Shown here in pieces: positions 1 through 64,000 of a stretch of 64,000 bases of DNA. Under the pieces are notes generated by a model that made no database searches, was not told where the DNA came from, and worked only from the letters and a program-made list of their open reading frames with translations. A program made the position numbers and the translations under genes. This DNA comes from Gemmatimonadota bacterium (GTDB taxonomy: Bacteria > Gemmatimonadota > Gemmatimonadetes > Gemmatimonadales > Gemmatimonadaceae), in the NCBI GenBank assembly GCA_016871855.1, contig VHBQ01000005.1:1-64000 (forward strand), given 5' to 3'. The number at the start of each line of letters is the position of its first letter. Within the stretch, counting starts at the first letter, position 1.

Positions 1-243
1 GCCGACTACGACGCCGCCGCGAACGGACTCCACGGGAAGATCGTGGACGATTCCAAGAAGGAGTTCGACGCCTTTGCCAAGATCGGCTTCGGCCTGGGCA
101 TGACGGACGACGAACGGAGCACCGAGTTCGCCGCCGTGCGCGGCAGCGCCGACGCCAACGCCGTCGTGCAGAAGCTCGTGAAGGAGCAGGCGGCCATGGC
201 GGAGCGCTCGCAGCGGCTCAAGGCGTTGTTGGCCACGTTCTAG
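1..243 (+). CDS. C-terminal part of an unknown protein (5' end outside window)
   Basis: The frame is open from the first base, so only the last 80 residues and the TAG stop are visible. They are charged and probably helical, ending in a basic/hydrophobic stretch (ERSQRLKALLATF). No cysteine, signal or catalytic motif is seen and I do not recognise the family. An in-frame GTG at 43 could be taken for a start, but the residues before it have the same composition, so truncation by the window edge is more likely. The next gene on the right is convergent. Confidence 0.6.
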   Translation, partial: ADYDAAANGLHGKIVDDSKKEFDAFAKIGFGLGMTDDERSTEFAAVRGSADANAVVQKLVKEQAAMAERSQRLKALLATF

Positions 244-334
244 TCCGCGCGGTCGCGCGCTGCCAGCGGCTCAACGGCTTGCCGCAGATTGCGCGGATCA
301 ACGCGTGGGGACACGGATCGTTCGTGGAGGTCTC

Positions 335-421
335 CCCCAAAGAATGATCCGCGTTCATCCGCGTCCATCTGCGCCATCTGCGTCAAGGCAGTTGGCAGTT
401 GGTGCCCAAGGCACCTGCCAG
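335..421. repeat. CCGCGTTCATCCGCG-type spacer repeat with a hairpin
   Basis: The gap between two convergent genes holds short imperfect repeats of a 'tccgcgt/catctgcg' word (about 348-385). They are followed by a hairpin near 392-421 in which GGTGCC and GGCACC pair around CAA, with an outer GGCA/TGCC. There is no T-run, so a terminator role is only possible. The wording resembles the 'ccgtg' repeats at 9561-9650 and 25370-25395. Confidence 0.4.
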
Positions 422-444
422 CAACCCACTCGATGCCGGCGCGA

Positions 445-849
445 CTACCGAATCGGCTCCGGCTCGCGTTCCGTCGGGCTCGGCGGGAGGATTCCGAGGT
501 CCACGCAAATCCCCTCCATCACATCGGGGATAAGGGCCGGAAAGAGCAGGAAGCCCTGCAGCAGGATGAGCGGCCGTTCCTTTCGCCCGGTCCCCGCATA
601 GCGCCGACGCGCCCACAACTCATAGAGGAAGACCACCACGCCGCAGGCGGCGGCGATCACCCCCCAGGTGCCGAGCGCCACCTTCCACGGCAGGGCGATC
701 GCCATCCACAGCCCGATGCCGTATGACGTGACCACGCCCATGATCCGCATCCCGGACATCGCCCGATTCGCGGCGATGAAGCACCCAAGGAAGAACGTGG
801 TGCCGAACAGCATCATCGCCCACATGATGTCAACGTACCAGATGGTCAC
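445..849 (-). CDS. small integral membrane protein, unknown function
   Basis: A 134-residue protein. The start is taken as the GTG at 849 because GGAG lies five bases upstream; the frame stays open further upstream but would run into the divergent symporter gene. Three hydrophobic segments are clear (about residues 5-26, 34-56 and 58-80), followed by a basic loop (ARRRYAGTGRKERP), a fourth moderately hydrophobic stretch (about 95-115) and a proline/glutamate-rich tail. I do not recognise the family. It is divergent from the sodium:solute symporter, with a 150-base gap between the starts that probably holds both promoters. Confidence 0.6.
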   Translation of the reverse strand: MTIWYVDIMWAMMLFGTTFFLGCFIAANRAMSGMRIMGVVTSYGIGLWMAIALPWKVALGTWGVIAAACGVVVFLYELWARRRYAGTGRKERPLILLQGFLLFPALIPDVMEGICVDLGILPPSPTEREPEPIR

Positions 850-999
850 GGGCGCTCCGGATCGGGTGGGGCTAGGGGGACAGCGCGCCAACAAGATGGA
901 GCCGCCACCCCCGCGCGCGCCAGAGCCAGGGGCTGTCCGCCCGAAGGCGGCGCTGAGATATTCCGCCCCCATGGCACGTCGCCCGACCCCGGACCTGCA

Positions 1000-2397
1000 A
1001 TGACCCCCACCGCCATCGCGCTGGTCATTTTCCTCGCGCTGCAGCTCGGCATCGGCGTCTGGGTCACCCGCTACATCACCAACGAATCCGACTATCTCGT
1101 CGGTGGCAAGCGGCTGGGCTATGTCCTCGTCACATTCTCGCTCTTCGCCACGTGGTTCGGCGCCGAGACGGTCATCGGCTCGTCGGGCGAGATCTACGGC
1201 GGCGGCATTACGCTCGCCTCGGCCGAACCCTTCGGCTACGGCCTTTGCCTCATTCTTGCCGGCGCCTTGCTGGCGAAGCCACTGCACGACCGCGGCCTCA
1301 CCACCCTCGCCGACCTCTATCGCCAGCGCTTCGGGGTCGGCGTCGAGCGCCTCGCCGCCATCCTGATGATTCCCAGCTCGGTCCTCTGGGCAGCCGCACA
1401 GGTGCGCGCCTTCGGCCACGTCATCGCAACGGTCAGCACGCTCGATGTTTCGATGGCCATCGCCGTCGCTGCCGCCTTCACGATCGCTTACACGGCCTTC
1501 GGCGGTCTGCTTGCCGACGCGGTGACGGACGTCCTGCAAGGCGTCATCCTCAGCGTCGGTCTTGTCGTGATGCTGGTGGCGGTCGTGATGCGCGTCGGCG
1601 GCCCAGGTGAAGCGCTCGCCCTGCTGGCCGCCACCGACAAGGTCAATCTCGCGCCGACGGCGGCGGGCCCGTGGATAGAGACCGTGGAGGCCTGGGCCAT
1701 CCCCGTGCTCGGTTCACTCGCTGCCACGGAAATCGTGGGCCGGATCATCGCCGCACGCACACGGACCGTGGCACAGCGGGCATCACTCGCCGCCGGTGGG
1801 TTGTACATCACCATCGGCTCCATCCCGGTGGTCATCGCGCTGCTCGGCACGCACCTCGTGGGCGGAATCGCCGATCCCGAGCAGCTGCTGCCGACCATCG
1901 CGCAGGACATACTCCCTCCGGTGCTGTTCGCCGTCTTCGCTGGCGGGCTGGTCTCGGCCATCCTCAGCACGGTCGACTCCACCCTCCTCGTCGCGTCCGG
2001 CCTGCTGTCGCACAACCTCATTATTCCGATGGCCGGCATCAGCGACGAGCGCACCAAGGTGCGGCTAGCCCGCGGCGGCGTCCTGGCGTTTGGCGCGCTG
2101 GCCTACACGCTCGCCGTGAACGCCGAGGGGGTGTTCGCGTTGGTCGAGCAGGCTTCGGCGTTCGGGAGCGCAGGACTGTTGGTGACCGTGCTCTTTGCGC
2201 TGTTCACCCCGTGGGGATCCGCGCGAACGGCCGCGATCACTCTGCTCGGAGGAATTACGGTGTTCGCGGTGGCGAGCGCCCAAGGGTTAGCCACGCCGTA
2301 TCTCGCCTCGCTCGCCGCCTCGCTGCTCTGCTGGGGCGCGGGATGCGTGTTCGATGCGCTCGTGGCGCGGCGTCCCGGCGCGCCGGCCGTGACCTAG
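1000..2397 (+). CDS. sodium:solute symporter (SSS family)
   Basis: A 465-residue, strongly hydrophobic protein with about 12-13 membrane spans, the size and layout of SSS-family secondary transporters, which couple solute uptake to sodium entry across the inner membrane. Family-like features are the N-terminal SDYLVGGKRLG stretch after the first helix and FGGLLADAVTDVLQG near residues 166-182, the usual region of the SSS signature. The substrate cannot be read from sequence; PutP-like or other organic-solute roles are open. The ATG at 1000 is the first start in the frame. The stop overlaps that of the convergent epimerase inside CCTAGG. Confidence 0.85.
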   Translation: MTPTAIALVIFLALQLGIGVWVTRYITNESDYLVGGKRLGYVLVTFSLFATWFGAETVIGSSGEIYGGGITLASAEPFGYGLCLILAGALLAKPLHDRGLTTLADLYRQRFGVGVERLAAILMIPSSVLWAAAQVRAFGHVIATVSTLDVSMAIAVAAAFTIAYTAFGGLLADAVTDVLQGVILSVGLVVMLVAVVMRVGGPGEALALLAATDKVNLAPTAAGPWIETVEAWAIPVLGSLAATEIVGRIIAARTRTVAQRASLAAGGLYITIGSIPVVIALLGTHLVGGIADPEQLLPTIAQDILPPVLFAVFAGGLVSAILSTVDSTLLVASGLLSHNLIIPMAGISDERTKVRLARGGVLAFGALAYTLAVNAEGVFALVEQASAFGSAGLLVTVLFALFTPWGSARTAAITLLGGITVFAVASAQGLATPYLASLAASLLCWGAGCVFDALVARRPGAPAVT

Positions 2398-3350
2398 GCG
2401 CCCGACGGCTGCAACCGGTCCGGATACAGCGCGGCGACCGCATCGCGCGCCGCGTCTACGGCGCTAAAGCGGGGGGCAAACCCCAGCACGCGGCGGATCT
2501 TCTCGATGCTTGCGCACGGTGAATGGCGCACGTGGTCCCATGTGAGCGCCGCGTCTCGCTCGCTTACCGTCACGCGCCACTGCGTCCACGGCAGGTAGGC
2601 CAGACGTGCCTCGCGCCCAAACCACTGCGCGGCTGCCTCGGCGTACGCGCGCAACGTCACCGGTTCGGCGGCCGCGACGTGGAAGGCCTCGCCGATCGCC
2701 GCTGCCGGATTTCGCACGGCGCATTCGAAGGCCTGCGCCACGTCATCCGCGTGCACATGTTGGAGCGTCGCGGCTCCGTCGTCGGGAAGCGTGAGCAGCT
2801 CGCCCGCGGCGAGCGTGTCAAACACGCGTGTGTCGAGATGCCCGGCCGGGTTGATCGGCGCCCAACCCGGCCCCGAGATGTGCCCGGGATGCAGCACCGT
2901 GGCCGGGAATCCGCCGCGCGCTTCATCCATTAGGTATCGCTCCACCGCCGCCTTGCGAACCCCGTAGTCCCCGAACGGCTCGCGGGCCGCCGTCTCGTCG
3001 TAGGGACGCACGTCAGGCACGCCGTGCACCCACAAGGTCCCGCAGTGCACGAAGTGTCGCACCCGGCCGCGCAGCGCGTCCACGAGGTGCGACGCCGACT
3101 CCAGCGTGAAGCAGATCAGGTCAATGATCGCCTCACCGCGCAGGGCGGCGATGCGACGGCCGAAGGTGCCGGCGCTTTCTTCCGCGGCACGATCCAGCGT
3201 CACGCGCTCCACCTGCTGCCACTCGGGCGCGGCATGATATGGGCGCCGCGCGCCCCTCGTCACAGCCACCACCTCATGTCCGGCACGCACGAGCCGCGGC
3301 ACGAGCCACGTGCCGATATGTCCGGTAGCGCCGATGATGACGACCCGCAT
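2394..3350 (-). CDS. NAD(P)-dependent epimerase/dehydratase (extended SDR)
   Basis: A 318-residue Rossmann-fold enzyme. The nucleotide-binding motif GATGHIG is at residues 7-13, and a Y-x3-K catalytic pair (YGVRK) lies near 129-133. The length and the C-terminal substrate domain fit extended SDR enzymes acting on nucleotide sugars or isoprenoid/flavonoid-like carbonyl compounds; the substrate is unknown. The ATG at 3350 is close to the preceding terminator-like hairpin. The stop codon shares bases with the symporter stop, so the two convergent genes have no spacer at all. Confidence 0.8.
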   Translation of the reverse strand: MRVVIIGATGHIGTWLVPRLVRAGHEVVAVTRGARRPYHAAPEWQQVERVTLDRAAEESAGTFGRRIAALRGEAIIDLICFTLESASHLVDALRGRVRHFVHCGTLWVHGVPDVRPYDETAAREPFGDYGVRKAAVERYLMDEARGGFPATVLHPGHISGPGWAPINPAGHLDTRVFDTLAAGELLTLPDDGAATLQHVHADDVAQAFECAVRNPAAAIGEAFHVAAAEPVTLRAYAEAAAQWFGREARLAYLPWTQWRVTVSERDAALTWDHVRHSPCASIEKIRRVLGFAPRFSAVDAARDAVAALYPDRLQPSGA

Positions 3351-3389
3351 CGAGAAAACACTCCGGTTCGGGACGCCTAATTGTACGGA

Positions 3390-3417
3390 ACCCCCCGGGC
3401 GTTGCCACCCGGGGGGT
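3390..3417. terminator. strong GC hairpin between two minus-strand genes
   Basis: Ten-base perfect arms (ACCCCCCGGG and CCCGGGGGGT) around an eight-base loop. It lies after the stop of the porin gene (3491) and before the epimerase start (3350), where the cytochrome/porin transcript should end. The T-run after the stem is poor on both strands. Confidence 0.55.
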
Positions 3418-3490
3418 CCTCGTCCTTACCTTCTCCGTCGCTGAACCAGCCGTCAGGAGCACCTGGCTCCGCGACGGTCCAGCGATGCCT

Positions 3491-5800
3491 CTAGAACTTG
3501 AACGTCAGGCGCGCGTACACGAGGTTCGCGTCGTAGGCGCCGAACAGCGGCTTCGTGAAGATGTTCACCGCCGACGGGAGCAGCTTGTTCGTGGCGTTGA
3601 ACGCGTCCTTGAAGTCGTACTTCTCGAACATGTACCCCGTCGCAAACGACCACGCCTTGTTCAGCGTCCAGTCGAGCTGCGCCGACAGCGTCGTGAGGTT
3701 GCTGTCGTCCCAGTCGATGATGTCGGCCGCACCGCCCTGTCCCGCCGGGATCAGGCCCGCGCGTCCGGGCGTGTAGAACGAGCCGGCCTCGCGCGCCGTC
3801 ACGTCCATCAGGCCGTCCATCTCGTGGTTCATCGCGCTGAGCGTCAACGTCCCCTTGTCGGGCACGACCTGGAACACGGCGTTGACCCCGTACGTGCTCA
3901 GTTCGTCGGTCTGCGCGTACCGAAGCGAGTTGTTCAGCGTCGCGGCGGTGCCGCTGCCGCTGGTGGTGTGCCACTGGTTCGCCTGCACGTCCTTCTCGTA
4001 CGTGTAATACGCGCTCAACTCAAGCCGCGTAGTGGGCGTGTAGCTGACCTCGCCCGTGTACGTGTCATAGTCGTTGAACAGCAGGCCGCTGGGCGTGTTC
4101 GGGAACGGCACGAAGCCGGGGACGGGCACGCCGCTGGCCACGGCCACGCGGTTCGGGCGCTCCACGAAATCCACTTCCTTGCGGAAGTAGCCGAACGTCA
4201 TTTCCAGGCCGGGCGCCGGGGAGAGATCGACATGCACGCCCGTCTTGGTCGCCTCGAAGGCTGCCTCATCTGCCTGGAACCCGTAGATGGTGTGGCCATC
4301 GGCGGTGCGCTTGCTCACATCATACGTGCCGCGCAGTCCCAGCCAGTCGTTGAAGTGGTAGACGGCGGTGAGCACGTAGGCGCTCTCGGTTCCCTTCTCC
4401 GCCTCGCGGCTGGTCCGCTCCAGCTGGCCACCGCGTACCTGCCCTTCGATGGTGAACGCCTTGTAGTCGTACGCCGCCGACGCCGAGTAGCGCGAGCTCT
4501 TGGTGTCATAGCGGTTCGCCGTCAGGTGCCCATAGGGGGCGTCCGCCGAGGCCGTCACCGCGCCCCACACCGAGTTGCTTCCCGACACGTCGCCGGTGAT
4601 CACGTACTTGTCCGACTTGTCCTGCAGGTCGTACATGCGGTACTGCGCCCGCAGCGTCAGCCCTTCCATGGGCCGCGAGGCGAACGACAGGTTGTACATC
4701 ATCGTGTTGATCTTGCCGCCGTACGACTTGCGCTGCAGCGCCGCGTAGCTCGCCGCGTTCTGCCCCGCCGCCGTGTTGAGCGCGGTGTTGGCGGTGTACG
4801 GATAGAACGGCGCGTCCTGCGTCAGCGTGGCCATGGACAGGCTGCCGTTGATCCGCGTCTGCTTCGCCAGCTTGAGCAGGAACCCCGCCTTGGCCGTGCT
4901 GGCCTCGTTGTCCGGCGCCATCACGAACCGCTCGCGCGAGAGCCCGCCGATCGCCACGGGCGACGCGATGTACGTCTGGTCCGCCGCCTGGAACGGGAAG
5001 TCCATCATCAGCGTCTCGGCCTGGTTGTCGAACAGGTTGCGGTTGAACGACGCCCAGACATTGCCCTTCGCGAAATTCTTCGCCGCGCGGATGCCGATGT
5101 CATGCGTGATCTCGTCGAGCGGATTCAGCGCCTCGACCGACATGTTCACGCGCTCGCGGAAGTTCACCGCGGCCAGCCCGCGATAGCCTTCCTTCATCTC
5201 ATTGCGGTACGACAGCTTCACATCAAGCGGCAGGTGGTCGCCAAGATCCAGTTCCACCGACCCCGTCTTGCGCACGCCGGTGATGTCCACGCGATTCGCC
5301 GAGTTGAACACCGGGGCCAGCAGCGCGTCGTAGAAGTTGTAGTTCCGCGCCGACGTCGGCAGCGTCGCATCGACGGTCGTCTGCAGGACGCGCTGCGTGT
5401 AGTCCGACATCTGCCACACGCCCGGCGCCGTCTCGTTGTAGATGAGCCGGGCATCGTTCCCCATGTTGTGGGGAGTCTGGTTGTAGTCGAACTTCACCCC
5501 GAAGCCCATCGCCTTCGCCCAGCCGAAGTAGCGCTGGTTGGTCTGCTGCACGTTCTGGCCGGTCAGGTTGAAGTCAATCTTCCCGCCCGACGACCAGAGG
5601 TTCACCTGCGGCAGGGACACGCCGTTCGGGAGCTCGCGGTATTCCGTGAACTTGCCCGATTCGACGTCTTCCACGCCCATGGTGCGGAGCGTGATGGAGC
5701 CACCGCTGGTGACCGTCGGCGCCTTCTGCGCCGTCACCGTGCTCGCCGCCAGGAGGAGCCCCATGGCGACGAACGCTGAAATCTTCATTGCGCGTGTCAT
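3491..5800 (-). CDS. MtrB/PioB-family outer-membrane beta-barrel
   Basis: A 769-residue secreted protein. The signal peptide ends near residue 24 (STVTAQ). The rest is an alternating aromatic/polar barrel pattern ending in LTFKF, the terminal phenylalanine recognised for outer-membrane assembly. Length, N-terminal composition and position right after a decaheme cytochrome gene identify it as the porin of an MtrAB/PioAB-type conduit. In that family the barrel sheathes the periplasmic cytochrome and lets electrons cross the outer membrane. I see no cysteine, so the CxxC seen in some MtrB proteins is absent. Only six bases separate it from the cytochrome stop; the two are surely cotranscribed. 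No surface cytochrome (MtrC-like) is in the window. Confidence 0.85.
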   Translation of the reverse strand: MTRAMKISAFVAMGLLLAASTVTAQKAPTVTSGGSITLRTMGVEDVESGKFTEYRELPNGVSLPQVNLWSSGGKIDFNLTGQNVQQTNQRYFGWAKAMGFGVKFDYNQTPHNMGNDARLIYNETAPGVWQMSDYTQRVLQTTVDATLPTSARNYNFYDALLAPVFNSANRVDITGVRKTGSVELDLGDHLPLDVKLSYRNEMKEGYRGLAAVNFRERVNMSVEALNPLDEITHDIGIRAAKNFAKGNVWASFNRNLFDNQAETLMMDFPFQAADQTYIASPVAIGGLSRERFVMAPDNEASTAKAGFLLKLAKQTRINGSLSMATLTQDAPFYPYTANTALNTAAGQNAASYAALQRKSYGGKINTMMYNLSFASRPMEGLTLRAQYRMYDLQDKSDKYVITGDVSGSNSVWGAVTASADAPYGHLTANRYDTKSSRYSASAAYDYKAFTIEGQVRGGQLERTSREAEKGTESAYVLTAVYHFNDWLGLRGTYDVSKRTADGHTIYGFQADEAAFEATKTGVHVDLSPAPGLEMTFGYFRKEVDFVERPNRVAVASGVPVPGFVPFPNTPSGLLFNDYDTYTGEVSYTPTTRLELSAYYTYEKDVQANQWHTTSGSGTAATLNNSLRYAQTDELSTYGVNAVFQVVPDKGTLTLSAMNHEMDGLMDVTAREAGSFYTPGRAGLIPAGQGGAADIIDWDDSNLTTLSAQLDWTLNKAWSFATGYMFEKYDFKDAFNATNKLLPSAVNIFTKPLFGAYDANLVYARLTFKF

Positions 5801-5806
5801 GGGTGA

Positions 5807-6733
5807 TTACCTCGTGAAGTAGGCGCCCGAGGGCGAGTTGGAGCCGTGGATGTTGATGTGGCAGTTCATGCACGAGCGCCCGACGAACCGCGAGTTCACC
5901 GTCGGATAGCCGGACGGGGAACCCGTCGGCGCGATCGGTACACCCTTCTCGGTCGAGTAGTTGTCGCCCGACCCGAAATGCCCGGAGCCCGTGAGGTGGC
6001 AGTTCCAGCACAGCGTCGGCGCCTTCTGCGTCAGCATGCGGTTGTGATTGGAACCGTGCGCATCGTGGCACGCAATGCAATCTTCGCGGACCGGCGCATG
6101 CTCAAAGAGGAACGGTCCGCGCTTCTCGGTGTGGCAGGAGTAGCACAGTTCCGTCACCGACTCGCCCTTGATCATCTTGGGCGTGGTGCCTTCATGCGCG
6201 TTGTGGCAGCTCGAGCAGCTCATCTTCCCCTCGCGCACGGGATGCCGCGACGGGCGGAGCGACTTGGCGCGCTCGGTCTTGTGGCATGAGAAGCAGAGGT
6301 CGGTCTCACGCTTGGTCTTGAGCGAGCCCGCCATCGACTTCGGCGCATGCACGCTGTGGCAGCTCGCGCAGGACACGTTGCGCCGCGCGTGCGTCCCGCT
6401 CATGTAGCTCGCCTGGTTCTCCGTCTCGTGGCAGGACAGGCAGGCGGCGTTCAGGTCTGCCGCCTTCACCTTGTTCACTGAAGGCACCGGCCCGTCCTTG
6501 CCCTCCGACTGCGCCTTGAGGTGCTCCGCCACGTTGTTGTGGCAACTCGCGCACGACTGACTGATCTTGGCGTGCGCGGACTTGTTGAACGCCGGGGAGA
6601 GCGCCTTGTCGTGGCAGCTCTCGCAATCCGACGCCGTCCACGATGCCTGGGCGTTCGCTGACGCGATCGCGCCCGATCCCGCAAGCAAGGCGATGAACCC
6701 TGCCAGCATCGTGGCCAACCTGAGGTGACGCAT
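5807..6733 (-). CDS. decaheme c-type cytochrome, MtrA/PioA/DmsE family
   Basis: A 308-residue periplasmic protein with a signal peptide (cleavage near residue 28) and exactly ten CxxCH motifs: CESCH at 37-41, then CASCH, CLSCH, CASCH, CFSCH, CSSCH, CYSCH, CIACH, CWNCH and CMNCH. Ten hemes in about 300 residues is the MtrA/DmsE layout, a molecular wire threaded into the MtrB-type barrel encoded next. Additional histidines between the motifs fit bis-histidine heme ligation. The ATG is well supported by GGAGG seven bases upstream. Direction of flow (respiration outward, or oxidation of an extracellular donor as in PioAB) cannot be told from sequence. Confidence 0.92.
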   Translation of the reverse strand: MRHLRLATMLAGFIALLAGSGAIASANAQASWTASDCESCHDKALSPAFNKSAHAKISQSCASCHNNVAEHLKAQSEGKDGPVPSVNKVKAADLNAACLSCHETENQASYMSGTHARRNVSCASCHSVHAPKSMAGSLKTKRETDLCFSCHKTERAKSLRPSRHPVREGKMSCSSCHNAHEGTTPKMIKGESVTELCYSCHTEKRGPFLFEHAPVREDCIACHDAHGSNHNRMLTQKAPTLCWNCHLTGSGHFGSGDNYSTEKGVPIAPTGSPSGYPTVNSRFVGRSCMNCHINIHGSNSPSGAYFTR

Positions 6734-6754
6734 AGTGGATCCTCCACCGCTCGG

Positions 6755-6775
6755 TCTCCGGGACCATCCCGGAGA
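6755..6775 (-). promoter_or_regulatory. perfect hairpin in the decaheme mRNA leader
   Basis: Nine-base perfect arms (TCTCCGGGA and TCCCGGAGA) with a three-base loop, placed about ten bases upstream of the GGAGG that serves the cytochrome gene. There is no T-run after it, so it looks more like a leader stem (mRNA stability or translation control) than a terminator. Confidence 0.4.
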
Positions 6776-7344
6776 AAACCATCAAGAAGAAACCCCCAAC
6801 TTGGAGCGTCTCACCTGCTGCGATTTCGCGACGAAGTGGACGATCGCATTGGGGGGCGGTGGGTTCGGGCCGCTCAGTCGAGTCGGCACCCGAACACCAT
6901 GACAGTGATTGTGCCGTCAGTCACATACGGAAACAACCAGATAGTTGGGAGTCCTACGTAATGGTTTCGCCTACACGCCCGCCCGTGTTTTCTAAGTGCA
7001 ATTCAACACGGGAGTTATCGCCGATTCTCGCCGTCGCATCGTGCCTTCTCTGCGGCGATGAGAACGGCTGCAAGTTGCCAGGGGGACTTACCGCGCGATT
7101 GTGCGGACCGCAATAGACCAGTTCTCCTGCAGGGCATGTTGTGTAACTATATAATTGACAATAAGTTAGATCGAGATTCTGTCTTGGTGGCGGCCAATGT
7201 GTTTCACTTGCCGCATATTTTGCAGAAGTTGTATCGCAATTAGCGACCGTGCTGGCTTGGATTCTCTCTATTGAGTCGCTATTCTTGCATATTCTGCAAT
7301 TTTCGCGGAACACCACGCCACTCCTTCGCCCGGAATAGCCCAGA
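6776..7344. other. long divergent intergenic region, AT-richer in its right half
   Basis: This stretch lies between the divergent decaheme and type III glutamine synthetase genes. The part from about 7120 to 7320 is clearly poorer in GC than its surroundings. It holds an exact TATAAT at 7150-7155 and a TTGACA at 7155-7160, neither with a convincing partner at 16-18 bases on the plus strand. Small open frames here have no SD or coding look. I see no tRNA and no terminator. The region most likely holds the promoters of both genes. Confidence 0.5.
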
Positions 7345-9552
<2,208 letters not shown>

Positions 9553-9560
9553 GTGAGAAA

Positions 9561-9650
9561 GGCACGGAATAACACGGAGTGACACGGACAACGACCATCC
9601 GTGCCTCTCCGTGCCTCTCCGTGCCTCTCCGTGCTTCTCCGTGCCTATCT
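9561..9650. repeat. GTGCCTCTCC decamer array with an inverted partner
   Basis: Five consecutive ten-base units fill 9601-9650: three exact GTGCCTCTCC, then GTGCTTCTCC and GTGCCTATCT. Upstream, 9561-9588 carries the complementary wording (GGCACGGA, ACACGGAG, ACACGGA), so the whole stretch can fold back on itself. It fills the gap between the convergent glnN and propeller genes. The propeller stop codon (9645-9647) is inside the last unit. Confidence 0.75.
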
Positions 9651-10619
9651 TGAGAACACCGCCACCCCGTCCGGCCCATCGCCCACCGCGATGGTGCGCG
9701 TCAGGCGCCGGGTGGCGATGTCGAACTCCGCGATGGCATTGATGCCCTGGCACGCCACGTAGAGTCGCTTTCCATCGGCCGACCAGGTCATCCCCACGGG
9801 CTGGGCGTTGGCGGGCGCTTCCATCAGCGCCAGCTCGCGTCGCGTCGCAACGTCTATCAGCCGAATGCGTGAACGGATGGTGAGCGCGGCGGCGGCCAAC
9901 TTGCCGTCGGGGCTGATGGTCACGCGGTACGGGCGCTCACCCTGATCGAGCGTCGCGGTGACCTTCCATGACCGCACATCCACGATGGAGATCGTCCCGG
10001 CCGTGTTGCTCCCAACCCAGACTTCACGCCCGTCGGGCGTCACGCCGATGCCTTCCACTTCCGGCGCCACCGCGAGTGAGCGCGCCGCGCCCGTGGAGAA
10101 GTTCACTTCCGTGATGGTCCCGCTGCGGATGTTGGCCGTGTAGCCGAGGACGCCGTCGGGATGAACCGCCATCTGGTGCGTCGTCTGCTCGCCCGTGCGG
10201 ATGGCGCGCACGTCACCGCGCTCGCGATGCACCACGAGCACCGCCTGATTGGCCTCGACCGTCACGGCGATCAGCGAATCGCCGGGCAGGAACGCGATGC
10301 CATGCGGTCGGCGATACTCGCCAAGGTCGAGCGTGCGCGCGACGGCGTGCGATGTCAGATCGAGAATGACCAGTGTGTTGCCGGGCTGCTGGGCGCCGTA
10401 TCCCGTGATGACGCCCCAGCGACCGTCGCTGGAGATTGCGCTCTCGTGCGGGCCCGGTGGCATGGGCAGTTCCTTCAGCGTGCGGCCGGTCGCCAGATCC
10501 ACGATCGACGCCGTGTGCGCGCGCTTGTTGCCGGCGATCAGGACGCCGTTCGGCGACTGTGCCGCTACCGTTGCGTTCGCGCAGAGGAACACGGCCACCA
10601 GGCCAATGCGTCGCCGCAT
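9645..10619 (-). CDS. secreted YVTN-type seven-bladed beta-propeller protein
   Basis: A 324-residue protein with a signal peptide (MRRRIGLVAVFLCANATVAAQ, cleavage near 21) followed by repeated beta-propeller blades of the YncE/cytochrome-cd1-domain type. Recurrent elements are IVDLATGRTLKELPMP, LVILDLTSHAVARTLDLG, ISIVDVRSWKVTATLDQG and IRLIDVATRRELALME, each a strand-turn-strand ending in a hydrophobic-Asp turn. Such proteins are periplasmic or extracellular binding scaffolds; no catalytic motif is evident. It follows the methyltransferase gene on the same strand with a 21-base gap. The last residues and stop are encoded by the decamer repeat, suggesting that the repeat has replaced the original 3' end. 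Confidence 0.8.
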   Translation of the reverse strand: MRRRIGLVAVFLCANATVAAQSPNGVLIAGNKRAHTASIVDLATGRTLKELPMPPGPHESAISSDGRWGVITGYGAQQPGNTLVILDLTSHAVARTLDLGEYRRPHGIAFLPGDSLIAVTVEANQAVLVVHRERGDVRAIRTGEQTTHQMAVHPDGVLGYTANIRSGTITEVNFSTGAARSLAVAPEVEGIGVTPDGREVWVGSNTAGTISIVDVRSWKVTATLDQGERPYRVTISPDGKLAAAALTIRSRIRLIDVATRRELALMEAPANAQPVGMTWSADGKRLYVACQGINAIAEFDIATRRLTRTIAVGDGPDGVAVFSR

Positions 10620-10640
10620 GTGTCGTCTCTGAGTGGAAGG

Positions 10641-11279
10641 TTAGCCCTTCACCGCCACGACGGAGAGGTATTCGTTCACGAGGCCTTTGGTGAGCGTCAG
10701 CATCACGCGCTGCGCGAGCACGCGCGGATGCTTCGCATACCACCGCAGCAGTCCGCGGCGGTGGTTGCGGCGGCTCGCGGCGCGTGAATGGCCAAAGACC
10801 TGGCCCAACGTGAAGCGGTGCGACTGCTCGAGCGACCGTTCTTCGCGGAACCCGTGCGCGCGCAGCAGCGCGCGGAAGGACTCGCGGGTGAAGTCGTGCA
10901 AGTGATGCGGGTTGCCGTCCGTGCTGACGGTCACCGGCACCGACGCGATGAACCGCCCGCCGCGTGGAAGCAGCTGCGCCACCCGCGCCACGTAGCCGGT
11001 GGGGTTCGGCAGGTGTTCCACCGTTTCCAGGCTCACCCACACGCTCGGCATCGGGTTCGGCGCGAACCGCAGGGCGTCCGCCTCGTAGTAGATGATCCCT
11101 TCGTGCGCGTGGCGCAGGCGCGCGAACTCCAGCGCGCCGCGGTCGAGATCCACCGCTTGCACCGACCGCGCTCCCGCCTGTCGTAGCAGTTCGCTGCCAT
11201 ACCCCGTGCCGCAGGCGCAATCCACCACATCCGCGTCGCGCACGAACTCCGCCGCCAGTCGGTAGCGCTCCAGGTGCAA
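10641..11279 (-). CDS. class I SAM-dependent methyltransferase
   Basis: A 212-residue enzyme counted from the TTG at 11279. Motif I is VVDCACGTGYGSELL (about residues 18-32), the acidic ribose-binding residue is in VQAVDLDRGA, and the later LETVEHLPNP stretch is typical of Methyltransf_11/23-type enzymes. The acceptor is unknown. The real protein probably begins further upstream: the frame continues with ATERLDPLLVPSD and LELHLERYR, which resemble the conserved N-terminus of this family. Yet no ATG, GTG or TTG exists between 11279 and the in-frame stop at about 11470; only ATC (11360) and ATT (11357) after a GGGG are available. glnA ends just upstream. Confidence 0.8.
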   Translation of the reverse strand: MHLERYRLAAEFVRDADVVDCACGTGYGSELLRQAGARSVQAVDLDRGALEFARLRHAHEGIIYYEADALRFAPNPMPSVWVSLETVEHLPNPTGYVARVAQLLPRGGRFIASVPVTVSTDGNPHHLHDFTRESFRALLRAHGFREERSLEQSHRFTLGQVFGHSRAASRRNHRRGLLRWYAKHPRVLAQRVMLTLTKGLVNEYLSVVAVKG

Positions 11280-11378
11280 CTCGAGCGTCGCCTGATCAAA
11301 GGTCGCGTCGGACGGAACGAGGAGCGGATCGAGCCGCTCGGTGGCATAAGGAAGAATGATCTGATTCCCCGTCGTGTA

Positions 11379-11422
11379 CTGTTGTTTCTCTGTTGTCTCT
11401 CTGTTGTCTCTCTGTTGTTTCT
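11379..11422. repeat. four 11-bp tandem units at the glnA 3' end
   Basis: Units of CTGTTGTYTCT occupy 11379-11389, 11390-11400, 11401-11411 and 11412-11422. The glnA stop codon (11424-11422 on the minus strand) lies at one edge, and the frame of the methyltransferase runs through the array toward its uncertain start. Confidence 0.75.
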
Positions 11423-12873
11423 CAGTATTTGGCCAAGTACTGCGCCAACTCCCACTCGCTAACCTGCGTCACGTATTCCCGCCACTCTTGGCGCTTCGCG
11501 TCAAGGAAATGCCGCGTGACGTGCTCGCCCAGCGCTGTGCAGACGACCTTGTCCTTCTCAAGTTCGTCGCACGCCTCGTTGAGGTCGTGCGGCAGGTCGT
11601 CGATGCGAAGCCGCCGCTTCTCGCGGAAGCTCATCTCCCAGATGTTCTCATCTACCGGTTCGCGACTCGAGGCCTGCGTCTCGATGCCGTCGAGACCGGC
11701 GGCCAGCATGACGGCGAGGGCGAGGTACGGGTTCGCGCTCGGATCGGGCGACCGCAGCTCCACCCGGGTGCCCGTGCCACGCCGTGCGGGAATGCGGATG
11801 AGCGGTGAGCGGTTGCGCATGGACCACGCCACGTTCACCGGCGCCTCGAACCCGGGCACGAGCCGCTTGTATGAGTTCACCAGCGGATTCGTGATCGCAC
11901 TCATGCCCCGTGCGTGCTGCAGCAGGCCGCCGATGTAGTGGTGCGCCACGGCGGACAGCTCAAACGCCCCCTTGGGATCGAAGAAGGCGTTCTGTCCGCC
12001 CTTGAACAGCGACTGGTGCGTGTGCATGCCGCTGCCGTTCTGCCCGTAGATCGGCTTGGGCATGAAGGACGCGTGCATGCCGAACTGCGCGGCGACATTG
12101 CGCACGACAAACCGAAACGTCGCCAGGGCGTCGGCGGTGGTGAGCGCGTCGGCATAGCGGAAGTCGATCTCGTGCTGGCCGTGCGCCACTTCGTGATGGG
12201 CGGCCTCGATCTCGAAGCCCATCTGCTCCAGCGCATCCACGATGGCGCGTCGCGCATCCTCGCCGAGATCCACCGGTCCAAGGTCGAAATACGATCCGGT
12301 GTCGTGCGTCGTGGTGGTGGGCGCGCCATCGGGACCCAAGCGAAACAGGAAGAACTCCGCTTCCATCCCGGCGAACATCGTGTAGCCCAGCGCCGCGGCA
12401 CGCGCCACCTGCCCCTTGAGCACTCCGCGCGGATCGCCGGCGAAGGGATCGCCGTCGGGCGACGTGATGTCGCAGATCAGCCGTGCTACCCGGGCGCCCG
12501 TATCGCTCCACGGGAAGATGCGGAAGGTCTCAAGATCCGGGCGCAGCAGCATGTCGCTCTCTTCCACCCGCACGAATCCTTCAATCGACGAGCCGTCGAA
12601 GAGGATGTCGCCATCGAGGGCCTTGCGCAGCTGCGAGGTGGGAATCTCGACGTTCTTGTTGACGCCCAGAATGTCGGTGAACTGCAGGCGAACGAAGCGC
12701 ACGTGGTGCCGCTCGACGATCTCAATGAGATCCTTGGCGGTCACACCTCGCAGGTCGCTCAGCAGGGCGCGGGAGGAAGCGGTCACGGCACGTCCGGCAG
12801 GGGGTTCTTCCGGGGCGGGACGATCGAAAACCCCGGGGGTGTGGAGTCTGTGCTCCGACGGGCGCATTGGCAA
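11422..12873 (-). CDS. glnA: type I glutamine synthetase, GSI-alpha subtype
   Basis: A 483-residue enzyme with all GSI landmarks: N-terminal RFVRLQFTDILGVNKNVEIP, the DGSSIEGF loop, MEAEFFLF and HHEVAHGQHEIDFRYADA metal ligands, NGSGMHTHQSLF, and NRSPLIRIPARRGTGTRVELR for ATP/glutamate. EGFVRVEESDM contains the arginine typical of feedback-regulated GSI-alpha. The adenylylation tyrosine motif (NLYDLP-like) is replaced by ENIWEMS, so control by GlnE-type adenylylation is not expected. The first about 30 residues are proline-rich and extra; starts are possible at TTG 12873, ATG 12867 or GTG 12786, none with a clear SD. GSI normally starts near the GVTAKDLIEIV segment. Confidence 0.93.
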   Translation of the reverse strand: MPMRPSEHRLHTPGVFDRPAPEEPPAGRAVTASSRALLSDLRGVTAKDLIEIVERHHVRFVRLQFTDILGVNKNVEIPTSQLRKALDGDILFDGSSIEGFVRVEESDMLLRPDLETFRIFPWSDTGARVARLICDITSPDGDPFAGDPRGVLKGQVARAAALGYTMFAGMEAEFFLFRLGPDGAPTTTTHDTGSYFDLGPVDLGEDARRAIVDALEQMGFEIEAAHHEVAHGQHEIDFRYADALTTADALATFRFVVRNVAAQFGMHASFMPKPIYGQNGSGMHTHQSLFKGGQNAFFDPKGAFELSAVAHHYIGGLLQHARGMSAITNPLVNSYKRLVPGFEAPVNVAWSMRNRSPLIRIPARRGTGTRVELRSPDPSANPYLALAVMLAAGLDGIETQASSREPVDENIWEMSFREKRRLRIDDLPHDLNEACDELEKDKVVCTALGEHVTRHFLDAKRQEWREYVTQVSEWELAQYLAKY

Positions 12874-12952
12874 TGCGTCACGCGTCCAATTTAGCGGCCT
12901 CCACGCTAGCTTTCCGTGTGAACGTCGTCAGCGGATGAGACAGGGGACCTGT

Positions 12953-12980
12953 CCACCGTCCACCGTCCACTGTCCGCCCC
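12953..12980 (+). repeat. CCACCGT heptamer repeats just before a start codon
   Basis: CCACCGT, CCACCGT, CCACTGT and CCGCCCC follow each other with a seven-base period and end one base before the ATG at 12982, where an SD would be expected. A similar array lies before the GTG at 27645. Confidence 0.7.
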
Positions 12981-12981
12981 T

Positions 12982-13728
12982 ATGTCCTGCCCTCGCTGCA
13001 ACGAACCCGCCACCGGTCAGTTCTGCGCCAGCTGCGGCGCCGCCCTCAAGGGCGCGAAGTGCCCCGACTGCGGCGGCGCGCTCACGCCAGGCGCCCATTT
13101 CTGCCACCACTGCGGCAACGCCCTGAAGGGAGCCGCTCGGCCGGTGTCGAGCCGGGTGCCTTGGATCGTCACTGGGGTCGCCTTGGTGGCGGTGATCGCG
13201 CTCGTGCTGGTTCAGGCCTCGCGATCCGCGGTGGACGGTGGCCCGGCCGAAGGGAGCGCCGGTGCCGCTGGGGCGCCGCTCGGCGGTGGCCCGGTCGATA
13301 TCGGCTCGATGTCGCCGCAGGAGCAGGCCGATCGCCTGTTCAACCGGGTGATGTCCTACGCGTCGGAAGGCAAGAGCGACAGCGCGGCCATTTTCGCCCC
13401 CATGGCGTTGCAAGCCTTCGATATGATCGCCCCACTCAACGTGCATGGGCGGTACGACGTGGGACTCGTGGCGCTCGTCGCCGGACAGACCGGGCGGGCA
13501 AAGGCGCAGGCCGATTCAATTCTCCGCTTGAACAAGAACGATCTACTTGGCCTCACCCTCGCCCTGCGAGCGGCCGAAGCGACCAACAACGCAACCGCGG
13601 CAAACGACTACGCCAAGCGGTTGATCGCCGCAGAGCCATCGGAACGAAAGACCGCGCGGGAAGAGTACGGGTTCCACGGTAGCGACATTGATGCAGCCCT
13701 CAAGGACGCCAAGGCAAGGAAGCCGTAG
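12982..13728 (+). CDS. double zinc-ribbon, single-span membrane protein with TPR-like C-terminus
   Basis: A 248-residue protein. Residues 1-45 hold four paired cysteine knuckles (CPRC, CASCG, CPDCG, CHHCG), a double zinc-ribbon. A membrane span follows near 57-77 (IVTGVALVAVIALVLVQ), then a glycine/alanine-rich linker and a helical C-terminal half (about 115-245) with alternating small residues like degenerate TPRs (LFNRVMSYASEGKSDSA, VALVAGQTGRAKAQADSILR). No enzyme motif is seen. The layout, cytoplasmic zinc ribbon plus extracytoplasmic domain, resembles the SH3-carrying protein at 50554-51303. The start is preceded by the CCACCGT array instead of an SD. Confidence 0.7.
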   Translation: MSCPRCNEPATGQFCASCGAALKGAKCPDCGGALTPGAHFCHHCGNALKGAARPVSSRVPWIVTGVALVAVIALVLVQASRSAVDGGPAEGSAGAAGAPLGGGPVDIGSMSPQEQADRLFNRVMSYASEGKSDSAAIFAPMALQAFDMIAPLNVHGRYDVGLVALVAGQTGRAKAQADSILRLNKNDLLGLTLALRAAEATNNATAANDYAKRLIAAEPSERKTAREEYGFHGSDIDAALKDAKARKP

Positions 13729-14109
13729 TAGCTGGCCACATAGGTGACGGTCTTTTTAGATACACAATACAGTCACTATAAAGACATAAGCGCGCCATAT
13801 TGAGCCGAACTGTCAATTGCCGTGGAGAGCTTCTCGCCACACTGCGACCCGGTCTTGTCTCAGTTGCTGGAGCACACGACTGCAGTTCGACAGGGCACCC
13901 GACGTCGATGCCTTGGCATGAGGCGGCTCCGCGTTGCCAACGGCGGAGCGGCATCCAGGGCATGATCGGCGACCGTCAACGACCGTCAAACAACGCAAGT
14001 CGCTGACCTTCCAGAACCTAGACCTGGCGAACCGCCGACCTGCAGCAACTCGGCTTCCGATGCGCCGCGCCCAACGCGCGCCCTGCTCGGCGCGTTTTGT
14101 CATTTACAG
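13729..14109. other. intergenic region upstream of the efflux operon
   Basis: 381 bases without a convincing gene. The first 70 bases are AT-richer and contain TATAAAGACATA at 13777-13788, a 12-mer that also occurs at 53980-53991. No clear -35 box, terminator, tRNA or palindromic regulator site is seen. The efflux promoter is probably here, but I cannot place it. Confidence 0.4.
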
Positions 14110-15564
14110 ATGCGAACGCACACTCTATTCCTTGCCGTCGTGATGGCTGCGGCGTGCCCCGCCGTGGCGATGAGTCAGCGCGCCGACACCCTGCGTCTCT
14201 CAGTTGAGGACGCCGTGACGCGCATGTTGCGCTCCTCCGATGAAGCGCGCGCCGCCTGGCAACTTGTCGAGGCGGCGGATGCGCAGGTCATGTCGGCGCG
14301 CGCCTCCGGACTGCCGCAACTTCGCCTGACCAGCAGCTACCAGCAGGTGCTCAAGAACGCACGCGCCGAGATGGTCAGCCAGATCTTCGGCCAGAAGTTC
14401 ACCTACAACACCACGCTCAATACGCAGCAGGCCCTCTTCCAGGGTGGCCGCATCCTCTCGGCCGCCCAGGCCGCGAGCAGCGTGCGCGGCGCCGCCCGGA
14501 TGGATCTCGCCGAAACGCGGGCTCGTCTCGCCGTGGATGTCCAGCGTGCGTACTTGAACGCCTCCTACCTGGCGAAGATCGCCGAGCTGCAGGCGCAGAA
14601 CCTCGGCCTCGCCACGAATCGCGTGGCACAGGCCGAGCAGCTCTTCGCCGCCGGTCGCGCGGCACGATTCGACGTCCTGCGGGCTCGCGTCGAACGGGCC
14701 AATCTCGAACCGCTGGCCCTGCAGGCCGCCTCGGATCGCGATGTCGCCTTGCTCGAAGTCAGGCGCCTGCTCGACCTTCCGGTCGACCAGCCGGTGCTGC
14801 TCACCACCGTGCTTGAGCCACAGGCGGTCCGCACGCTTGCCGAGCGTGCGGCGACCGATGCCGCCCCGGATGCGCCACGCGCCTCGGTGCGATCAGCCGA
14901 GTTCACGGCGCGCGCGCGGCGCGCGGGCATTCGCGTCGCCCGCGCCGACCTGCTGCCGGCGCTCAACTTCTCGTTCAACCTGGGCTATCTCGCCCTTCCG
15001 ACGGTGAACGGGTTCCCGACGCGGATGGGTCGGGTGAGCGCTGACGCCTGTCCGCCAGGGTCCGTCGCCGGGCGCACGTGCCAGAACAACGGCTGGTTTC
15101 CCGACCGGAATTTCAGTTTCGTGTTTTCCTGGAACGTCTTCGACGGACTGCGCGCGAAGGGAAGCCTGGATCTCGCCCAGGCCCAGGCGAAGATCGCCGA
15201 GATCGCCTTGGCGCAGGCACGGGAGAACGCCTCCCTCGAGGTGTCCCGCGCGCGCAATGAACTGACGAGAGCCGTTGCCGCGTTTGGTGCCCGGCAGGAG
15301 AACTCGGCGCAGGCCGCCGAGGCATTCCAGTTGGCCGAGATGCGCTATCAGCGCGGGTTGAGCACGCAGTTGGAAGTCTCCGACGCGCAGTATCAGCTGC
15401 TCACCGCGCGCTCCACCGAGGCCAAGGCGACGTTCGACCTCTACCTCGCGGTCGCGGACCTGGCTCGTGTCCGCGGTCGCGACATTCCGCTTCCGAACGG
15501 GAACGCCGTTCCCGTGCGCACCGATTCCCGCAATGCACTCACTGGTCCACTTCCGACTCGCTAG
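14110..15564 (+). CDS. TolC-family outer-membrane efflux protein
   Basis: A 484-residue protein with a signal peptide (cleavage near residue 22, AMSQ) and the internally duplicated helical pattern of outer-membrane efflux proteins. LSVEDAVTRML begins the first repeat; AQAKIAEIALAQARENASLEVSRAR and the following EMRYQRGLSTQLEVSDAQYQLL form the typical second-repeat helix with the conserved YQxGLxTxLEV element. It forms a trimeric channel from periplasm to outside. It is the first gene of a TolC-adaptor-RND operon, and its end overlaps the adaptor gene by 32 bases, implying translational coupling. No repressor gene (TetR/MarR) lies next to it. Confidence 0.9.
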   Translation: MRTHTLFLAVVMAAACPAVAMSQRADTLRLSVEDAVTRMLRSSDEARAAWQLVEAADAQVMSARASGLPQLRLTSSYQQVLKNARAEMVSQIFGQKFTYNTTLNTQQALFQGGRILSAAQAASSVRGAARMDLAETRARLAVDVQRAYLNASYLAKIAELQAQNLGLATNRVAQAEQLFAAGRAARFDVLRARVERANLEPLALQAASDRDVALLEVRRLLDLPVDQPVLLTTVLEPQAVRTLAERAATDAAPDAPRASVRSAEFTARARRAGIRVARADLLPALNFSFNLGYLALPTVNGFPTRMGRVSADACPPGSVAGRTCQNNGWFPDRNFSFVFSWNVFDGLRAKGSLDLAQAQAKIAEIALAQARENASLEVSRARNELTRAVAAFGARQENSAQAAEAFQLAEMRYQRGLSTQLEVSDAQYQLLTARSTEAKATFDLYLAVADLARVRGRDIPLPNGNAVPVRTDSRNALTGPLPTR

Positions 15565-16897
15565 CGCCGCCGTCGTCGCCGCGCTGTTCTCCTCCGCCTG
15601 CGGCGGCGAGCCCAAGAACGCCGCCGCCGGGCCGCCGACTGGCGGCGCGTCGGGCGGTACCGCGGGCGCCGCGACCACGCCCGTGGCGGGCACGCCCGTG
15701 CCGGGCGGGCCTGGCGGGGCGCCTGCTGGCGGGGCGCGCCGTACCGCCTCGGTTGTCCTTGGCGCCGCCGACGTGGCCAAGGTCGCACGCGGTAGCATCG
15801 AGGCCGGTATCCCGGTGGCCGGCGATCTGCGGCCGATCGAGACGTTGAGCCTCAAGGCGCGCCTCGAGGGCAACGTCGAGCAGGTGTACGTGCGCGAGGG
15901 CGACCGGGTGCGCACCGGCATGACCCTGGCTCGCCTCGAGGCCGTCGATTTCGAGAGCGCCCTCCGCTCCGCGGAGGCGGATGTGGTGTCCGCGCGCACC
16001 GCATCCAGCACGGCGCAGTGGAACTTCGACCAGTCCAGGGACCTGTTCCAGGCGGGAGCTATCGCTGAACGCGATCTGCGGGCCACCGAACAGGCGGCCG
16101 TGGCCGCCAAGGCGCAACTGGCTGCTGCCGAGGCGCGCCTGCGTGCGGCGCAGTCCCAGGTGCGCGACACGCGCGTCACCGCGCCGGTCAACGGCACCAT
16201 CCAGTTCCGTCGAGTGCAGGGCGGCGAGCGCATTCTTCGCGGGGCCGAGCTCTTCACGCTCGTGCGCAGCGAGGTCCTTGAGCTCGCGGCAGCGCTGCCG
16301 GCGCGGCGCGCCAGCGAGGTCAAGCCTGGCCAGGCGGTGCGCTTCCTTGCCGATGGCCGGACCTTCAGCGGTCGGGTGGCGCGGGTGAGTCCCACCATCG
16401 ACCCGGCCTCGCGATCGGTGACCGCCTACGTGCAGATCCCCAACCCCAATGGCGAGCTCAAGGGGAACACCTTCTCCAGCGGCCAGATCATCGCGCAGGT
16501 GCTGCAGAATGTGATGGTCATCCCGCAGCCCGCGGTGCGCACGGGACAGGAGGGCCGGCCGTTCGTGTACCGCATCACGGCGGGCGAACTGGAGCAGGTG
16601 CCGGTGACCGTCGGTGTCATCGACGAGGCCCGCGGGTTGGTCGAGGTCAAGGAAGGCCTGCAGCTCGGCGACCAGGTGGTCGTCGGCAATGTCGGCACGC
16701 TCGGCCGCGGCATGAAGGCGCAGATTATCGGCACTGAGCGGGGCCCCGGCGCGGAACGCGCCCGTGGCGGCGAAACCCGCGAGAGCGGGCCGGGGGGCGC
16801 GGGGCGCGGTGGGCAGCGCCGCGACAGTACCGCGGCACGCAAGGCCGCGCCGGACAGCGCCGCCAGAGCGAAAGCACCGCGCAAGCCAACGGGATGA
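15533..16897 (+). CDS. RND efflux periplasmic adaptor (HlyD/MFP family)
   Basis: A 454-residue lipoprotein-like protein from the ATG at 15533. The hydrophobic leader ends in ALFSSAC (Cys23), a plausible lipobox, followed by a low-complexity Gly/Ala/Pro linker. The lipoyl-type half-motif is LSLKARLEGNVEQVYVREGDRVRTG, an alpha-hairpin follows (about residues 140-205), then the second lipoyl half (DTRVTAPVNGTIQFRRVQGG) and a beta-barrel domain. The C-terminal about 60 residues are Arg/Gly/Ala/Lys-rich, beyond the usual family length. It links the RND pump to the TolC channel. An earlier in-frame ATG at 15467 would put the leader inside the protein, so 15533 is preferred. Confidence 0.88.
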   Translation: MHSLVHFRLASAAVVAALFSSACGGEPKNAAAGPPTGGASGGTAGAATTPVAGTPVPGGPGGAPAGGARRTASVVLGAADVAKVARGSIEAGIPVAGDLRPIETLSLKARLEGNVEQVYVREGDRVRTGMTLARLEAVDFESALRSAEADVVSARTASSTAQWNFDQSRDLFQAGAIAERDLRATEQAAVAAKAQLAAAEARLRAAQSQVRDTRVTAPVNGTIQFRRVQGGERILRGAELFTLVRSEVLELAAALPARRASEVKPGQAVRFLADGRTFSGRVARVSPTIDPASRSVTAYVQIPNPNGELKGNTFSSGQIIAQVLQNVMVIPQPAVRTGQEGRPFVYRITAGELEQVPVTVGVIDEARGLVEVKEGLQLGDQVVVGNVGTLGRGMKAQIIGTERGPGAERARGGETRESGPGGAGRGGQRRDSTAARKAAPDSAARAKAPRKPTG

Positions 16898-16904
16898 GTC
16901 GCCG

Positions 16905-16929
16905 GGGCACGGGGCGTATCCCCGTGTCC
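16905..16929 (+). other. hairpin in the adaptor-pump spacer
   Basis: GGGCACGGGG (16905-16914) pairs with CCCCGTGTCC (16920-16929), with one G-T pair and a five-base loop. It lies in the 81-base spacer between adaptor and pump genes. There is no T-run; it may modulate read-through or mRNA stability. Confidence 0.35.
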
Positions 16930-16978
16930 GGTCCCGCCCTCCGCTCCACCGCCCCTTCCTCTTCTCCGTTTCCCCGCG

Positions 16979-19900
16979 ATGTTCCTCTCCGACGTCTCCA
17001 TCAAGCGCCCGGTCTTCGCCACGATGATGATGGTGGCGCTCGTTACCCTCGGCGTCGTGTCCTACAAGCGGCTCGCCGTGGACGAGTATCCGGATGTGAC
17101 GTATCCGGTCATCAGCGTCCAGGTCTCGTATCCAGGCGCGTCCCCGGAAGTCGTCGAGCGTGACGTCATCCGCCCCATCGAAACCGCGCTCAACACGGTG
17201 GAAGGCTTGTACGAGTTGACGTCCACCGCCTCGGAAGGCGGCGGCAATGTTCGGCTGCAGTTCAAGCTCGGCGTCGACCCGACCCGGATGCAACCGGAAG
17301 TCTCGGCCAAGGTGAGCCGCATCCGTCGGCAGCTCCCGCGCGACATTCTCGAGCCCGTGGTGCAACGGTTCGACCCCAACGACCAGCCGATTCTCGCCGT
17401 CGCGGTATCCAGCAAGGAGCGCTCACTGCGCGAACTGACCGACCTCGGCGACCAGGTCATTCGTCCGCGCTTCGAGGCGGTCGAAGGCGTCGGCGGCGTG
17501 CAGTTGCAGGGCGCGGCCAGCCGCGAGATTCACGTCGAGATCGACCCCGTCGCCTTGCGCAGCGTCGGCCTGTCTCCGGACGCGGTCTCCGCCGCGCTGG
17601 CCCGGGAGAACCAGGAGGTGCCCGCCGGTCGCATTCGCAAGGGCGACACCGAACGCAGCGTGCGCGTCACCGGCCGCATCTCCGACCCGCGCGCCTTTTC
17701 CGACGTCGTGATCGGCGTGCGCAACGGCGCACCCATCCGGATTCGCGACATCGGTCGCGTGATCGACACCATCGCCGAACGCCGCTCCGCCTCGCTGCTG
17801 GGCGAGGTGCCGACGCTGACCATCGAGGTGCTCAAGATCTCGGGCGCCAATACCGTCGCTGTGTCGGATGGCGTAAAGGCCATCATCGCGGATGTCGAGC
17901 GTACATTGCCCGAAGACGTGTCGCTGCGCCTGACGCGCGACGACTCGCGGCGCATCCGCGAGGCGCTCTTTGACGTACAGCTGACCATCGTCCTGGGGGC
18001 CATCCTCACGGTGATGATCATCTACCTGTTCCTGAACTCGTGGCGCTCCACGGTCATCACCGGCTTGACGCTCCCGGTGTCGATCATCTCGGCGTTCTTC
18101 GCGATGTGGGCGCTGGATTTCACGCTGAACACGATGACGCTGCTCGCGCTCTCACTGGCCATCGGCTTGCTGATCGATGACGCCATCGTGGTGCGCGAGA
18201 ACATCATCCGCCACGTCGGACTCGGGAAGGATCACCACCGCGCCGCCAAGGACGGCACCGACGAGATTGGGCTCGCCGTGTTTGCCACGTCGCTCGCGGT
18301 GGTGGCGGTGTTCATTCCCGTCGCGTTTATGGGCGGGATGATCGGTAAGATCTTCTATCAGTTCGGCATGACCGTGGCCTTCGCGGTCAGCGTCTCGTTG
18401 TTCGTGTCGTTCACGCTCGACCCGATGCTCTCGAGCGTCTGGCGCGACCCGGACGCCGAGGAGCACGGACCCGAGGCGTGGAAACACGCCGGGCCGATTC
18501 GGCGCATCGCCCTGCGATTTGACGCCTGGTTTGAGAGCATCGCCGACCGGTATCCGGGGTGGCTGCGCGTCGCCCTGGAGCATCGCTGGAAGGTGCTGGG
18601 CGGCGCCGTCGGCTCCGTGGTGATGGCACTGGCCATCATTCCGATGTTGGGCTTCACGTGGATGCCGGACGCGGACACAGGGGAGTTCAACATCAACTAC
18701 CGGGTTCCGCCGGGCTCGAGCCTCGCCTACACAATGAGCCGCGCGCAGCCCATCGATCGCTACGTGCGGTCGCTGCCCGAGGTGGACTTCACCACGTTCT
18801 CCGTTGGCGGCCGCGGCGGGTCGACGGGCGGCAACATCAACGTGCGTCTGGTGCCCAAGCATGACCGCACGCGCAGCCAGTTCGAGATTCAGGAGGCGAT
18901 CCGCAAAGAGCTGCCGCGCTTCCCGGGGCTCTCGGCCAATGTCGGCGGATCGTTCTCGATCTTTGGCGGCCGCGGATCCCCCGTCTCCATCAACGTGCAG
19001 GGTCCGGAGATTACACGCCTCAAGCTGATCGCGGCGCAGGTGAATGAGGTGGTGAGGCAGATTCCCGGCGTGGCCAGCACGCGCAATAGCGACGAAGGCA
19101 ACGTGCCGCAGCTGGACGTGCGCGTCGACCGCCAACAGGCCTGGGCCGCGGGGCTGGGCATCAGCAACATTGCGCAAACCCTGCAGCCACTCTTCACCGG
19201 CCAGCGGGCCACGACCTGGCAGGATGCCCAGGGCTATTCCCATGACGTGGTGGTCATCTACCCCGACTCGTTGCGTGCTACTGCCTCGAACGTCGCCGAC
19301 ATTGCCGTGAACAGCAGTGGCATGGACAGTCGCACCGGCCTGCCGGCGGCCGTGCCGCTCTCGCAGGTCGCCGAGGTTCGCCCAGGCGTCGGACCGCAAC
19401 AGATTGAGCGCCGCGCCCTGGAGCGGCAGATCAAGATCGACGTGCAGGTCGTGCCGGGCACGCCGCTCGGCAAGGTGGCCGACGCCGCGCGCGCTGCGCT
19501 GGATTCCATCGTCCTGCCGCCGGGCTACCGCACGGTGTTCACTGGCGACGTGCAGAACATGCAGGAAACCAAGGGATACGTCGCCGAGGCGCTGATTCTC
19601 GCTGTCATCTTCATCTACATCATTCTCGCCTCGCTCTTCGGTTCGTTCATCCAGCCGTTGGCGATCATGCTCGCCCTCCCGCTCAGCTTCCTCGGGGTCG
19701 CGATCGCCCTGCTGGTGACGCGGGGGACGCTCAACGTGATGTCGATGATCGGTATCATCATGCTGATGGGGCTCGTGACGAAGAACGGGATTCTGCTCAT
19801 CGACTTCGTGAACCAGCGCCGCGAGGCGGGCGAGCCGCGGCTCGACGCCATCCTCGAGTCGGGACGCATCCGGCTCCGCCCGATCATCATGACAACCGTC

Positions 19901-20140
19901 GCGATGATCTTTGGCATGTTGCCGCTCGCCTTCGCCCTGGGTGAGGGCGCCGAACAGCGCGCCCCGATGGCCCGCGCCGTCATCGGCGGGCTCATCACGT
20001 CCACTCTGCTGACCCTCTTCGTCGTCCCGGCCATGTACACCGTGCTCGACGACGCCGTCGAACGGCTGCGCGCGCGCAGCCGGGCGCGGGTGGCGCGTCG
20101 GTCCGTGCCGGCCGAGGCGGACAGCGGCACCCCCGCTTGA
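16979..20140 (+). CDS. RND-family multidrug/solute efflux pump
   Basis: A 1053-residue inner-membrane pump of AcrB/MexB type, full length for the family. It begins FLSDVSIKRPVFATMMMVAL, the usual first helix. Twelve spans are arranged 1+5 and 1+5 around two large periplasmic loops. The proton-relay pair is in SLAIGLLIDDAIVVREN (helix 4). GRGGSTGGNINVRLVPK lies in the second porter domain, and GLVTKNGILLIDFVNQ and IRLRPIIMTTVAMIFG in the second membrane half carry the conserved lysine and arginine/threonine. It acts with the upstream adaptor and TolC protein. Substrates cannot be deduced. Confidence 0.92.
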   Translation: MFLSDVSIKRPVFATMMMVALVTLGVVSYKRLAVDEYPDVTYPVISVQVSYPGASPEVVERDVIRPIETALNTVEGLYELTSTASEGGGNVRLQFKLGVDPTRMQPEVSAKVSRIRRQLPRDILEPVVQRFDPNDQPILAVAVSSKERSLRELTDLGDQVIRPRFEAVEGVGGVQLQGAASREIHVEIDPVALRSVGLSPDAVSAALARENQEVPAGRIRKGDTERSVRVTGRISDPRAFSDVVIGVRNGAPIRIRDIGRVIDTIAERRSASLLGEVPTLTIEVLKISGANTVAVSDGVKAIIADVERTLPEDVSLRLTRDDSRRIREALFDVQLTIVLGAILTVMIIYLFLNSWRSTVITGLTLPVSIISAFFAMWALDFTLNTMTLLALSLAIGLLIDDAIVVRENIIRHVGLGKDHHRAAKDGTDEIGLAVFATSLAVVAVFIPVAFMGGMIGKIFYQFGMTVAFAVSVSLFVSFTLDPMLSSVWRDPDAEEHGPEAWKHAGPIRRIALRFDAWFESIADRYPGWLRVALEHRWKVLGGAVGSVVMALAIIPMLGFTWMPDADTGEFNINYRVPPGSSLAYTMSRAQPIDRYVRSLPEVDFTTFSVGGRGGSTGGNINVRLVPKHDRTRSQFEIQEAIRKELPRFPGLSANVGGSFSIFGGRGSPVSINVQGPEITRLKLIAAQVNEVVRQIPGVASTRNSDEGNVPQLDVRVDRQQAWAAGLGISNIAQTLQPLFTGQRATTWQDAQGYSHDVVVIYPDSLRATASNVADIAVNSSGMDSRTGLPAAVPLSQVAEVRPGVGPQQIERRALERQIKIDVQVVPGTPLGKVADAARAALDSIVLPPGYRTVFTGDVQNMQETKGYVAEALILAVIFIYIILASLFGSFIQPLAIMLALPLSFLGVAIALLVTRGTLNVMSMIGIIMLMGLVTKNGILLIDFVNQRREAGEPRLDAILESGRIRLRPIIMTTVAMIFGMLPLAFALGEGAEQRAPMARAVIGGLITSTLLTLFVVPAMYTVLDDAVERLRARSRARVARRSVPAEADSGTPA

Positions 20141-20220
20141 CGAGGATGCGCGAGGAGTGTATTCAGCGGTTGAGCAACGGACGCGTTTTCTTTGACTGAC
20201 TGTGGATAATGGAGGCAAGA

Positions 20221-20928
20221 ATGCTGAGCGGCGATCTCAACGACATGCGCATGGCGGACCGGGAGGAAGATCCGGAAGACGGCGGATTCGGTGGCGGCAT
20301 GAGCTATGACGACGAGGACGACGAGGATGGCGGCTGGGCGATCAACAAGGACCACTCCGACTCGCTGTGGGACAGCGCGGAGGATTCGGAGGAGGAAGAC
20401 GAGGAAGAGCCGGGAGCCCTGATGGACGCCGGTGAGGAGGAGGACGATGCCGATCTGTTCGGCGCCGGGCTCTCCGAACCCCGCCGTGCATCGAAGGCGA
20501 AGGCGGCTCCCGCCGCTCCAGCGCCCGCCCCCGCAGCCGCTCCCAAGCCTGCAGCCGCCAAGCCCGCAGCTGCTAAGCCGGCCGCTAAGCCGGCCGCTAA
20601 GCCGGCCGCTAAGCCGGCCGCTAAGCCGGCCGCTAAGCCGGCCGCTAAGCCGGCCGCTAAGCCGGCCGCCAAGCCGACTCCTAAGAAGGCGGTGAAGAAG
20701 GCCGCGCCTAAGAAGGCCGCCAAGAAGCCGGCGAAGAAGGCGGCATCGAAGAAGGTGGCGAAGAAGCCGGCCAAGAAGGCTGCCCCGAAGAAGGCAGCCA
20801 AGAAGCCAGCGAAGAAGGCCGCCCCCAAGAAGGCCGCCAAGAAGCCGGCGAAGAAGGCCGCCCCCAAGAAGGCCGCCAAGAAGCCGGCGCCGAAGAAGGT
20901 CGCCAAGAAGGCGAAGAACAAGAAGTAA
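20221..20928 (+). CDS. histone-H1-like protein: acidic N-terminus, Ala/Lys/Pro-rich C-terminus
   Basis: A 235-residue protein from the ATG at 20221, chosen because GGAGG lies six bases upstream; an in-frame ATG at 20209 precedes that SD. The first about 80 residues are strongly acidic and glycine-containing (DDEDDEDGG, EEEDEEEPG). From about residue 95 the sequence is alanine/proline/lysine only, first AAKP repeats, then KKAAPKKAAKKPAK-type units to the KAKNKK end. The basic tail resembles eukaryotic H1 tails and bacterial H1-like/AlgP-like nucleoid proteins, so DNA or RNA binding is likely. The acidic head could mask the tail or recruit partners; that is inference. A strong hairpin terminator follows. 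Confidence 0.8.
   Translation: MLSGDLNDMRMADREEDPEDGGFGGGMSYDDEDDEDGGWAINKDHSDSLWDSAEDSEEEDEEEPGALMDAGEEEDDADLFGAGLSEPRRASKAKAAPAAPAPAPAAAPKPAAAKPAAAKPAAKPAAKPAAKPAAKPAAKPAAKPAAKPAAKPTPKKAVKKAAPKKAAKKPAKKAASKKVAKKPAKKAAPKKAAKKPAKKAAPKKAAKKPAKKAAPKKAAKKPAPKKVAKKAKNKK
20569..20676 (+). repeat. 12-bp in-frame tandem repeat encoding AAKP
   Basis: Seven exact copies of GCCGCTAAGCCG occupy 20581-20664, flanked by one diverged copy on each side (20569-20580 and 20665-20676). Each encodes Ala-Ala-Lys-Pro. The exactness at DNA level, in contrast to varied codons elsewhere in the tail, points to recent slippage expansion. Confidence 0.95.
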
Positions 20929-20953
20929 GCCTCGCTTCCGACCGTCGCTCTCG

Positions 20954-20995
20954 GCGGGCGGTGGGGATTGCACCTCGGTGCGCCCCGCCGCCCGC
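20954..20995 (+). terminator. hairpin terminator after the H1-like gene
   Basis: GCGGGCGGTGGGG (20954-20966) pairs with CCCCGCCGCCCGC (20983-20995) with one G-T pair; the loop contains a smaller CACC/GGTG stem. It is followed by a modestly T-rich stretch (TGTTCGTCGTT) and lies 25 bases after the stop codon. Confidence 0.65.
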
Positions 20996-21069
20996 TGTTC
21001 GTCGTTGGCGCGTTGGTGGCGCGTCACTGGCTCGCCGTAGAGCCAGCGGTGAGTTATTCTCTTTCCACA

Positions 21070-21615
21070 ATGGCTGATCAGACTGTCGCGTTGTTGCGCG
21101 CCCACTCCAAGCACGCCCCGTGGAACGCTCGCGGACTGGCCGCGCATGCCACGGCGCTGGTGGACGCGGCCGGGATGCGCCCAACGAATGCGTCAGCGCG
21201 GGCGACGCCTAGCGCGCGTGCCGTGCGCTTCTATGTCGCGCACGGACTGCTCGACCATCCGATGGGACGTGGCACGGCAGCCACCTATCACTACCGGCAC
21301 CTGCTGCAGTTGCTCGCCATCAAGATCCGTCAGCGTGAGGGACAGACGCTGGACGCCATCAAGGCCGAGCTTTCGGGCGCGACCGGCGATGCACTCGAAC
21401 GGCGCGTCGCGCAATCGCTGGCGCCCGCGCTAACCGCCGGCGCCGATCAGGTGGTGCAACATGACGACGATGCCGCCATGTCTTGGCGGCGCGTTTCCGT
21501 CGCCGAAGGCATCGAATTGCACGTGCGTGACGACAGCCCGGCGGGACGCGGCGATGTGATCGCCGCGATGCGCGAGGCCGTGCGTGCCGCACTGGGCCGT
21601 GAAGACGTCCGCTGA
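21070..21615 (+). CDS. MerR-type helix-turn-helix protein
   Basis: A 181-residue protein from the ATG at 21070. Residues about 40-105 contain a MerR-like winged helix: SARAVRFYVAHGLLDHPMG matches the usual 'RYYexxGLL' recognition region, and YHYRHLLQLLAIKIRQREGQ followed by TLDAIKAELSG matches the second MerR helix pair. The C-terminal half has no obvious cysteine metal site. It lies 34 bases upstream of a RepA-type replication initiator on the same strand, so it may regulate or partner that gene. I cannot tell whether it binds DNA as a repressor or activator. Confidence 0.7.
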   Translation: MADQTVALLRAHSKHAPWNARGLAAHATALVDAAGMRPTNASARATPSARAVRFYVAHGLLDHPMGRGTAATYHYRHLLQLLAIKIRQREGQTLDAIKAELSGATGDALERRVAQSLAPALTAGADQVVQHDDDAAMSWRRVSVAEGIELHVRDDSPAGRGDVIAAMREAVRAALGREDVR

Positions 21616-21649
21616 TGCCGCGCCACGCCGCGAATCACCCGCCAGCCGC

Positions 21650-22492
21650 ATGAGCCAGTCACCGCGCCGACGCACGCTCGCCCGGTCGGTTGTGCTGGAT
21701 CGGGCACTGGAGGCGCTCCCGCTCTTTCGGCTGAGCGACTCGGGGGAGGAGGTTTCGATCTCGTTCGCCCTAGAGAGTGGCGGTCGCTGGCGTGTGCTTC
21801 CCGCGCCGGGAGAACGGCTGCCTGGCACGTTCGATCAGGACGTCTACGTGGAACTGCTCCGGCGCTACCACGAGGCCGAAGCGCCCGCCGATGGCACGCT
21901 CTCCTTCACGCTGCACGACTTCCTGCGCACGATGGGCCGTCGCGTGGATGGCCGTACGTACGAACAGCTCCGCAGTGCGCTCAATCGCTTGCAACGCACG
22001 GCGCTCGAGTCCACCGACGCGTGGTTTGACGCCTCTACGGGAACGCGATGGACTGGCCAGTTCACGATCCTGAACAGCGTGTCCATCGATCGACGGCGAC
22101 TGTCGGATCGCGACCAGCTCGGGCTGTTTCATTCGCTCACGAACAACGAGCCGGGCGACGCGCACGTGACCATTGCCTCTCCGGTCCGGGCGAACATCGC
22201 CGCCGGGCATACCATCACCTTGTCTGCGGCACGGTACAGCCAGTTGTCTTCGCCCGTCGCTCGTCGTTTGTATCGGGTCCTGCAGGTCGTCCGTGGCGAG
22301 GCGGGCAAGGCCTGGGAGGTGCCGCTCGAGCGCCTGGCCGAACAGCTCCCCCTGACCCAGCGCTACCCGTCACACCTCCAGCGGGTGCTGCAACCGGCGC
22401 ATGAGATGCTGCTGGCCGCCGGTGTTCTCCGGGGAGCGGTCATCGCCCAGCACGACAAGACCTGGACGGTCAGTTACCAGCTCGCTGACTGA
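21650..22492 (+). CDS. repA: plasmid-type replication initiator protein A (RepA/RPA family)
   Basis: A 280-residue protein from the ATG at 21650. The central part (about residues 55-140) has the layout of the RPA initiator family: GTFDQDVYVELLRRY, a short loop, LSFTLHDFLRTMGRRVDGRTYEQLRSALNRL, then a beta pair ending in FTILNSVSI. The second half (ARYSQLSSPVARRLYRVLQ, LERLAEQLPL) looks like a further winged helix. In plasmids such proteins bind iterons at the origin. Here no iterons, partition genes or mobile-element genes are seen nearby, and the flanks are chromosomal housekeeping genes. A domesticated role or a trapped replicon is possible. Confidence 0.72.
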   Translation: MSQSPRRRTLARSVVLDRALEALPLFRLSDSGEEVSISFALESGGRWRVLPAPGERLPGTFDQDVYVELLRRYHEAEAPADGTLSFTLHDFLRTMGRRVDGRTYEQLRSALNRLQRTALESTDAWFDASTGTRWTGQFTILNSVSIDRRRLSDRDQLGLFHSLTNNEPGDAHVTIASPVRANIAAGHTITLSAARYSQLSSPVARRLYRVLQVVRGEAGKAWEVPLERLAEQLPLTQRYPSHLQRVLQPAHEMLLAAGVLRGAVIAQHDKTWTVSYQLAD

Positions 22493-22635
22493 GGGGAACC
22501 CTTTGCCGTTCAACGGGTTCTGACAGACGGGGCATGCCGTCCCGTGCCCGTTCCCGTGCACCCGAATGCGGGTCGTGGCTAATTCCCCAACCCTCGGGGC
22601 ACCATTACCTTGCAATTCCCCATTGAAAGGCTCGT

Positions 22636-24234
22636 ATGAATCGTCCACGCAAGCTCCTTCTCGTCCTGACGCTCCTCGCGACCCCGCTGGTTGCCGGTGG
22701 CTTCGTCATTCAGGAGCGGGCAACTCGCGATGGCGTGCGTCTGTTCGAGCAGGTGATGTCGGTCGTCAGCGATCGCTTCGTGGACTCCGTCAGTGCTGGC
22801 GTGCTCTACGAGAAGGCCGCGCGCGGACTGCTGCGCGAGCTCAAGGATCCGTACACGGAACTCTACACGCCCAAGCAGCTTGAGGCGTTCAACACGACGA
22901 CCGGCGGGTTCTACGGCGGTGTCGGGATGCTCATCGAGGAGCAGGAAGGGAGCATCCTCATCTCCAAGGTCTATCCGCACACGCCGGCCGAGGAAGCGGG
23001 GATCCTCGCGGGCGACCGCATCATACAGGTGGACACGAGCAGCACCAGCGGGTGGAAGATCGACCAGGTGTCGTCGCGCCTGAAGGGCGAACCGGGCACC
23101 AAGGTGACGGCGAAGTTCGCCCGTCCGGGGTGGACCGAACCGATCACGGCGACGTTCACCCGGCGAGTCATCCGCATTCCCGCCGTGCCGTTCACGCTGA
23201 TGCTCGACGGCAAGATCGGCTACGTGCCGATCAACAACTTCAACGAAACCGTTTCGTCTGAACTGGCCCAGCAACTCATTCGCCTGCAGAACGAGGGGGC
23301 GAAGGGGCTCGTGCTTGACCTGCGCGGCAATCCCGGCGGATTCCTGGACCAGGCCCTCGAAATGTCGAACCTGTTCCTCGAGCGCGGCCGGGAGATCCTG
23401 AGCGTCCGCGACCGGCAGGGCGTCTCCGAACTGCACAAGGCGGAGCGCGACCCGATCGCGCCCAAGATCCCGATGGTCATCCTGACCGACAACTTCACCG
23501 CCTCCGCCTCGGAAATCGTCGCCGGCGCGCTGCAGGACCACGACCGGGCGCTCATTGTCGGGACGACGTCGTTCGGCAAGGGACTGGTGCAGTCGGTCTA
23601 TCGGCTCGATGGCGGCTATGCCATCAAGCTGACCACCGGCAAGTGGTACACGCCGAGTGGTCGCTCGATCCAGCGCGAGCGCAAGCTGGCCGATGACGGA
23701 CAGTTCGTCGAGGTGCGTCCCGACAGCCTGGAGAGCGACTCGGCGCGCCGGGCGCGGCCGCAGTACAAGTCCGACGGTGGTCGCGTCATCTTCGGCGGCG
23801 GCGCGATCACGCCAGACCTCATCGTGCGCCCCGATACCCTGACCGCCGCCGAGCAGAAACTCGCGCGCACCCTGGGTGCCAAGGGTCAAGTCGTGTACCT
23901 CACGCTCTACGACTACGCGGCCAGCCTGAAGGGCAAGGTGGCGCCCGACTTTGCCGTCACCAAGGCGATGACCGACGATGTCTATGATCGCCTGCAGAAG
24001 AAGGGCGTGACCGTGGACCGCGCGGACTGGGATGCCGCGCCGGACTACATAAAGCGCCTCGTGGACGTCCGCATCTCGCTCCAGGCGTTCGGCGACTCGA
24101 CGGCTAAGCGCCGGGAGGCCCTGGAGGACAATCAGCTGCAGAAGGCGCTGGAGTTGCTCCGCAAGGGACAGACGCAGCGCGACCTGTTCACGCTCGCCTC
24201 CGCCAGCATCGCTCGCCCGGAAACCAAGCGCTAA
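22636..24234 (+). CDS. S41 C-terminal processing peptidase with PDZ domain
   Basis: A 532-residue exported protease. It has an N-terminal signal or anchor (LLLVLTLLATPLVAGGFV), a helical N-domain, a PDZ domain (about residues 90-180, with YGGVGMLIEEQEG and AGILAGDRIIQVD), then the S41 fold. The catalytic dyad is visible: Ser290 in TASASEIVAG and Lys315 in TSFGKGLVQ, 25 residues apart as in Tsp/CtpA. IGYVPINNF and GLVLDLRGNPGGFLDQA are the other family landmarks. These enzymes trim C-termini of periplasmic proteins. The ATG at 22636 has a GAAAGG SD. A PD40 propeller gene follows after seven bases, likely cotranscribed. Confidence 0.9.
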   Translation: MNRPRKLLLVLTLLATPLVAGGFVIQERATRDGVRLFEQVMSVVSDRFVDSVSAGVLYEKAARGLLRELKDPYTELYTPKQLEAFNTTTGGFYGGVGMLIEEQEGSILISKVYPHTPAEEAGILAGDRIIQVDTSSTSGWKIDQVSSRLKGEPGTKVTAKFARPGWTEPITATFTRRVIRIPAVPFTLMLDGKIGYVPINNFNETVSSELAQQLIRLQNEGAKGLVLDLRGNPGGFLDQALEMSNLFLERGREILSVRDRQGVSELHKAERDPIAPKIPMVILTDNFTASASEIVAGALQDHDRALIVGTTSFGKGLVQSVYRLDGGYAIKLTTGKWYTPSGRSIQRERKLADDGQFVEVRPDSLESDSARRARPQYKSDGGRVIFGGGAITPDLIVRPDTLTAAEQKLARTLGAKGQVVYLTLYDYAASLKGKVAPDFAVTKAMTDDVYDRLQKKGVTVDRADWDAAPDYIKRLVDVRISLQAFGDSTAKRREALEDNQLQKALELLRKGQTQRDLFTLASASIARPETKR

Positions 24235-24241
24235 CCACACC

Positions 24242-25312
24242 ATGAGAATGATTCGTCTTGCTCCCCTGGCCGCCGTGGCGTTCGCCGCGGCGGTTCCCGT
24301 CTCGGCCCAGGTCCAGGTCCATGCCCCCAATACCGGCGAGGCACGACTAGCCAACCTGCGCCAGCTCACCAACGGCGGCGAAAACGCCGAAGCGTACTGG
24401 AGCAAGGACGGCCGTTGGATCACCATGCAGTCCACTCGTGACGGCCGCACCTGTGACGAGCAGTTCGTCATGCGGGCGGACGGCACGGACCTGCGGCGCG
24501 TGAGCGACGGCCGCGGCAAGACCACGTGTGGCTGGTTCTTCCCCGACGGCCAGCGCCTGTTCTTCAGTTCGTCCACGGCGCATGATGCCGTCTGCCCGCC
24601 CCGGCCGGATCCGTCCAAGGGCTACGTCTGGCCGCTCGACAAGTACGACTTCTACACCGTCAACCGTGATGGATCGAACCTCACGCGGCTGACGAACTAC
24701 GACGTGTACACGGCGGAGGGTATTCTCTCCCCCGACGGGAAGAAGATCGTCTTCACGTCACTCAAGGACGGCGACCTCGACATCTACACGATGAACGTGG
24801 ATGGCACCGACGTGCGCCGCCTGACCTCCACGCCGGGGTATGACGGCGGTCCGTGGTGGTCCCCGGACGGCAAGAAGATCGTCTACCGCGCGCACCATCC
24901 GAAGGATTCCGTCGAATTGAAGCAGTACCAGGACCTGCTCGCGCAGGGTTTCATCCGGCCGTCGAAGGTGGAGTTGTACGTGATGAATGCCGACGGCAGC
25001 GACAACCGGCAGGTTACGGCACTCGGCGGGGCCAACTTCGGCCCGTCGTGGACTCCCGATGGCAAGCAGATCATCTTCGCGTCGAACTTCTTCGCGCCGC
25101 GTTCGGGGAACTTCGAGATTTTCCTTGTGAACGCCGACGCCACGATGGCTGGCAAGGACCAGCTCGAGCAGGTCACGTTCAACGAGTCGTTCGACGGCTT
25201 CCCGATGTTCTCTCCCGATGGCACGAAGCTGATCTTCGCCTCCAACCGGCACAACGCGAAGCCGAACGAGACCAACGTCTTCGTGGCCGACTGGTTGCCA
25301 AAGCCGCGCTAA
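24242..25312 (+). CDS. exported TolB-like (PD40/WD40-like) beta-propeller protein
   Basis: A 356-residue protein with a signal peptide ending near residue 23 (VPVSAQ). At least five PD40 blades are visible through their turn motifs: YWSKDGRWI, FFPDGQRLFFSS, LSPDGKKIVFTS, WSPDGKKIVY, WTPDGKQIIFAS and FSPDGTKLIFAS, with IYTMNVDGTDVRRLT-type strands between them. It resembles the propeller half of TolB but lacks the TolB N-terminal domain and is not next to tolQRA or pal. Binding or scaffold function in the periplasm is likely. It sits seven bases after the processing peptidase gene, and a terminator follows. Confidence 0.85.
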   Translation: MRMIRLAPLAAVAFAAAVPVSAQVQVHAPNTGEARLANLRQLTNGGENAEAYWSKDGRWITMQSTRDGRTCDEQFVMRADGTDLRRVSDGRGKTTCGWFFPDGQRLFFSSSTAHDAVCPPRPDPSKGYVWPLDKYDFYTVNRDGSNLTRLTNYDVYTAEGILSPDGKKIVFTSLKDGDLDIYTMNVDGTDVRRLTSTPGYDGGPWWSPDGKKIVYRAHHPKDSVELKQYQDLLAQGFIRPSKVELYVMNADGSDNRQVTALGGANFGPSWTPDGKQIIFASNFFAPRSGNFEIFLVNADATMAGKDQLEQVTFNESFDGFPMFSPDGTKLIFASNRHNAKPNETNVFVADWLPKPR

Positions 25313-25340
25313 CCGCCACGCACGTCGCAGGACGCGGAGA

Positions 25341-25366
25341 GGGGCCGGCGCACGCGCGCTGGCCCC
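25341..25366 (+). terminator. terminator after the TolB-like gene
   Basis: GGGGCCGGCGC (25341-25351) and GCGCTGGCCCC (25356-25366) pair with one G-T and a four-base loop, followed by TTCGTGTTC. It ends the protease/propeller transcript. The next 25 bases (TTCATCCGTGTCATTCCGTG) are a fragment of the 'ccgtg' repeat wording. Confidence 0.7.
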
Positions 25367-25470
25367 TTCGTGTTCATCCGTGTCATTCCGTGCCACCCTG
25401 TCGTACTCTTCCCGTCTTCGCTACTATCGCAGTGCCCCCCGGCACTCACCGTCTCTCCCGGATCGTCCGT

Positions 25471-26514
25471 ATGGAATTCTTCCTTGGATTCGTCGCCCTC
25501 GTCGCACTGTTTCTCGGCACGAAGTCATTTAAGATCGTCGGCCAAGCCGAAGTGCTGATCATCGAGCGGCTGGGGCGGTTCAACCGCATCGCGCGCTCGG
25601 GCTTCAACATCCTCATCCCGTTCGTTGAAGCGCCGCGGCACATCGACGTCCGCTACTTCAGCAGTGATGTCACCGGTGCGCGTCGGGTGATCGCCAGCAC
25701 CACCAGCCGCATCGACCTGCGCGAGCAAGTGCTCAACTTCCCGAGTCAGCCGGTCATCACCAAGGACAACGTCACCATCGACATCGACGCGGTGCTCTAC
25801 TATCGCATCGCCGATCCCCAGAAGGCGACGTACTCGGTGCAGAACCTTCCCTACGCGCTCGAGACGCTCACTCGCACGACGCTGCGCAACATCGTCGGCG
25901 AGATGGAGCTCGACCAGACGCTCGCCAGCCGCGACCAGATCAACCGGCGGATGCGCGAGGTCATCGAGGAGGCGTCCCTGGGCTGGGGGGTGGACGTCAC
26001 CCGCGTGGAACTGCAGGCCATCGAGCCGCCACGCGACATCCAGCAGTCGATGGAACTCCAGATGCGCGCCGAGCGCGAGCGGCGCGCCGCCGTGACGAAC
26101 GCCGAGGCCAGCAAGCGCGCCGCCATTCTCGAGGCCGAAGGCCTGCGCGAGTCGCAGGTGCGCAAGGCGGAGGGTGAGAAGGAGGCCGCCATCCTGCGCG
26201 CGCAGGGCCTGGCCGAGGCGCGGATGGCGATGGCGGAAGCGGAAGCGCAGGCGATCGGCAAGATCGCGGCGTCGCTCCCGCCGGGAGAGGCTGCCACCTA
26301 TTTGCTGGGCCTCAAGTACATGGAAGCGCTGCCGACGTTGACACAGGGCAAGGGAAGCACCGTGTTCCTGCCGACTGAGGCTGCCGGTGTGATGGGAGCC
26401 ATCGCGGCCCTGCGCAAGGCGATGGACGCCGCTGGGCAATCCAACGCGCCGATGGACGCCAGCAGGGCCACCGGCGCTCTTGGGCTCCCTCCCGTCGGCG
26501 GATCGAAGGGCTAA
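25471..26514 (+). CDS. SPFH/band-7 membrane protein (slipin/QmcA-like)
   Basis: A 347-residue protein from the ATG at 25471. One N-terminal span (residues 2-20) precedes the SPFH domain: VGQAEVLIIERLGRFNRI, GFNILIPFVEAPRHIDVR, REQVLNFPSQPVITKDN, and VDAVLYYRI-like and ETLTRTTLRNIVGEMELDQ elements. VDVTRVELQAIEPPRDIQQS follows, then a long Ala/Glu/Arg coiled-coil (about 200-265) and a hydrophobic C-terminal third. Such proteins form large ring-like membrane microdomain scaffolds and often control membrane proteases. No NfeD gene is adjacent. A small zinc-ribbon gene follows after eight bases. Longer upstream extension would overlap the propeller gene. Confidence 0.88.
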   Translation: MEFFLGFVALVALFLGTKSFKIVGQAEVLIIERLGRFNRIARSGFNILIPFVEAPRHIDVRYFSSDVTGARRVIASTTSRIDLREQVLNFPSQPVITKDNVTIDIDAVLYYRIADPQKATYSVQNLPYALETLTRTTLRNIVGEMELDQTLASRDQINRRMREVIEEASLGWGVDVTRVELQAIEPPRDIQQSMELQMRAERERRAAVTNAEASKRAAILEAEGLRESQVRKAEGEKEAAILRAQGLAEARMAMAEAEAQAIGKIAASLPPGEAATYLLGLKYMEALPTLTQGKGSTVFLPTEAAGVMGAIAALRKAMDAAGQSNAPMDASRATGALGLPPVGGSKG

Positions 26515-26522
26515 CTTCCGGC

Positions 26523-26747
26523 ATGGCGAATTCGATATCCAAGGAGCGCGCGGAGAAGGTGGCCAAGGCGCACGCCTGTGAGCATTGCGGCGAGTACAGC
26601 TATAAGAAGCTCACCATCAAGCCGTCCACGGCGTCAAACCGAAAGGAGTTCGGCGAGGTCTGGCACTGCGTGAAGATCTGCGGCGTGTGTGGCATGGAGC
26701 AGGAAATGGGGATCGATGGCGAGGGAGAGATCGCCTACGTGAACTGA
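26523..26747 (+). CDS. small zinc-ribbon protein, unknown function
   Basis: A 74-residue protein. Two cysteine pairs are visible: CEHC near residues 19-22 and CGVC near 54-57 (after WHCVKI), about 30 residues apart, consistent with one zinc ribbon. The N-terminus is basic (SKERAEKVAKAHA) and the C-terminus acidic. It begins eight bases after the SPFH gene and probably shares its transcript. I do not recognise a named family; nucleic-acid or protein binding is only a guess from the ribbon. Confidence 0.7.
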   Translation: MANSISKERAEKVAKAHACEHCGEYSYKKLTIKPSTASNRKEFGEVWHCVKICGVCGMEQEMGIDGEGEIAYVN

Positions 26748-26817
26748 ACGGCGTCGCAAGAAACGGAATTCCCGCCGCAAGATTCGGATTGGCGGCGATC
26801 GATGGAACAGCGAGACT

Positions 26818-26849
26818 AGGGCACCGGCGCACAGTGCGACCGGTGCCCT
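26818..26849 (+). terminator. terminator of the SPFH/zinc-ribbon transcript
   Basis: AGGGCACCGG (26818-26827) and CCGGTGCCCT (26840-26849) are perfect arms; the loop itself has CGCA/TGCG pairing. TTCTTTCT follows. It lies 70 bases after the zinc-ribbon stop and just before the SD of the next gene. Confidence 0.85.
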
Positions 26850-26870
26850 TTCTTTCTCCCGGAGTCGACC

Positions 26871-27476
26871 GTGCCCCCTTCAGCCACCCGTCGTGCGGTG
26901 CGCGGAACCACCTACCGTCCGTCGCGGGCAAACCCACGCGAAGCCGCCCCCCCTGGCGTCCAGTTCTCCATCTTCTCGTCGCCGTTGGGCGCTCTGCTCC
27001 TTGCCGCCTCGTCGCATGGCATCTGCTATGTCGCGCTCGGCCACGAACCTCGGGCACTCGAGCGCCAGTTGCGCGAGACATTCCCCGAGTCGGTTCCCAC
27101 GGAGCCGCGCGCACCGCTGAGCCATTGGGCCGCCGAGATCCTCCGCCTACTCGCGGGAGCCGCGCCTACGATGAAACTCCCCCTCGATCCCCTCGGCACA
27201 TCGTTCCAGCGCCTCGTGTGGGAGGAGCTGCGGCGCATTCCGCGCGGCGCCACACGGAGCTACCGCGAGATCGCCGAACGCATCGGCCGTCCCACCGCCG
27301 CGCGCGCCGTGGCGCAGGCCTGCGCGCGCAACCCCATCGCGGTCGTCGTGCCGTGCCATCGCGTCGTGCGCGACAGCGGCGAGCTGGGCGGCTACCGCTG
27401 GGGGGTGGAACGCAAGCAGGCCCTGCTCAACGCCGAGCGTGCCGCCGCTGAAACTTCCCGGCCACGGAATTCGTAG
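26871..27476 (+). CDS. ogt: methylated-DNA--protein-cysteine methyltransferase
   Basis: A 201-residue DNA-repair protein. It removes O6-alkyl groups from guanine by irreversible transfer to its own cysteine. The C-terminal domain carries FQRLVWEELRRIPRGATRSYREIAERIG (recognition helix region), the active-site PCHR with Cys162, and VVRDSGELGGYRWGVERKQALL. The N-terminal about 35 residues are a basic, proline-rich extension, and the Ada-type regulatory domain is absent. The GTG start at 26871 has GGAG six bases upstream. It lies between two terminators, so it is a single-gene unit. Confidence 0.93.
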   Translation: MPPSATRRAVRGTTYRPSRANPREAAPPGVQFSIFSSPLGALLLAASSHGICYVALGHEPRALERQLRETFPESVPTEPRAPLSHWAAEILRLLAGAAPTMKLPLDPLGTSFQRLVWEELRRIPRGATRSYREIAERIGRPTAARAVAQACARNPIAVVVPCHRVVRDSGELGGYRWGVERKQALLNAERAAAETSRPRNS

Positions 27477-27513
27477 TAGTTCATCGAGGCGCATCTTTTC
27501 CCGCACCGCCTCC

Positions 27514-27550
27514 CGACGCCCGGCCCATTCAATGGGTCGGGCGTCGTTTT
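27514..27550 (+). terminator. rho-independent terminator after ogt
   Basis: A long stem: CGACGCCCG pairs with CGGGCGTCG, continued inward by a G-T pair and CCCATT/AATGGG, with TTTT right after it at 27547-27550. It is 37 bases after the ogt stop codon. Confidence 0.88.
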
Positions 27551-27606
27551 GGTAGGCTGGCACGATTTAGGTGCTACGACTGTCGGCGAGAGGAAGTAGT
27601 TTGTAT

Positions 27607-27641
27607 CCACCGTCTACCGTCCACCGTCCATCGTCCGCCCG
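27607..27641 (+). repeat. CCACCGT heptamer repeats before the YhaM-like start
   Basis: Five seven-base units (CCACCGT, CTACCGT, CCACCGT, CCATCGT, CCGCCCG) end three bases before the GTG at 27645. The same pattern and ending (CCGCCC) precede the ATG at 12982. Confidence 0.7.
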
Positions 27642-27644
27642 CCC

Positions 27645-28616
27645 GTGCTAGATCTTTCGAAGATTCACTCCGGCTCCCGCATCCAGCACGAGTTGCTGGT
27701 TCTCGACCGCGCCGACAAGGAAACCCGCGACGGCAAGCCGTTCGCCCGCCTGACCCTGGGTAACGCCACCGGACGCATCGAGACGGCGCCCATTTGGTCG
27801 GAGCAGCTGTCGTGGGTGGCTGGCGCCGAGCGCGGCAAGGTCGTGCAGGCGATTGGGACGGTCGGCGAGTACCAAGGCAAGCGCCAGCTCACGCTCTCCG
27901 CGCCACTGCGCGTCCTTCCGGCGTCGGCCGCCAGCGCTGAGCAGTTCCTCCCGCGCATCGCGCGCAAGACCGAGGAGCTCTGGGCGTGGATTGACCAGCA
28001 GCGCTCGGCGCTCGCGTCAAAGCAGCTTCGCCTCGCCCTCGACCTGTTCTTCGCCGACGACGTCTTCCGCCGAGAGTTCGAGCGCGCCCCCGGTTCAACT
28101 ACCGGACACCATGCCCAGGTTGGCGGCCTGCTGCTGCACAGCGTCGAGGTGGCCACCATCGCGCAGGGGATCGCGCGTACCATGCGCGCGAACGTCGAAC
28201 TCGTCACCGTCGCCGCCCTGCTCCACGACATCGGCAAGGTGGAGTCGTACAGCATCAGTGCCGCAGGATTCGGCCACACCACCGCCGGGCATCTGCTGGG
28301 ACACATCGTGCTCGGCACGATGATGCTCGATCGCCGCCTGCGCACGCTTCCTGCTGGCACGTTGACCGCTGAACAGGAACTCGAACTGCAGCACTTCATC
28401 CAGTCGCATCACGGCTCGATCGAGTTCGGCGCGGCCGTGCCACCGATGACGCTCGAGGCGGAGATTCTCCACTGGGCCGATCAGGCCTCGGCCAAGGCCG
28501 CCGACGTCACCGATACACTCGCCAACGACGAGCACTTCGGCGACGACGCTTTCACGCTCAAGCGCCCATGGCCCGTGCAGAAGCGGCTGTGGCGCCGTCC
28601 GCACGGGTGGGAGTGA
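27645..28616 (+). CDS. YhaM-like 3'-5' exonuclease (OB-fold plus HD domain)
   Basis: A 323-residue protein. Residues 1-95 form an OB-fold nucleic-acid-binding domain (DGKPFARLTLGNATGRIE, VVQAIGTVGEYQGKRQLTLS). A helical linker follows, then an HD domain with TTGHHAQVGGLLLHSVEVATIA, ALLHDIGK and a distal LQHFIQSHHG and HWADQASAK, which supply the metal-binding histidines and aspartates. This domain order and length match YhaM-type exoribonucleases; hydrolysis of RNA or ssDNA 3' ends is the expected role. The GTG start is preceded by the heptamer repeat, not by a clear SD. The stop overlaps the next gene's start (GTGA). Confidence 0.85.
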   Translation: MLDLSKIHSGSRIQHELLVLDRADKETRDGKPFARLTLGNATGRIETAPIWSEQLSWVAGAERGKVVQAIGTVGEYQGKRQLTLSAPLRVLPASAASAEQFLPRIARKTEELWAWIDQQRSALASKQLRLALDLFFADDVFRREFERAPGSTTGHHAQVGGLLLHSVEVATIAQGIARTMRANVELVTVAALLHDIGKVESYSISAAGFGHTTAGHLLGHIVLGTMMLDRRLRTLPAGTLTAEQELELQHFIQSHHGSIEFGAAVPPMTLEAEILHWADQASAKAADVTDTLANDEHFGDDAFTLKRPWPVQKRLWRRPHGWE

Positions 28617-29863
28617 GCGGCCCAGCCGCTGCGGCTCCGGCATTGGGCGCGCCGGCCACCGTTGACCCTGACACGCATCCGGGGCGGTGGCGGGCGCTCG
28701 CGCTCGTGTCGGTCGCCGTGCTGCTTGGGATGTCGCTGTGGTTCGTCGGCAGCGCCGTTGCGCCGCAGCTGCAACAGCGATGGTCGCTTGATGGCGCCGG
28801 TGTGGCTTGGCTCACCATCGCCGTGCAACTCGGCTTCGTGGCCGGCACCGCGATTGCCGCCGTGCTGAACCTGGCCGACGTCATTCCGGCCCGCACGCTC
28901 TTCGCCGCCTCGGCGCTGTCTGGCGCCGTGGTCAACGGCGGACTGGTGTTCGCCGATTCACTGACACCGGCGCTCGTTTCACGTTTCCTCGCTGGCGCGT
29001 GCCTGGCGGGCGTCTATCCGCCGGCAATGAAGATGACGAGCACCTGGTTCCGTCAGCGGCGCGGACTTGCCGTGGGCACGGTCGTCGGCGCGTTGACCGT
29101 CGGCAAGGCGGGGCCATATCTCATCGGCGCGCTTCCGGCTGCGACGGTCACCGGACTTGTCGCGCTCAGCTCGCTCAGCGCTGTGGCGGCCGCCGGCCTC
29201 GTCTGGTTCTGGTACGCCGACGGTCCGTATGCCTTCCCTGCCCGCCCGTTCTCTTGGTCACTGGTGGCCAGCGTCGTGCGCGAACCGAGGTACCGCCAAG
29301 CGACGGGTGGGTATCTCGGGCACATGACCGAGCTCTATGCGTACTGGACCTGGATCCCCGCCTTCGTCGCCGCCAGCATCGCGGCGGACGCGCACGCGAT
29401 TGCGCCGGCGCTGACGCGAACTTCCGCGATCATCGGGTTCGCCATCATCGCCGTGGGCGGCGCCGGATGCGTCTGGGGCGGCGCGGTCGCCGACCGCATC
29501 GGGCGGGCGCGGTTGGTGACCCTCGCGATGGCGGTGAGCGGCGCCTGCTGCGCCTTGATCGGCCTGCTCTTCGGCCACTCGCTCTGGCTGCTGACGCCCG
29601 TCGCTCTCGTCTGGGGCTTCTTCATCATCGCCGACAGCGCGCAGTTCAGCGTGCTCGTCACCGAGAGCGTCCCCCCGCACGCAGTGGGCACGGCGCTCAC
29701 CCTGCAGGTGTCGCTCGGCTTCTTGCTCACCACGCTCACCATTCAGGTGGTGCCGTTGATCGTGCGCGCCGCAGGGTGGCCGTGGGCGTTCGCGTTCCTC
29801 GCGGTCGGGCCGATGCTGGGGATCTGGAGCATCCGGCGGTTGTCGCGCGTAGAACTTCTGTAG
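28613..29863 (+). CDS. major facilitator superfamily transporter
   Basis: A 416-residue protein with about 12 spans. The loop between helices 2 and 3 (LNLADVIPARTLF) and STWFRQRRGLAVGTVVGALTVGKAGPYL are MFS-like. The CynX/NimT or nitrate-porter-like subgroup is possible; the substrate is unknown. The GTG at 28613 forms a GTGA overlap with the upstream stop and is preferred; in-frame starts at 28568 and 28604 would only add a Pro/Ala-rich tail. The overlap implies cotranslation with the YhaM-like gene, although the functions look unrelated. Confidence 0.82.
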   Translation: MSGPAAAAPALGAPATVDPDTHPGRWRALALVSVAVLLGMSLWFVGSAVAPQLQQRWSLDGAGVAWLTIAVQLGFVAGTAIAAVLNLADVIPARTLFAASALSGAVVNGGLVFADSLTPALVSRFLAGACLAGVYPPAMKMTSTWFRQRRGLAVGTVVGALTVGKAGPYLIGALPAATVTGLVALSSLSAVAAAGLVWFWYADGPYAFPARPFSWSLVASVVREPRYRQATGGYLGHMTELYAYWTWIPAFVAASIAADAHAIAPALTRTSAIIGFAIIAVGGAGCVWGGAVADRIGRARLVTLAMAVSGACCALIGLLFGHSLWLLTPVALVWGFFIIADSAQFSVLVTESVPPHAVGTALTLQVSLGFLLTTLTIQVVPLIVRAAGWPWAFAFLAVGPMLGIWSIRRLSRVELL

Positions 29864-29958
29864 CCCGCGCACCGGAGCGGCCAGGGGCCGAGGCCGGGCC
29901 GAGGCTGAACGGCTAAATTGCGATAGCCCCCTCGGCGGGACTCTGACCAGAAGGGTAT

Positions 29959-31479
29959 ATGACCGTCATCAAACAGGACGACTTCATCCAGAGCATTCAC
30001 GACGCTCTGCAGCACATCTCCTACTACCACCCGGTCGACTACATCAAGGCGCTTGGCGAGGCCTATCAGCTCGAGCAGGGACCGGCGGCGAAGGATGCCA
30101 TCGCGCAAATCCTCACGAACTCGAAGATGTGCGCCGAGGGACATCGCCCTATCTGCCAGGATACCGGCATTGTGGTGGTGTACCTCAAGGTCGGCATGAA
30201 CGTGCGCTGGGATGGCACGATGTCGGTCACTGATATGGTCAACGAGGGCGTGCGGCGCGCCTATCTGCAGCCCGACAACGTCCTGCGCGCCTCCATCGTC
30301 GCCGACCCGGCCTTCACACGGAAGAACACGCGCGACAACACGCCGGCCGTTGTGCACTACGAGATCGTCCCCGGCGACACCGTTGAAGTGAAGGTCGCCG
30401 CCAAGGGCGGCGGCTCCGAGAACAAGAGCAAGTTTGCCATGCTCAACCCCAGCGACTCCATCGTGGATTGGGTGATCAAGACCGTCCCGACGATGGGCGC
30501 CGGCTGGTGCCCGCCGGGAATCATTGGCATCGGCATCGGCGGCTCTGCCGAGAAGGCGATGCTGATGGCCAAGGAATCGCTGATGGACCACATCGACATG
30601 GTCCAGCTCAAGGCGCGCGGCCCCAAGACCAAGATCGAGGAGCTGCGCATCGAGCTCTTCGACAAGATCAACGCGCTGGGCATCGGCGCGCAGGGACTTG
30701 GCGGGCTGTCGACGGTGCTCGACGTGAAGATTTGCGACTACCCCACGCACGCGGCGTCGAAGCCCGTGGCGATGATTCCCAATTGCGCCGCCACGCGGCA
30801 CGCGCACTTCACGCTCGATGGATCGGGCGTGGCGCAGCTGCCGATCCCCAAGCTCAGCGAGTGGCCGAACGTCACTTGGGCCCCCGACTCGAACGCCAAG
30901 TCGGTGAACCTCGACACGCTCACCCCCGCGGAGGTCCAGACATGGAAGGCGGGTGATCGCATTCTGCTCAACGGCAAGCTGCTGACGGGACGGGATGCCG
31001 CGCACAAGAAGATCGCCGACCTGTTCGCTGCGGGTGAACCGCTTCCCGAAGGCGTGGATTTCACGAATCGCGTCATCTACTACGTCGGGCCAGTGGATCC
31101 TGTGCGCGATGAGGTGGTCGGTCCGGCCGGCCCCACCACAGCCACGCGCATGGACAAGTTCACCGAGATGATGCTCGCGAAGACCGGGCTGATAGGGATG
31201 ATCGGCAAGTCGGAGCGCGGTCCGGTGGGCCTCGAGGCCATCCGGAAGCACAAGGCCGTCTACCTGATGGCCGTCGGCGGCGCGGCGTACCTCGTGTCGA
31301 AGGCGATCCGCAAGTCGCGTGTGGTGGCCTTCAAGGAACTCGGAATGGAGGCCATCTACGAGTTCGAGGTCCAAGACATGCCGGTGACGGTGGCCGTGGA
31401 CAGCACGGGCGACAACGTGCATGAGACGGGCCCCAAGGAGTGGCAGGAGAAGATCCGGAGGCTCCCGGTTCTCGCCTGA
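29959..31479 (+). CDS. class I (iron-sulfur) fumarate hydratase
   Basis: A 506-residue TCA-cycle enzyme interconverting fumarate and malate. It is the heat-labile [4Fe-4S] type. The cluster cysteines are visible in GHRPICQDTG, GAGWCPPGIIGIGIGG and AMIPNCAATRH, and the C-terminal beta domain carries GPTTATRMDKFTEMML, MIGKSERGP, HKAVYLMAVGGAAYLVS and VAVDSTG. It is a single-chain fusion of the alpha and beta parts, as in FumA/FumB. The ATG at 29959 has AGAAGGG just upstream. A strong terminator follows; it is monocistronic. Confidence 0.94.
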   Translation: MTVIKQDDFIQSIHDALQHISYYHPVDYIKALGEAYQLEQGPAAKDAIAQILTNSKMCAEGHRPICQDTGIVVVYLKVGMNVRWDGTMSVTDMVNEGVRRAYLQPDNVLRASIVADPAFTRKNTRDNTPAVVHYEIVPGDTVEVKVAAKGGGSENKSKFAMLNPSDSIVDWVIKTVPTMGAGWCPPGIIGIGIGGSAEKAMLMAKESLMDHIDMVQLKARGPKTKIEELRIELFDKINALGIGAQGLGGLSTVLDVKICDYPTHAASKPVAMIPNCAATRHAHFTLDGSGVAQLPIPKLSEWPNVTWAPDSNAKSVNLDTLTPAEVQTWKAGDRILLNGKLLTGRDAAHKKIADLFAAGEPLPEGVDFTNRVIYYVGPVDPVRDEVVGPAGPTTATRMDKFTEMMLAKTGLIGMIGKSERGPVGLEAIRKHKAVYLMAVGGAAYLVSKAIRKSRVVAFKELGMEAIYEFEVQDMPVTVAVDSTGDNVHETGPKEWQEKIRRLPVLA

Positions 31480-31506
31480 GCCTGGGCTGGCAGTCCTTGC
31501 ACATCG

Positions 31507-31537
31507 GCGGCGCCGGCCTTTAGGCCGGCGCCGCTTT
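31507..31537 (+). terminator. terminator after fumarase
   Basis: Thirteen-base perfect arms (GCGGCGCCGGCCT, 31507-31519, and AGGCCGGCGCCGC, 31522-31534), followed by TTTAAG. It starts 27 bases after the stop. Confidence 0.88.
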
Positions 31538-31685
31538 AAGTCTCTATCCTACAACGAGTTGCGAAGCTCTGTGCTGTCCAGTTTGGGAACGGCAAGGGGG
31601 GCTTCCATTGGTGATTACATTTCTCGGAAAGCTGGTGAAGACCCCCCGCGCAGGCTGGCATTCCCGATTGTCCCTCGGAGTTGTA

Positions 31686-31895
31686 ATGCGTAAGCCCCGT
31701 CCGAACTCGTTCAACCCGGCGCAGGCGCTCAACCTGATCGCCAACGACCGCAACGGCCACCCACTCAGCTGCCCGTCCTGCTCAGGCGACATCGAGCGCG
31801 ATCCGGCCCAGATTCCTCCGCCGCCGCGCTGCCACGTTACCCTGAAGTGCACCAACTGCGGGCGCTTCGCCCGGTACATCGCCGGCGCGGCCTAA
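31686..31895 (+). CDS. 69-residue zinc-ribbon protein
   Basis: The ATG at 31686 has GGAG six bases upstream. The protein begins basic ([19 protein letters not shown]) and carries CPSC near residues 30-33 and CTNC near 56-59, a single zinc ribbon, ending [11 protein letters not shown]. The 146 bases before it, after the fumarase terminator, presumably hold its promoter but show no clear box. The next gene is a cold-shock protein 145 bases downstream on the same strand. I do not recognise the family; a role in nucleic-acid binding is an inference from its size and ribbon. Confidence 0.65.
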
Positions 31896-32040
31896 TCCCC
31901 GGCACGGACCGCCGGAAGGCCCAGTTCCATCCGGCGCGTCCGCCCATTACCAATACGCGGTCACAATGACGATCCCGCCGGCATGTGCCGCGCGGGAGCC
32001 GCGATTCATCGTTTGCCCCCTGGGGGGAGAGGTCAGTTTC

Positions 32041-32247
32041 ATGGCACGCATCACGGGCACCGTGAAGTGGTTCAACGACGCGAAGGGCTTCGGCTTCATC
32101 TCGCGTGAAGGTGGTCCGGACGTCTTCGTCCATTACAGCGCCATCAGCGCAGGCGGCTTCAAGTCGCTTGCCGAAGGGGACCAGGTGGAGTTTGAGATCG
32201 TGCAGGGCCAGAAGGGCCCGCAGGCGAACGAAGTCATCAAGCTCTAA
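32041..32247 (+). CDS. cold-shock domain protein (CspA family)
   Basis: A 68-residue, single cold-shock domain covering the whole protein. RNP1 (KGFGFI) and RNP2 (VFVHYSAI) are both present, as is the usual TGTVKWFND start. These proteins bind single-stranded RNA/DNA and melt RNA structure. The ATG at 32041 is chosen because the domain starts there and GAGAGG is nearby; an upstream in-frame ATG at 31966 would add 25 residues not found in the family. A terminator follows at 32269. A second csp gene is at 47432-47644. Confidence 0.95.
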
Positions 32248-32268
32248 CAACCATCCGGTCGTTCACAG

Positions 32269-32297
32269 AAGGCCCCGGCCCAATCGGCCGGGGCCTT
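32269..32297 (+). terminator. terminator of the first csp gene
   Basis: AAGGCCCCGGCC (32269-32280) and GGCCGGGGCCTT (32286-32297) are perfect 12-base arms with a CAATC loop, followed by TCGTTTGGTTGTT. It begins 21 bases after the csp stop. Confidence 0.88.
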
Positions 32298-32331
32298 TCG
32301 TTTGGTTGTTCGCTTTCGGGACTGAACAACA

Positions 32332-32479
32332 TCCACCACAAAGTCACGAAGGGCACGAAGGTCCACGAAGAACCTCTGGGGTTAACGACGGTGCGCCACG
32401 CAGGATCTTGCGTGGCGCACCGTTTTCATTCCAAGCCCTTCTTTGTGCAACTTCGTGCCCTTCGTGACTTTGTGGTGGA
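32332..32479. repeat. nested palindromic element, copy 1
   Basis: Outer arms of 29 bases are perfectly complementary (32332-32360 and 32451-32479; they carry AAGTCACGAAGGGCACGAAG). They continue inward imperfectly (CACGAAGAAC against TTCTTTGTG). At the centre is a second perfect hairpin with 15-base arms (32388-32402 and 32409-32423, core GGTGCGCCACGCA) and a six-base loop. It lies between a csp gene (+) and a small minus-strand gene, which ends 16 bases beyond. The core is shared with copies at 46670 and 61760. Confidence 0.93.
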
Positions 32480-32495
32480 AGTTACCGACCAGTAC

Positions 32496-32819
32496 TCACG
32501 CCGAAAGCGGCAGCTCCGTTTGCTGCGTCGACCGCTGGGAACGCCGCCGGGGCGCGGCCACGCGCGGAACGACGGATGCATCGGCCGCGGCACCGCCCAG
32601 CGGCGCCTCGTTCAGCAGTCGCGCCGTCTGGTCCCGGAACCGGAGGGTGGCGAATGGCACCGCGTGCCGACCCGTCTTCTGCGCGAGGAACCGCCGCGCC
32701 TCGCCGAGTACGTCGGCCGGGAGGAGCCGGGCGAGCGGGTGCCCGTCAATGAGATGGCCCAGTCGTGGCAGGTCCCGCGCGGTCATCGCGTCACACAAGG
32801 AGTCCAGGTACGTCAGCAT
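32496..32819 (-). CDS. 107-residue protein, unknown function
   Basis: The ATG at 32819 has GGAGG five bases upstream, which decides the start; a longer frame from a GTG at 32849 would include the SD. The N-terminal half looks helical and folded (MLTYLDSLCDAMTARDLPRL, VLGEARRFLAQKTGRHA), while the last 30 residues are basic/Ser/Gln-rich and probably disordered, ending TQQTELPLSA. No catalytic motif is recognised. Its promoter region shares the word ATTAGTTGC with the promoter of the neighbouring NrtR-like regulator, so it is a candidate target of that regulator. Confidence 0.6.
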   Translation of the reverse strand: MLTYLDSLCDAMTARDLPRLGHLIDGHPLARLLPADVLGEARRFLAQKTGRHAVPFATLRFRDQTARLLNEAPLGGAAADASVVPRVAAPRRRSQRSTQQTELPLSA

Positions 32820-32852
32820 CGCTGCCTCCGTTTTGATCCTTAGACACACTCT

Positions 32853-32861
32853 GCAACTAAT
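32853..32861 (-). promoter_or_regulatory. candidate regulator half-site ATTAGTTGC
   Basis: ATTAGTTGC (minus strand) lies 34 bases upstream of the 107-residue gene. The same nine bases occur at 33625-33633 inside the NrtR-like gene's promoter, at the same distance from the presumed -10 region. Confidence 0.4.
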
Positions 32862-32942
32862 ACGTTTACCCGCGATCCACCGTTTGGTGTCACCGTGGTG
32901 TTGCGGTTGGGTACCGAATGCCGCGCCGGCGTCCGACGCGCC

Positions 32943-33599
32943 TTACCGCCCCAGCAGGTCGAACCGCACGCTCCGGTGCCCGGCGTGTCGCCGCCGCGGC
33001 GCGTACCGGAACAACTGCGCCGGCCGCCCGCGCCCCTCCGACCGCCAGTCGTCCGTAGGCGCCACCAGATAGGCCGCCTGCAACGCCCGACGGAAGCTGG
33101 CTTTGTGCAGCCGGCGCCCCAGCAGGAGTTCATACACCTGCTGCAACTCGCTCAGCGTGAACACCGACGGCAGGAGCCGGAACGCCACCGGCGCGGCGTC
33201 CATGTGCAGTCGCAGGGTGGTCAGCGCCGACTCGGCCATCGCCTTCTGCCGCGGCGCCAATGACGGAAGCGCTTGGACCGGGTGCCACGCCATGCCCCGC
33301 GGGGCCTCGACAGCGGGACCCACCACGCCGACGAATGGCACGGACAGCGGCGCATCGCCGGGATGCCGCTTTGCAGCCATCACCGTTCCCTGTGCCATCC
33401 AAGCCGCTGGCTGACCGGACGCGTGGCGCGCGAGCTCGCGCGCCACCGCCTCGGGATCATCCTCCGCCCCGCACCTTGCAAAGGGCAGCGCCTGCGCCGA
33501 GGTGGTTGTCACCAGGACATGCAGTCGGCCGCCGCGTACGGCGCACAGCACGAGATCGATGGATGCAGCGCCCGAACGGCGCGATTTGGCGGCACTCAT
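32943..33599 (-). CDS. nrtR: NrtR-type transcription regulator (Nudix-like domain plus winged helix)
   Basis: A 218-residue protein from the ATG at 33599 (a TTG at 33611 is also possible). The C-terminal winged helix is typical of NrtR: FTLSELQQVYELLLGRRLHKASFRRAL-type helices (here about residues 145-175) followed by GRGRPAQLFRYAP. The N-terminal half has the Nudix-like strand pattern (IDLVLCAVRGGRLHVLV, VPFVGVVG) but no recognisable Nudix box, so it is probably a ligand sensor rather than a hydrolase. Known NrtR proteins respond to ADP-ribose and control NAD genes; none are nearby. The promoter at 33610-33638 contains a shared motif, which suggests autoregulation. Confidence 0.7.
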   Translation of the reverse strand: MSAAKSRRSGAASIDLVLCAVRGGRLHVLVTTTSAQALPFARCGAEDDPEAVARELARHASGQPAAWMAQGTVMAAKRHPGDAPLSVPFVGVVGPAVEAPRGMAWHPVQALPSLAPRQKAMAESALTTLRLHMDAAPVAFRLLPSVFTLSELQQVYELLLGRRLHKASFRRALQAAYLVAPTDDWRSEGRGRPAQLFRYAPRRRHAGHRSVRFDLLGR

Positions 33600-33609
33600 G
33601 ACGCGGGCC

Positions 33610-33638
33610 AATAAGTAACATCACGCAACTAATGTCAA
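33610..33638 (-). promoter_or_regulatory. promoter of the NrtR-like gene with embedded motif
   Basis: On the minus strand TTGACA (33638-33633) and CTTATT (33615-33610) are 17 bases apart. The predicted transcript would begin only a few bases before the ATG at 33599, so it may be leaderless. The spacer holds ATTAGTTGC, and TGACAT/ATGTTA form an imperfect inverted repeat around it. Confidence 0.55.
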
Positions 33639-33683
33639 CAGGTGCCACGATGGCGGGCGGTCCTGCCGCCCCGCACGTCACGC

Positions 33684-33962
33684 TCAGTACGTGATCTGCC
33701 CCTGCTTCGTCGTGTCCACGTCGTCCTGACGGCCGGCCTTGAACAGGAAAGCTTCCATGTTGCGCGTCAGGAATTGCCGGGCCTGCGGATCCATCACATC
33801 GAGCCCGTAGTGGTTGATCAGCATCGTCTGCTGCTTCTTCCACAGCTCCCAGCAGTCAGGGCACGTCCCCTCGAGAATGCGCGCGCCCATGGCGCCGGGA
33901 AACGGCGGCCGCTCGAAGCCGTCCTTTTGCTGGCCGCACCGTGCACAGGTGATTGTGGGCAT
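33684..33962 (-). CDS. YggX-like Fe(II)-trafficking family protein
   Basis: A 92-residue protein from the ATG at 33962, which has GGAG six bases upstream. The C-terminal two thirds match YggX: PGAMGARI, then WELWKKQQTMLINHYGLDVMDPQARQFL-type sequence (seen near residues 38-65) and NMEAFLF. Unlike E. coli YggX, which has a single cysteine near its N-terminus, this one carries CARC (near residues 6-9) and CPDC (near 34-37), a likely zinc or iron ribbon. The family is linked to protection of iron-sulfur proteins from oxidation. It is flanked by unrelated minus-strand genes. Confidence 0.85.
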   Translation of the reverse strand: MPTITCARCGQQKDGFERPPFPGAMGARILEGTCPDCWELWKKQQTMLINHYGLDVMDPQARQFLTRNMEAFLFKAGRQDDVDTTKQGQITY

Positions 33963-34158
33963 CGTGGTCTCCGTCGCGGATTCGGACCCGCCCAGCGACA
34001 AGTCGCCGCTGGCGCAGATGTCCGTAATTTACTGGCGCGTGCCGTGCTGTGGTATCCGCGGGCACCGAGATCTCACCCGACGCCCTGTCCGTTGCTTCCC
34101 CACAGCGAGAGCACGTGACCACGCGCCGACGACTCGCCTCTCGCCTGTAGACCGAGGG

Positions 34159-35070
34159 CTAACCGCCCGCCACAGCCGCCGGCACCCGATCCTCCAGCCA
34201 CGCCACCGCGGCCGCCGCCAACTCCCGATGGCCGTAGTCCACGGTGATCACGTGCCCATTGCCGGTGGTCCACTGGATGCCCTTGTCGCGGGAGCCGAGC
34301 GTGTCGAAGGCATCCTGAGCCTCCTCGGGAGGAATGCGATAGTCATCGCCTGACTGCGCAATCCACACCGGCTGGTGCACGGCGGGCAGCGCGGCGAAGG
34401 CGCGCGTCGCGATGCGTTGCACCTCGCGAAGCAGCCGCGGCGTCGAGCAGCCATACGCGATGAAGGCCGCGCGCGCCCCCGGGTCACGGATGGAACGCGT
34501 GGTCGCGCCCCCGGTGAGGTACTTCGCCCCCACGGTGAGCAACGGCCAGGCCGTCGCCATCAGCGTCAGCCGCCAGTGCTGGACGAGGAAGGGAGAGAAG
34601 AGCACGGCCGCGCGCACGGTGCTTTGCTCGGCCGCGACGATCATCGCGAGCGCACCGCCGAGCGACAGACCACCCACGGCCACGCGCCGGTGCCGCGCGA
34701 GCGCCTCCCCAACGGCTTCGCGCGCGGCGGCAATCCAATCGTCGGCGCGTGCCGCGGCAAAGTCGGCCAGGGACCGCCCGTGTCCGGGAAGCAGTGGCAC
34801 GTAGACCGTCCACCCCGCTTGCTGGAGCGCCGTCGCCACCGCGCGCATTGTATGCGGCGAGTCGTTGTATCCGTGAAACAGCACGACGGCGCGATCGCCG
34901 GTGCCCGGCAGCATGAACGCCTCGGCGCCAATGATAACGCCATCTGGGCCGCGTCGAGTCGAGTAGCGCGCCTCCAACTGGCGCTCAACCAGGCGCGCGC
35001 GCCACGACCGGTAGGCGGCGCCAACCGCCCCGAACACCAGGACAGCAAGGCCGGTCGCGACCGGCCACAT
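34159..35070 (-). CDS. alpha/beta hydrolase, membrane-anchored
   Basis: A 303-residue protein. The start is the ATG at 35070, which forms TGATG with the stop of the upstream gene. An N-terminal span (about residues 2-20, PVATGLAVLVFGAVGAAY) is followed by an alpha/beta-hydrolase fold: AVVLFHGYNDSP (oxyanion region), the nucleophile elbow GLSLGG, SGDDYRIPPEEA (acid) and GNGHVI (histidine). A lysophospholipase/esterase-like role is likely, with unknown substrate. It is translationally coupled to the adenylyltransferase gene. Confidence 0.8.
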   Translation of the reverse strand: MWPVATGLAVLVFGAVGAAYRSWRARLVERQLEARYSTRRGPDGVIIGAEAFMLPGTGDRAVVLFHGYNDSPHTMRAVATALQQAGWTVYVPLLPGHGRSLADFAAARADDWIAAAREAVGEALARHRRVAVGGLSLGGALAMIVAAEQSTVRAAVLFSPFLVQHWRLTLMATAWPLLTVGAKYLTGGATTRSIRDPGARAAFIAYGCSTPRLLREVQRIATRAFAALPAVHQPVWIAQSGDDYRIPPEEAQDAFDTLGSRDKGIQWTTGNGHVITVDYGHRELAAAAVAWLEDRVPAAVAGG

Positions 35071-36212
35071 CAGTACCGCGGCACCGACGGATCGATTTCG
35101 ATGCTCCAGCGATCGATGCCGCCGCTCAGGTTGCGGACGCGGTCCCACCCCGCAAGACGCAGCATCGACACCGCCCGGGCGCTGCGCATTCCATGATGGC
35201 AGTACACCACCACATCCCTGTCACGCGGCACCTCGGCGGCGCGACCCGCAAGCTCGCCAAGCGGAATCAACGTGGCCCCGGGCAACTGCGCCGTGCCGTA
35301 TTCCCACGGCTCGCGAACATCCAGCAGCCACGGCGTCCATCCCGACGCCATGCGGTCCTGCACTTCTCGCGGGGTCATTTCAATGTTGTTGTCCATCGCC
35401 GCATCCGCCGTTGGATCGTATCCACAGAAGGCGTCATAGTCGTCCAGCAACGTGCGCATGCTGCCGGTGCCGCACATCGCACACCCTGCATCGCGCGTGA
35501 ATCCCACTTCGTGCGTGCGCATCGTTAGCGCGTCGAAATGCAGCAGCCGTCCGATCAACGGCTCGCCGATGCCGAGGAGCAGTTTGATCGCCTCGACCGC
35601 CTGCATGCTCCCGATAATCCCCGGGAGCACCCCCAGCACGCCCCCCTCGGCGCAGTTCGGCACCGAACCCGGTGCTGGTGGGTCCGGGAAGAGGCATCGG
35701 TAGCACGGACCGCGTGCTGCGTCGAAGACGGCAACCTGCCCTTCGAACCGATGCACACTCCCGTACACGTTGGGCCGCGCGGCAATCACACAGGCATCAT
35801 TGACCAGATAGCGCACGGCAAACTGGTCCGTGCCATCGATGACCACGTCGTAGGCGCTGACCAGCGACACGGCATTGCGCGGCGTGAGTCGAACCGCATG
35901 CGCCTCCAGCACGACATGCGGGTTGAGATCGTGCAACCGCACGCGCGCCGATTCCGTCTTGGCCGTCCCGACGGACGCCGTGCCGTGCAGCACCTGACGC
36001 TGCAGGTTGCTCTCGTCCACGCGGTCGTCGTCCAGCAGGCCGAGACGACCTACGCCTGCCGCCGCCAGATAGAGTGCCGCGGGCGAGCCCAGCCCCCCTA
36101 ACCCGATGATGAGCGCCGAGGCGGCCTTCAGCCGCTCCTGTCCGTCGTGCCCGACACGAGGCAACGCCAAGTGCCGGGCATAGCGGCGGAGTTCATCAGC
36201 ACCGAGGGTCAT
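35070..36212 (-). CDS. ThiF/MoeB-type adenylyltransferase fused to a rhodanese domain
   Basis: A 380-residue enzyme. The E1-like domain (1-250) has the nucleotide loop IIGLGGLGSPAALYLAAAGVG, DDRVDESNLQRQ, the DGTDQFAVRYLVNDAC stretch, and two zinc pairs CYRC and CAMC. The C-terminal domain (about 275-380) is rhodanese-like with the active-site loop YCHHGMRSA. This fusion activates the C-terminal glycine of small sulfur carriers (MoaD, ThiS or CysO/TtuB types) and supplies sulfur from the rhodanese cysteine. No carrier or moa/thi gene is in the window. The ATG at 36212 is the first start in the frame. Confidence 0.88.
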   Translation of the reverse strand: MTLGADELRRYARHLALPRVGHDGQERLKAASALIIGLGGLGSPAALYLAAAGVGRLGLLDDDRVDESNLQRQVLHGTASVGTAKTESARVRLHDLNPHVVLEAHAVRLTPRNAVSLVSAYDVVIDGTDQFAVRYLVNDACVIAARPNVYGSVHRFEGQVAVFDAARGPCYRCLFPDPPAPGSVPNCAEGGVLGVLPGIIGSMQAVEAIKLLLGIGEPLIGRLLHFDALTMRTHEVGFTRDAGCAMCGTGSMRTLLDDYDAFCGYDPTADAAMDNNIEMTPREVQDRMASGWTPWLLDVREPWEYGTAQLPGATLIPLGELAGRAAEVPRDRDVVVYCHHGMRSARAVSMLRLAGWDRVRNLSGGIDRWSIEIDPSVPRY

Positions 36213-36255
36213 GGCCTCAATCTACGGACTTCCACGCGCCGCGCCGGACGCAGGG

Positions 36256-37185
36256 TTACGCCTTCTTCTTTGGCGCGGCGACAAACCCGTGGGCAATCTG
36301 GCCGCCCATCAGGTCCTGCTCCTGCGTGGTCTTGTACCGCTCGGCGCGGCCATCGCCAGCCACACTGCGCCCCTTCTGACGCAACGCGTCCATTTCACCA
36401 GGATGGAAGGCCTCGAATCCGGCGACGACCTTGAGGTTCTTGCGCAGCACGCCGGTCGAGTCCATTCCACAGATGACCGAACTGACTGGCAGGGACAGGC
36501 TGTAGCGCAGCGCCTCTTCGGGCTTGATCCCTTTCACCGCCTGCAGCGCGCCCCCCGCGATGGGCTTTGTTCCGATGACCGCCGCGCCCCGGCGGATGGT
36601 CTCCGGCAGCACCTGCTTTTCGAACGAACGGTACGAGGCATCGAGCGGGTTCAGCGGCATCATCACCGCATCCCAGGCGAACCCGCGCTGCAGGAGCCTG
36701 AGGTGAATGTGCGGTGACTTGTGCCCGCCAAAGCCGATGAACCGCACCTTGCCCTGCTCACGCGCCTCCTGCATCGCGTCGAGGCCGCCATGATCGTAGA
36801 TCCACTCCACGTCGTTGTCGTAGATGACCTCGTGGAAGGACCACAGCTCGATCCGATCCGTCTTGAGGCGCCCCAGCGTCTCATCGAGCTGATGCATCGC
36901 CGTCTTGTAGTCGCGCAGGTACGCACAGCACTGCACCACGAGCGTGACCCGCTCGCGATACCCGTCGCTTAGGGCGAGGCCGAGCCAACGCTCTGTCCGT
37001 CCCTCCCCGTATTCGTGCGCGGTCTCGATCACGGTCACGCCTTTGTCGATGGCCTCGCGCACGACGCGGACGAACTCCTTCTGGCTCCCCTCGCCCAGGC
37101 GATGCGTGCCGAGACCGAGGATCGAGGTGGGATGGCCGCTGCGTCCGAGCGGCCGCTGTTCGAGGAAGGCGGGCGTCTTCGTCAT
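36256..37185 (-). CDS. aldo/keto reductase family protein
   Basis: A 309-residue TIM-barrel protein from the ATG at 37185. N-terminal LGRSGHPTSILGLGTHRLGEG and VTVIETAHEYGEGRTERWLG contain the family's Asp/Tyr-type active-site region, although the usual 'FDTA' aspartate is IETA here, so Asp is replaced by Glu. IELWSFHEVIYD and FIGFGGHKSP follow in the usual order, with GTKPIAGGALQAVKG and VICGMDSTGVLRKNL near the NADPH site. The last 30 residues lack the cysteines of ferredoxin-type AKR fusions. A frame opening exists upstream to 37473 but would overlap the neighbouring Smr-like gene. Confidence 0.82.
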   Translation of the reverse strand: MTKTPAFLEQRPLGRSGHPTSILGLGTHRLGEGSQKEFVRVVREAIDKGVTVIETAHEYGEGRTERWLGLALSDGYRERVTLVVQCCAYLRDYKTAMHQLDETLGRLKTDRIELWSFHEVIYDNDVEWIYDHGGLDAMQEAREQGKVRFIGFGGHKSPHIHLRLLQRGFAWDAVMMPLNPLDASYRSFEKQVLPETIRRGAAVIGTKPIAGGALQAVKGIKPEEALRYSLSLPVSSVICGMDSTGVLRKNLKVVAGFEAFHPGEMDALRQKGRSVAGDGRAERYKTTQEQDLMGGQIAHGFVAAPKKKA

Positions 37186-37213
37186 GCGTTCCGGAGAGTG
37201 GGGGTGGGGTCCG

Positions 37214-37798
37214 TCATTCCATACCATCCAGTTCCCGCAGGGCTCGCTCGGCGGCTGCGCGCAGGCGAGCGTCGCGATCGGCGCTGGGGGGCAATGCGGC
37301 GCCGAGCACCGAGAACTGCCGCAGCATTTCATCCTGCACGAACGAATCGGCCGTCGGCGCGCCGAGGACTTGCAGCGACCGTTCTGCCAACCGACGCAGG
37401 GCCGCTCGCGCTGACGCATCGAGCGCCGCCAGCATCTCGGGATCCGCGGCGGTCGGCGCCGCATGATCGCCATGCCGTCTCGGCGCGGCGAGCAGCGTGC
37501 GAACCGAGGCCGGCGTCACCGCGAACGAGCCCGGCGTATGCTCACTCCACCGCGCAACGACGCCACGGCGCCGCAGTTTGGCGAGCAGCGCCGCCACCGC
37601 CGGACGTACCACGGCGACGCCGTCGACGCTCTGGTTGCCGCGCCCGGTGATGACCAGCACCTCCGCCGCGCCGCTTACTTGGCGTTCCCGCAGGAACCCC
37701 TCCGCGCGACGCGTCGCCTCCGCTGCCGTCGGCAGGCTGGCACGAAGATCGAGGGTGTTCGCGTGACCAAATCGCAATGCGTCGAAGGCGGCGGCCAC
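37214..37798 (-). CDS. Smr-domain-like protein
   Basis: A 194-residue protein from the GTG at 37798, the first start after the upstream phosphatase stop. Residues about 10-95 resemble a Smr (MutS2 C-terminal-like) domain: LDLRASLPTAAEATRRAEGF in place of the usual LDLHG start, VLVITGRGNQSVDG for the glycine-rich loop, and the final beta pair. Smr domains bind or nick nucleic acids; the catalytic LDLH histidine is not present, so activity is doubtful. The C-terminal half is helical, with many Arg/Ala. Genes on both sides are on the same strand. Confidence 0.6.
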   Translation of the reverse strand: MAAAFDALRFGHANTLDLRASLPTAAEATRRAEGFLRERQVSGAAEVLVITGRGNQSVDGVAVVRPAVAALLAKLRRRGVVARWSEHTPGSFAVTPASVRTLLAAPRRHGDHAAPTAADPEMLAALDASARAALRRLAERSLQVLGAPTADSFVQDEMLRQFSVLGAALPPSADRDARLRAAAERALRELDGME

Positions 37799-37835
37799 GG
37801 CCGGTGTCCCCGGCCGCCGCTTGCGCGGACCGGAT

Positions 37836-39503
37836 CTACCGGCCGGCACGCACCGCCTTGGTGAGCACAACGCCATCCAGCTTTTCGGTTGGCCGCACGC
37901 CAAGTATGACCGCGAGCGTCGGCGCGATGTCCACCGTGCGCACGGTGTCGGCGTGCACTCCCGCGCGCACCCCGGCCCCCCAGAAGATGACGGGTACCTG
38001 GGCGTCGCTGTCGTGCGGCATCCCGTGCGTCGCGTAGGTCGTCGCTTCCCAGTAGCTGTATGGCGTGAGCGTGATGGCCAGCCGCGCGGTGCTGCCCGCG
38101 GCAAAGAGATTGAGCCAGCGGCGCGCAATCTTGTCCTTGGCCAGATTGGCTTTCGCCAGATCCGCGAACCGGTCGGCCCGCCAGACGCCGGGGATCTTGA
38201 GCGCGGCGGCGGCCAGCGCCTTGGTCACCGAGTCGGCACTCACCTTGGCACTGTCGAACGCCGCCTCTTTGAACACAGAGAAGACACCATCGTCGAAGAG
38301 CCACGCGCTTCGGTCGACACCCGCCGCGGTCAGCGATGACTGCAGGTGCTTGACCAGCGGATCGAGGTTCACGCGCTTGGCATTCTTGTTCGGATACCGC
38401 CCGGTGTGAATCTCCGGCAACGGCGTGACCCCATGGTCGCCCGTCAGGGCAATCAGGATGCGCCGCTGGTCACGCAGCTTGAACAGCGAGTCGAGGAACG
38501 CGCCCAGATACCGGTCCAGCCGGAGAATCTGGTCATGCAGTTCCCGCGAATCGGGCCCGTACTTGTGCCCCACCGCGTCCGTGGTCGAGAGCGACACCGC
38601 CAGCAGGTCCGTGCGCGCGCCATCCGCGCCAAGCCCCTTCTCCTGCACCCCGCGCAGCGCGAAGGCCAGCGTCAGCGAGTCCATCACCGGGTAGTTCGCG
38701 AACCCTTTCGCCACGGCGGCGGTATCCGTGGGGAACTGGTGAGGGAAGAGGAAGTCCTGACCATCGGACTCCTCCCACACGGTGTCCTCCTCCACGTAAC
38801 GATTGGCGGGAAGCAGCAGATTCCACGCCTTGCCGGCATAGGCGGCGTAGCCGCGCTCCGCGTTGAACCGCTGCACCCACGCGGGAAGCGTGTCGGCGTA
38901 GTAGCGGCTCGTCGTGAAGATCCCGGCGCTGCCGCTCCACCAGTACACGTCGCCGCGACTGTGGCCGATCGGCAGGATGGCGCCGCGATCCTTGCGCGAC
39001 ACCGACAGGTAACGGGTCGAGGAATCCGCCGCGCGCATCCAGTCGATCAGGTTCGTGCCGCGGAACCGAAATGGCGATGCGCCCGTCTCCGTCGCTCCGC
39101 CGAGCAACGGCGCGGCCGATGTGTTGACGCCCTGCGAGTTGGCTGAAATGCCGGTGTGCACCGGATGCCGCCCGGACATCACCGTTGAGTGCCCCGGCGC
39201 TGTTTCGGTGATCGCGTGGTCCTGAAACCCGTTCGCCCAGACCGCTCCGCCGGAGGCGAGCCGCTTGAGACCGCTCGTCAGTTGGGAGCGGAACCGGGCG
39301 AGGTAGTCGCCCCGCATTTGGTCCACAGTGATGAAGACGACCAGAGTTGGCTTGGCGCCTGTGGCGGGGCGCTGCGCGGGCGCGCCGGTCGGGGCCAGCG
39401 CCAGCACGCCGGCGAGCCCAAGGGCGGAGAGGACGGAACGGGTCACGGACGGTCGTTTCAAATGGGTCAAATCACGGGTGGCGTAGGATGGGCCGGAGAA
39501 CAC
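37836..39503 (-). CDS. secreted PafA-like alkaline phosphatase family protein
   Basis: A 555-residue protein of the type I phosphodiesterase/alkaline phosphatase superfamily. Metal ligands and nucleophile are visible: VFITVDQMRGDYL, ETAPGHSTVMSG with the nucleophilic threonine before it, STTDAVGHKYGPDS and ALTGDHGVTP, plus the distal ATYATHGMPHD. It removes phosphate from monoesters outside the cytoplasm. A signal peptide is clear if translation begins at the in-frame GTG at 39446 (TRSVLSALGLAGVLALAP...APAQ); the ATG at 39503 would add 19 residues before it. It is divergent from the DUF4956 gene, with about 110 bases between the starts. Confidence 0.87.
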   Translation of the reverse strand: MFSGPSYATRDLTHLKRPSVTRSVLSALGLAGVLALAPTGAPAQRPATGAKPTLVVFITVDQMRGDYLARFRSQLTSGLKRLASGGAVWANGFQDHAITETAPGHSTVMSGRHPVHTGISANSQGVNTSAAPLLGGATETGASPFRFRGTNLIDWMRAADSSTRYLSVSRKDRGAILPIGHSRGDVYWWSGSAGIFTTSRYYADTLPAWVQRFNAERGYAAYAGKAWNLLLPANRYVEEDTVWEESDGQDFLFPHQFPTDTAAVAKGFANYPVMDSLTLAFALRGVQEKGLGADGARTDLLAVSLSTTDAVGHKYGPDSRELHDQILRLDRYLGAFLDSLFKLRDQRRILIALTGDHGVTPLPEIHTGRYPNKNAKRVNLDPLVKHLQSSLTAAGVDRSAWLFDDGVFSVFKEAAFDSAKVSADSVTKALAAAALKIPGVWRADRFADLAKANLAKDKIARRWLNLFAAGSTARLAITLTPYSYWEATTYATHGMPHDSDAQVPVIFWGAGVRAGVHADTVRTVDIAPTLAVILGVRPTEKLDGVVLTKAVRAGR

Positions 39504-39613
39504 CTCCCCGCCAGAGGGAGAAAGCTAACAGGCCCTCCTAGTTGCTACCCCACGCCTCCCACCACAAGTTCACCTCGATCACCGCCGGACCGCCCGCTTC
39601 TTCCAGACGTCCC

Positions 39614-40639
39614 GTGAACAGCCCCAGAAAGCCCATCCCCGTGTGGGACAACATCGTGCTCCGCACGACGCTCTACTATCTCGTGCTGGCCATTGTCGCG
39701 TTCTGGTTGGAAGATCTCGAGGTGGGAGGGATCGGGTCAGACGTCGGCGTGGACACCCTGCTTGGCGGATTCTCCAAGGGAGACTTGGCGTCGTCGCCGG
39801 GGTCGCCCGCCGCAGCCGGCCCGGTTGCGGCCCATGGGATCGTCGCGATGGCGAGTGCGCTCGCCTTCGCGCTCCCGGTGGCGTGGATCTATATCCTCAC
39901 CCGCCAGAAGAAGGGCTACTCGCAGTCGGTAGTGCAGGCTCTCGTGGTGCTCCCGTTGGTCATCGCGGGCATCGTGGTGCTGGTCAAGCACTCCCTCATC
40001 CTCGCCTTCGCGCTCGGCGGCATCGTCGCCGCCGTGCGTTTTCGCACGAACCTCGAGGACACCAAGGACGCGGCGGCGATCTTCTGCGTCACCGGGATTG
40101 GGTTGGCCTCCGCCGTCGCACCAGGCATTGCGGCGGTGCTGTCCATTGGCTTCAACCTGCTGATGGTTGGACTCTGGCTCACGGAGTTCGGCCGATCCCC
40201 TGCCTCGCTCGAGGGCAAGCGCGCCCAACGGCAGCTCGATCGCGCGCTTCAGGTGGCCAGCCGCACCGGGACGTTCGTGGCCAAGATCGACGACGAAATC
40301 CTCAAGTCCTTGGCGCCGGAGCAGCTGGAGGCGCTCGCCGATCGCGCCTGGAAGCGCAAGAAGAAGATGGACACGGAACTGTCCGACGCGCCGCAGTACG
40401 TGCACGAGTTCCTGTTGCGTGTTCACTGTGAGAACCTCGACGTCGCACGCCCGCTCATCGAGCCGGAGTTCGACGGTCTGTTCCGGACGTGGAAGTTCAT
40501 GGGCGCGGAGCGAACGGAGGACGGGAGCCGCATCGCCGAGTACGGCGTGGATCTTGGCGAGACGGTCACGAAAGGGGTGGTCGGCGACGTCCTTCGCGCC
40601 GTCCCCGGTGCCGGCATTTCCCGCGTGGAGGTGCGGTGA
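39614..40639 (+). CDS. DUF4956-family membrane protein
   Basis: About 341 residues from the GTG at 39614; a TTG at 39542 is a weaker option. Four or five membrane spans occupy residues 15-190 (LYYLVLAIVAFWLE, IVAMASALAFALPVAWIYIL, VVQALVVLPLVIAGIVVLV, ILAFALGGIVAAVRFRTNLED, GIAAVLSIGFNLLMVGLWL). RFRTNLEDTKDAAAIFCVTG is characteristic of DUF4956. The C-terminal 150 residues are soluble. From family context, DUF4956 genes are often next to CotH-like and VTC-type genes; here a secreted CotH-like gene follows with a GTGA overlap. Confidence 0.75.
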   Translation: MNSPRKPIPVWDNIVLRTTLYYLVLAIVAFWLEDLEVGGIGSDVGVDTLLGGFSKGDLASSPGSPAAAGPVAAHGIVAMASALAFALPVAWIYILTRQKKGYSQSVVQALVVLPLVIAGIVVLVKHSLILAFALGGIVAAVRFRTNLEDTKDAAAIFCVTGIGLASAVAPGIAAVLSIGFNLLMVGLWLTEFGRSPASLEGKRAQRQLDRALQVASRTGTFVAKIDDEILKSLAPEQLEALADRAWKRKKKMDTELSDAPQYVHEFLLRVHCENLDVARPLIEPEFDGLFRTWKFMGAERTEDGSRIAEYGVDLGETVTKGVVGDVLRAVPGAGISRVEVR

Positions 40640-41670
40640 GGGGGGGCGGGCGCTGTGCCGCCGTCTGCGCGACGCTCCTGCTGACGCTCGCGTCCGCTGC
40701 GGAGGCGCAACGCCTCTTCCGACGGTCGGAGCCGCTGGAGATCACGATTCGCACCCGCCTGCATGTGCTCATCAACGACCGCGACTCCACCGACCGGGAG
40801 CTGCATCCCGGGGAACTGGAGTATCGCGACACCACCGGCGCGGTCGTCAAGGTTCCCGTGACCCTGCGCACGCGCGGGCATTTTCGTCGGCAGTTCAGGA
40901 ACTGCAGCTTCCCGCCGCTGCGCGTGGAACTGACGAAGGAAGCGGCGAACAACACCATCTTTGATGGCAACCGCAAGCTCAAACTTGCCTCGAGTTGCCG
41001 TCCGTCCAACCCGGAGTACGAGCAGTACATCCTGGCCGAGGCCGCGGTCTACCGGATGTACGCCGCGCTCACCCCGTGGAGCTACCGCGTCCGGCTCGCG
41101 CGGGTCGCATATCAGGACACCGAGGGCCGGGCCAAGCCGGTGACGAGCTGGGCCTTCTTCGTCGAGGACGACGGCGACCTCGCCCAGCGGCGCGACGTCA
41201 GGAAGCTTGAGACCAAGGGCGCGCTGTTCGAGGACGTCGAGCCGGAGAAATGGGGTCTCACGCAGCTTTTTGAGTATATGGCCGGCAATACCGACTGGTC
41301 CGTATCCGGCCTGCACAACATCACGCTCCTGCGGGACACCACCGGGATGGTGCACGCCGTGCCGTACGATTTCGATTGGTCGGGCGCGGTGAATGCCCGG
41401 TATGCCTTCCCAGACCGGACGCTTCCCATCCGCACCGTGGTCCAGCGTCTCTGGCGTGGCGATTGCCGCACGGCAGACCAGCTTGCACCGAGCATCGACC
41501 ACTTCAAGGCGCGGCGCGCAGCCCTGGATTCGGCGTACCTCACCATCGAGGGAATGACCCCGAGGGTTCAGGAGCGCATGCGGCGCTACTTTGCGGAATT
41601 CTGGTCGCTCATTGAGGACCCGCGGAGCGCGGCCATCGAGTTCAAGCGGAACTGCGCCGCCGGCAACTGA
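40636..41670 (+). CDS. secreted CotH-like protein
   Basis: A 344-residue protein from the GTG at 40636, overlapping the previous stop. A signal peptide is evident (CAAVCATLLLTLASAAEAQ). The body shows VTLRTRGHFRR, RKLKLASSCRPSNPEYEQYIL, SWAFFVEDDGDLAQRR, then EYMAGNTDWSVSGLHNITLL and AVPYDFDWSGAVNARYA. These last two resemble the catalytic-loop and metal-binding (DFD) motifs of the atypical CotH kinase fold, so an extracytoplasmic kinase-like or ligand-binding role is possible; that is inference. Its coupling to DUF4956 supports a shared membrane-linked function. Confidence 0.62.
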   Translation: MRGGGRCAAVCATLLLTLASAAEAQRLFRRSEPLEITIRTRLHVLINDRDSTDRELHPGELEYRDTTGAVVKVPVTLRTRGHFRRQFRNCSFPPLRVELTKEAANNTIFDGNRKLKLASSCRPSNPEYEQYILAEAAVYRMYAALTPWSYRVRLARVAYQDTEGRAKPVTSWAFFVEDDGDLAQRRDVRKLETKGALFEDVEPEKWGLTQLFEYMAGNTDWSVSGLHNITLLRDTTGMVHAVPYDFDWSGAVNARYAFPDRTLPIRTVVQRLWRGDCRTADQLAPSIDHFKARRAALDSAYLTIEGMTPRVQERMRRYFAEFWSLIEDPRSAAIEFKRNCAAGN

Positions 41671-42843
41671 TCAGCCGATCGCCTGCTCCAGCAGTCGCAC
41701 GCCACGCTCCAGGTCGGCACGTGACATGACGAGCGGGGGCAGCAGTCGGATCGTGTGCTCGCCCGCTGAGCAGAGCAGCAACCCGAGATCGAGCGCCCGC
41801 GCGATCACGTCCTTGGCGGCGTCGGTCACGTCGATTCCCCACATGTAGCCGACGCCACGCACGGCACGGACCTTAGGCAATCGCTCGGCGAGCCCACGCA
41901 GCGCGGTGCCAAGCCATACACCGTTGTCAGTCACGTGCTGCAACAGGGCCGGATCGTGGAGGCGGTCAAAGACGTGGAGAGCCGCGCTGGCGACCAAGGG
42001 GCCGCCGCCGAAGGTGGTGCCGTGATCGCCCGGCTGCATCGCGCTGGCCACGTCCTCGGTCATCAGGATCGCGCCCATCGGGAGTCCGCCAGCCATCGGC
42101 TTGGCTGTCGTCAGGACGTCGGGCGTGATGCCAGCCTGTTCGTACGCCCAGAATGTCCCCGTGCGGCCGTAACCGCACTGGATCTCGTCCAGAATCAGGA
42201 GAACGTTGCGCTCCTTGGTCAGCGCGCGCAGGCCGCGAAGGAACTCGTGGTCGAGCACGCGCACGCCCCCCTCGCCCTGCACCGGCTCGACGATGACCGC
42301 CGCCACCGTTTCCGGATTCAGCAGCCCCTCGAGTTCGCCAAGATCGCGCTCCGCAATCGACACGCCGCCAGCCAGTGGACGGAATGGCATGCGATACTGC
42401 GGACGATCAGTGGCGGCCAGCGTGCCAAACAACCGGCCGTGGAAGGCGCCGCGCAGGGCCACGATCTCGTGCTTTGACGGCGCCTGCCCGCGCGCCCAGC
42501 GGCGGGCGACCTTGAACGCCCCTTCGTTGGCCTCCGCCCCGGAGTTGCAGAAGAAGACGCGATCGGCGAACGACGAGGCGACAAGTTTCTCGGCGAGCTG
42601 TTCGCCCGGCGACGTGCGATAGAGATTCGACACGTGCACGAGGCCGCTGGCGAGCGCGCCGTGCATGGCATCGGCCAGGCCGGGATCGCCATAGCCGAGG
42701 GCGTTGACCGCAATGCCGGCGACGAAATCGAGATACGCCTTCCCGTCGGTGTCGAAGAGCTCGACGCCGGCGCCGCGCACCAGCTCCATCGGCGCGCGGC
42801 GGTAGGTGCCGAGAATGGCGTCAGCGGCGGCAACAGTGGACAT
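41671..42843 (-). CDS. argD: acetylornithine aminotransferase
   Basis: A 390-residue class III PLP aminotransferase. It converts N-acetylglutamate semialdehyde to N-acetylornithine in arginine synthesis. Landmarks are the FFCNSGAEANEGAFKVARR loop, ALRGAFHGRLFGTLAAT, VIVEPVQGEGG, LILDEIQCGYGRTG and the PLP lysine in TTAKPMAGGLPMGA, with TTFGGGPL. The length is normal. It is the last gene of argC-argB-argD on the minus strand, nine bases after argB. Annotation as succinylornithine or ornithine transaminase is less likely because of the operon. Confidence 0.93.
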   Translation of the reverse strand: MSTVAAADAILGTYRRAPMELVRGAGVELFDTDGKAYLDFVAGIAVNALGYGDPGLADAMHGALASGLVHVSNLYRTSPGEQLAEKLVASSFADRVFFCNSGAEANEGAFKVARRWARGQAPSKHEIVALRGAFHGRLFGTLAATDRPQYRMPFRPLAGGVSIAERDLGELEGLLNPETVAAVIVEPVQGEGGVRVLDHEFLRGLRALTKERNVLLILDEIQCGYGRTGTFWAYEQAGITPDVLTTAKPMAGGLPMGAILMTEDVASAMQPGDHGTTFGGGPLVASAALHVFDRLHDPALLQHVTDNGVWLGTALRGLAERLPKVRAVRGVGYMWGIDVTDAAKDVIARALDLGLLLCSAGEHTIRLLPPLVMSRADLERGVRLLEQAIG

Positions 42844-42852
42844 CAGGGGGCC

Positions 42853-43617
42853 TCAGGCGGCAGGAACCGGAGACGGGGAAAGACGCGTGCCAGCGGACGC
42901 GTCGGTGATGGCGGTCAGGTCGCCGATGCGCACGCGACGCACGCCACCGCGCAGCGCGAGAGCGCCGGCTTCGAGCTTGGCGGCCATGCCGCCCTTCGCC
43001 ACGCCCGACGCCACCAGCGCCTGCGCTGCGACGCTGTCGAGCGTGGCAATGATCTCACCAGCGTCGGTGAGCACACCAGGGACATCGGCCACGAGGAGCA
43101 GTTCATCGGCGCCAATGGCCGCCGCGATCGCCGCCGCGGCATCGTCGCCATTGACGTTGAGGCCGCCGCCCTGCGGGTCATCGGCGTCGCGTCCGAGCGG
43201 CGAAACGACGGGAATGAATCCGCCGCTCCACAGGTGCGCGAGCAGCGCCGGCTGCGCCGTCATCGCGCCGCCTACGCGCCCGAAATCAGGATCCGTCACG
43301 TGGGCGAGCAGCAGGCCGGCGTCTTCGCCGGAGATGCCCACCGCGCGCACGTTGGCACTGAGCAGTTGCGCCACCAGACGCTTGTTCGTGGCGCCCGAGA
43401 GCACCATGCGCACGAGTTCCAGATCCTCGGCGCTGGTCACGCGCCGGCCGCCGCGAAACTGCGGCTCAATCCCGAGCCGTCGCTGCAACGCGGACACTTC
43501 GTCGCCGCCGCCGTGCACCACCACCAACGATTCGCCGCGGCCGACGGCCGCGGCGAGCTGCGCGATCAGGCGCGGATCGCCCTGCGCCCGGCCGCCGATC
43601 TTCACGACGCGCCTCAC
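42853..43617 (-). CDS. argB: acetylglutamate kinase
   Basis: A 254-residue amino-acid kinase. It begins VVKIGGRAQGD, and carries VVVHGGGDEVSALQRRLG and GISGEDAGLLLA. The nucleotide/product region reads GDDAAAAIAAAIGADELLLVADVPGVLTD, and KGGMAAKLEAGALALRGGV is the C-terminal glycine-rich region of argB-type kinases. It phosphorylates N-acetylglutamate. It is on the short side (260-300 is common), with no N-terminal arginine-sensing helix visible. The start overlaps argC by four bases (ATGA). The genuine acetylated pathway is supported by argC and argD neighbours; LysW-type carriers are not seen. Confidence 0.92.
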   Translation of the reverse strand: MRRVVKIGGRAQGDPRLIAQLAAAVGRGESLVVVHGGGDEVSALQRRLGIEPQFRGGRRVTSAEDLELVRMVLSGATNKRLVAQLLSANVRAVGISGEDAGLLLAHVTDPDFGRVGGAMTAQPALLAHLWSGGFIPVVSPLGRDADDPQGGGLNVNGDDAAAAIAAAIGADELLLVADVPGVLTDAGEIIATLDSVAAQALVASGVAKGGMAAKLEAGALALRGGVRRVRIGDLTAITDASAGTRLSPSPVPAA

Positions 43618-44576
43618 GCCGGCAGCCCCATGGCCTCATCGAGACCCAGCATCAGGTTCGCGTTCTGCAGCGCCTGACCCGCCGCGCCTTTCATCAGGTT
43701 GTCGATGGCCGACACCACCAGGAGCGTGGGCTGCCGCAGGTGCGCGAGGGTGTGCGCGGTGATGCGCACGACGTTGCGGTGCGCCACGTGCCGCGTTTCC
43801 GGCGGCGTGTTCACGATTTCGATGAACCGCTCGTTGTGGAATCGGCGCTGCCAGAGCGCCAGCGGATCCACGAGGGGCGCCGTGAGCGGCACGGTCATCG
43901 TGGCGAGGATGCCTCGCGCCATCGGCAGCAGGTGCGGCGTGAAGATGAGGTCGGCATCGACGCCTTCTTCGGCGACGAACGCCCGCATCTCGTTCAGGTG
44001 GCGATGCGTGTTGCCGATGCCGTACGCGCGGAAGTTCTCGGTCACTTCACCGAAGAGCAGGTCGGCGCGCGGGGTCAGCCCCGCTCCGGTCACGCCGCTC
44101 GCCGCGCTCACGCTGATCGTGGCGCCCGACGCGACATGGCCATCCTCCAGCAGCGGAAGCAGCCCGATGAGGATGCTCGTCGGATAACATCCCGGATTCG
44201 CGACAAGCTCGGCCCCCTTCACCTCATCGCGCCGCGCTTCGGTGAGGCCATAGATGACGTCGGCGTCGGTATTGCCGATCCGCATGTCTGCCGAGAGATC
44301 CACGGCGCGCACCCCGGCATCGCGGGACCGCCGCACCCACTCCGCGCTCGTGCCGTGCGGCAGTGCGCTGAAGACCAGTGCCGCGCTCGAGAGGGGCACG
44401 TCGTCCGGGGCAACGAACGTGACCTGGCCGCCGCCCGGCAATTCGGCCGTTTCGCCGCGCCGTCCGTTGGCGGAGGCAAAGACGAGTTCAAGGCGCGGGT
44501 GCCGTTGCACCAACGCGCAGAGGTCGCGCCCAGCGTAGCCGCTGGCGCCAAGAACACCCACTGGAATCTTATGCAC
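43614..44576 (-). CDS. argC: N-acetyl-gamma-glutamyl-phosphate reductase
   Basis: A 320-residue NADPH-dependent reductase. The Rossmann motif is VGVLGASGYAGRDL (residues 6-19), and the catalytic cysteine is Cys130 in NPGCYPTSIL. The substrate domain carries SGVTGAG, GNTHRHLNEM and a C-terminal NLMKGAAGQALQNANLM, all family hallmarks. It makes N-acetylglutamate semialdehyde from the argB product. It is first in argC-argB-argD, divergent from argR. The ATG at 44576 lies directly downstream of a palindrome-like AT-rich site that is a likely ArgR operator. Confidence 0.95.
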   Translation of the reverse strand: MHKIPVGVLGASGYAGRDLCALVQRHPRLELVFASANGRRGETAELPGGGQVTFVAPDDVPLSSAALVFSALPHGTSAEWVRRSRDAGVRAVDLSADMRIGNTDADVIYGLTEARRDEVKGAELVANPGCYPTSILIGLLPLLEDGHVASGATISVSAASGVTGAGLTPRADLLFGEVTENFRAYGIGNTHRHLNEMRAFVAEEGVDADLIFTPHLLPMARGILATMTVPLTAPLVDPLALWQRRFHNERFIEIVNTPPETRHVAHRNVVRITAHTLAHLRQPTLLVVSAIDNLMKGAAGQALQNANLMLGLDEAMGLPA

Positions 44577-44577
44577 T

Positions 44578-44597
44578 GTTTATGCATAATATTGCGA
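44578..44597. promoter_or_regulatory. candidate ArgR operator upstream of argC
   Basis: The AT-rich stretch GTTTATGCATAATATTGCGA lies immediately upstream of the argC start and 70 bases upstream of argR, in a high-GC context. The core GCATAA-TAT recurs upstream of argH (45171-45190). ARG boxes are AT-rich imperfect palindromes of this size; binding is inferred. Confidence 0.55.
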
Positions 44598-44669
44598 TGC
44601 GCAGTTGTCAATGCGCCTTACGGACTGCGCGGGACGATGCTAAGCTCCCGCATCACACCGAGGTTTCGA

Positions 44670-45131
44670 GTGACCGCTGCCAAACGCGAACGCCAAGACG
44701 CCATTCTCGAGCTCGTCTCCACGCGCGCCATCGGCAGCCAGGAGGAACTCCGTCAGTTGCTGGTCGCGCGCGGATGGGACGTGACGCAGTCGACGCTGTC
44801 GCGCGACATGCGTGACCTGCGCATCGCGCGGGTGCCGACGCCGACGGGGGTGCGCTACACGGCCGGCGAACGTTCGCTCGGTGAGGAAGGGCGTGCCACG
44901 CTGGCCGGCCTGCTGCCGCAGCTCTTCCAAAACCTGGAGTACACGCGCGAGTTGATCGTTGTGCGGACGCACACGGCGGGGGCCCAACCCATCGCCGAGG
45001 CGATCGACGCGGAAGGCAATCCGGACATTCTTGGCACGATCGCCGGCGAGAATACGGTGCTGCTCATCTGCCGCACCGACGCCGCGCGCGAGCGCGTGGT
45101 CAAGCGCCTGCTGGCGTTGGCTGCCCGATAG
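44670..45131 (+). CDS. argR: arginine repressor
   Basis: A 153-residue regulator, normal length. The N-terminal winged helix carries RQDAILELVSTRAIGSQEEL and GWDVTQSTLSRDMRDLRIAR, the typical recognition helix. The C-terminal oligomerisation/arginine-binding domain includes RTHTAGAQPIAEAID and the DILGTIAGENTVLLICRT region, with the usual GTxAGxxT sensing loop. The GTG at 44670 is preferred because GAGG lies six bases upstream; the ATG at 44637 would add eleven residues. It is divergent from argC and upstream of argH, with operator-like sites in both promoter regions, so autoregulation and control of both arms are expected. Confidence 0.94.
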   Translation: MTAAKRERQDAILELVSTRAIGSQEELRQLLVARGWDVTQSTLSRDMRDLRIARVPTPTGVRYTAGERSLGEEGRATLAGLLPQLFQNLEYTRELIVVRTHTAGAQPIAEAIDAEGNPDILGTIAGENTVLLICRTDAARERVVKRLLALAAR

Positions 45132-45170
45132 TCCGGGCACTGGAGTCCCTTCCGTGACACCTTGACGGAA

Positions 45171-45190
45171 GTCGCATAAATATGTCGTTT
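45171..45190 (+). promoter_or_regulatory. candidate ArgR operator upstream of argH
   Basis: GTCGCATAAATATGTCGTTT, 46 bases before the argH ATG, is AT-rich against its surroundings and shares GCATAA-TAT with the argC-side site. Its CGCATAAATATGTCG segment is an imperfect palindrome. Confidence 0.5.
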
Positions 45191-45235
45191 CTTCTTCCCC
45201 GCCCTGCCCTTTTCCCTCTTCGTTGACGTGCGGTA

Positions 45236-46639
45236 ATGGCCGATTCCAATAGTGGTGGCACGCAGTCGCACAAACTCTGGGGTGGTCGTTTCGCTGGCGG
45301 CCCGGCTCCCGAGCTCGAAGCCGTCAATCGATCGATCGACGTCGATTTTCGGCTGTGGCCTTTCGATCTCCAGCTGTCCAAGGCCTGGGCCGCCACGCTG
45401 GCGCAGGCGGGAGTGCTGACCGCGGAGGAGGGAGCGGAGATTCAGCGCGGGCTCGATGTCGTAGCACGGCAGATTGCTGACGGCGCTCGACCGACGGCGG
45501 CAGATGAAGACGTGCACACCTTGATTGACCGGCTGTTGCACGAAGCGATTGGCGCGCCAGCTTCCCGCCTGCACACCGGGCGCTCACGCAACGACCAAGT
45601 GGCCACGGCCACGCGGCTGTGGACGCGCGACGCCTGCCGTCGACTCGACGGCCTGTTGCGCGACGTGCAACGTGCGATGGTCGAGCAGGCGGAGTCGCTG
45701 ACCGACGACCTGATGCCCGCGTACACGCACCTTCAGCGCGCGCAGCCAGTCCTTGGCGCGCACTGGATGTTGTCGCACTTCTGGCCGTTGGCGCGCGATC
45801 GACGGCGCCTGACCGCGGCCAGCGCGGCGGCTGGCGTTCTTCCCTTGGGCTCCGGCGCGATTGCGGGATCGGCGTTTCCCATTGACCGCGAGATGCTGCG
45901 GGGGATGCTGGGATTCGAAGCCGTCTCTCCCAACAGCATTGACGCGGTGGGCGATCGCGATTTCATCGCCGAGGTGTTGTTCGCCCTGTCGCTGCTCGGC
46001 GCACACCTGTCGCGGCTGGGGGAGGATCTGATTCTCTTCGGATCGAGCGAGTTCGGATTCGTCCGATTCGGCGATGCGTTCAGCACCGGCTCGTCCATGA
46101 TGCCGCAGAAGCGCAATCCGGATGCGCTGGAACTGGCGCGCGGCTCCGGATCGCGCATGCTGGGTGATCTCGTGGCCCTTTTGGGCACACTCAAGGGCCT
46201 TCCCAGCGGCTACAACAAGGACCTGCAGGAGGACAAGCGCTCGCTCTTCGACGCGGTGGATGGCATGTCGCTGCTGCTGCCGGCGGTGGCTGGCTCACTG
46301 GCCTCGCTCACATTCGATCGGAAGCGCATGCGAGCCGCCGTGACGAGCTCGATGATGGCAACCGACCTGGCGGACTATCTGGTGCGCAAGCGCGTGACGT
46401 TCAGGGAGGCCCACGGGGCGGTTGGCCGACTGGTTCGGGAGGCCGAGGAGCGGGGCGTCGAGATGACGGACCTGCCGTTCGCCTCGTTCCAGGTGGCGTC
46501 CTCGGCCTTCGGCGAGGATGTGATGGCGGAACTTCGTGCGGAAACATCTGTTCGCCATAGAGAGGTCGCCGGCGGGACCGGCCCGGCGGCCGTGCGGCAG
46601 CAGCTCGAGGCAGCGCGGGGAGAGCTGGGGGCGGCCTAA
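45236..46639 (+). CDS. argH: argininosuccinate lyase
   Basis: A 467-residue enzyme of the fumarase/aspartase superfamily. It splits argininosuccinate into arginine and fumarate, the last step of the pathway. It starts KLWGGRFAGGPAPELEAVN, and carries TGRSRNDQVATATRLW, THLQRAQPVLGAHWML and the signature loop GSSMMPQKRNPD (catalytic serine). YLVRKRVTFREAHGAVGRLV is in the C-terminal domain. The ATG at 45236 leaves about 12 residues before the first conserved block. argG, argF and argJ are not in the window. A nested palindrome (copy 2) follows 30 bases after the stop. Confidence 0.95.
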   Translation: MADSNSGGTQSHKLWGGRFAGGPAPELEAVNRSIDVDFRLWPFDLQLSKAWAATLAQAGVLTAEEGAEIQRGLDVVARQIADGARPTAADEDVHTLIDRLLHEAIGAPASRLHTGRSRNDQVATATRLWTRDACRRLDGLLRDVQRAMVEQAESLTDDLMPAYTHLQRAQPVLGAHWMLSHFWPLARDRRRLTAASAAAGVLPLGSGAIAGSAFPIDREMLRGMLGFEAVSPNSIDAVGDRDFIAEVLFALSLLGAHLSRLGEDLILFGSSEFGFVRFGDAFSTGSSMMPQKRNPDALELARGSGSRMLGDLVALLGTLKGLPSGYNKDLQEDKRSLFDAVDGMSLLLPAVAGSLASLTFDRKRMRAAVTSSMMATDLADYLVRKRVTFREAHGAVGRLVREAEERGVEMTDLPFASFQVASSAFGEDVMAELRAETSVRHREVAGGTGPAAVRQQLEAARGELGAA

Positions 46640-46669
46640 ACTGTGGGGGCGAAAGACTGCAACGGCCTT

Positions 46670-46812
46670 ACAGGAGATCACGGAGGGCACGGAGAACTGC
46701 AACGGCAACTTCTTGGGGGAACTACGAGCGCCACGCAGAGGTCTGCGTGGCGCGCTGTCGTTACCCCAAGGTCTTGCAGTTGCCCCTCTCCGTGTCCTCC
46801 GTGATCTCCTGT
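46670..46812. repeat. nested palindromic element, copy 2
   Basis: Outer arms of 25 bases (46670-46694 and 46788-46812) match at 24 positions and carry GGAGATCACGGAGG. A second layer (AACTGCAA, CTTGGGG) is symmetric but imperfect. The inner hairpin has 12-base perfect arms, GCGCCACGCAGA at 46728-46739 and its complement at 46742-46753. The right flank of the core reads, in reverse, TTGGGGTAACGACAG, as in copy 3. It sits between argH and the HTH gene. Confidence 0.93.
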
Positions 46813-46900
46813 CGAGAAGTCGCCATTCCTCCTCCTCCTCGAACCTCCCTCTACCAAGCCGTACTATCCATTTGTTTGCTCAACTCCGATTATGCATTTA

Positions 46901-46929
46901 TTGACAATGCTTTAGGTTGAGCCTATAAT
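46901..46929 (+). promoter_or_regulatory. consensus sigma-70 promoter
   Basis: TTGACA at 46901-46906 and TATAAT at 46924-46929, exactly 17 bases apart: a perfect consensus match in a GC-rich genome. Transcription would start near 46936, about 40 bases before the GTG of the HTH gene. The flanks 46840-46980 are clearly AT-rich. Confidence 0.9.
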
Positions 46930-46976
46930 TACACTCTAACAAGAGTTTTCTTAATTCGCTTTGTTGAGGATATTTT

Positions 46977-47372
46977 GTGAGAGCGGTGACATCTGGCACG
47001 GCGGCTTTCGCCCTCGGAATTCCGCGCAAGGACCTCGACAACATCCTCTCTCGTTACGCCGTTCGGGGAATCGAGCGAAAGCAACAGGGGTTGGCTCGCC
47101 GCATCTCGCTGGCAAGCATCGAGCAGGTGGCGGTTGCGATTGATCTCGCCAGGGATTTCTCGATCCCCATGCCCACGGCCCTGTTGCTGGCGGAGGAGGC
47201 GCTCGCCTCAAGGGAGGGGATCATCCAGTCTCCCGGCGGCCACCTCGCACTCCATATCGACCTGGAGCGCATTCGGCGCTCGTTGCAGGCCAAACTGACC
47301 GAGGCCATCGAATACGTCATCCCGCCCCGCCGCGGCCGCCCCCCGCTGCGCGAACGGATGGGGGACGAGTAG
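46977..47372 (+). CDS. small putative HTH DNA-binding protein
   Basis: A 131-residue protein from the GTG at 46977 (GAGG eight bases upstream). The N-terminal region looks like a helix-turn-helix: SGTAAFALGIPRKDLDNILSR, then GLARRISLASIEQVAVAIDL in the arrangement of small MerR- or excisionase-like domains. The middle is helical, and the C-terminal 45 residues (LQAKLTEAIEYVIPPRRGRPPLRERMG) end in an AT-hook-like RRGRPP. No named family is certain. It has its own perfect promoter and a bidirectional terminator, in an AT-rich island, so it may be acquired or highly expressed. Confidence 0.65.
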   Translation: MRAVTSGTAAFALGIPRKDLDNILSRYAVRGIERKQQGLARRISLASIEQVAVAIDLARDFSIPMPTALLLAEEALASREGIIQSPGGHLALHIDLERIRRSLQAKLTEAIEYVIPPRRGRPPLRERMGDE

Positions 47373-47375
47373 ACG

Positions 47376-47405
47376 AAAGGGGTCCCGGTTACCCGGGACC
47401 CCTTT
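47376..47405. terminator. bidirectional terminator between HTH and csp genes
   Basis: Perfect 13-base arms (AAAGGGGTCCCGG at 47376-47388 and its complement at 47393-47405) with a four-base loop. The stem base is A/T-rich on both sides, so it can serve both convergent genes. Confidence 0.85.
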
Positions 47406-47431
47406 GTGTGGTACAACCAGCTCAGCGAAGC

Positions 47432-47644
47432 TTAGCCGCCCACCTTCGTCACGTTCTCAGCAGCCGGGCCCTTCGCACCCTGGACGATTTCGAACTCCAC
47501 CGCGTCGCCTTCGGCGAGCGACTTGAAGCCCGAGCCCTGGATGGCGCTGTAATGCACGAAGCAGTCCTTGGTTCCATTGTCAGGCGTGATGAAACCGAAC
47601 CCCTTCGCATCGTTGAACCACTTCACCTTGCCGGTCGTACGCAT
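47432..47644 (-). CDS. cold-shock domain protein (CspA family)
   Basis: A 70-residue single cold-shock domain. RNP1 (KGFGFI) and RNP2 (CFVHYSAI) are present, and the start TGKVKWFND is typical. The ATG at 47644 has AGGAG six bases upstream. It differs from the first Csp at 32041 in the loop after RNP1 (TPDNGTKDC) and the tail (ENVTKVGG), so it is a paralogue and not a recent duplicate. The region upstream (47645-47896) is long and carries a separate minus-strand terminator-like hairpin. Confidence 0.95.
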
Positions 47645-47747
47645 TCCCTACTCCTGGTTTCTTGATCGCTAGCCCGGGCCTATCCCGAGTCGAAGCGGAT
47701 CGTAACTATCACGGGTCCACTGGAGCCCCCCGCGCTGGGCTGGCACG

Positions 47748-47776
47748 AAAAAGAGACCCGGACGAACCAGGTCTCT
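47748..47776 (-). terminator. minus-strand terminator-like hairpin upstream of csp
   Basis: AGAGACC (47752-47758) pairs with GGTCTCT (47770-47776), extended by a GG/CC pair, and on the minus strand is followed by TTTTT. No minus-strand gene lies upstream of it: the M1 peptidase starts at 47897 in the opposite direction. It could end a short non-coding transcript or act in the csp leader. Confidence 0.6.
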
Positions 47777-47896
47777 GAATCGCATCCTCTTGAACGTATG
47801 AATTCCTGGAAAATTAGCAAGGGCAACTCGTCCCCCTTCCAGTAGCCCCCCGGATAGCCCCGGAAAACCGCTCTCCCCCTCCCTCCCCCTCGCCCC

Positions 47897-50539
47897 GTGC
47901 TCTTCGCCCTGGCTGCTCTCCTTGCCGCTATTGTCCCCCCCGCTCTCCCCGATTCATTGAACGGCCCAGGGGTCTCCCGCGAGCTTGCGGCCTCGCGCGC
48001 GAAGAGCCTTACGGATGTGCGGTACGCCCTGAGCCTGGATATCACCGCGCGAGACACGGTGCCTGGACAGGTGGTGGTGTCTTTCCGTCGCACCGGGACG
48101 GCGGATGTCGTGCTCGATTTCCGTGGTAGGAGCCTCGGGACCGTCGTGGTCAACGGCACCCGCGTGCCGAAGGTCGCCTATAACGGCGCCCACCTCACCC
48201 TTCCGGCCGCCTTGCTCCGGAACGGCGCCAATCAGGTGCAGATCTCCTTCGTGGCGACCAGCGCCCCAACTGGCGCCTCCATCATTCGATCCACCGATCG
48301 GAGCGACGGCAGCGACTATCTCTATACGTTGCTGGTGCCGGCGGATGCCAATCAGCTCTTTCCGTCGTTTGACCAACCGGATCTCAAGGCCCGCGTCACG
48401 CTGACCCTACGGACGCCAGGCGCCTGGACGGCCATCGCCAACGGCCGCCTCACGCGGAGCGACACCGCGGGCGCGGTCGTGACCCATCAGTACGCCGAGA
48501 CCGCGCCGATCAGCACGTACCTCATCGCGTTCGCGGCGGGGCCGTGGCACCACGCCTCGTCCACAGTGCGTGGCCGGACGATCAATGCGTACGTGCGCGC
48601 GTCGCGCGCTCGCGAAGCCGACCTCGACACGCTGCTCGCGCTCAACCATCGCGCGCTCGAGTGGATGGAACGCTATTTCGACCGCCCCTATCCGTTCGAC
48701 AAGTATGACTTCGTGCTCGCGCCCGCGTTTCCCTTTGGCGGCATGGAGCACCCGGGCGCGGTCTTCTACAACGAAGATCGGTTCATCTTCCGCGAACGCC
48801 CCACGCTGCCGCGTGTCCTCGGCCGCTACAACACCATCCTGCACGAAGTCGCGCATCAGTGGTTTGGCGACTTGGTGACGATGAAGTGGTTCGACGACCT
48901 GTGGCTCAAGGAGGGCTTCGCGACGTACATCGCGGCCAAGGCGCTGAGCGATCTCGAGCCGACGAGCGAGGCGTGGAAGACGTTCTATCTGGGCAACAAA
49001 CCGGCCGCGTATGGCGTGGACCAGACGCTCGGCACGACGCCGCTCTGGCAGCAGCTGGGCAATCTCGACCAGGCGAAGAGCAATTACGGCGCCATCGTCT
49101 ACAACAAGGCGCCATCGGTCCTCAAGCAACTCAACTTCCTCGTCGGCGATGCGGCGTTCCAGCGCGGCGTGCGGCAGTTCCTCGCGACACATGCCTTCGC
49201 CAACGCCACCTGGCAGGATCTGCTCGCCGCCATCGGCGGGGCAGCGGGGCGTGACCTGACCGCGTGGGGTCGACAGTGGATGCTGCGCCCGGGCATGCCG
49301 GACGTGGAAACGAGGCTCACGCTGAAGGACGGGCGCATCGCGTCGCTTCAATTGCGACAGCGGCCGGTGCAGCCGACGGTCTCGGGGCAGGGAAGTTGGC
49401 CGCTCAAGGTGCGCGTGGCCGTGGTGCAATGCGACAGCGCGTGTCGCGTGCGGCCGGAGCAAGAGCTTTTCGCCGCGGGCCAGATACGGACCGTCGATGT
49501 CGAACTGCGCGGGCGCGAAACGGACGTGCCGCTGGTGCGCGGTCTCCGTGACGTGCGCTTCATCTATTCCAATGCGGGCGACTACGGGTACCAGCGTGTC
49601 GCGCTCGATTCGGCGAGCCGGCGCGTCCTGCTCGCTGGCGCGCTGCCCTCAGCCCAGGACCCATTGCTCCGCGCCATGTTTTGGGGCACGCTGTGGGATG
49701 ACGTGCGCGCCGCGCGGCTTCACCCCGCGCGCTTTGTCGCGCTGGTTGTCCGTGACCTTCCGCAGGAAGGCGATGAACAGATCGTGCCGAGTCAACTCGG
49801 CCGGCTCAGCCGCGCCATGAACGCCTATCTCGTGGATATGGCGCGCGACTCCCTGCAACTTCCCGTCGAGCGCTTCCTGTGGAGCGGAGCAGGGAACTCG
49901 GCGCTCCCTTACGGCATCCGCCGCGCCTATCTCGATGCGTTCATCGGCATGGCGAGGTCTCCGTCGGCGCTGGCCCGCCTACGCGACGTGCTCGCTGCCG
50001 ATTCCGCCGCCGGCGACGTGGTGCGCGATCCCCTGCGGTGGGAAATCGTCAATCGACTCATCGTCATCGGCGCCGACGACGCCGACGCGCGCCTCACCGC
50101 GCAGGCCGTGCGCGACAGCACGCCCGACGGTCGGCGGCGCGTCTTCATCGCGGGGGGCGCGCGCGGCAACGCCGTGGTGAAGACGGAGTACTTCCGTCGC
50201 TACTTCGCCGACGCAACGCTGAACGAGGACTGGGCGAGCGCGTCGCTCGGGACGTTCAATGCGCTCGAACATCAGGCGATCACGCGCGGCTTCCTGCGCC
50301 CCGCCCTGGACTCGCTGCCGTACATCCAGGCCAACCGTCGCATCTTCTTCCTTGGTGCGTGGCTCGGCGCGTTCCTCGGCGGTCAGACCGATGCGTCTGC
50401 GCTGGACATGGTGCAGGCGTTCCTGCGTGAACACCCGCGCCTGCCGCGCGACCTGCGAGAGAAGGTGCTCCAGAGCGCCGATGAACTCGCGCGTACCGTG
50501 CGCATTCGCGCGGAGTTCGGCCGCACGTTTGAGCAGTGA
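47897..50539 (+). CDS. M1-family zinc aminopeptidase
   Basis: An 880-residue exported metallopeptidase. A short hydrophobic leader (LFALAALLAAIVPPAL) is followed by the N-terminal beta domain, then the catalytic domain. The zinc motif HEVAH begins at His316, with the third ligand Glu339 in WLKEGFATY. The substrate-exopeptidase motif, usually GAMEN, is GGMEHPG here. YLYTLLVPADANQLFPSFDQPDLKA is a typical earlier element, and the C-terminal part is a long helical ERAP/APN-like domain. It removes N-terminal residues from peptides. The GTG at 47897 is the only start near the leader. Confidence 0.88.
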   Translation: MLFALAALLAAIVPPALPDSLNGPGVSRELAASRAKSLTDVRYALSLDITARDTVPGQVVVSFRRTGTADVVLDFRGRSLGTVVVNGTRVPKVAYNGAHLTLPAALLRNGANQVQISFVATSAPTGASIIRSTDRSDGSDYLYTLLVPADANQLFPSFDQPDLKARVTLTLRTPGAWTAIANGRLTRSDTAGAVVTHQYAETAPISTYLIAFAAGPWHHASSTVRGRTINAYVRASRAREADLDTLLALNHRALEWMERYFDRPYPFDKYDFVLAPAFPFGGMEHPGAVFYNEDRFIFRERPTLPRVLGRYNTILHEVAHQWFGDLVTMKWFDDLWLKEGFATYIAAKALSDLEPTSEAWKTFYLGNKPAAYGVDQTLGTTPLWQQLGNLDQAKSNYGAIVYNKAPSVLKQLNFLVGDAAFQRGVRQFLATHAFANATWQDLLAAIGGAAGRDLTAWGRQWMLRPGMPDVETRLTLKDGRIASLQLRQRPVQPTVSGQGSWPLKVRVAVVQCDSACRVRPEQELFAAGQIRTVDVELRGRETDVPLVRGLRDVRFIYSNAGDYGYQRVALDSASRRVLLAGALPSAQDPLLRAMFWGTLWDDVRAARLHPARFVALVVRDLPQEGDEQIVPSQLGRLSRAMNAYLVDMARDSLQLPVERFLWSGAGNSALPYGIRRAYLDAFIGMARSPSALARLRDVLAADSAAGDVVRDPLRWEIVNRLIVIGADDADARLTAQAVRDSTPDGRRRVFIAGGARGNAVVKTEYFRRYFADATLNEDWASASLGTFNALEHQAITRGFLRPALDSLPYIQANRRIFFLGAWLGAFLGGQTDASALDMVQAFLREHPRLPRDLREKVLQSADELARTVRIRAEFGRTFEQ

Positions 50540-50553
50540 CCGGGACCGATCCG

Positions 50554-51303
50554 TCAGGGCCGCGGCGCGGGGGCGGGAATGACCAGGAAGAGGCGCGGAT
50601 CCACCCATCCGCGGTCCACGCCTACGCGGATGGGACGCCAGCCGTTCTGCGGCGGCCCAAGGCGCACGCGTTGCGCGGAATCCACTATGCGGAGGATTTC
50701 GCTCTCTCGATTCGGCGCGCTGCGCACGCGAACCCAGGTGGTGGCAATGGCGAATTCCCACCGTCCCGTATCTGACACGGCAACGCTGGGCGGCGGCGCG
50801 GGCTGGCGTGCCGATGGCACAGCGGCCGTGGCCTCGGAACGGGTGGGCGCTGCCGGCTCGAGGCGCGTTGGGGCAGCGGCTGGCGGTGCCGCGCTTACTG
50901 TCGGCGCAGGCGCTGACACCGTGTCGGGCGACGCAACCACCGGCGGTGTCGTCGTGTCCATCGCGACCACGGCCGGTTGCGAATCCGCAACTGCCGCAGC
51001 GGGAGGTTGCTGCAGTTCGGTGCGCCGGGAAATCAGGTAGCCGAGCGCCATCAGGACGACCACCGTCACGCCAGCGAGCACGAGCCCACGGGTAAGCCGC
51101 TGTCCCGATGGGGCGGTCGACATCAGGCAGTTTGGACAGACGCCGATGGCCACCGGCCGCTGCACGCCGCAGTTGGGGCAGTTGACCGTGGCGACCCGCT
51201 CGCCACCAACGTCGTAGGACACAAAGGGAGCCTGACACCTGGGACACCGAGTGGCTCCCACCAGCGCTTTGGCGCCGCAGGCGCTGCAATGCGTGTACGG
51301 CAT
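50554..51303 (-). CDS. zinc-ribbon membrane protein with C-terminal SH3-like domain
   Basis: A 249-residue protein. CSAC, CPRC, CPNC and CPNC pairs in residues 6-60 form a double zinc ribbon. A membrane span lies at about 70-90 (LVLAGVTVVVLMALGYLI), then a long Pro/Ala/Thr-rich linker (95-175). The C-terminal about 55 residues resemble a bacterial SH3 domain: WVRVRSAPNRESEILRIV and GWVDPRLFL. The SH3 part would face the periplasm and could bind peptidoglycan. It follows the 146-residue membrane gene after five bases, so they form an operon. Confidence 0.75.
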   Translation of the reverse strand: MPYTHCSACGAKALVGATRCPRCQAPFVSYDVGGERVATVNCPNCGVQRPVAIGVCPNCLMSTAPSGQRLTRGLVLAGVTVVVLMALGYLISRRTELQQPPAAAVADSQPAVVAMDTTTPPVVASPDTVSAPAPTVSAAPPAAAPTRLEPAAPTRSEATAAVPSARQPAPPPSVAVSDTGRWEFAIATTWVRVRSAPNRESEILRIVDSAQRVRLGPPQNGWRPIRVGVDRGWVDPRLFLVIPAPAPRP

Positions 51304-51308
51304 CGCGC

Positions 51309-51749
51309 CTACTTCGTCCCTCGAACGCCGTCGACGAAGTACGACGTCTCGCCAAAGCAGCTCGTCGGCACGCCGCGGTGCTCCTTGTAGTAGATCGTCA
51401 CCTGACTGCCCGATGTCCGTTCAATCTCCGCCGCAACGGAATCGCCGCGCACGGAGAAGCTGAAGATCTGCGGGGCCGTGCCGGGGACCGTCGTCATGGC
51501 GAGTTCCCCTTCCCATGTCTTGCACAGCCATCCCTTGCGGGAAAGCTTCTGCACGTATCCCGTGCGCGTTCCCTCCGAGTACGTATAGGCCATCGTCACG
51601 GCGACCCAGAGCGACATGCCGACGACTGGCACCAGCACGATGGTCAGCAGCGTCAGCTTGCCCCAATGCCGCCGCAGCAGGCTGGGACGGGGCGGGGAAG
51701 GGGCCGGCGGTTCGGACGCCGGTGGCGGCGTGGCTTCGTCTGCGATCAT
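51309..51749 (-). CDS. single-span membrane protein, unknown function
   Basis: A 146-residue protein from the ATG at 51749, which has GAGG eight bases upstream. A proline-rich cytoplasmic tail is followed by one span (about residues 27-50, [20 protein letters not shown]). A soluble extracytoplasmic domain with [28 protein letters not shown] and a beta-rich C-terminus follows. The same motif set occurs in small proteins sometimes mislabelled as 6-phosphogluconate dehydrogenase; no dehydrogenase motif is present here. It is the first gene of the pair with the SH3 protein. Confidence 0.7.
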
Positions 51750-51847
51750 GCGTGGGTCCTCGAGATGGCGCGCAGGTGGATTATCGCGCCGAGGGCCGCC
51801 CGTGTCCACCGCAGGTTAGCTTTCCGGAGACCCCAGCCCCATCTCCC

Positions 51848-53065
51848 GTGGTCTTCACTCCACGTCGCCAGACCGTCACTGCGTACGTTGGCCGGGTTGC
51901 CGTCGGTTCGGCGCACCCGGTGGTCGTGCAGTCGATGACGAACACCGACACGGCGGATGCCGTGTCCACGGCCGATCAGGTGATCGCCCTTGCCCGCGCG
52001 GGTTCGCAGCTCGTGCGCGTCACCGTGAACAACGATCAGGCCGCCGCCGCCGTGCCGGAGATGATGCGTCGCGTCGCGGGAGCCGGCGTGGATGTCCCTG
52101 TCATCGGCGACTTCCACTACAACGGACACCTTCTGCTGGCCAAGTACCCCGAGACGGCGCGGGCGCTGGCGAAGTACCGCATCAACCCCGGCAATGTTGG
52201 CGGCAAGCGTCGTGACGAGAATTTCCGCACGATCGTGCAGATCGCGGTGGACAACGACCGCCCGGTGCGTGTGGGCGTGAACTGGGGCTCGCTCGACCAG
52301 GACCTGCTGACCGAGATGATGGACGCCAACGCGCGTCGCCCCGACCCCGCGGATGCGAAGGACGTCTACATCGAGGCGATGCTGGAGAGCGCGCTACGCA
52401 GCGCTGCGCTCGCTGAAGAGGTCGGGCTGCGACACGACCAGATCCTGATTTCGTGCAAGATCTCGCAAGTGCAGGATCTGGTGGACGCGTACCGTCGACT
52501 CGCCGCACGCTGCGACTACCCGCTGCACCTCGGCCTCACCGAGGCGGGACTCGGCATGAAGGGGATGGTCGCGTCGTCCGCGGCGCTCTCGATCCTGCTG
52601 AGCGAAGGAATTGGCGACACCATCCGCGTCTCGCTGACGCCGCGTCCCGGCGGCGATCGCACCGAGGAAGTGCTTGTCGCCCAGCAGATCCTGCAGTCGC
52701 TGGGACTGCGCTCGTTCACGCCGCAGGTGACCGCGTGCCCAGGCTGCGGACGCACCACGAGCACGTACTTTCAGAAACTCGCCGAGGATATCCAGACGTA
52801 CCTGCGTGAACAGATGCCCGTCTGGCGCGAGACGCACCCTGGCGTCGAGGAGATGAAGGTCGCCGTGATGGGCTGTGTCGTGAACGGCCCCGGGGAGAGC
52901 AAGCACGCCAACATCGGCATCTCCCTGCCGGGGACGTTCGAGGAACCGAAAGCGCCGGTGTATGTGGATGGGGCGCTGCTGCGCACGCTCAAGGGCGACC
53001 GGATCGTCGAAGAGTTTCTCGTCATCCTCAACGACTACGTGCAGCGGACCTACCCGGCGCGCTAG
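51848..53065 (+). CDS. ispG: 4-hydroxy-3-methylbut-2-enyl diphosphate synthase
   Basis: A 405-residue enzyme of the MEP isoprenoid pathway, converting the cyclic diphosphate MEcPP to HMBPP with a [4Fe-4S] cluster. The N-terminal TIM-barrel carries [16 protein letters not shown] and RINPGNVG, and the C-terminal cluster domain has CPGCGRT and [16 protein letters not shown], giving the three cysteine ligands. It lacks the long insertion of plant/Chlamydia-type IspG. The GTG at 51848 is the first start compatible with the conserved N-terminus. Its stop overlaps that of the convergent HD gene inside GCTAGC. Confidence 0.95.
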
Positions 53066-53688
53066 CCGCCCGTCTGGCTGGCCCCGATATCTGAGTACTG
53101 CTCGAGCGCCTCGGCGACCGCGCGCAGTTCGTCGAGAATCGCGCCCTGAAACGCGAGTTGGCGCAGCCGGTCGTGCACCGCGCGATACCAGCGGATGGTG
53201 CCTTCCTTCCCGGCGCTGAACCGCCCCCAGACCGATTCCGGGTCGATGGTCCGGCGGAGGTCGGCGAGAATGGCGCTCGCATTGTGGATCTTGTCTGCCG
53301 CGCAGACCCACTTCGCGGCGTCGTTCGCTTGTGACAGGCGCGCCAGGTAGTCGGCGTTCCGCTCTTCCTTGTCCATCTCGTTGCCGTCGTCATCCACCTC
53401 GCGATGCGTGACCATCAGCACGGTCGCCAGCACATCGGCCCCAAACTTTTCGCCGATGCGTTCCTCGAGCATGTCGCGGGACCAGTGTTCGCTGACGCAG
53501 TCCTCGACCACATCGTGCAGGATGCCGGCGACCACCGTGTCGTCATCCCGTCCATAGCGCACAAGAATGATCGCGACGTTCGCCGGGTGCGTGATGTACG
53601 GCAGGCGCGTCCCCTTGCGGACTTGCCGGTCGTGGTGCTTCGCGGCGAACGCGAGCGCGTGGTTGATGCGGTCGGAGTATCCGGTCAT
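53062..53688 (-). CDS. HD-domain phosphohydrolase (SpoT/MESH1-like)
   Basis: A 208-residue protein built around a RelA/SpoT-type HD domain: [18 protein letters not shown] and [18 protein letters not shown] supply the first histidines, [12 protein letters not shown] the HD pair, and [18 protein letters not shown] the distal aspartate. The ppGpp synthetase domain is absent, so it resembles small alarmone hydrolases or other nucleotide phosphohydrolases. The C-terminal about 60 residues are helical. The ATG at 53688 is the only plausible start. It is convergent with ispG and shares its stop bases. Confidence 0.82.
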
Positions 53689-54011
53689 TGCGAAGAGAGG
53701 GCGAGCGCGGACAACGGGAGGAGAAAGTTACTGGTTTGCGCCCGACCCTGCATTTCGGCGCGTGCGTCGCAGTACGTCGCGTCAGCGCCGCATTCCGCCG
53801 CCTGAGCGTCGCGTTCAGGGATCATTCAGCAAGCTGGCGCGGGCGCGCGTGACGACCCGCGGGGTCGGAAAGAGGGTTTGCCGCTCGCGAGTCCGGCCAC
53901 AGACGGTCGATGATCTTGAACTCCATCGAGCTGCAGACGAGCTGATGGTAGATGTCTATCTGAGTGTTTTTCACGCCATTATAAAGACATATAACGTTCA
54001 CTATCGCGACA
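53689..54011. other. intergenic region upstream of the HD gene
   Basis: 323 bases between two minus-strand genes. The left part should hold the HD gene promoter. Near 53960-54015 it turns AT-rich and contains TATAAAGACATA (53980-53991), identical to 13777-13788. No convincing gene, tRNA, terminator or inverted repeat is seen. Confidence 0.4.
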
Positions 54012-55604
54012 TTACTGCCGAAATACGAGCAATCCCGCGAGATTCACGTTTGCCGTCGAATGATCAATAGAGCGCGCTTGGAGCCGGTCGATGCGCGTTC
54101 TGGCGGCTTCGATGACCAGCACCGTGTGTGGCGCACCAGCGAGTTGTGAGGCGAGTTGCGCGGCTGCGGACGTCGCGGCAACCAACACGGTGAAATCGTG
54201 TTCGCCGAGGAAGTTGAGGAACTCCCGGCGGTTGGTCTCGACGGCGATTGCTTCCGCCGTGTCGGTGCGGGAAGCTCCCGCGGCGACCAGATCGATGTCC
54301 CGCCCTTCGCTGGCACCGATTGGTGTTGCGACTTCGCGCCAGAGACGCACGCCGGCGATCGCCTCCGAAAAACCCGGTTCGTCCTTCCAACCGAAGTGCT
54401 GCGCCGCCGTGAACCCTCCCGAGGTGATATCCACGACGAGGGTCGAGCGTTCGTCGGCAGCCGCGCTGGCGGCAAGCTGTCCAGCGGTCGCGGCCACCAG
54501 CTGTGGGTTTTCTCCCGTCACACAGACAGTTCGAACCCGGGGCTCTCCGACCGTGAGCGACAGGTAGACCATTCGGAACGGATCCGTGCCGCCGGCCGAC
54601 TGCAGGCGCGCCCGTCCCTCGCGGGGAATCTGCGTCGTGCGAATCGTCGCCAGCACGGGAAGGCCCGTGACGCGTTCCGCTTCTCGAGCGTGGGCGATGG
54701 TGGGGCGGTGCGCTTCTAGGGCGAGGGTGAATGTGTACACCAGCGCACCCGCCAGGAGCAGCGCTCCGAGCACTGGAATCAGGGCGACCACCGACGGTCC
54801 CCGACGATCCGACGCGGCTGACGCTGCCGCAGTCTGGTCGAGATGCCATTGTCTGGCGGCGAGCAGCAGCGAGTCCACCTGCGCTGCCGCCGCGCGCACA
54901 CTGTCACGCTCTGTCCGTCGGCGCGCCGAATCCGCGTCAGCGGGCGTGCCCGCAGCCTGCCCGAGACCTGTAAGTCGCCGCGTCAACGCGGCGCGCCTCG
55001 CCTGCCCGATCGCCTGCAGGGAGGCGCCAATTGCCGTGGTTCGTTCGCTCAGTTGCGCGAACTCCCGTTGCGGCGCCGCCACGGGATCGAGGGTGCGTCG
55101 CACCTCGTCCAACAGATTGAGGGTATCGACCAGCACGGAGACGGCGCCGAGCGACCTTAGTGCGGCGGTCTTGGCCAGTGCGCGATACGAGGCGTCCAGA
55201 GGCGACTTGGCTGCGCGATCCAGGGCCGCATCAAGCGCCTTGAGGTCCGTCAGCAGCGAATCGCGTTCCTGTCGGTCCGCCGCCGAGAGCTGCCTATCCT
55301 CGGATGGTGTGCCGCCAGAGTTGACGGCGCGCGCGAGAGAATCAAGGCGGAGCAGGGCGGCCTGCGTGGCAGCCTGTGCCTGAAGCAAGGAGACGGTGTC
55401 AGACGCCTCGGCGATCGCTCCTGGTACAGCGGGCGGTGCAAGTTCTGCCGGTGCCGCACGCCGCCACCAACTCGCGGCGAACAGCACCGCCACGGCGATC
55501 CCCATCGCAAGGGGAAGAAACGGTTGCAGTCGCCGGCGCGCGAGCAGCGCGCGCGCCGCCAGCCATTCGGCGCGGCCGACGGAGGGAGTGGCCAGGCGGG
55601 ACAT
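54012..55604 (-). CDS. Wzz/tyrosine-kinase-like protein with degenerate nucleotide site
   Basis: A 530-residue inner-membrane protein. Two spans (about residues 28-47 and 275-297) flank a long periplasmic helical region rich in Ala/Arg/Asp, the polysaccharide co-polymerase layout. The C-terminal domain aligns in order with BY-kinase (CapB-like) domains: TVCVTGENPQLVAATAGQLA at the P-loop place, LVVDITSGGFTAAQHFGW at the Walker A' place, FTVLVAATSA at Walker B, and a final PHTVLVIEAARTRI. None of the catalytic residues (GK[ST], DxD) remain and no tyrosine cluster ends the protein. So it is a likely pseudokinase or scaffold. No capsule or exopolysaccharide genes are adjacent. Confidence 0.65.
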   Translation of the reverse strand: MSRLATPSVGRAEWLAARALLARRRLQPFLPLAMGIAVAVLFAASWWRRAAPAELAPPAVPGAIAEASDTVSLLQAQAATQAALLRLDSLARAVNSGGTPSEDRQLSAADRQERDSLLTDLKALDAALDRAAKSPLDASYRALAKTAALRSLGAVSVLVDTLNLLDEVRRTLDPVAAPQREFAQLSERTTAIGASLQAIGQARRAALTRRLTGLGQAAGTPADADSARRRTERDSVRAAAAQVDSLLLAARQWHLDQTAAASAASDRRGPSVVALIPVLGALLLAGALVYTFTLALEAHRPTIAHAREAERVTGLPVLATIRTTQIPREGRARLQSAGGTDPFRMVYLSLTVGEPRVRTVCVTGENPQLVAATAGQLAASAAADERSTLVVDITSGGFTAAQHFGWKDEPGFSEAIAGVRLWREVATPIGASEGRDIDLVAAGASRTDTAEAIAVETNRREFLNFLGEHDFTVLVAATSAAAQLASQLAGAPHTVLVIEAARTRIDRLQARSIDHSTANVNLAGLLVFRQ

Positions 55605-55621
55605 TCACCGCAAGATACGCG

Positions 55622-55658
55622 ACGACGGGCGGGCCCGGAGTCCGGACCCGCCCGTCGT
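55622..55658 (-). terminator. long GC hairpin after the cupredoxin gene
   Basis: Arms of 18 bases (55622-55639 and 55641-55658, ACGACGGGCGGGCCCGGA against its near-perfect complement, one G-A mismatch). It lies between the cupredoxin stop (55688) and the next minus-strand start (55604). The T-run is weak (GTCGTCGCGTATCTT). Confidence 0.65.
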
Positions 55659-55687
55659 GTACGCAGGCGGCGCGATGCCGCCGACCG

Positions 55688-56170
55688 TTACTGGACCGTG
55701 ATGACTCCCTTCATGTTCATCGCCAGGTGCGGCGTGCAGTGATACGGATACGCGCCGGCCTTGATGTTGGCGAAGGAGATCGTGATGCTCTCGCCAGGGT
55801 TCATCGTCATCTTCGACGAGAGCTCCGCCATGTTCTCGGGGCCCATGTTGGCGTTGAGCTGGTCCTTCACGTCCGCCGGGATGTCGGCGACGTTGAACGC
55901 CACGTTGTGCGGGCCGCCCGACACGAAGACGAACTTGATGCCGTCGCCGGCCTTGACCGTGATGTTCGCGGGCTCGTAGCGATAGCCCTTCTCGTCACCG
56001 AGCATCTTCACTTCGTGCGTGGTGCCCGTGATCGCGGCGGCCGCGCTGGCCGCTGCGGGAGCCGGGGCCGCCGCGGGGGTGGCTGCATCCGTCGCCGGGG
56101 CCTTCTCACCGCCGCCGCACGCACCGAGAACGATGGCGCTCGCCACGAGCACCGAACCGAGGAAACGCAT
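55688..56170 (-). CDS. cupredoxin (plastocyanin-like) lipoprotein
   Basis: A 160-residue protein. The signal ends in a lipobox, VLGAC near residue 18, followed by an Ala/Pro-rich linker and a type 1 copper domain. The four ligands are in GPHNVAF (His), and YHCTPHLAMNMKG (Cys, His, Met). YRYEPANITVKAGDGIKFVF is the usual first strand pair. It is likely a membrane-anchored electron carrier or copper-binding protein. It could partner a cytochrome such as the decaheme conduit, but nothing in the sequence links them. The ATG at 56170 has a GGAGG-like CGGAGGCACGACA upstream. Confidence 0.9.
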   Translation of the reverse strand: MRFLGSVLVASAIVLGACGGGEKAPATDAATPAAAPAPAAASAAAAITGTTHEVKMLGDEKGYRYEPANITVKAGDGIKFVFVSGGPHNVAFNVADIPADVKDQLNANMGPENMAELSSKMTMNPGESITISFANIKAGAYPYHCTPHLAMNMKGVITVQ

Positions 56171-56412
56171 TGTCGTGCCTCCGAAAAACTACGTGATGTT
56201 TGGGGTTGAAAGGGGGCTTCCCCTAGCCTGTGAAATCTACGCCCTCTTCGATTTGAATTGATTGAAGGGAGCTTCTACGGTCTGCTGGCTAACTCCGCAT
56301 ACCCCTGCGCGGTTCCCGGCGCGGGTGCATGTTCATCCACCGCCGCGGCGCCAACGCCGTGGCCCGCTCGCTCCGGAGACCGCCTCCGTACCCCGACCAT
56401 CTCGTTGTCCGC

Positions 56413-57126
56413 ATGCTCGCCATCCCCGCCATTGATCTTCGTGAAGGCCACGTCGTGCAGCTCGCGGGCGCGTCGTTTGAGGACGAGGTCGTCCGGTTGG
56501 ACGATCCCCTGCGAATCGCGCACCAATGGGCGTTGGCCGGATTCACGCGGCTTCACGTTGTGGACCTGGACGCCGCCTCAGAACGCGGATCCAACCGCGA
56601 CGTGATCGTCCGACTCCTGCATGCGGGCGCCGCCCCCTGCCAGGTTGGCGGCGGCGTCCGATCGGAGCGCCAAGTCCACGATCTGCTCGAAGCCGGAGCG
56701 GCTGGTGTCATGCTTGGCACCCGGGCGCTTGAGGACCCTGATTGGCTGGCGCGCGTGGCATTTGCGCATCCCGGCCGGTGCCTCCTCGCCGCCGATGTGC
56801 GAGAGCGGCGCCTGGTCACCCGGGGATGGACCCAGACCTTGCCGCGCGAGGTGCTCTCCGCAGTGGATGACGTCGCTGCCCTGCCGCTGGCCGGCCTGTT
56901 GGTCACCGCGGTGCATCGCGAGGGACGCATGGAAGGGACGGACCTGCGGTTGATGGAGGAAGTCGCCGAGGCCTCGCCATTTCCCGTGTTCGCCGCCGGC
57001 GGCATCGGAACCATGGCGGACCTGTGGGCGCTGGAAGAGCGCGGCGTTGCCGCCGCCGTGATCGGCATGGCCCTGTATGCGGGGGTGCTCGATCCGCGCC
57101 GTGTCGCCGAGGAGTTTGCGCTCTGA
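56413..57126 (+). CDS. hisA: ProFAR isomerase (histidine biosynthesis)
   Basis: A 237-residue TIM-barrel isomerase from the ATG at 56413. It begins LAIPAIDLREGHVVQLAG, with the catalytic aspartate of the first strand; LLAADVRERRLVTRGW supplies the second catalytic aspartate and LLVTAVHREGRMEG the conserved threonine. HVVDLDAASERGSN and QVGGGVRS are phosphate-binding loops, and FAAGGIGTMADL the last one. It isomerises ProFAR to PRFAR. An upstream frame opening to 56329 adds a non-conserved stretch. hisN follows 22 bases later, while hisF, hisH and other his genes are not in the window. Confidence 0.88.
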   Translation: MLAIPAIDLREGHVVQLAGASFEDEVVRLDDPLRIAHQWALAGFTRLHVVDLDAASERGSNRDVIVRLLHAGAAPCQVGGGVRSERQVHDLLEAGAAGVMLGTRALEDPDWLARVAFAHPGRCLLAADVRERRLVTRGWTQTLPREVLSAVDDVAALPLAGLLVTAVHREGRMEGTDLRLMEEVAEASPFPVFAAGGIGTMADLWALEERGVAAAVIGMALYAGVLDPRRVAEEFAL

Positions 57127-57148
57127 TGCCGGTCGAGCGGAGCCGCGT

Positions 57149-57931
57149 ATGACCGCGTCGCCACGCGAGCTGATGGAAGCGGCGCTGGAGGTGGCCCGCC
57201 TCGCTTCATTGGTAGCACTCCGCTACTACCGAGATGGCGTGGCCATTGAAACCAAGGCAGATGGGTCGCCCGTGACGCTCGCTGACCGCGCGGCGGAGCA
57301 GGTGGCGCGCGAGTGGATCCATGCGCGCTTTCCCGCGGACGGCATTCTCGGCGAAGAGTTTGGCGAAACGCCTGGTGCGAGCGGACGGCGCTGGGTGCTC
57401 GACCCGGTGGACGGCACCAAGAGCTTCGTGCGCGGCGTGCCGCTTTGGGGCACCTGCGTCGCCGTGTGCGAGGGTGATACGGTGCTCGCCGGCGCGGCGG
57501 CCTATCCCGCCGTCGAGGAGCACGTCGCGGCGGCGCCTGGGGAGGGATGCTGGCACAACGGCGCGCGCTGCACGGTGAGTGCCATCGGTATCCTCGAGGC
57601 AGCCACGGTGCTTATCACGGACACGCGCAAGCTGACGCCGGCAGCCCGCGCCGGTTGGGAGCAGTTGTCGGCACAGGCCGCGGTGAGCCGCGGATGGGGT
57701 GACTGCTATGGATACCTGCTCGTGGCCACGGGGCGGGCAGAAGTGATGGCGGATCCCGTGCTCAGTGCCTGGGACGCGGCGCCGTTCCTGCCCATCATCG
57801 AGGAGGCCGGGGGAGTCTTCACGGGCTGGAATGGCCGCCGGGACCCGTTCGCGGGCGACGCCGTCGCCACCAACGGCGCGCTGGCCCGGCAGACCCGCAC
57901 CATACTCGGGTGCGGCACGCCCAGCCACTAA
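57149..57931 (+). CDS. hisN: histidinol-phosphatase / inositol monophosphatase family
   Basis: A 260-residue phosphatase from the ATG at 57149 (GGAG six bases upstream). The metal site is complete: GEEFGE (about residues 69-74), WVLDPVDGTKSFVRGVPLWG and the late WDAAPFLPIIEEAGG. This matches HisN-type histidinol-phosphate phosphatases within the inositol monophosphatase superfamily, and proximity to hisA supports that assignment over CysQ or inositol phosphatase. It removes phosphate from histidinol phosphate. It is convergent with the M16 peptidase pair. Confidence 0.87.
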   Translation: MTASPRELMEAALEVARLASLVALRYYRDGVAIETKADGSPVTLADRAAEQVAREWIHARFPADGILGEEFGETPGASGRRWVLDPVDGTKSFVRGVPLWGTCVAVCEGDTVLAGAAAYPAVEEHVAAAPGEGCWHNGARCTVSAIGILEAATVLITDTRKLTPAARAGWEQLSAQAAVSRGWGDCYGYLLVATGRAEVMADPVLSAWDAAPFLPIIEEAGGVFTGWNGRRDPFAGDAVATNGALARQTRTILGCGTPSH

Positions 57932-57952
57932 CCGAGGTGCCCGGGGTGTCCG

Positions 57953-59299
57953 CTAGAACGACTCGGCGAGCCGGCGCGTGATCCGCGTCGGGTCGCCGAC
58001 GTAGACCCACTGGATGTTGCGCAGGTATCGGCGCGTCACGCGCCGGACATCCTCGCCGGTCACAGCGCGGAGTTCCGCCATGAACTGATTGGCCGCGCGC
58101 CAGTCCCCACGGTACAACTGCGCGCGCGCCAGGAAGTCGGCCTGCGCGGTGCTCGTCTCGTTGTCGAGGAAGTACTCGGTGAGGAACTGCTGGATCAGCG
58201 GCGCCAGCGCCGGCGTGGGGATGTTCACCTCCTGCAAGAGGCGAATCTGGTCCCGCATGATCTTGAGGGCGGAGTCGGGGAGCGTGGTGGTGACGAACAG
58301 TTTCCCCGATACGAGCCCTTCGTCCCGATAGTCGGCGGACGCAGAGTACGTCAGGTTGTTCTTCGAACGGATCTCGCTGAAGAGTTGGCCGGAGAGCACG
58401 GCGGAGGCCACGCGAAGCGCCGCGGCATCCCGCTCATTGGCGCGCGGCCCGCGGTACATGCCGGCCACGTAGTTCGTCGGCAGGGTGCGCGGCAGAACGG
58501 TCAGTGACGACGGACGCGCCGGCAGGGTGTCCGGCATCGTCCACTGGTAGTCGCCCGCCGGCAGCGTGCCCAGCGTGCCGTTGAGCATCCGCTCGAGCGT
58601 GCCCCGCGGCACATTCCCCACGACGACGAGCAGCATGCGCGACTTCACGAGCCACCGCGTACGCCACGCCTGCAGCGACTCACGCGTCAGCGCGCTCAGC
58701 GAGGCCTCGGTGCCCATCGGCGACAACGCATACGGGTGGTCCCGGAATGCGATGCTGTCGGCGGCCCGGGAAAGCAGGGCGTCAGGGCTTTCCTCGAGTT
58801 GGCGTATCGCGTTCAGCGCCTGATTGCGCACGAAATTGACTTCAGCTGGCTCCAGGCGCGGCCGCATCAGGCGGTCGGTGAAGATGTTCCAGACGGAATC
58901 GAGCACCTCGGTAGTCGCGCGAATCCCGAAGAGCGTCCAATCGTCGGTGGCGTCCAGCGCGATGGCACTGCCCGTGCGGGCCATGGCCCGGCGCAGCGAC
59001 TCCTTGGGATACCGCTCGGTCCCCTGCTCGCTCACGGCGAGGTACATCGGCTCGAGCCCGGCCGTTTGCGGCGTCATCGTTCGAACGCCGCCGAGCAGAT
59101 AGAGGTTCATCACGACGAGGTTGGCGGCGCCCGCGCGGTGAATCACCCGGATGCCGTTGATCTCGTAGCTCGTCGTCGAGGTGTCGGGATGCAGCGCGAC
59201 GGCGACTGGGCGCGGTGCGGTCGGCAGGCTCGGATTGATGCGCTGGGCACTCACCGGCGCTGCCGCGGCAACGAGAACGAATAGGGTGGTTGCACGCAT
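57953..59299 (-). CDS. M16-family protein lacking the zinc motif
   Basis: A 448-residue exported protein. Signal: MRATTLFVLVAAAAPVSAQ. It has the two-domain M16 fold, with YEINGIRVIHRAGAANLVVMNLYL at the N-terminus and PTNYVAGMYRGPRANERDAA in the middle, but where active subunits have HxxEH it has GLEPMYLAV, and the downstream Glu is not in the usual context. It is probably the non-catalytic partner of the next gene, as in the heterodimeric peptidases. Its ATG overlaps the stop of that gene (TGATG), so they are translated as a pair. Confidence 0.85.
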   Translation of the reverse strand: MRATTLFVLVAAAAPVSAQRINPSLPTAPRPVAVALHPDTSTTSYEINGIRVIHRAGAANLVVMNLYLLGGVRTMTPQTAGLEPMYLAVSEQGTERYPKESLRRAMARTGSAIALDATDDWTLFGIRATTEVLDSVWNIFTDRLMRPRLEPAEVNFVRNQALNAIRQLEESPDALLSRAADSIAFRDHPYALSPMGTEASLSALTRESLQAWRTRWLVKSRMLLVVVGNVPRGTLERMLNGTLGTLPAGDYQWTMPDTLPARPSSLTVLPRTLPTNYVAGMYRGPRANERDAAALRVASAVLSGQLFSEIRSKNNLTYSASADYRDEGLVSGKLFVTTTLPDSALKIMRDQIRLLQEVNIPTPALAPLIQQFLTEYFLDNETSTAQADFLARAQLYRGDWRAANQFMAELRAVTGEDVRRVTRRYLRNIQWVYVGDPTRITRRLAESF

Positions 59300-60780
59300 C
59301 AGCGGATCCCTCCGCGGACGGGCGGGCGTCGCGCCGGAGCGGGCGCCGGGCGTGCCGGCGCGGGGCGCGCCGCTGGGGCGCCCCAGCGGGCCAACTCGTC
59401 TTCCGTCAGTTTCAGCTGCGCGCGCGCCTGCGGTGCGAGCAGCACGCCGACCACGCGCGGGCGGTCGATGATGTACTTCCGCGCGTACTCCTGCAGCTGC
59501 GCTGGCTGCTGACGGGCCATTTCGTCCACGTACTTCAGGTAGTACTCCAACCCCGAGACGCTCCACCAAAACCCGATGGTGTGCGAGAATGCCGACGCTT
59601 TCTCCCGCTCAAATGCGCTGGAGACGGCGCGCTGCGCCTTCGCGGCGTTCATCTCCTCCACCCCGAAGTAGCCCGGCGTCAACACGGCGCGCAGTTCCAC
59701 ATCGAGCGCCTTGAGCGCCTCGCGCAGGCGGTCGGGACTCGTCTGCCCGCTGATCGTGATCGGGCCGACGTTGTTCAGCGTGTAGTAGTTGACGATCACT
59801 CCTTCCCAGAGCCCGCTGTCCACCAGCTTCTTCTGGAAGCGGGAGCCAGGAGCGTTGAGCAGGTCGCTGAAGACGTCGGCAACGAAGGTGGCTTGCTCGT
59901 CCTTTCGCACACTGGGCCCATGCCACTGGATCTGCACCGTCACGGCATTCACGACGGCTTCGTGGACATACCCGGTGTTGCCCGTCAACGGCGGGATGGG
60001 CGGAATGGGCGCAGCGACGAATGGGTCGGGACCGCGCTTCCATCCACCGAAGATGCGCGTCGCGAGGGCGAAGATCGCCGTGGGATCCACGTCGCCGGCG
60101 ACGATGAGCAGCGCGTTGTTGGGCAGGTAGTACAGGTCCTTGATCGCGCGCATCTTCGCCGGCGTCGTCGTGCGGATCACCTCGCGGTCGCCGATGGTGT
60201 TCTTGCGGCTGAACTGCGTCGTCCACAGCCGCTTGCCCATTTCCTGATCGAACTGGAAGAAGGGCGTGGACTCCTGCTGGTCGTACTCGCCGAGCACCAC
60301 TTCGCGCTCGCGCGCGAGTTCGTCGGAGAGGAACCTCGGCGTGATCGCGGCGGCCGCGAGAAACTCCATCCCCGCGGCCACCGAATCGGCGGAGACGGTG
60401 AGGTAGTAGTTCACCAGCTCCTCGCGCGTGGAGGCGTTGAACACCGCCCCCATCTGCGACGCACGGCTGATGGCCTCGTCGTGTTCGGGGTACCGGTCGT
60501 TCGCCTTGAAGAACATGTGCTCGTACAGGTGCGCGAGCCCGGCAAACTCCGGCGTCTGCGTGAACGCGCCGTTGCGGACCACGAGTTCAAGGGTCACCAG
60601 CGGGACGCCCTGATTCTCGACCGCCACCACCTCGAGGCCGTTGGGGAGGACGGTCCGGCGGATGACCTTCTCGAGTTCCGCGCGCTGGGCGGCCGCCGCT
60701 GCCGGCAACAGCGCCAGGGCCGTCACCAGCCGCAACGTCCTGCGCATCCCGCTGGCGGCATGTCGAAGCCGTCGTATCAT
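59299..60780 (-). CDS. M16-family zinc peptidase (catalytic subunit)
   Basis: A 493-residue exported peptidase from the ATG at 60780 (GAGG nine bases upstream); starts at 60795 and 60747 are also possible. The signal ends LLPAAAAAQ. The inverted zinc motif is HLYEH in AGLAHLYEHMFF, with the third ligand in EREVVLGEYDQQ. GVPLVTLELVVRNGAFTQ and DLYYLPNNALLIVAGDV are typical of M16B processing peptidases. The C-terminal 30 residues are Pro/Ala/Arg-rich. It likely cleaves periplasmic peptides together with the following non-catalytic subunit. Confidence 0.88.
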   Translation of the reverse strand: MIRRLRHAASGMRRTLRLVTALALLPAAAAAQRAELEKVIRRTVLPNGLEVVAVENQGVPLVTLELVVRNGAFTQTPEFAGLAHLYEHMFFKANDRYPEHDEAISRASQMGAVFNASTREELVNYYLTVSADSVAAGMEFLAAAAITPRFLSDELAREREVVLGEYDQQESTPFFQFDQEMGKRLWTTQFSRKNTIGDREVIRTTTPAKMRAIKDLYYLPNNALLIVAGDVDPTAIFALATRIFGGWKRGPDPFVAAPIPPIPPLTGNTGYVHEAVVNAVTVQIQWHGPSVRKDEQATFVADVFSDLLNAPGSRFQKKLVDSGLWEGVIVNYYTLNNVGPITISGQTSPDRLREALKALDVELRAVLTPGYFGVEEMNAAKAQRAVSSAFEREKASAFSHTIGFWWSVSGLEYYLKYVDEMARQQPAQLQEYARKYIIDRPRVVGVLLAPQARAQLKLTEDELARWGAPAARPAPARPAPAPARRPPVRGGIR

Positions 60781-60793
60781 TCGTGATCGCCTC

Positions 60794-61756
60794 ATGATGC
60801 CCGAGAATTCCCTGCCGTCACCGGCCGAGCTGGCCGACCTGCTCGCTCCCGACCTCGGGCGCGAGGCGCTCCGTCTCTCCGTCCCGCTCGCCTCCTACAC
60901 CTCGTTCCGCATCGGCGGTCCCGCGGACGTGCTGTACGATGCCACGTCCGCTGATGCGCTCGCTACTGCCGTCCTCGCCGCCCGCGCGCGTGCCATCCCG
61001 TACTTCGTCCTCGGTCTGGGCGCCAATATCCTCGTCGGCGACCGTGGCGTCCGTGGCCTCATCATTCGAAACGTTGCGAACCGCGTGGAGTTCCAGCTTG
61101 ACGGCGTGGTGGCCGCCGAGTCTGGCGTGGTCGTTGCCGACCTCATCACGGCCTGCGTGGCGCACGGCCGGGCGGGTCTCGAGCACTTCGCCGGCATTCC
61201 CAGCACGGTCGGCGGAGCGGTCTGGCAGAACCTGCACTTCCTCTCGCCGGCTCCGGCTCGTGAGCGCACGATGTTCATTGCCGACGTCGTGCGTGATGTC
61301 GAGATCCTCGATCCCAGCGGGTCACGCCGGACCGTGGACCGCGACGGAATGCGTTTCGGCTACGACATCAGCCTGCTGCACGAGCCAGGGCATGTGGCGC
61401 TCGCCGTGAACTTCGTGCTTCCCGCGGGGGACGCGACGGCGATGCGCCGAGTCATCGAGGAGAACCTCGCGTGGCGCGGCGCGCGGCATCCACGGCTCGA
61501 CCAGTTCCCGAGCGCGGGCAGCGTGTTCAAGAAGATCGAGGGTGTTGGCGCCGGCCGGTTGATTGACGAATGCGGCCTCAAGGGGTTCTCCATCGGCGGC
61601 GCGCAGATCTCGCCCGTCCACGCGAACTTCGTGGTGAATGCCGGAGGTGCCACGGCAGCCGATGTGCGCACTCTCATTGCGCATGCGCAGGAAACCGTGG
61701 CCGCGCGCTTGGGGCAGCGCCTCGAGACGGAGATTGGGTTCGTCGGCGAGTTCTAG
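60794..61756 (+). CDS. murB: UDP-N-acetylenolpyruvoylglucosamine reductase
   Basis: A 320-residue FAD enzyme of peptidoglycan synthesis. It reduces enolpyruvyl-UDP-GlcNAc to UDP-MurNAc. FAD-binding blocks are LASYTSFRIGGPADVLY, VLGLGANILVGDRGVRG and GIPSTVGGAVWQNLHF; the substrate side has FPSAGSVFKKIEG and CGLKGFSIGGAQISPVHANF with the active-site features, and the final catalytic glutamate lies in LETEIGFVGEF. The start is one of two adjacent ATGs (60794, 60797), overlapping the divergent peptidase's earliest start. No other mur genes are adjacent. Confidence 0.93.
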   Translation: MMPENSLPSPAELADLLAPDLGREALRLSVPLASYTSFRIGGPADVLYDATSADALATAVLAARARAIPYFVLGLGANILVGDRGVRGLIIRNVANRVEFQLDGVVAAESGVVVADLITACVAHGRAGLEHFAGIPSTVGGAVWQNLHFLSPAPARERTMFIADVVRDVEILDPSGSRRTVDRDGMRFGYDISLLHEPGHVALAVNFVLPAGDATAMRRVIEENLAWRGARHPRLDQFPSAGSVFKKIEGVGAGRLIDECGLKGFSIGGAQISPVHANFVVNAGGATAADVRTLIAHAQETVAARLGQRLETEIGFVGEF

Positions 61757-61759
61757 GAA

Positions 61760-62043
61760 ACTACGAGGCCGCGGAGAACGGCAACGACTTCACAGGAGAG
61801 CACGGAGAGCACGGAGAACGGCAACGACTTCACAGGAGAGCACGGAGAGCACGGAGAACGGCAACGACTTCACAGGAGAGCACGGAGGGCGCGGAGAACG
61901 GCAACTGCAGAAGCTTGGGGTAACGACAGTACGCCACGCAGACATCTGCGTGGCGCTCGCAGTTAGCCCAGGAAGTTGCAGTTCTCCGTGTTCTCCGTGA
62001 TCTCCGTGGTGAAAGCAGTTGCACTTCTCCGCGGCCTCGTAGT
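61760..62043. repeat. nested palindromic element, copy 3, with 40-bp direct repeats
   Basis: The longest copy. Outer arms of 18 bases are perfect (61760-61777 and 62026-62043, ACTACGAGGCCGCGGAGA). The left arm is expanded by three 40-bp direct repeats (61774-61813, 61814-61853, 61854-61893) containing GGCAACGACTTCACAGGAGA. The core hairpin CGCCACGCAGA/TCTGCGTGGCG sits at 61932-61942 and 61945-61955, preceded by TTGGGGTAACGACAG. It separates the convergent murB and outer-membrane protein genes. Confidence 0.93.
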
Positions 62044-62067
62044 CTCGGAGACGAAGACGCATCCGCC

Positions 62068-64000
62068 TCAGAGCTGCCGCCCGAGCGTGACGAGCAACCG
62101 CCACCCACTGGGATGATCGACGGGCCGGGCGAGCAGCACACCCACACCGCCGCCGAACAGGCGGACGCCGGCGGTTACCGTGGCGCGCACGCCGTCGCTG
62201 GCTCGCGAGATCGGTCGCCAGAGCGCGAACTGCGTGGAATCGACCAGCCCGAGGCGATTCACCGCGGTGCGCGCGGCCGCCGTTGAGATCTCCGTCCATC
62301 CGGCTTGTATGCCCGCGGAAAGCGCGGGTGAGGGGCTGGGGAGCCAGAGGCGCCGCGTCAACGGCAGCGGCACCTGCAGCACATTCAGGCGATACATCAC
62401 CACGCCGCGAAAGAGCGCGGCACGGTCGCCGGCGAATTCCTTGAAGCCGTATCCCGGCAGCGCCTCAGAGCTGCCCAACTCGAACAGTTGCTGCGGAGGA
62501 ATGACGGTGCCGGAGACTTGCCCGACATCGGCGCGCCCGGCCACCGTGGTGCGCCCGCGGTTCCAGCGGACGGCGCCGCGCAGTTCCACGCGCTGATACG
62601 CGAGGTCGCCGTCACCGCGCTCGTAGTACAAACGCCCGCCGTAGCCCACGCGCATCAACTCGGCGCTGACATCGGGACGCCAGTCCAGCGTGAGCGCGGA
62701 TCGCACGTACCGCCCTTCCAGCACCTGTCGATTGTCGTGAAACCGATACCGACCAATGGGCGAACGCGCCAAGTGCACGCGCGCCTGGCGGTCCTCGACA
62801 ATCCCGAGGTCCACGCGCACCGCGCTGCCCACCCGCGGTCGCACGATGCGCGCGGCGGACGCCATGAGATAACGACGGTCCACGTAGTCGTAGTCGTCGA
62901 CCCCGAGAAAGGCATTCGTGGCATTGCCCGAGTCGAAGGCAACACGGAAATCGTTCGTAATGTCGAGGGAACGTCCCACCCGCGCGCCGTACCGCGCCTG
63001 GTGGCGCGTGTATTCGACGAGGGCGCGTCCGCGGACGGTCTTCTCGCTCCAGGCCCAGCCAGCAACGCCGCGTACGGTCAGTCCCGGCGCCTGTTCGCGA
63101 AACTGCCGAGTAACGCCGAGGCCGGTCCAGACACCTTCGATGCGGTTGATGTGCACGACATCGTCCACTCGCTCGGGGCGCACGCTGGTGCGCGGCGGCC
63201 CCGTGGCCCGCCAGGTAGGCGGCGCGACATCGTCGAAGTCCGTGGCGGTGACGGCGGAACTTGCTCGGCCGAGCTCTTCCCGCCACGCGGCGAAGGCGCG
63301 CATGGAATCAAGCGGCGAGAAGGTCAGCCGGTGCTCGCGGATATGGAGTGTGTCCGCCGGACCGTGGATGCGCTGCATGCTCGTGAATTCCGCGGACGGT
63401 GGGCGCACGGTGAAGTCGCGGAATCGGGAGACGATGCGGAAGACCGCCCGGGCATCACCGACGAAGGGCGCGGTGGCGTGCAATTCGAAGCGCTGGTACG
63501 ACGGAAGCCAGTACATCTGGTCGATCTCGCTGTTCACGAGCTCGACAAAGGCGATGCCCTGCAGCCGCGCGGCGCGCAGCATTCCGGCGCGGGAGGCGCC
63601 CTCTTCCACGCGCGCAAAGGAGCCGCGCATACGCACGAGGTGCTTCCGCCCGGCGTCGAGGGCGAGTTCGCCGGTAAAGATCACCAAGTTCGGGGGGAGG
63701 TCTTCGCGCGGCTCGACCTGCACGCGAATGATGGGGATTTCCCGGTCGTTCATGCGCAGCACGACGACGGTATCCCCCCCGCGGAATCGGTAGACGCGCT
63801 CGCGGTCGTCGGCCAGCGGATGGACGGCATAGACTGTCCGCCGTGAGCCCCCGCCGCGACTCATTGGCGGCCGGCGCCCCGTGGAGTTGCCGCCGAAGAG
63901 CAGCGCCAGCCGGTTGCCGTAGAGCGAAGGCACCGCCCACGCGTTGCGCAGGAACCCAAGGGTCGCGAACTGCAACCCCACCGACTGCGATCGGTAGCCC
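62068..64000 (-). CDS. outer-membrane beta-barrel protein (5' part outside window)
   Basis: The frame stays open to the window edge, so the start and any signal peptide are missing; the visible part is about 644 codons. The right-hand half (N-terminal in the protein) contains a beta-rich domain (IIRVQVEPREDLPPNLVIF, LHATAPFVGDARAVFRIVSRFRDF). From about 63120 leftward the sequence shows an alternating barrel pattern with many Arg/Tyr and gives WRLLVTLGRQL at the end. I do not recognise the family with certainty; a DUF5686-like or other surface barrel is possible. It is convergent with murB across the palindromic element. Confidence 0.7.
   Translation of the reverse strand, partial: GYRSQSVGLQFATLGFLRNAWAVPSLYGNRLALLFGGNSTGRRPPMSRGGGSRRTVYAVHPLADDRERVYRFRGGDTVVVLRMNDREIPIIRVQVEPREDLPPNLVIFTGELALDAGRKHLVRMRGSFARVEEGASRAGMLRAARLQGIAFVELVNSEIDQMYWLPSYQRFELHATAPFVGDARAVFRIVSRFRDFTVRPPSAEFTSMQRIHGPADTLHIREHRLTFSPLDSMRAFAAWREELGRASSAVTATDFDDVAPPTWRATGPPRTSVRPERVDDVVHINRIEGVWTGLGVTRQFREQAPGLTVRGVAGWAWSEKTVRGRALVEYTRHQARYGARVGRSLDITNDFRVAFDSGNATNAFLGVDDYDYVDRRYLMASAARIVRPRVGSAVRVDLGIVEDRQARVHLARSPIGRYRFHDNRQVLEGRYVRSALTLDWRPDVSAELMRVGYGGRLYYERGDGDLAYQRVELRGAVRWNRGRTTVAGRADVGQVSGTVIPPQQLFELGSSEALPGYGFKEFAGDRAALFRGVVMYRLNVLQVPLPLTRRLWLPSPSPALSAGIQAGWTEISTAAARTAVNRLGLVDSTQFALWRPISRASDGVRATVTAGVRLFGGGVGVLLARPVDHPSGWRLLVTLGRQL

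Follow-up and report, generated by a model that had tools for sequence, protein, structure and literature searches.

The window, i.e. the whole stretch of 64,000 nucleotides analysed here, carries on its minus strand a gene pair for a periplasmic decaheme c-type cytochrome and an outer-membrane beta-barrel, whose identity as an MtrAB-type electron conduit is supported by sequence, predicted fold and the concordant trees of the two proteins. The sequences and structural models suggest that this uncultured bacterium can exchange electrons with materials outside the cell. Taken as a whole, the observations are probably best explained by a conduit within a chain from quinol to the outside, running most likely in the outward, reductive direction. 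This amounts to a genus-wide, well-supported case for extracellular electron exchange in the Gemmatimonadota, a phylum for which we found few in silico reports.

A decaheme cytochrome and a barrel protein encoded as a pair

The mtrA-like gene (positions 5807 to 6733, minus strand) encodes 308 amino acids with a signal-peptide-like N-terminus and exactly ten CXXCH motifs. The protein scores above the curated cut-off of TIGR03508, the model for MtrA/DmsE family decaheme cytochromes (226.9 versus 192.2 bits), and matches the sequence of 6r2q_A with an E-value of 3.4e-48, the homology spanning 260 residues. Candidate distal histidines at positions 54, 71, 115, 180, 212, 226, 252 and 296 are kept in at least 44 of 48 homologues. 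Modelled alone, the cytochrome gave a moderate-confidence model (pLDDT 71), for which 6r2q_A was the sole significant Foldseek match (E 1.2e-13, TM 0.61). By its sequence the window cytochrome is a member of the MtrA/DmsE family, and an MtrA fold is predicted for it. Its closest named relative comes from ZH-Oct18-98 (66%), one of the Gemmatimonadetes MAGs that provide the nearest named sequences, in agreement with the presumed origin of the DNA. A search of plasmids for homologues returned one distant match from Photobacterium only.

The mtrB-like gene (positions 3491 to 5800, minus strand) encodes 769 amino acids with a signal-peptide-like N-terminus and the C-terminal residues KF. A C-terminal phenylalanine is typical of outer-membrane proteins. 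The score against PF11854, which covers MtrB/PioB barrels, exceeds the Pfam gathering score (152.5 versus 23 bits). With the NCBI model TIGR03509 for MtrB/PioB decaheme-associated outer-membrane proteins, however, only 96.5 bits were reached against a curated cut-off of 240.05, so that by this score the window barrel is far from canonical MtrB; the two other barrels of the genome (see below) also remain under this cut-off, with 168 and 185 bits. Because of this low score, and because phmmer with the MtrB sequence found no PDB relative, the identity of the barrel would be doubtful from sequence alone. Its fold was considered as well, using AlphaFold2 with a 40-row homologue alignment and counting strands from the DSSP string. 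The resulting model (mean pLDDT 80.6, pTM 0.75) has 26 long strands, connected by short turns at one end of the barrel and mostly by long loops at the other, and a predicted extracellular loop with two helices at residues 133 to 166. The solved Shewanella MtrB likewise has 26 strands (PMC7198977). In a Foldseek search against the PDB the top match was 6r2q_B (E 5.3e-32; TM 0.85 by target length), and the second-best match was weaker by 22 orders of magnitude.

The pair thus resembles Shewanella MtrAB (6r2q, chains A and B) in that genes for a decaheme cytochrome and a 26-strand barrel are adjacent and that these chains are the best structural matches of both products. Unlike the Shewanella Mtr system, the window pair comes without MtrC, and its MtrB is only about 15% identical to the Shewanella protein in the structural alignment and contains no cysteine. 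A more distant likeness exists to GSU2203/GSU2204 of Geobacter: MtrA matches the family model NF041028 (219.9 bits) and MtrB weakly NF041027 (43.1 bits). Both window proteins, however, remain below the respective cut-offs of 325 and 350 bits, and the window barrel lacks a CXXCH motif. The absence of the cysteine pair found in some MtrB proteins had been pointed out as a peculiarity of the barrel. The protein indeed has no cysteine at all, but this is not a special trait, as 54 of 111 MtrB homologues are likewise devoid of cysteine after residue 30. A CXXC near the N-terminus occurs among these 111 only at loci L049, L053 and L054, whose MtrA proteins cluster with that of Shewanella in the tree.

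Genomic context

Between the stop codon of mtrA and the start codon of mtrB lie 6 bp (positions 5801 to 5806, minus strand), and we read the two genes as one unit transcribed in the same direction. The original prediction of a two-gene unit for a ten-heme cytochrome and an MtrB-like porin at 3491 to 6733 is therefore exact in its coordinates and is borne out by the ten CXXCH motifs, the short gap and the family cut-offs passed. Just 3' of mtrB, at approximately 3380 to 3420 of the minus strand, a GC-rich hairpin, CCCCCCGGGTGGCAACGCCCGGGGGG, was found by eye; it is likely a transcription terminator, although a consensus terminator scan did not list it. Epimerase and symporter genes flank the pair on one side and a divergent type III glutamine synthetase gene on the other. 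Within the genus, mtrAB keeps one chromosomal place, next to type III glutamine synthetase, methyltransferase and glnA genes (genomes G065 and G115). Beyond mtrA, no second multiheme gene is present within the 64 kb of the window, and an Rfam scan of the window gave no matches.

Two features of the surroundings may be recorded in their own right. Two unlike glutamine synthetases, one of type III and one glnA-type, are encoded near mtrAB (window positions 7345 to 9552 and 11422 to 12873), and their order is kept in G065 and G115. Further away, positions 20554 to 20912 consist of tandem repeats coding for Lys, Ala and Pro with units of 12, 15, 27, 36 and 39 bp; the corresponding protein of 239 amino acids has no Pfam match and a histone-H1-like composition.

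A divergent lineage among three mtrAB pairs

The window is part of a MAG of 2.99 Mb that is 85.6% complete and contains three mtrAB pairs, on contigs C5 (the window), C6 and C37. Additional multiheme genes of this genome were located by family and pattern searches, the latter of which miss widely spaced motifs. In our sample of the phylum, MtrA proteins above the cut-off occur in 25 of 298 genomes, with at least one in each of the nine members of the genus. In the trees of both proteins the three pairs fall into separate lineages. Eight window-type loci, identical for MtrA and MtrB, make up a single clade each time (SH-aLRT 100); the C37-type pair is nested among Acidobacteriota, and the C6-type pair belongs to a clade shared with Desulfobulbaceae, Ignavibacteria and Acidobacteriota. 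The stem of the window-type barrel clade is long, at 1.25 changes per column, and these barrels are 17 to 24% identical to those of the other lineages in the alignment. The MtrA tree took in Shewanella MtrA as its reference and provides the Shewanella part of the cytochrome phylogeny called for with the original prediction: unlike Shewanella MtrA, the window type lies outside the mostly gamma- and betaproteobacterial clade that holds this protein (SH-aLRT 99). Where the window-type stem attaches to the deep lineages of MtrA varies between tree runs.

The first trees looked as if window-type mtrAB were confined to Gemmatimonadota. This was refuted by one genome (G450) among 297 Acidobacteriota searched, which has a window-type pair with 59% and 50% identity and no multiheme neighbour at this locus. 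Judged by sequence comparison, window mtrAB is a divergent, stand-alone lineage present in Gemmatimonadota and one Acidobacteriota genome. Independently of this, tandem mtrAB-mtrAB arrays were observed, combining a window-type and a C37-type pair in one case (L162 in G231) and two C37-type pairs in another (L156 in G175).

The long stem of the barrel clade and the low scores of the barrel against MtrB models could also mean that the window pair is a divergent or decaying copy without electron transfer, the work being done by the C6 and C37 pairs. We regard this as very improbable, since the ten-heme frame is intact, the distal histidines are conserved, the 26-strand barrel is complete in the AlphaFold2 model and the intact pair is kept in several genera as well as, at the identities given above, in the Acidobacteriota genome. 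With three pairs in the genome, each inherited separately, the question of acceptor specialisation arises. Tentatively, one may think of a distinct conduit lineage of Gemmatimonadota and some Acidobacteriota without surface cytochrome or co-encoded inner-membrane partner, in which the diverged barrel, with its loop at 133 to 166, would set its own extracellular partner, and up to three separately inherited wires per genus would serve different acceptors.

Mtr-type genes had been reported from Gemmatimonadota before, and so had conduits that lack MtrC. MtrCAB has been described for the MAG of Gemmatimonas sp. SG8_38_2 (PMC8805035), homologues of CbcL and ImcH for Gemmatimonadetes (PMC6295460) and genes for iron cycling for MAGs of Gemmatimonadota (PMC8478452); clusters of decaheme and porin genes together with ImcH or NapC-type cytochromes have been published as well (PMC13264449). 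Extracellular electron exchange is therefore a less unexpected capacity for this phylum than initially thought. New here are the divergent stand-alone lineage, the occurrence of three pairs of separate inheritance in a single genome and the linkage to candidate partners.

Surface cytochromes

In contrast to MtrCAB systems, no OmcA/MtrC-family protein is encoded near the window pair, and none exceeds the family cut-off in any of 11 genomes from the genus, of which seven are at least 90% complete. As a positive control, the same model gave 454 bits for an MtrC-like neighbour at locus L055. A match to TIGR03507 in the genome was rejected as MtrC, as it is one weak fragment of 23 bits overlapping the C6 pentaheme gene. 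Furthermore, besides the pair itself, no gene with at least three CXXCH motifs was found near window-type mtrAB at nine loci. The predicted lack of a surface cytochrome is therefore supported by sequence searches as far as the OmcA/MtrC family is concerned, and surface cytochromes of other families may still be encoded.

Most of the mtrAB loci surveyed from Acidobacteriota, Gemmatimonadota and Desulfobulbaceae likewise have no extra gene with at least three CXXCH motifs nearby, whereas an 8- to 10-heme neighbour is present at many proteobacterial loci. This survey indicates that MtrC-less mtrAB is common outside Proteobacteria, where it often lies beside a gene for an ImcH-like quinol oxidase, and screens that require MtrC will thus miss such organisms. 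Electrons can cross membranes via MtrAB alone, and MtrC mutants still reduce soluble Fe(III) (PMC4245776, PMC7198977).

Candidate inner-membrane partners and the direction of electron flow

Contig C3 carries side by side genes for an ImcH-like protein, a c554-type tetraheme cytochrome and proteins with 13 and 19 hemes. The ImcH-like protein contains a NapC/NirT domain and has three N-terminal transmembrane helices followed by six CXXCH motifs, the helix-then-heme layout described for ImcH (PMC6295460). The 13-heme and 19-heme proteins have C-terminal membrane helices in a CbcL-like layout, and the former matches a cytochrome b561-type domain. A search for partners of the pair thus yielded no MtrC/OmcA candidate above cut-off, but it did yield ImcH-like and CbcL-like ones, and the description of mtrAB as a minimal module, if taken to mean one without partners, is too strong.

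In G016, orthologues of the 4-, 13- and 19-heme genes (59, 66 and 75% identity) lie beside an mtrAB pair, and at the Acidobacteriota loci L022, L030 and L065 mtrAB has an ImcH-like homologue as its neighbour. A homologue of the 19-heme protein is present in 17 of the 25 genomes with MtrA, compared with 34 of the remaining 273 (Fisher odds ratio 15). As relatedness is not corrected for and modules of the C3 type are also found in Gemmatimonadota that lack MtrA, this association is supporting rather than decisive. Because none of the nine window-type loci has a multiheme neighbour, the partners of the window pair were assigned by analogy to other mtrAB lineages and are to be seen as candidates. 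The MtrC-less pairs of Acidobacteriota and other Gemmatimonadota are alike in lacking an adjoining surface cytochrome, and several of them adjoin an ImcH-like cytochrome; the window type differs by having no adjoining partner and by its distant MtrB. Group 2 PCCs with ImcH or NapC/NirT-type cytochromes (PMC13264449) look similar to such MtrC-less pairs. The locus in G016, a genome of the same family, has mtrAB near ImcH-like, tetraheme, 13-heme and 19-heme genes (L164, 4788 to 16032) and is in itself a candidate for a complete quinol-to-surface chain and would suit experiments better than the window pair.

A quinol-to-outside chain made up of the ImcH-like and CbcL-like proteins and mtrAB is plausible from these gene contents. 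In such a chain, electrons would pass from quinol to the ImcH-like and/or CbcL-like inner-membrane multiheme cytochromes of contig C3, from there to the periplasmic c554-type tetraheme carrier and then through MtrA/MtrB to an extracellular acceptor, e.g. Fe(III) or humics. The analysis shows the predicted folds and family membership, the gene content, the pairing of the two proteins, their phylogeny and, in relatives, the linkage of homologous partner genes to mtrAB; from these we infer the formation of an MtrA-MtrB complex, the partners of this one of the three pairs, the direction of electron flow and the substrate.

Electrons might also run inward, as in MtoAB or PioAB, from Fe(II) or reduced minerals to the periplasm, which would amount to aerobic or mixotrophic Fe(II) oxidation. 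Decaheme/barrel pairs without MtrC are typical of PioAB from Rhodopseudomonas palustris TIE-1 and MtoAB from Sideroxydans lithotrophicus ES-1 (PMC5566968), and Fe(II) oxidisers have CbcL/MtoC-type proteins (PMC6295460), of which CbcL-like ones are encoded here; CbcL-type proteins are tied to both directions of electron flow (PMC6295460). However, no PioC/MtoD-like gene was seen adjoining the pair, and the unit lacks the third gene of PioABC, which encodes the HiPIP PioC. RuBisCO was not found in the 11 genus genomes, nor a photosystem II-type reaction centre (PF00124) in this 85.6% complete genome, which argues against Fe(II) oxidation, be it lithoautotrophic or phototrophic. PioAB-type photoferrotrophy was rejected on these three absences, and the initial label PioAB-type is not supported. 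Furthermore, ImcH has been implicated in quinol oxidation only (PMC6295460); an ImcH-like protein is present here, with homologues next to mtrAB in relatives. Inward flow therefore appears unlikely, and the missing reaction centre and RuBisCO together with the ImcH-like protein favour outward flow.

A possible role with a dedicated terminal reductase

Rather than minerals, the pair could serve an extracellular terminal reductase of its own, much as DmsEF serves DmsAB, or the detoxification of soluble oxyanions. TIGR03508, whose cut-off is exceeded, is a DmsE-family model, and clusters of molybdopterin-type and NrfD-type oxidoreductases lie near an ExtM-like 11-heme protein on contig C24. This contig is, however, separate from the window, its cytochrome reaches 246 bits against an ExtM cut-off of 800, and no molybdoenzyme or reductase gene was recognised adjoining the window pair, the neighbours in relatives being partly annotated. 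We thus consider such a role improbable, and a conduit to external acceptors such as Fe(III) or humics remains the preferred reading.

The C24 cluster itself (L101, 2112 to 9792) comprises molybdopterin-oxidoreductase-like, FeS-like and NrfD-like genes, named by eye, YeeE-like and rhodanese-like genes and the ExtM-related 11-heme cytochrome; respiration of sulfur compounds or of selenite/tellurite is a possible function. In addition, contig C62 encodes an NrfH-NrfA pair, i.e. an ammonia-forming nitrite reductase (L019, 8154 to 10095).
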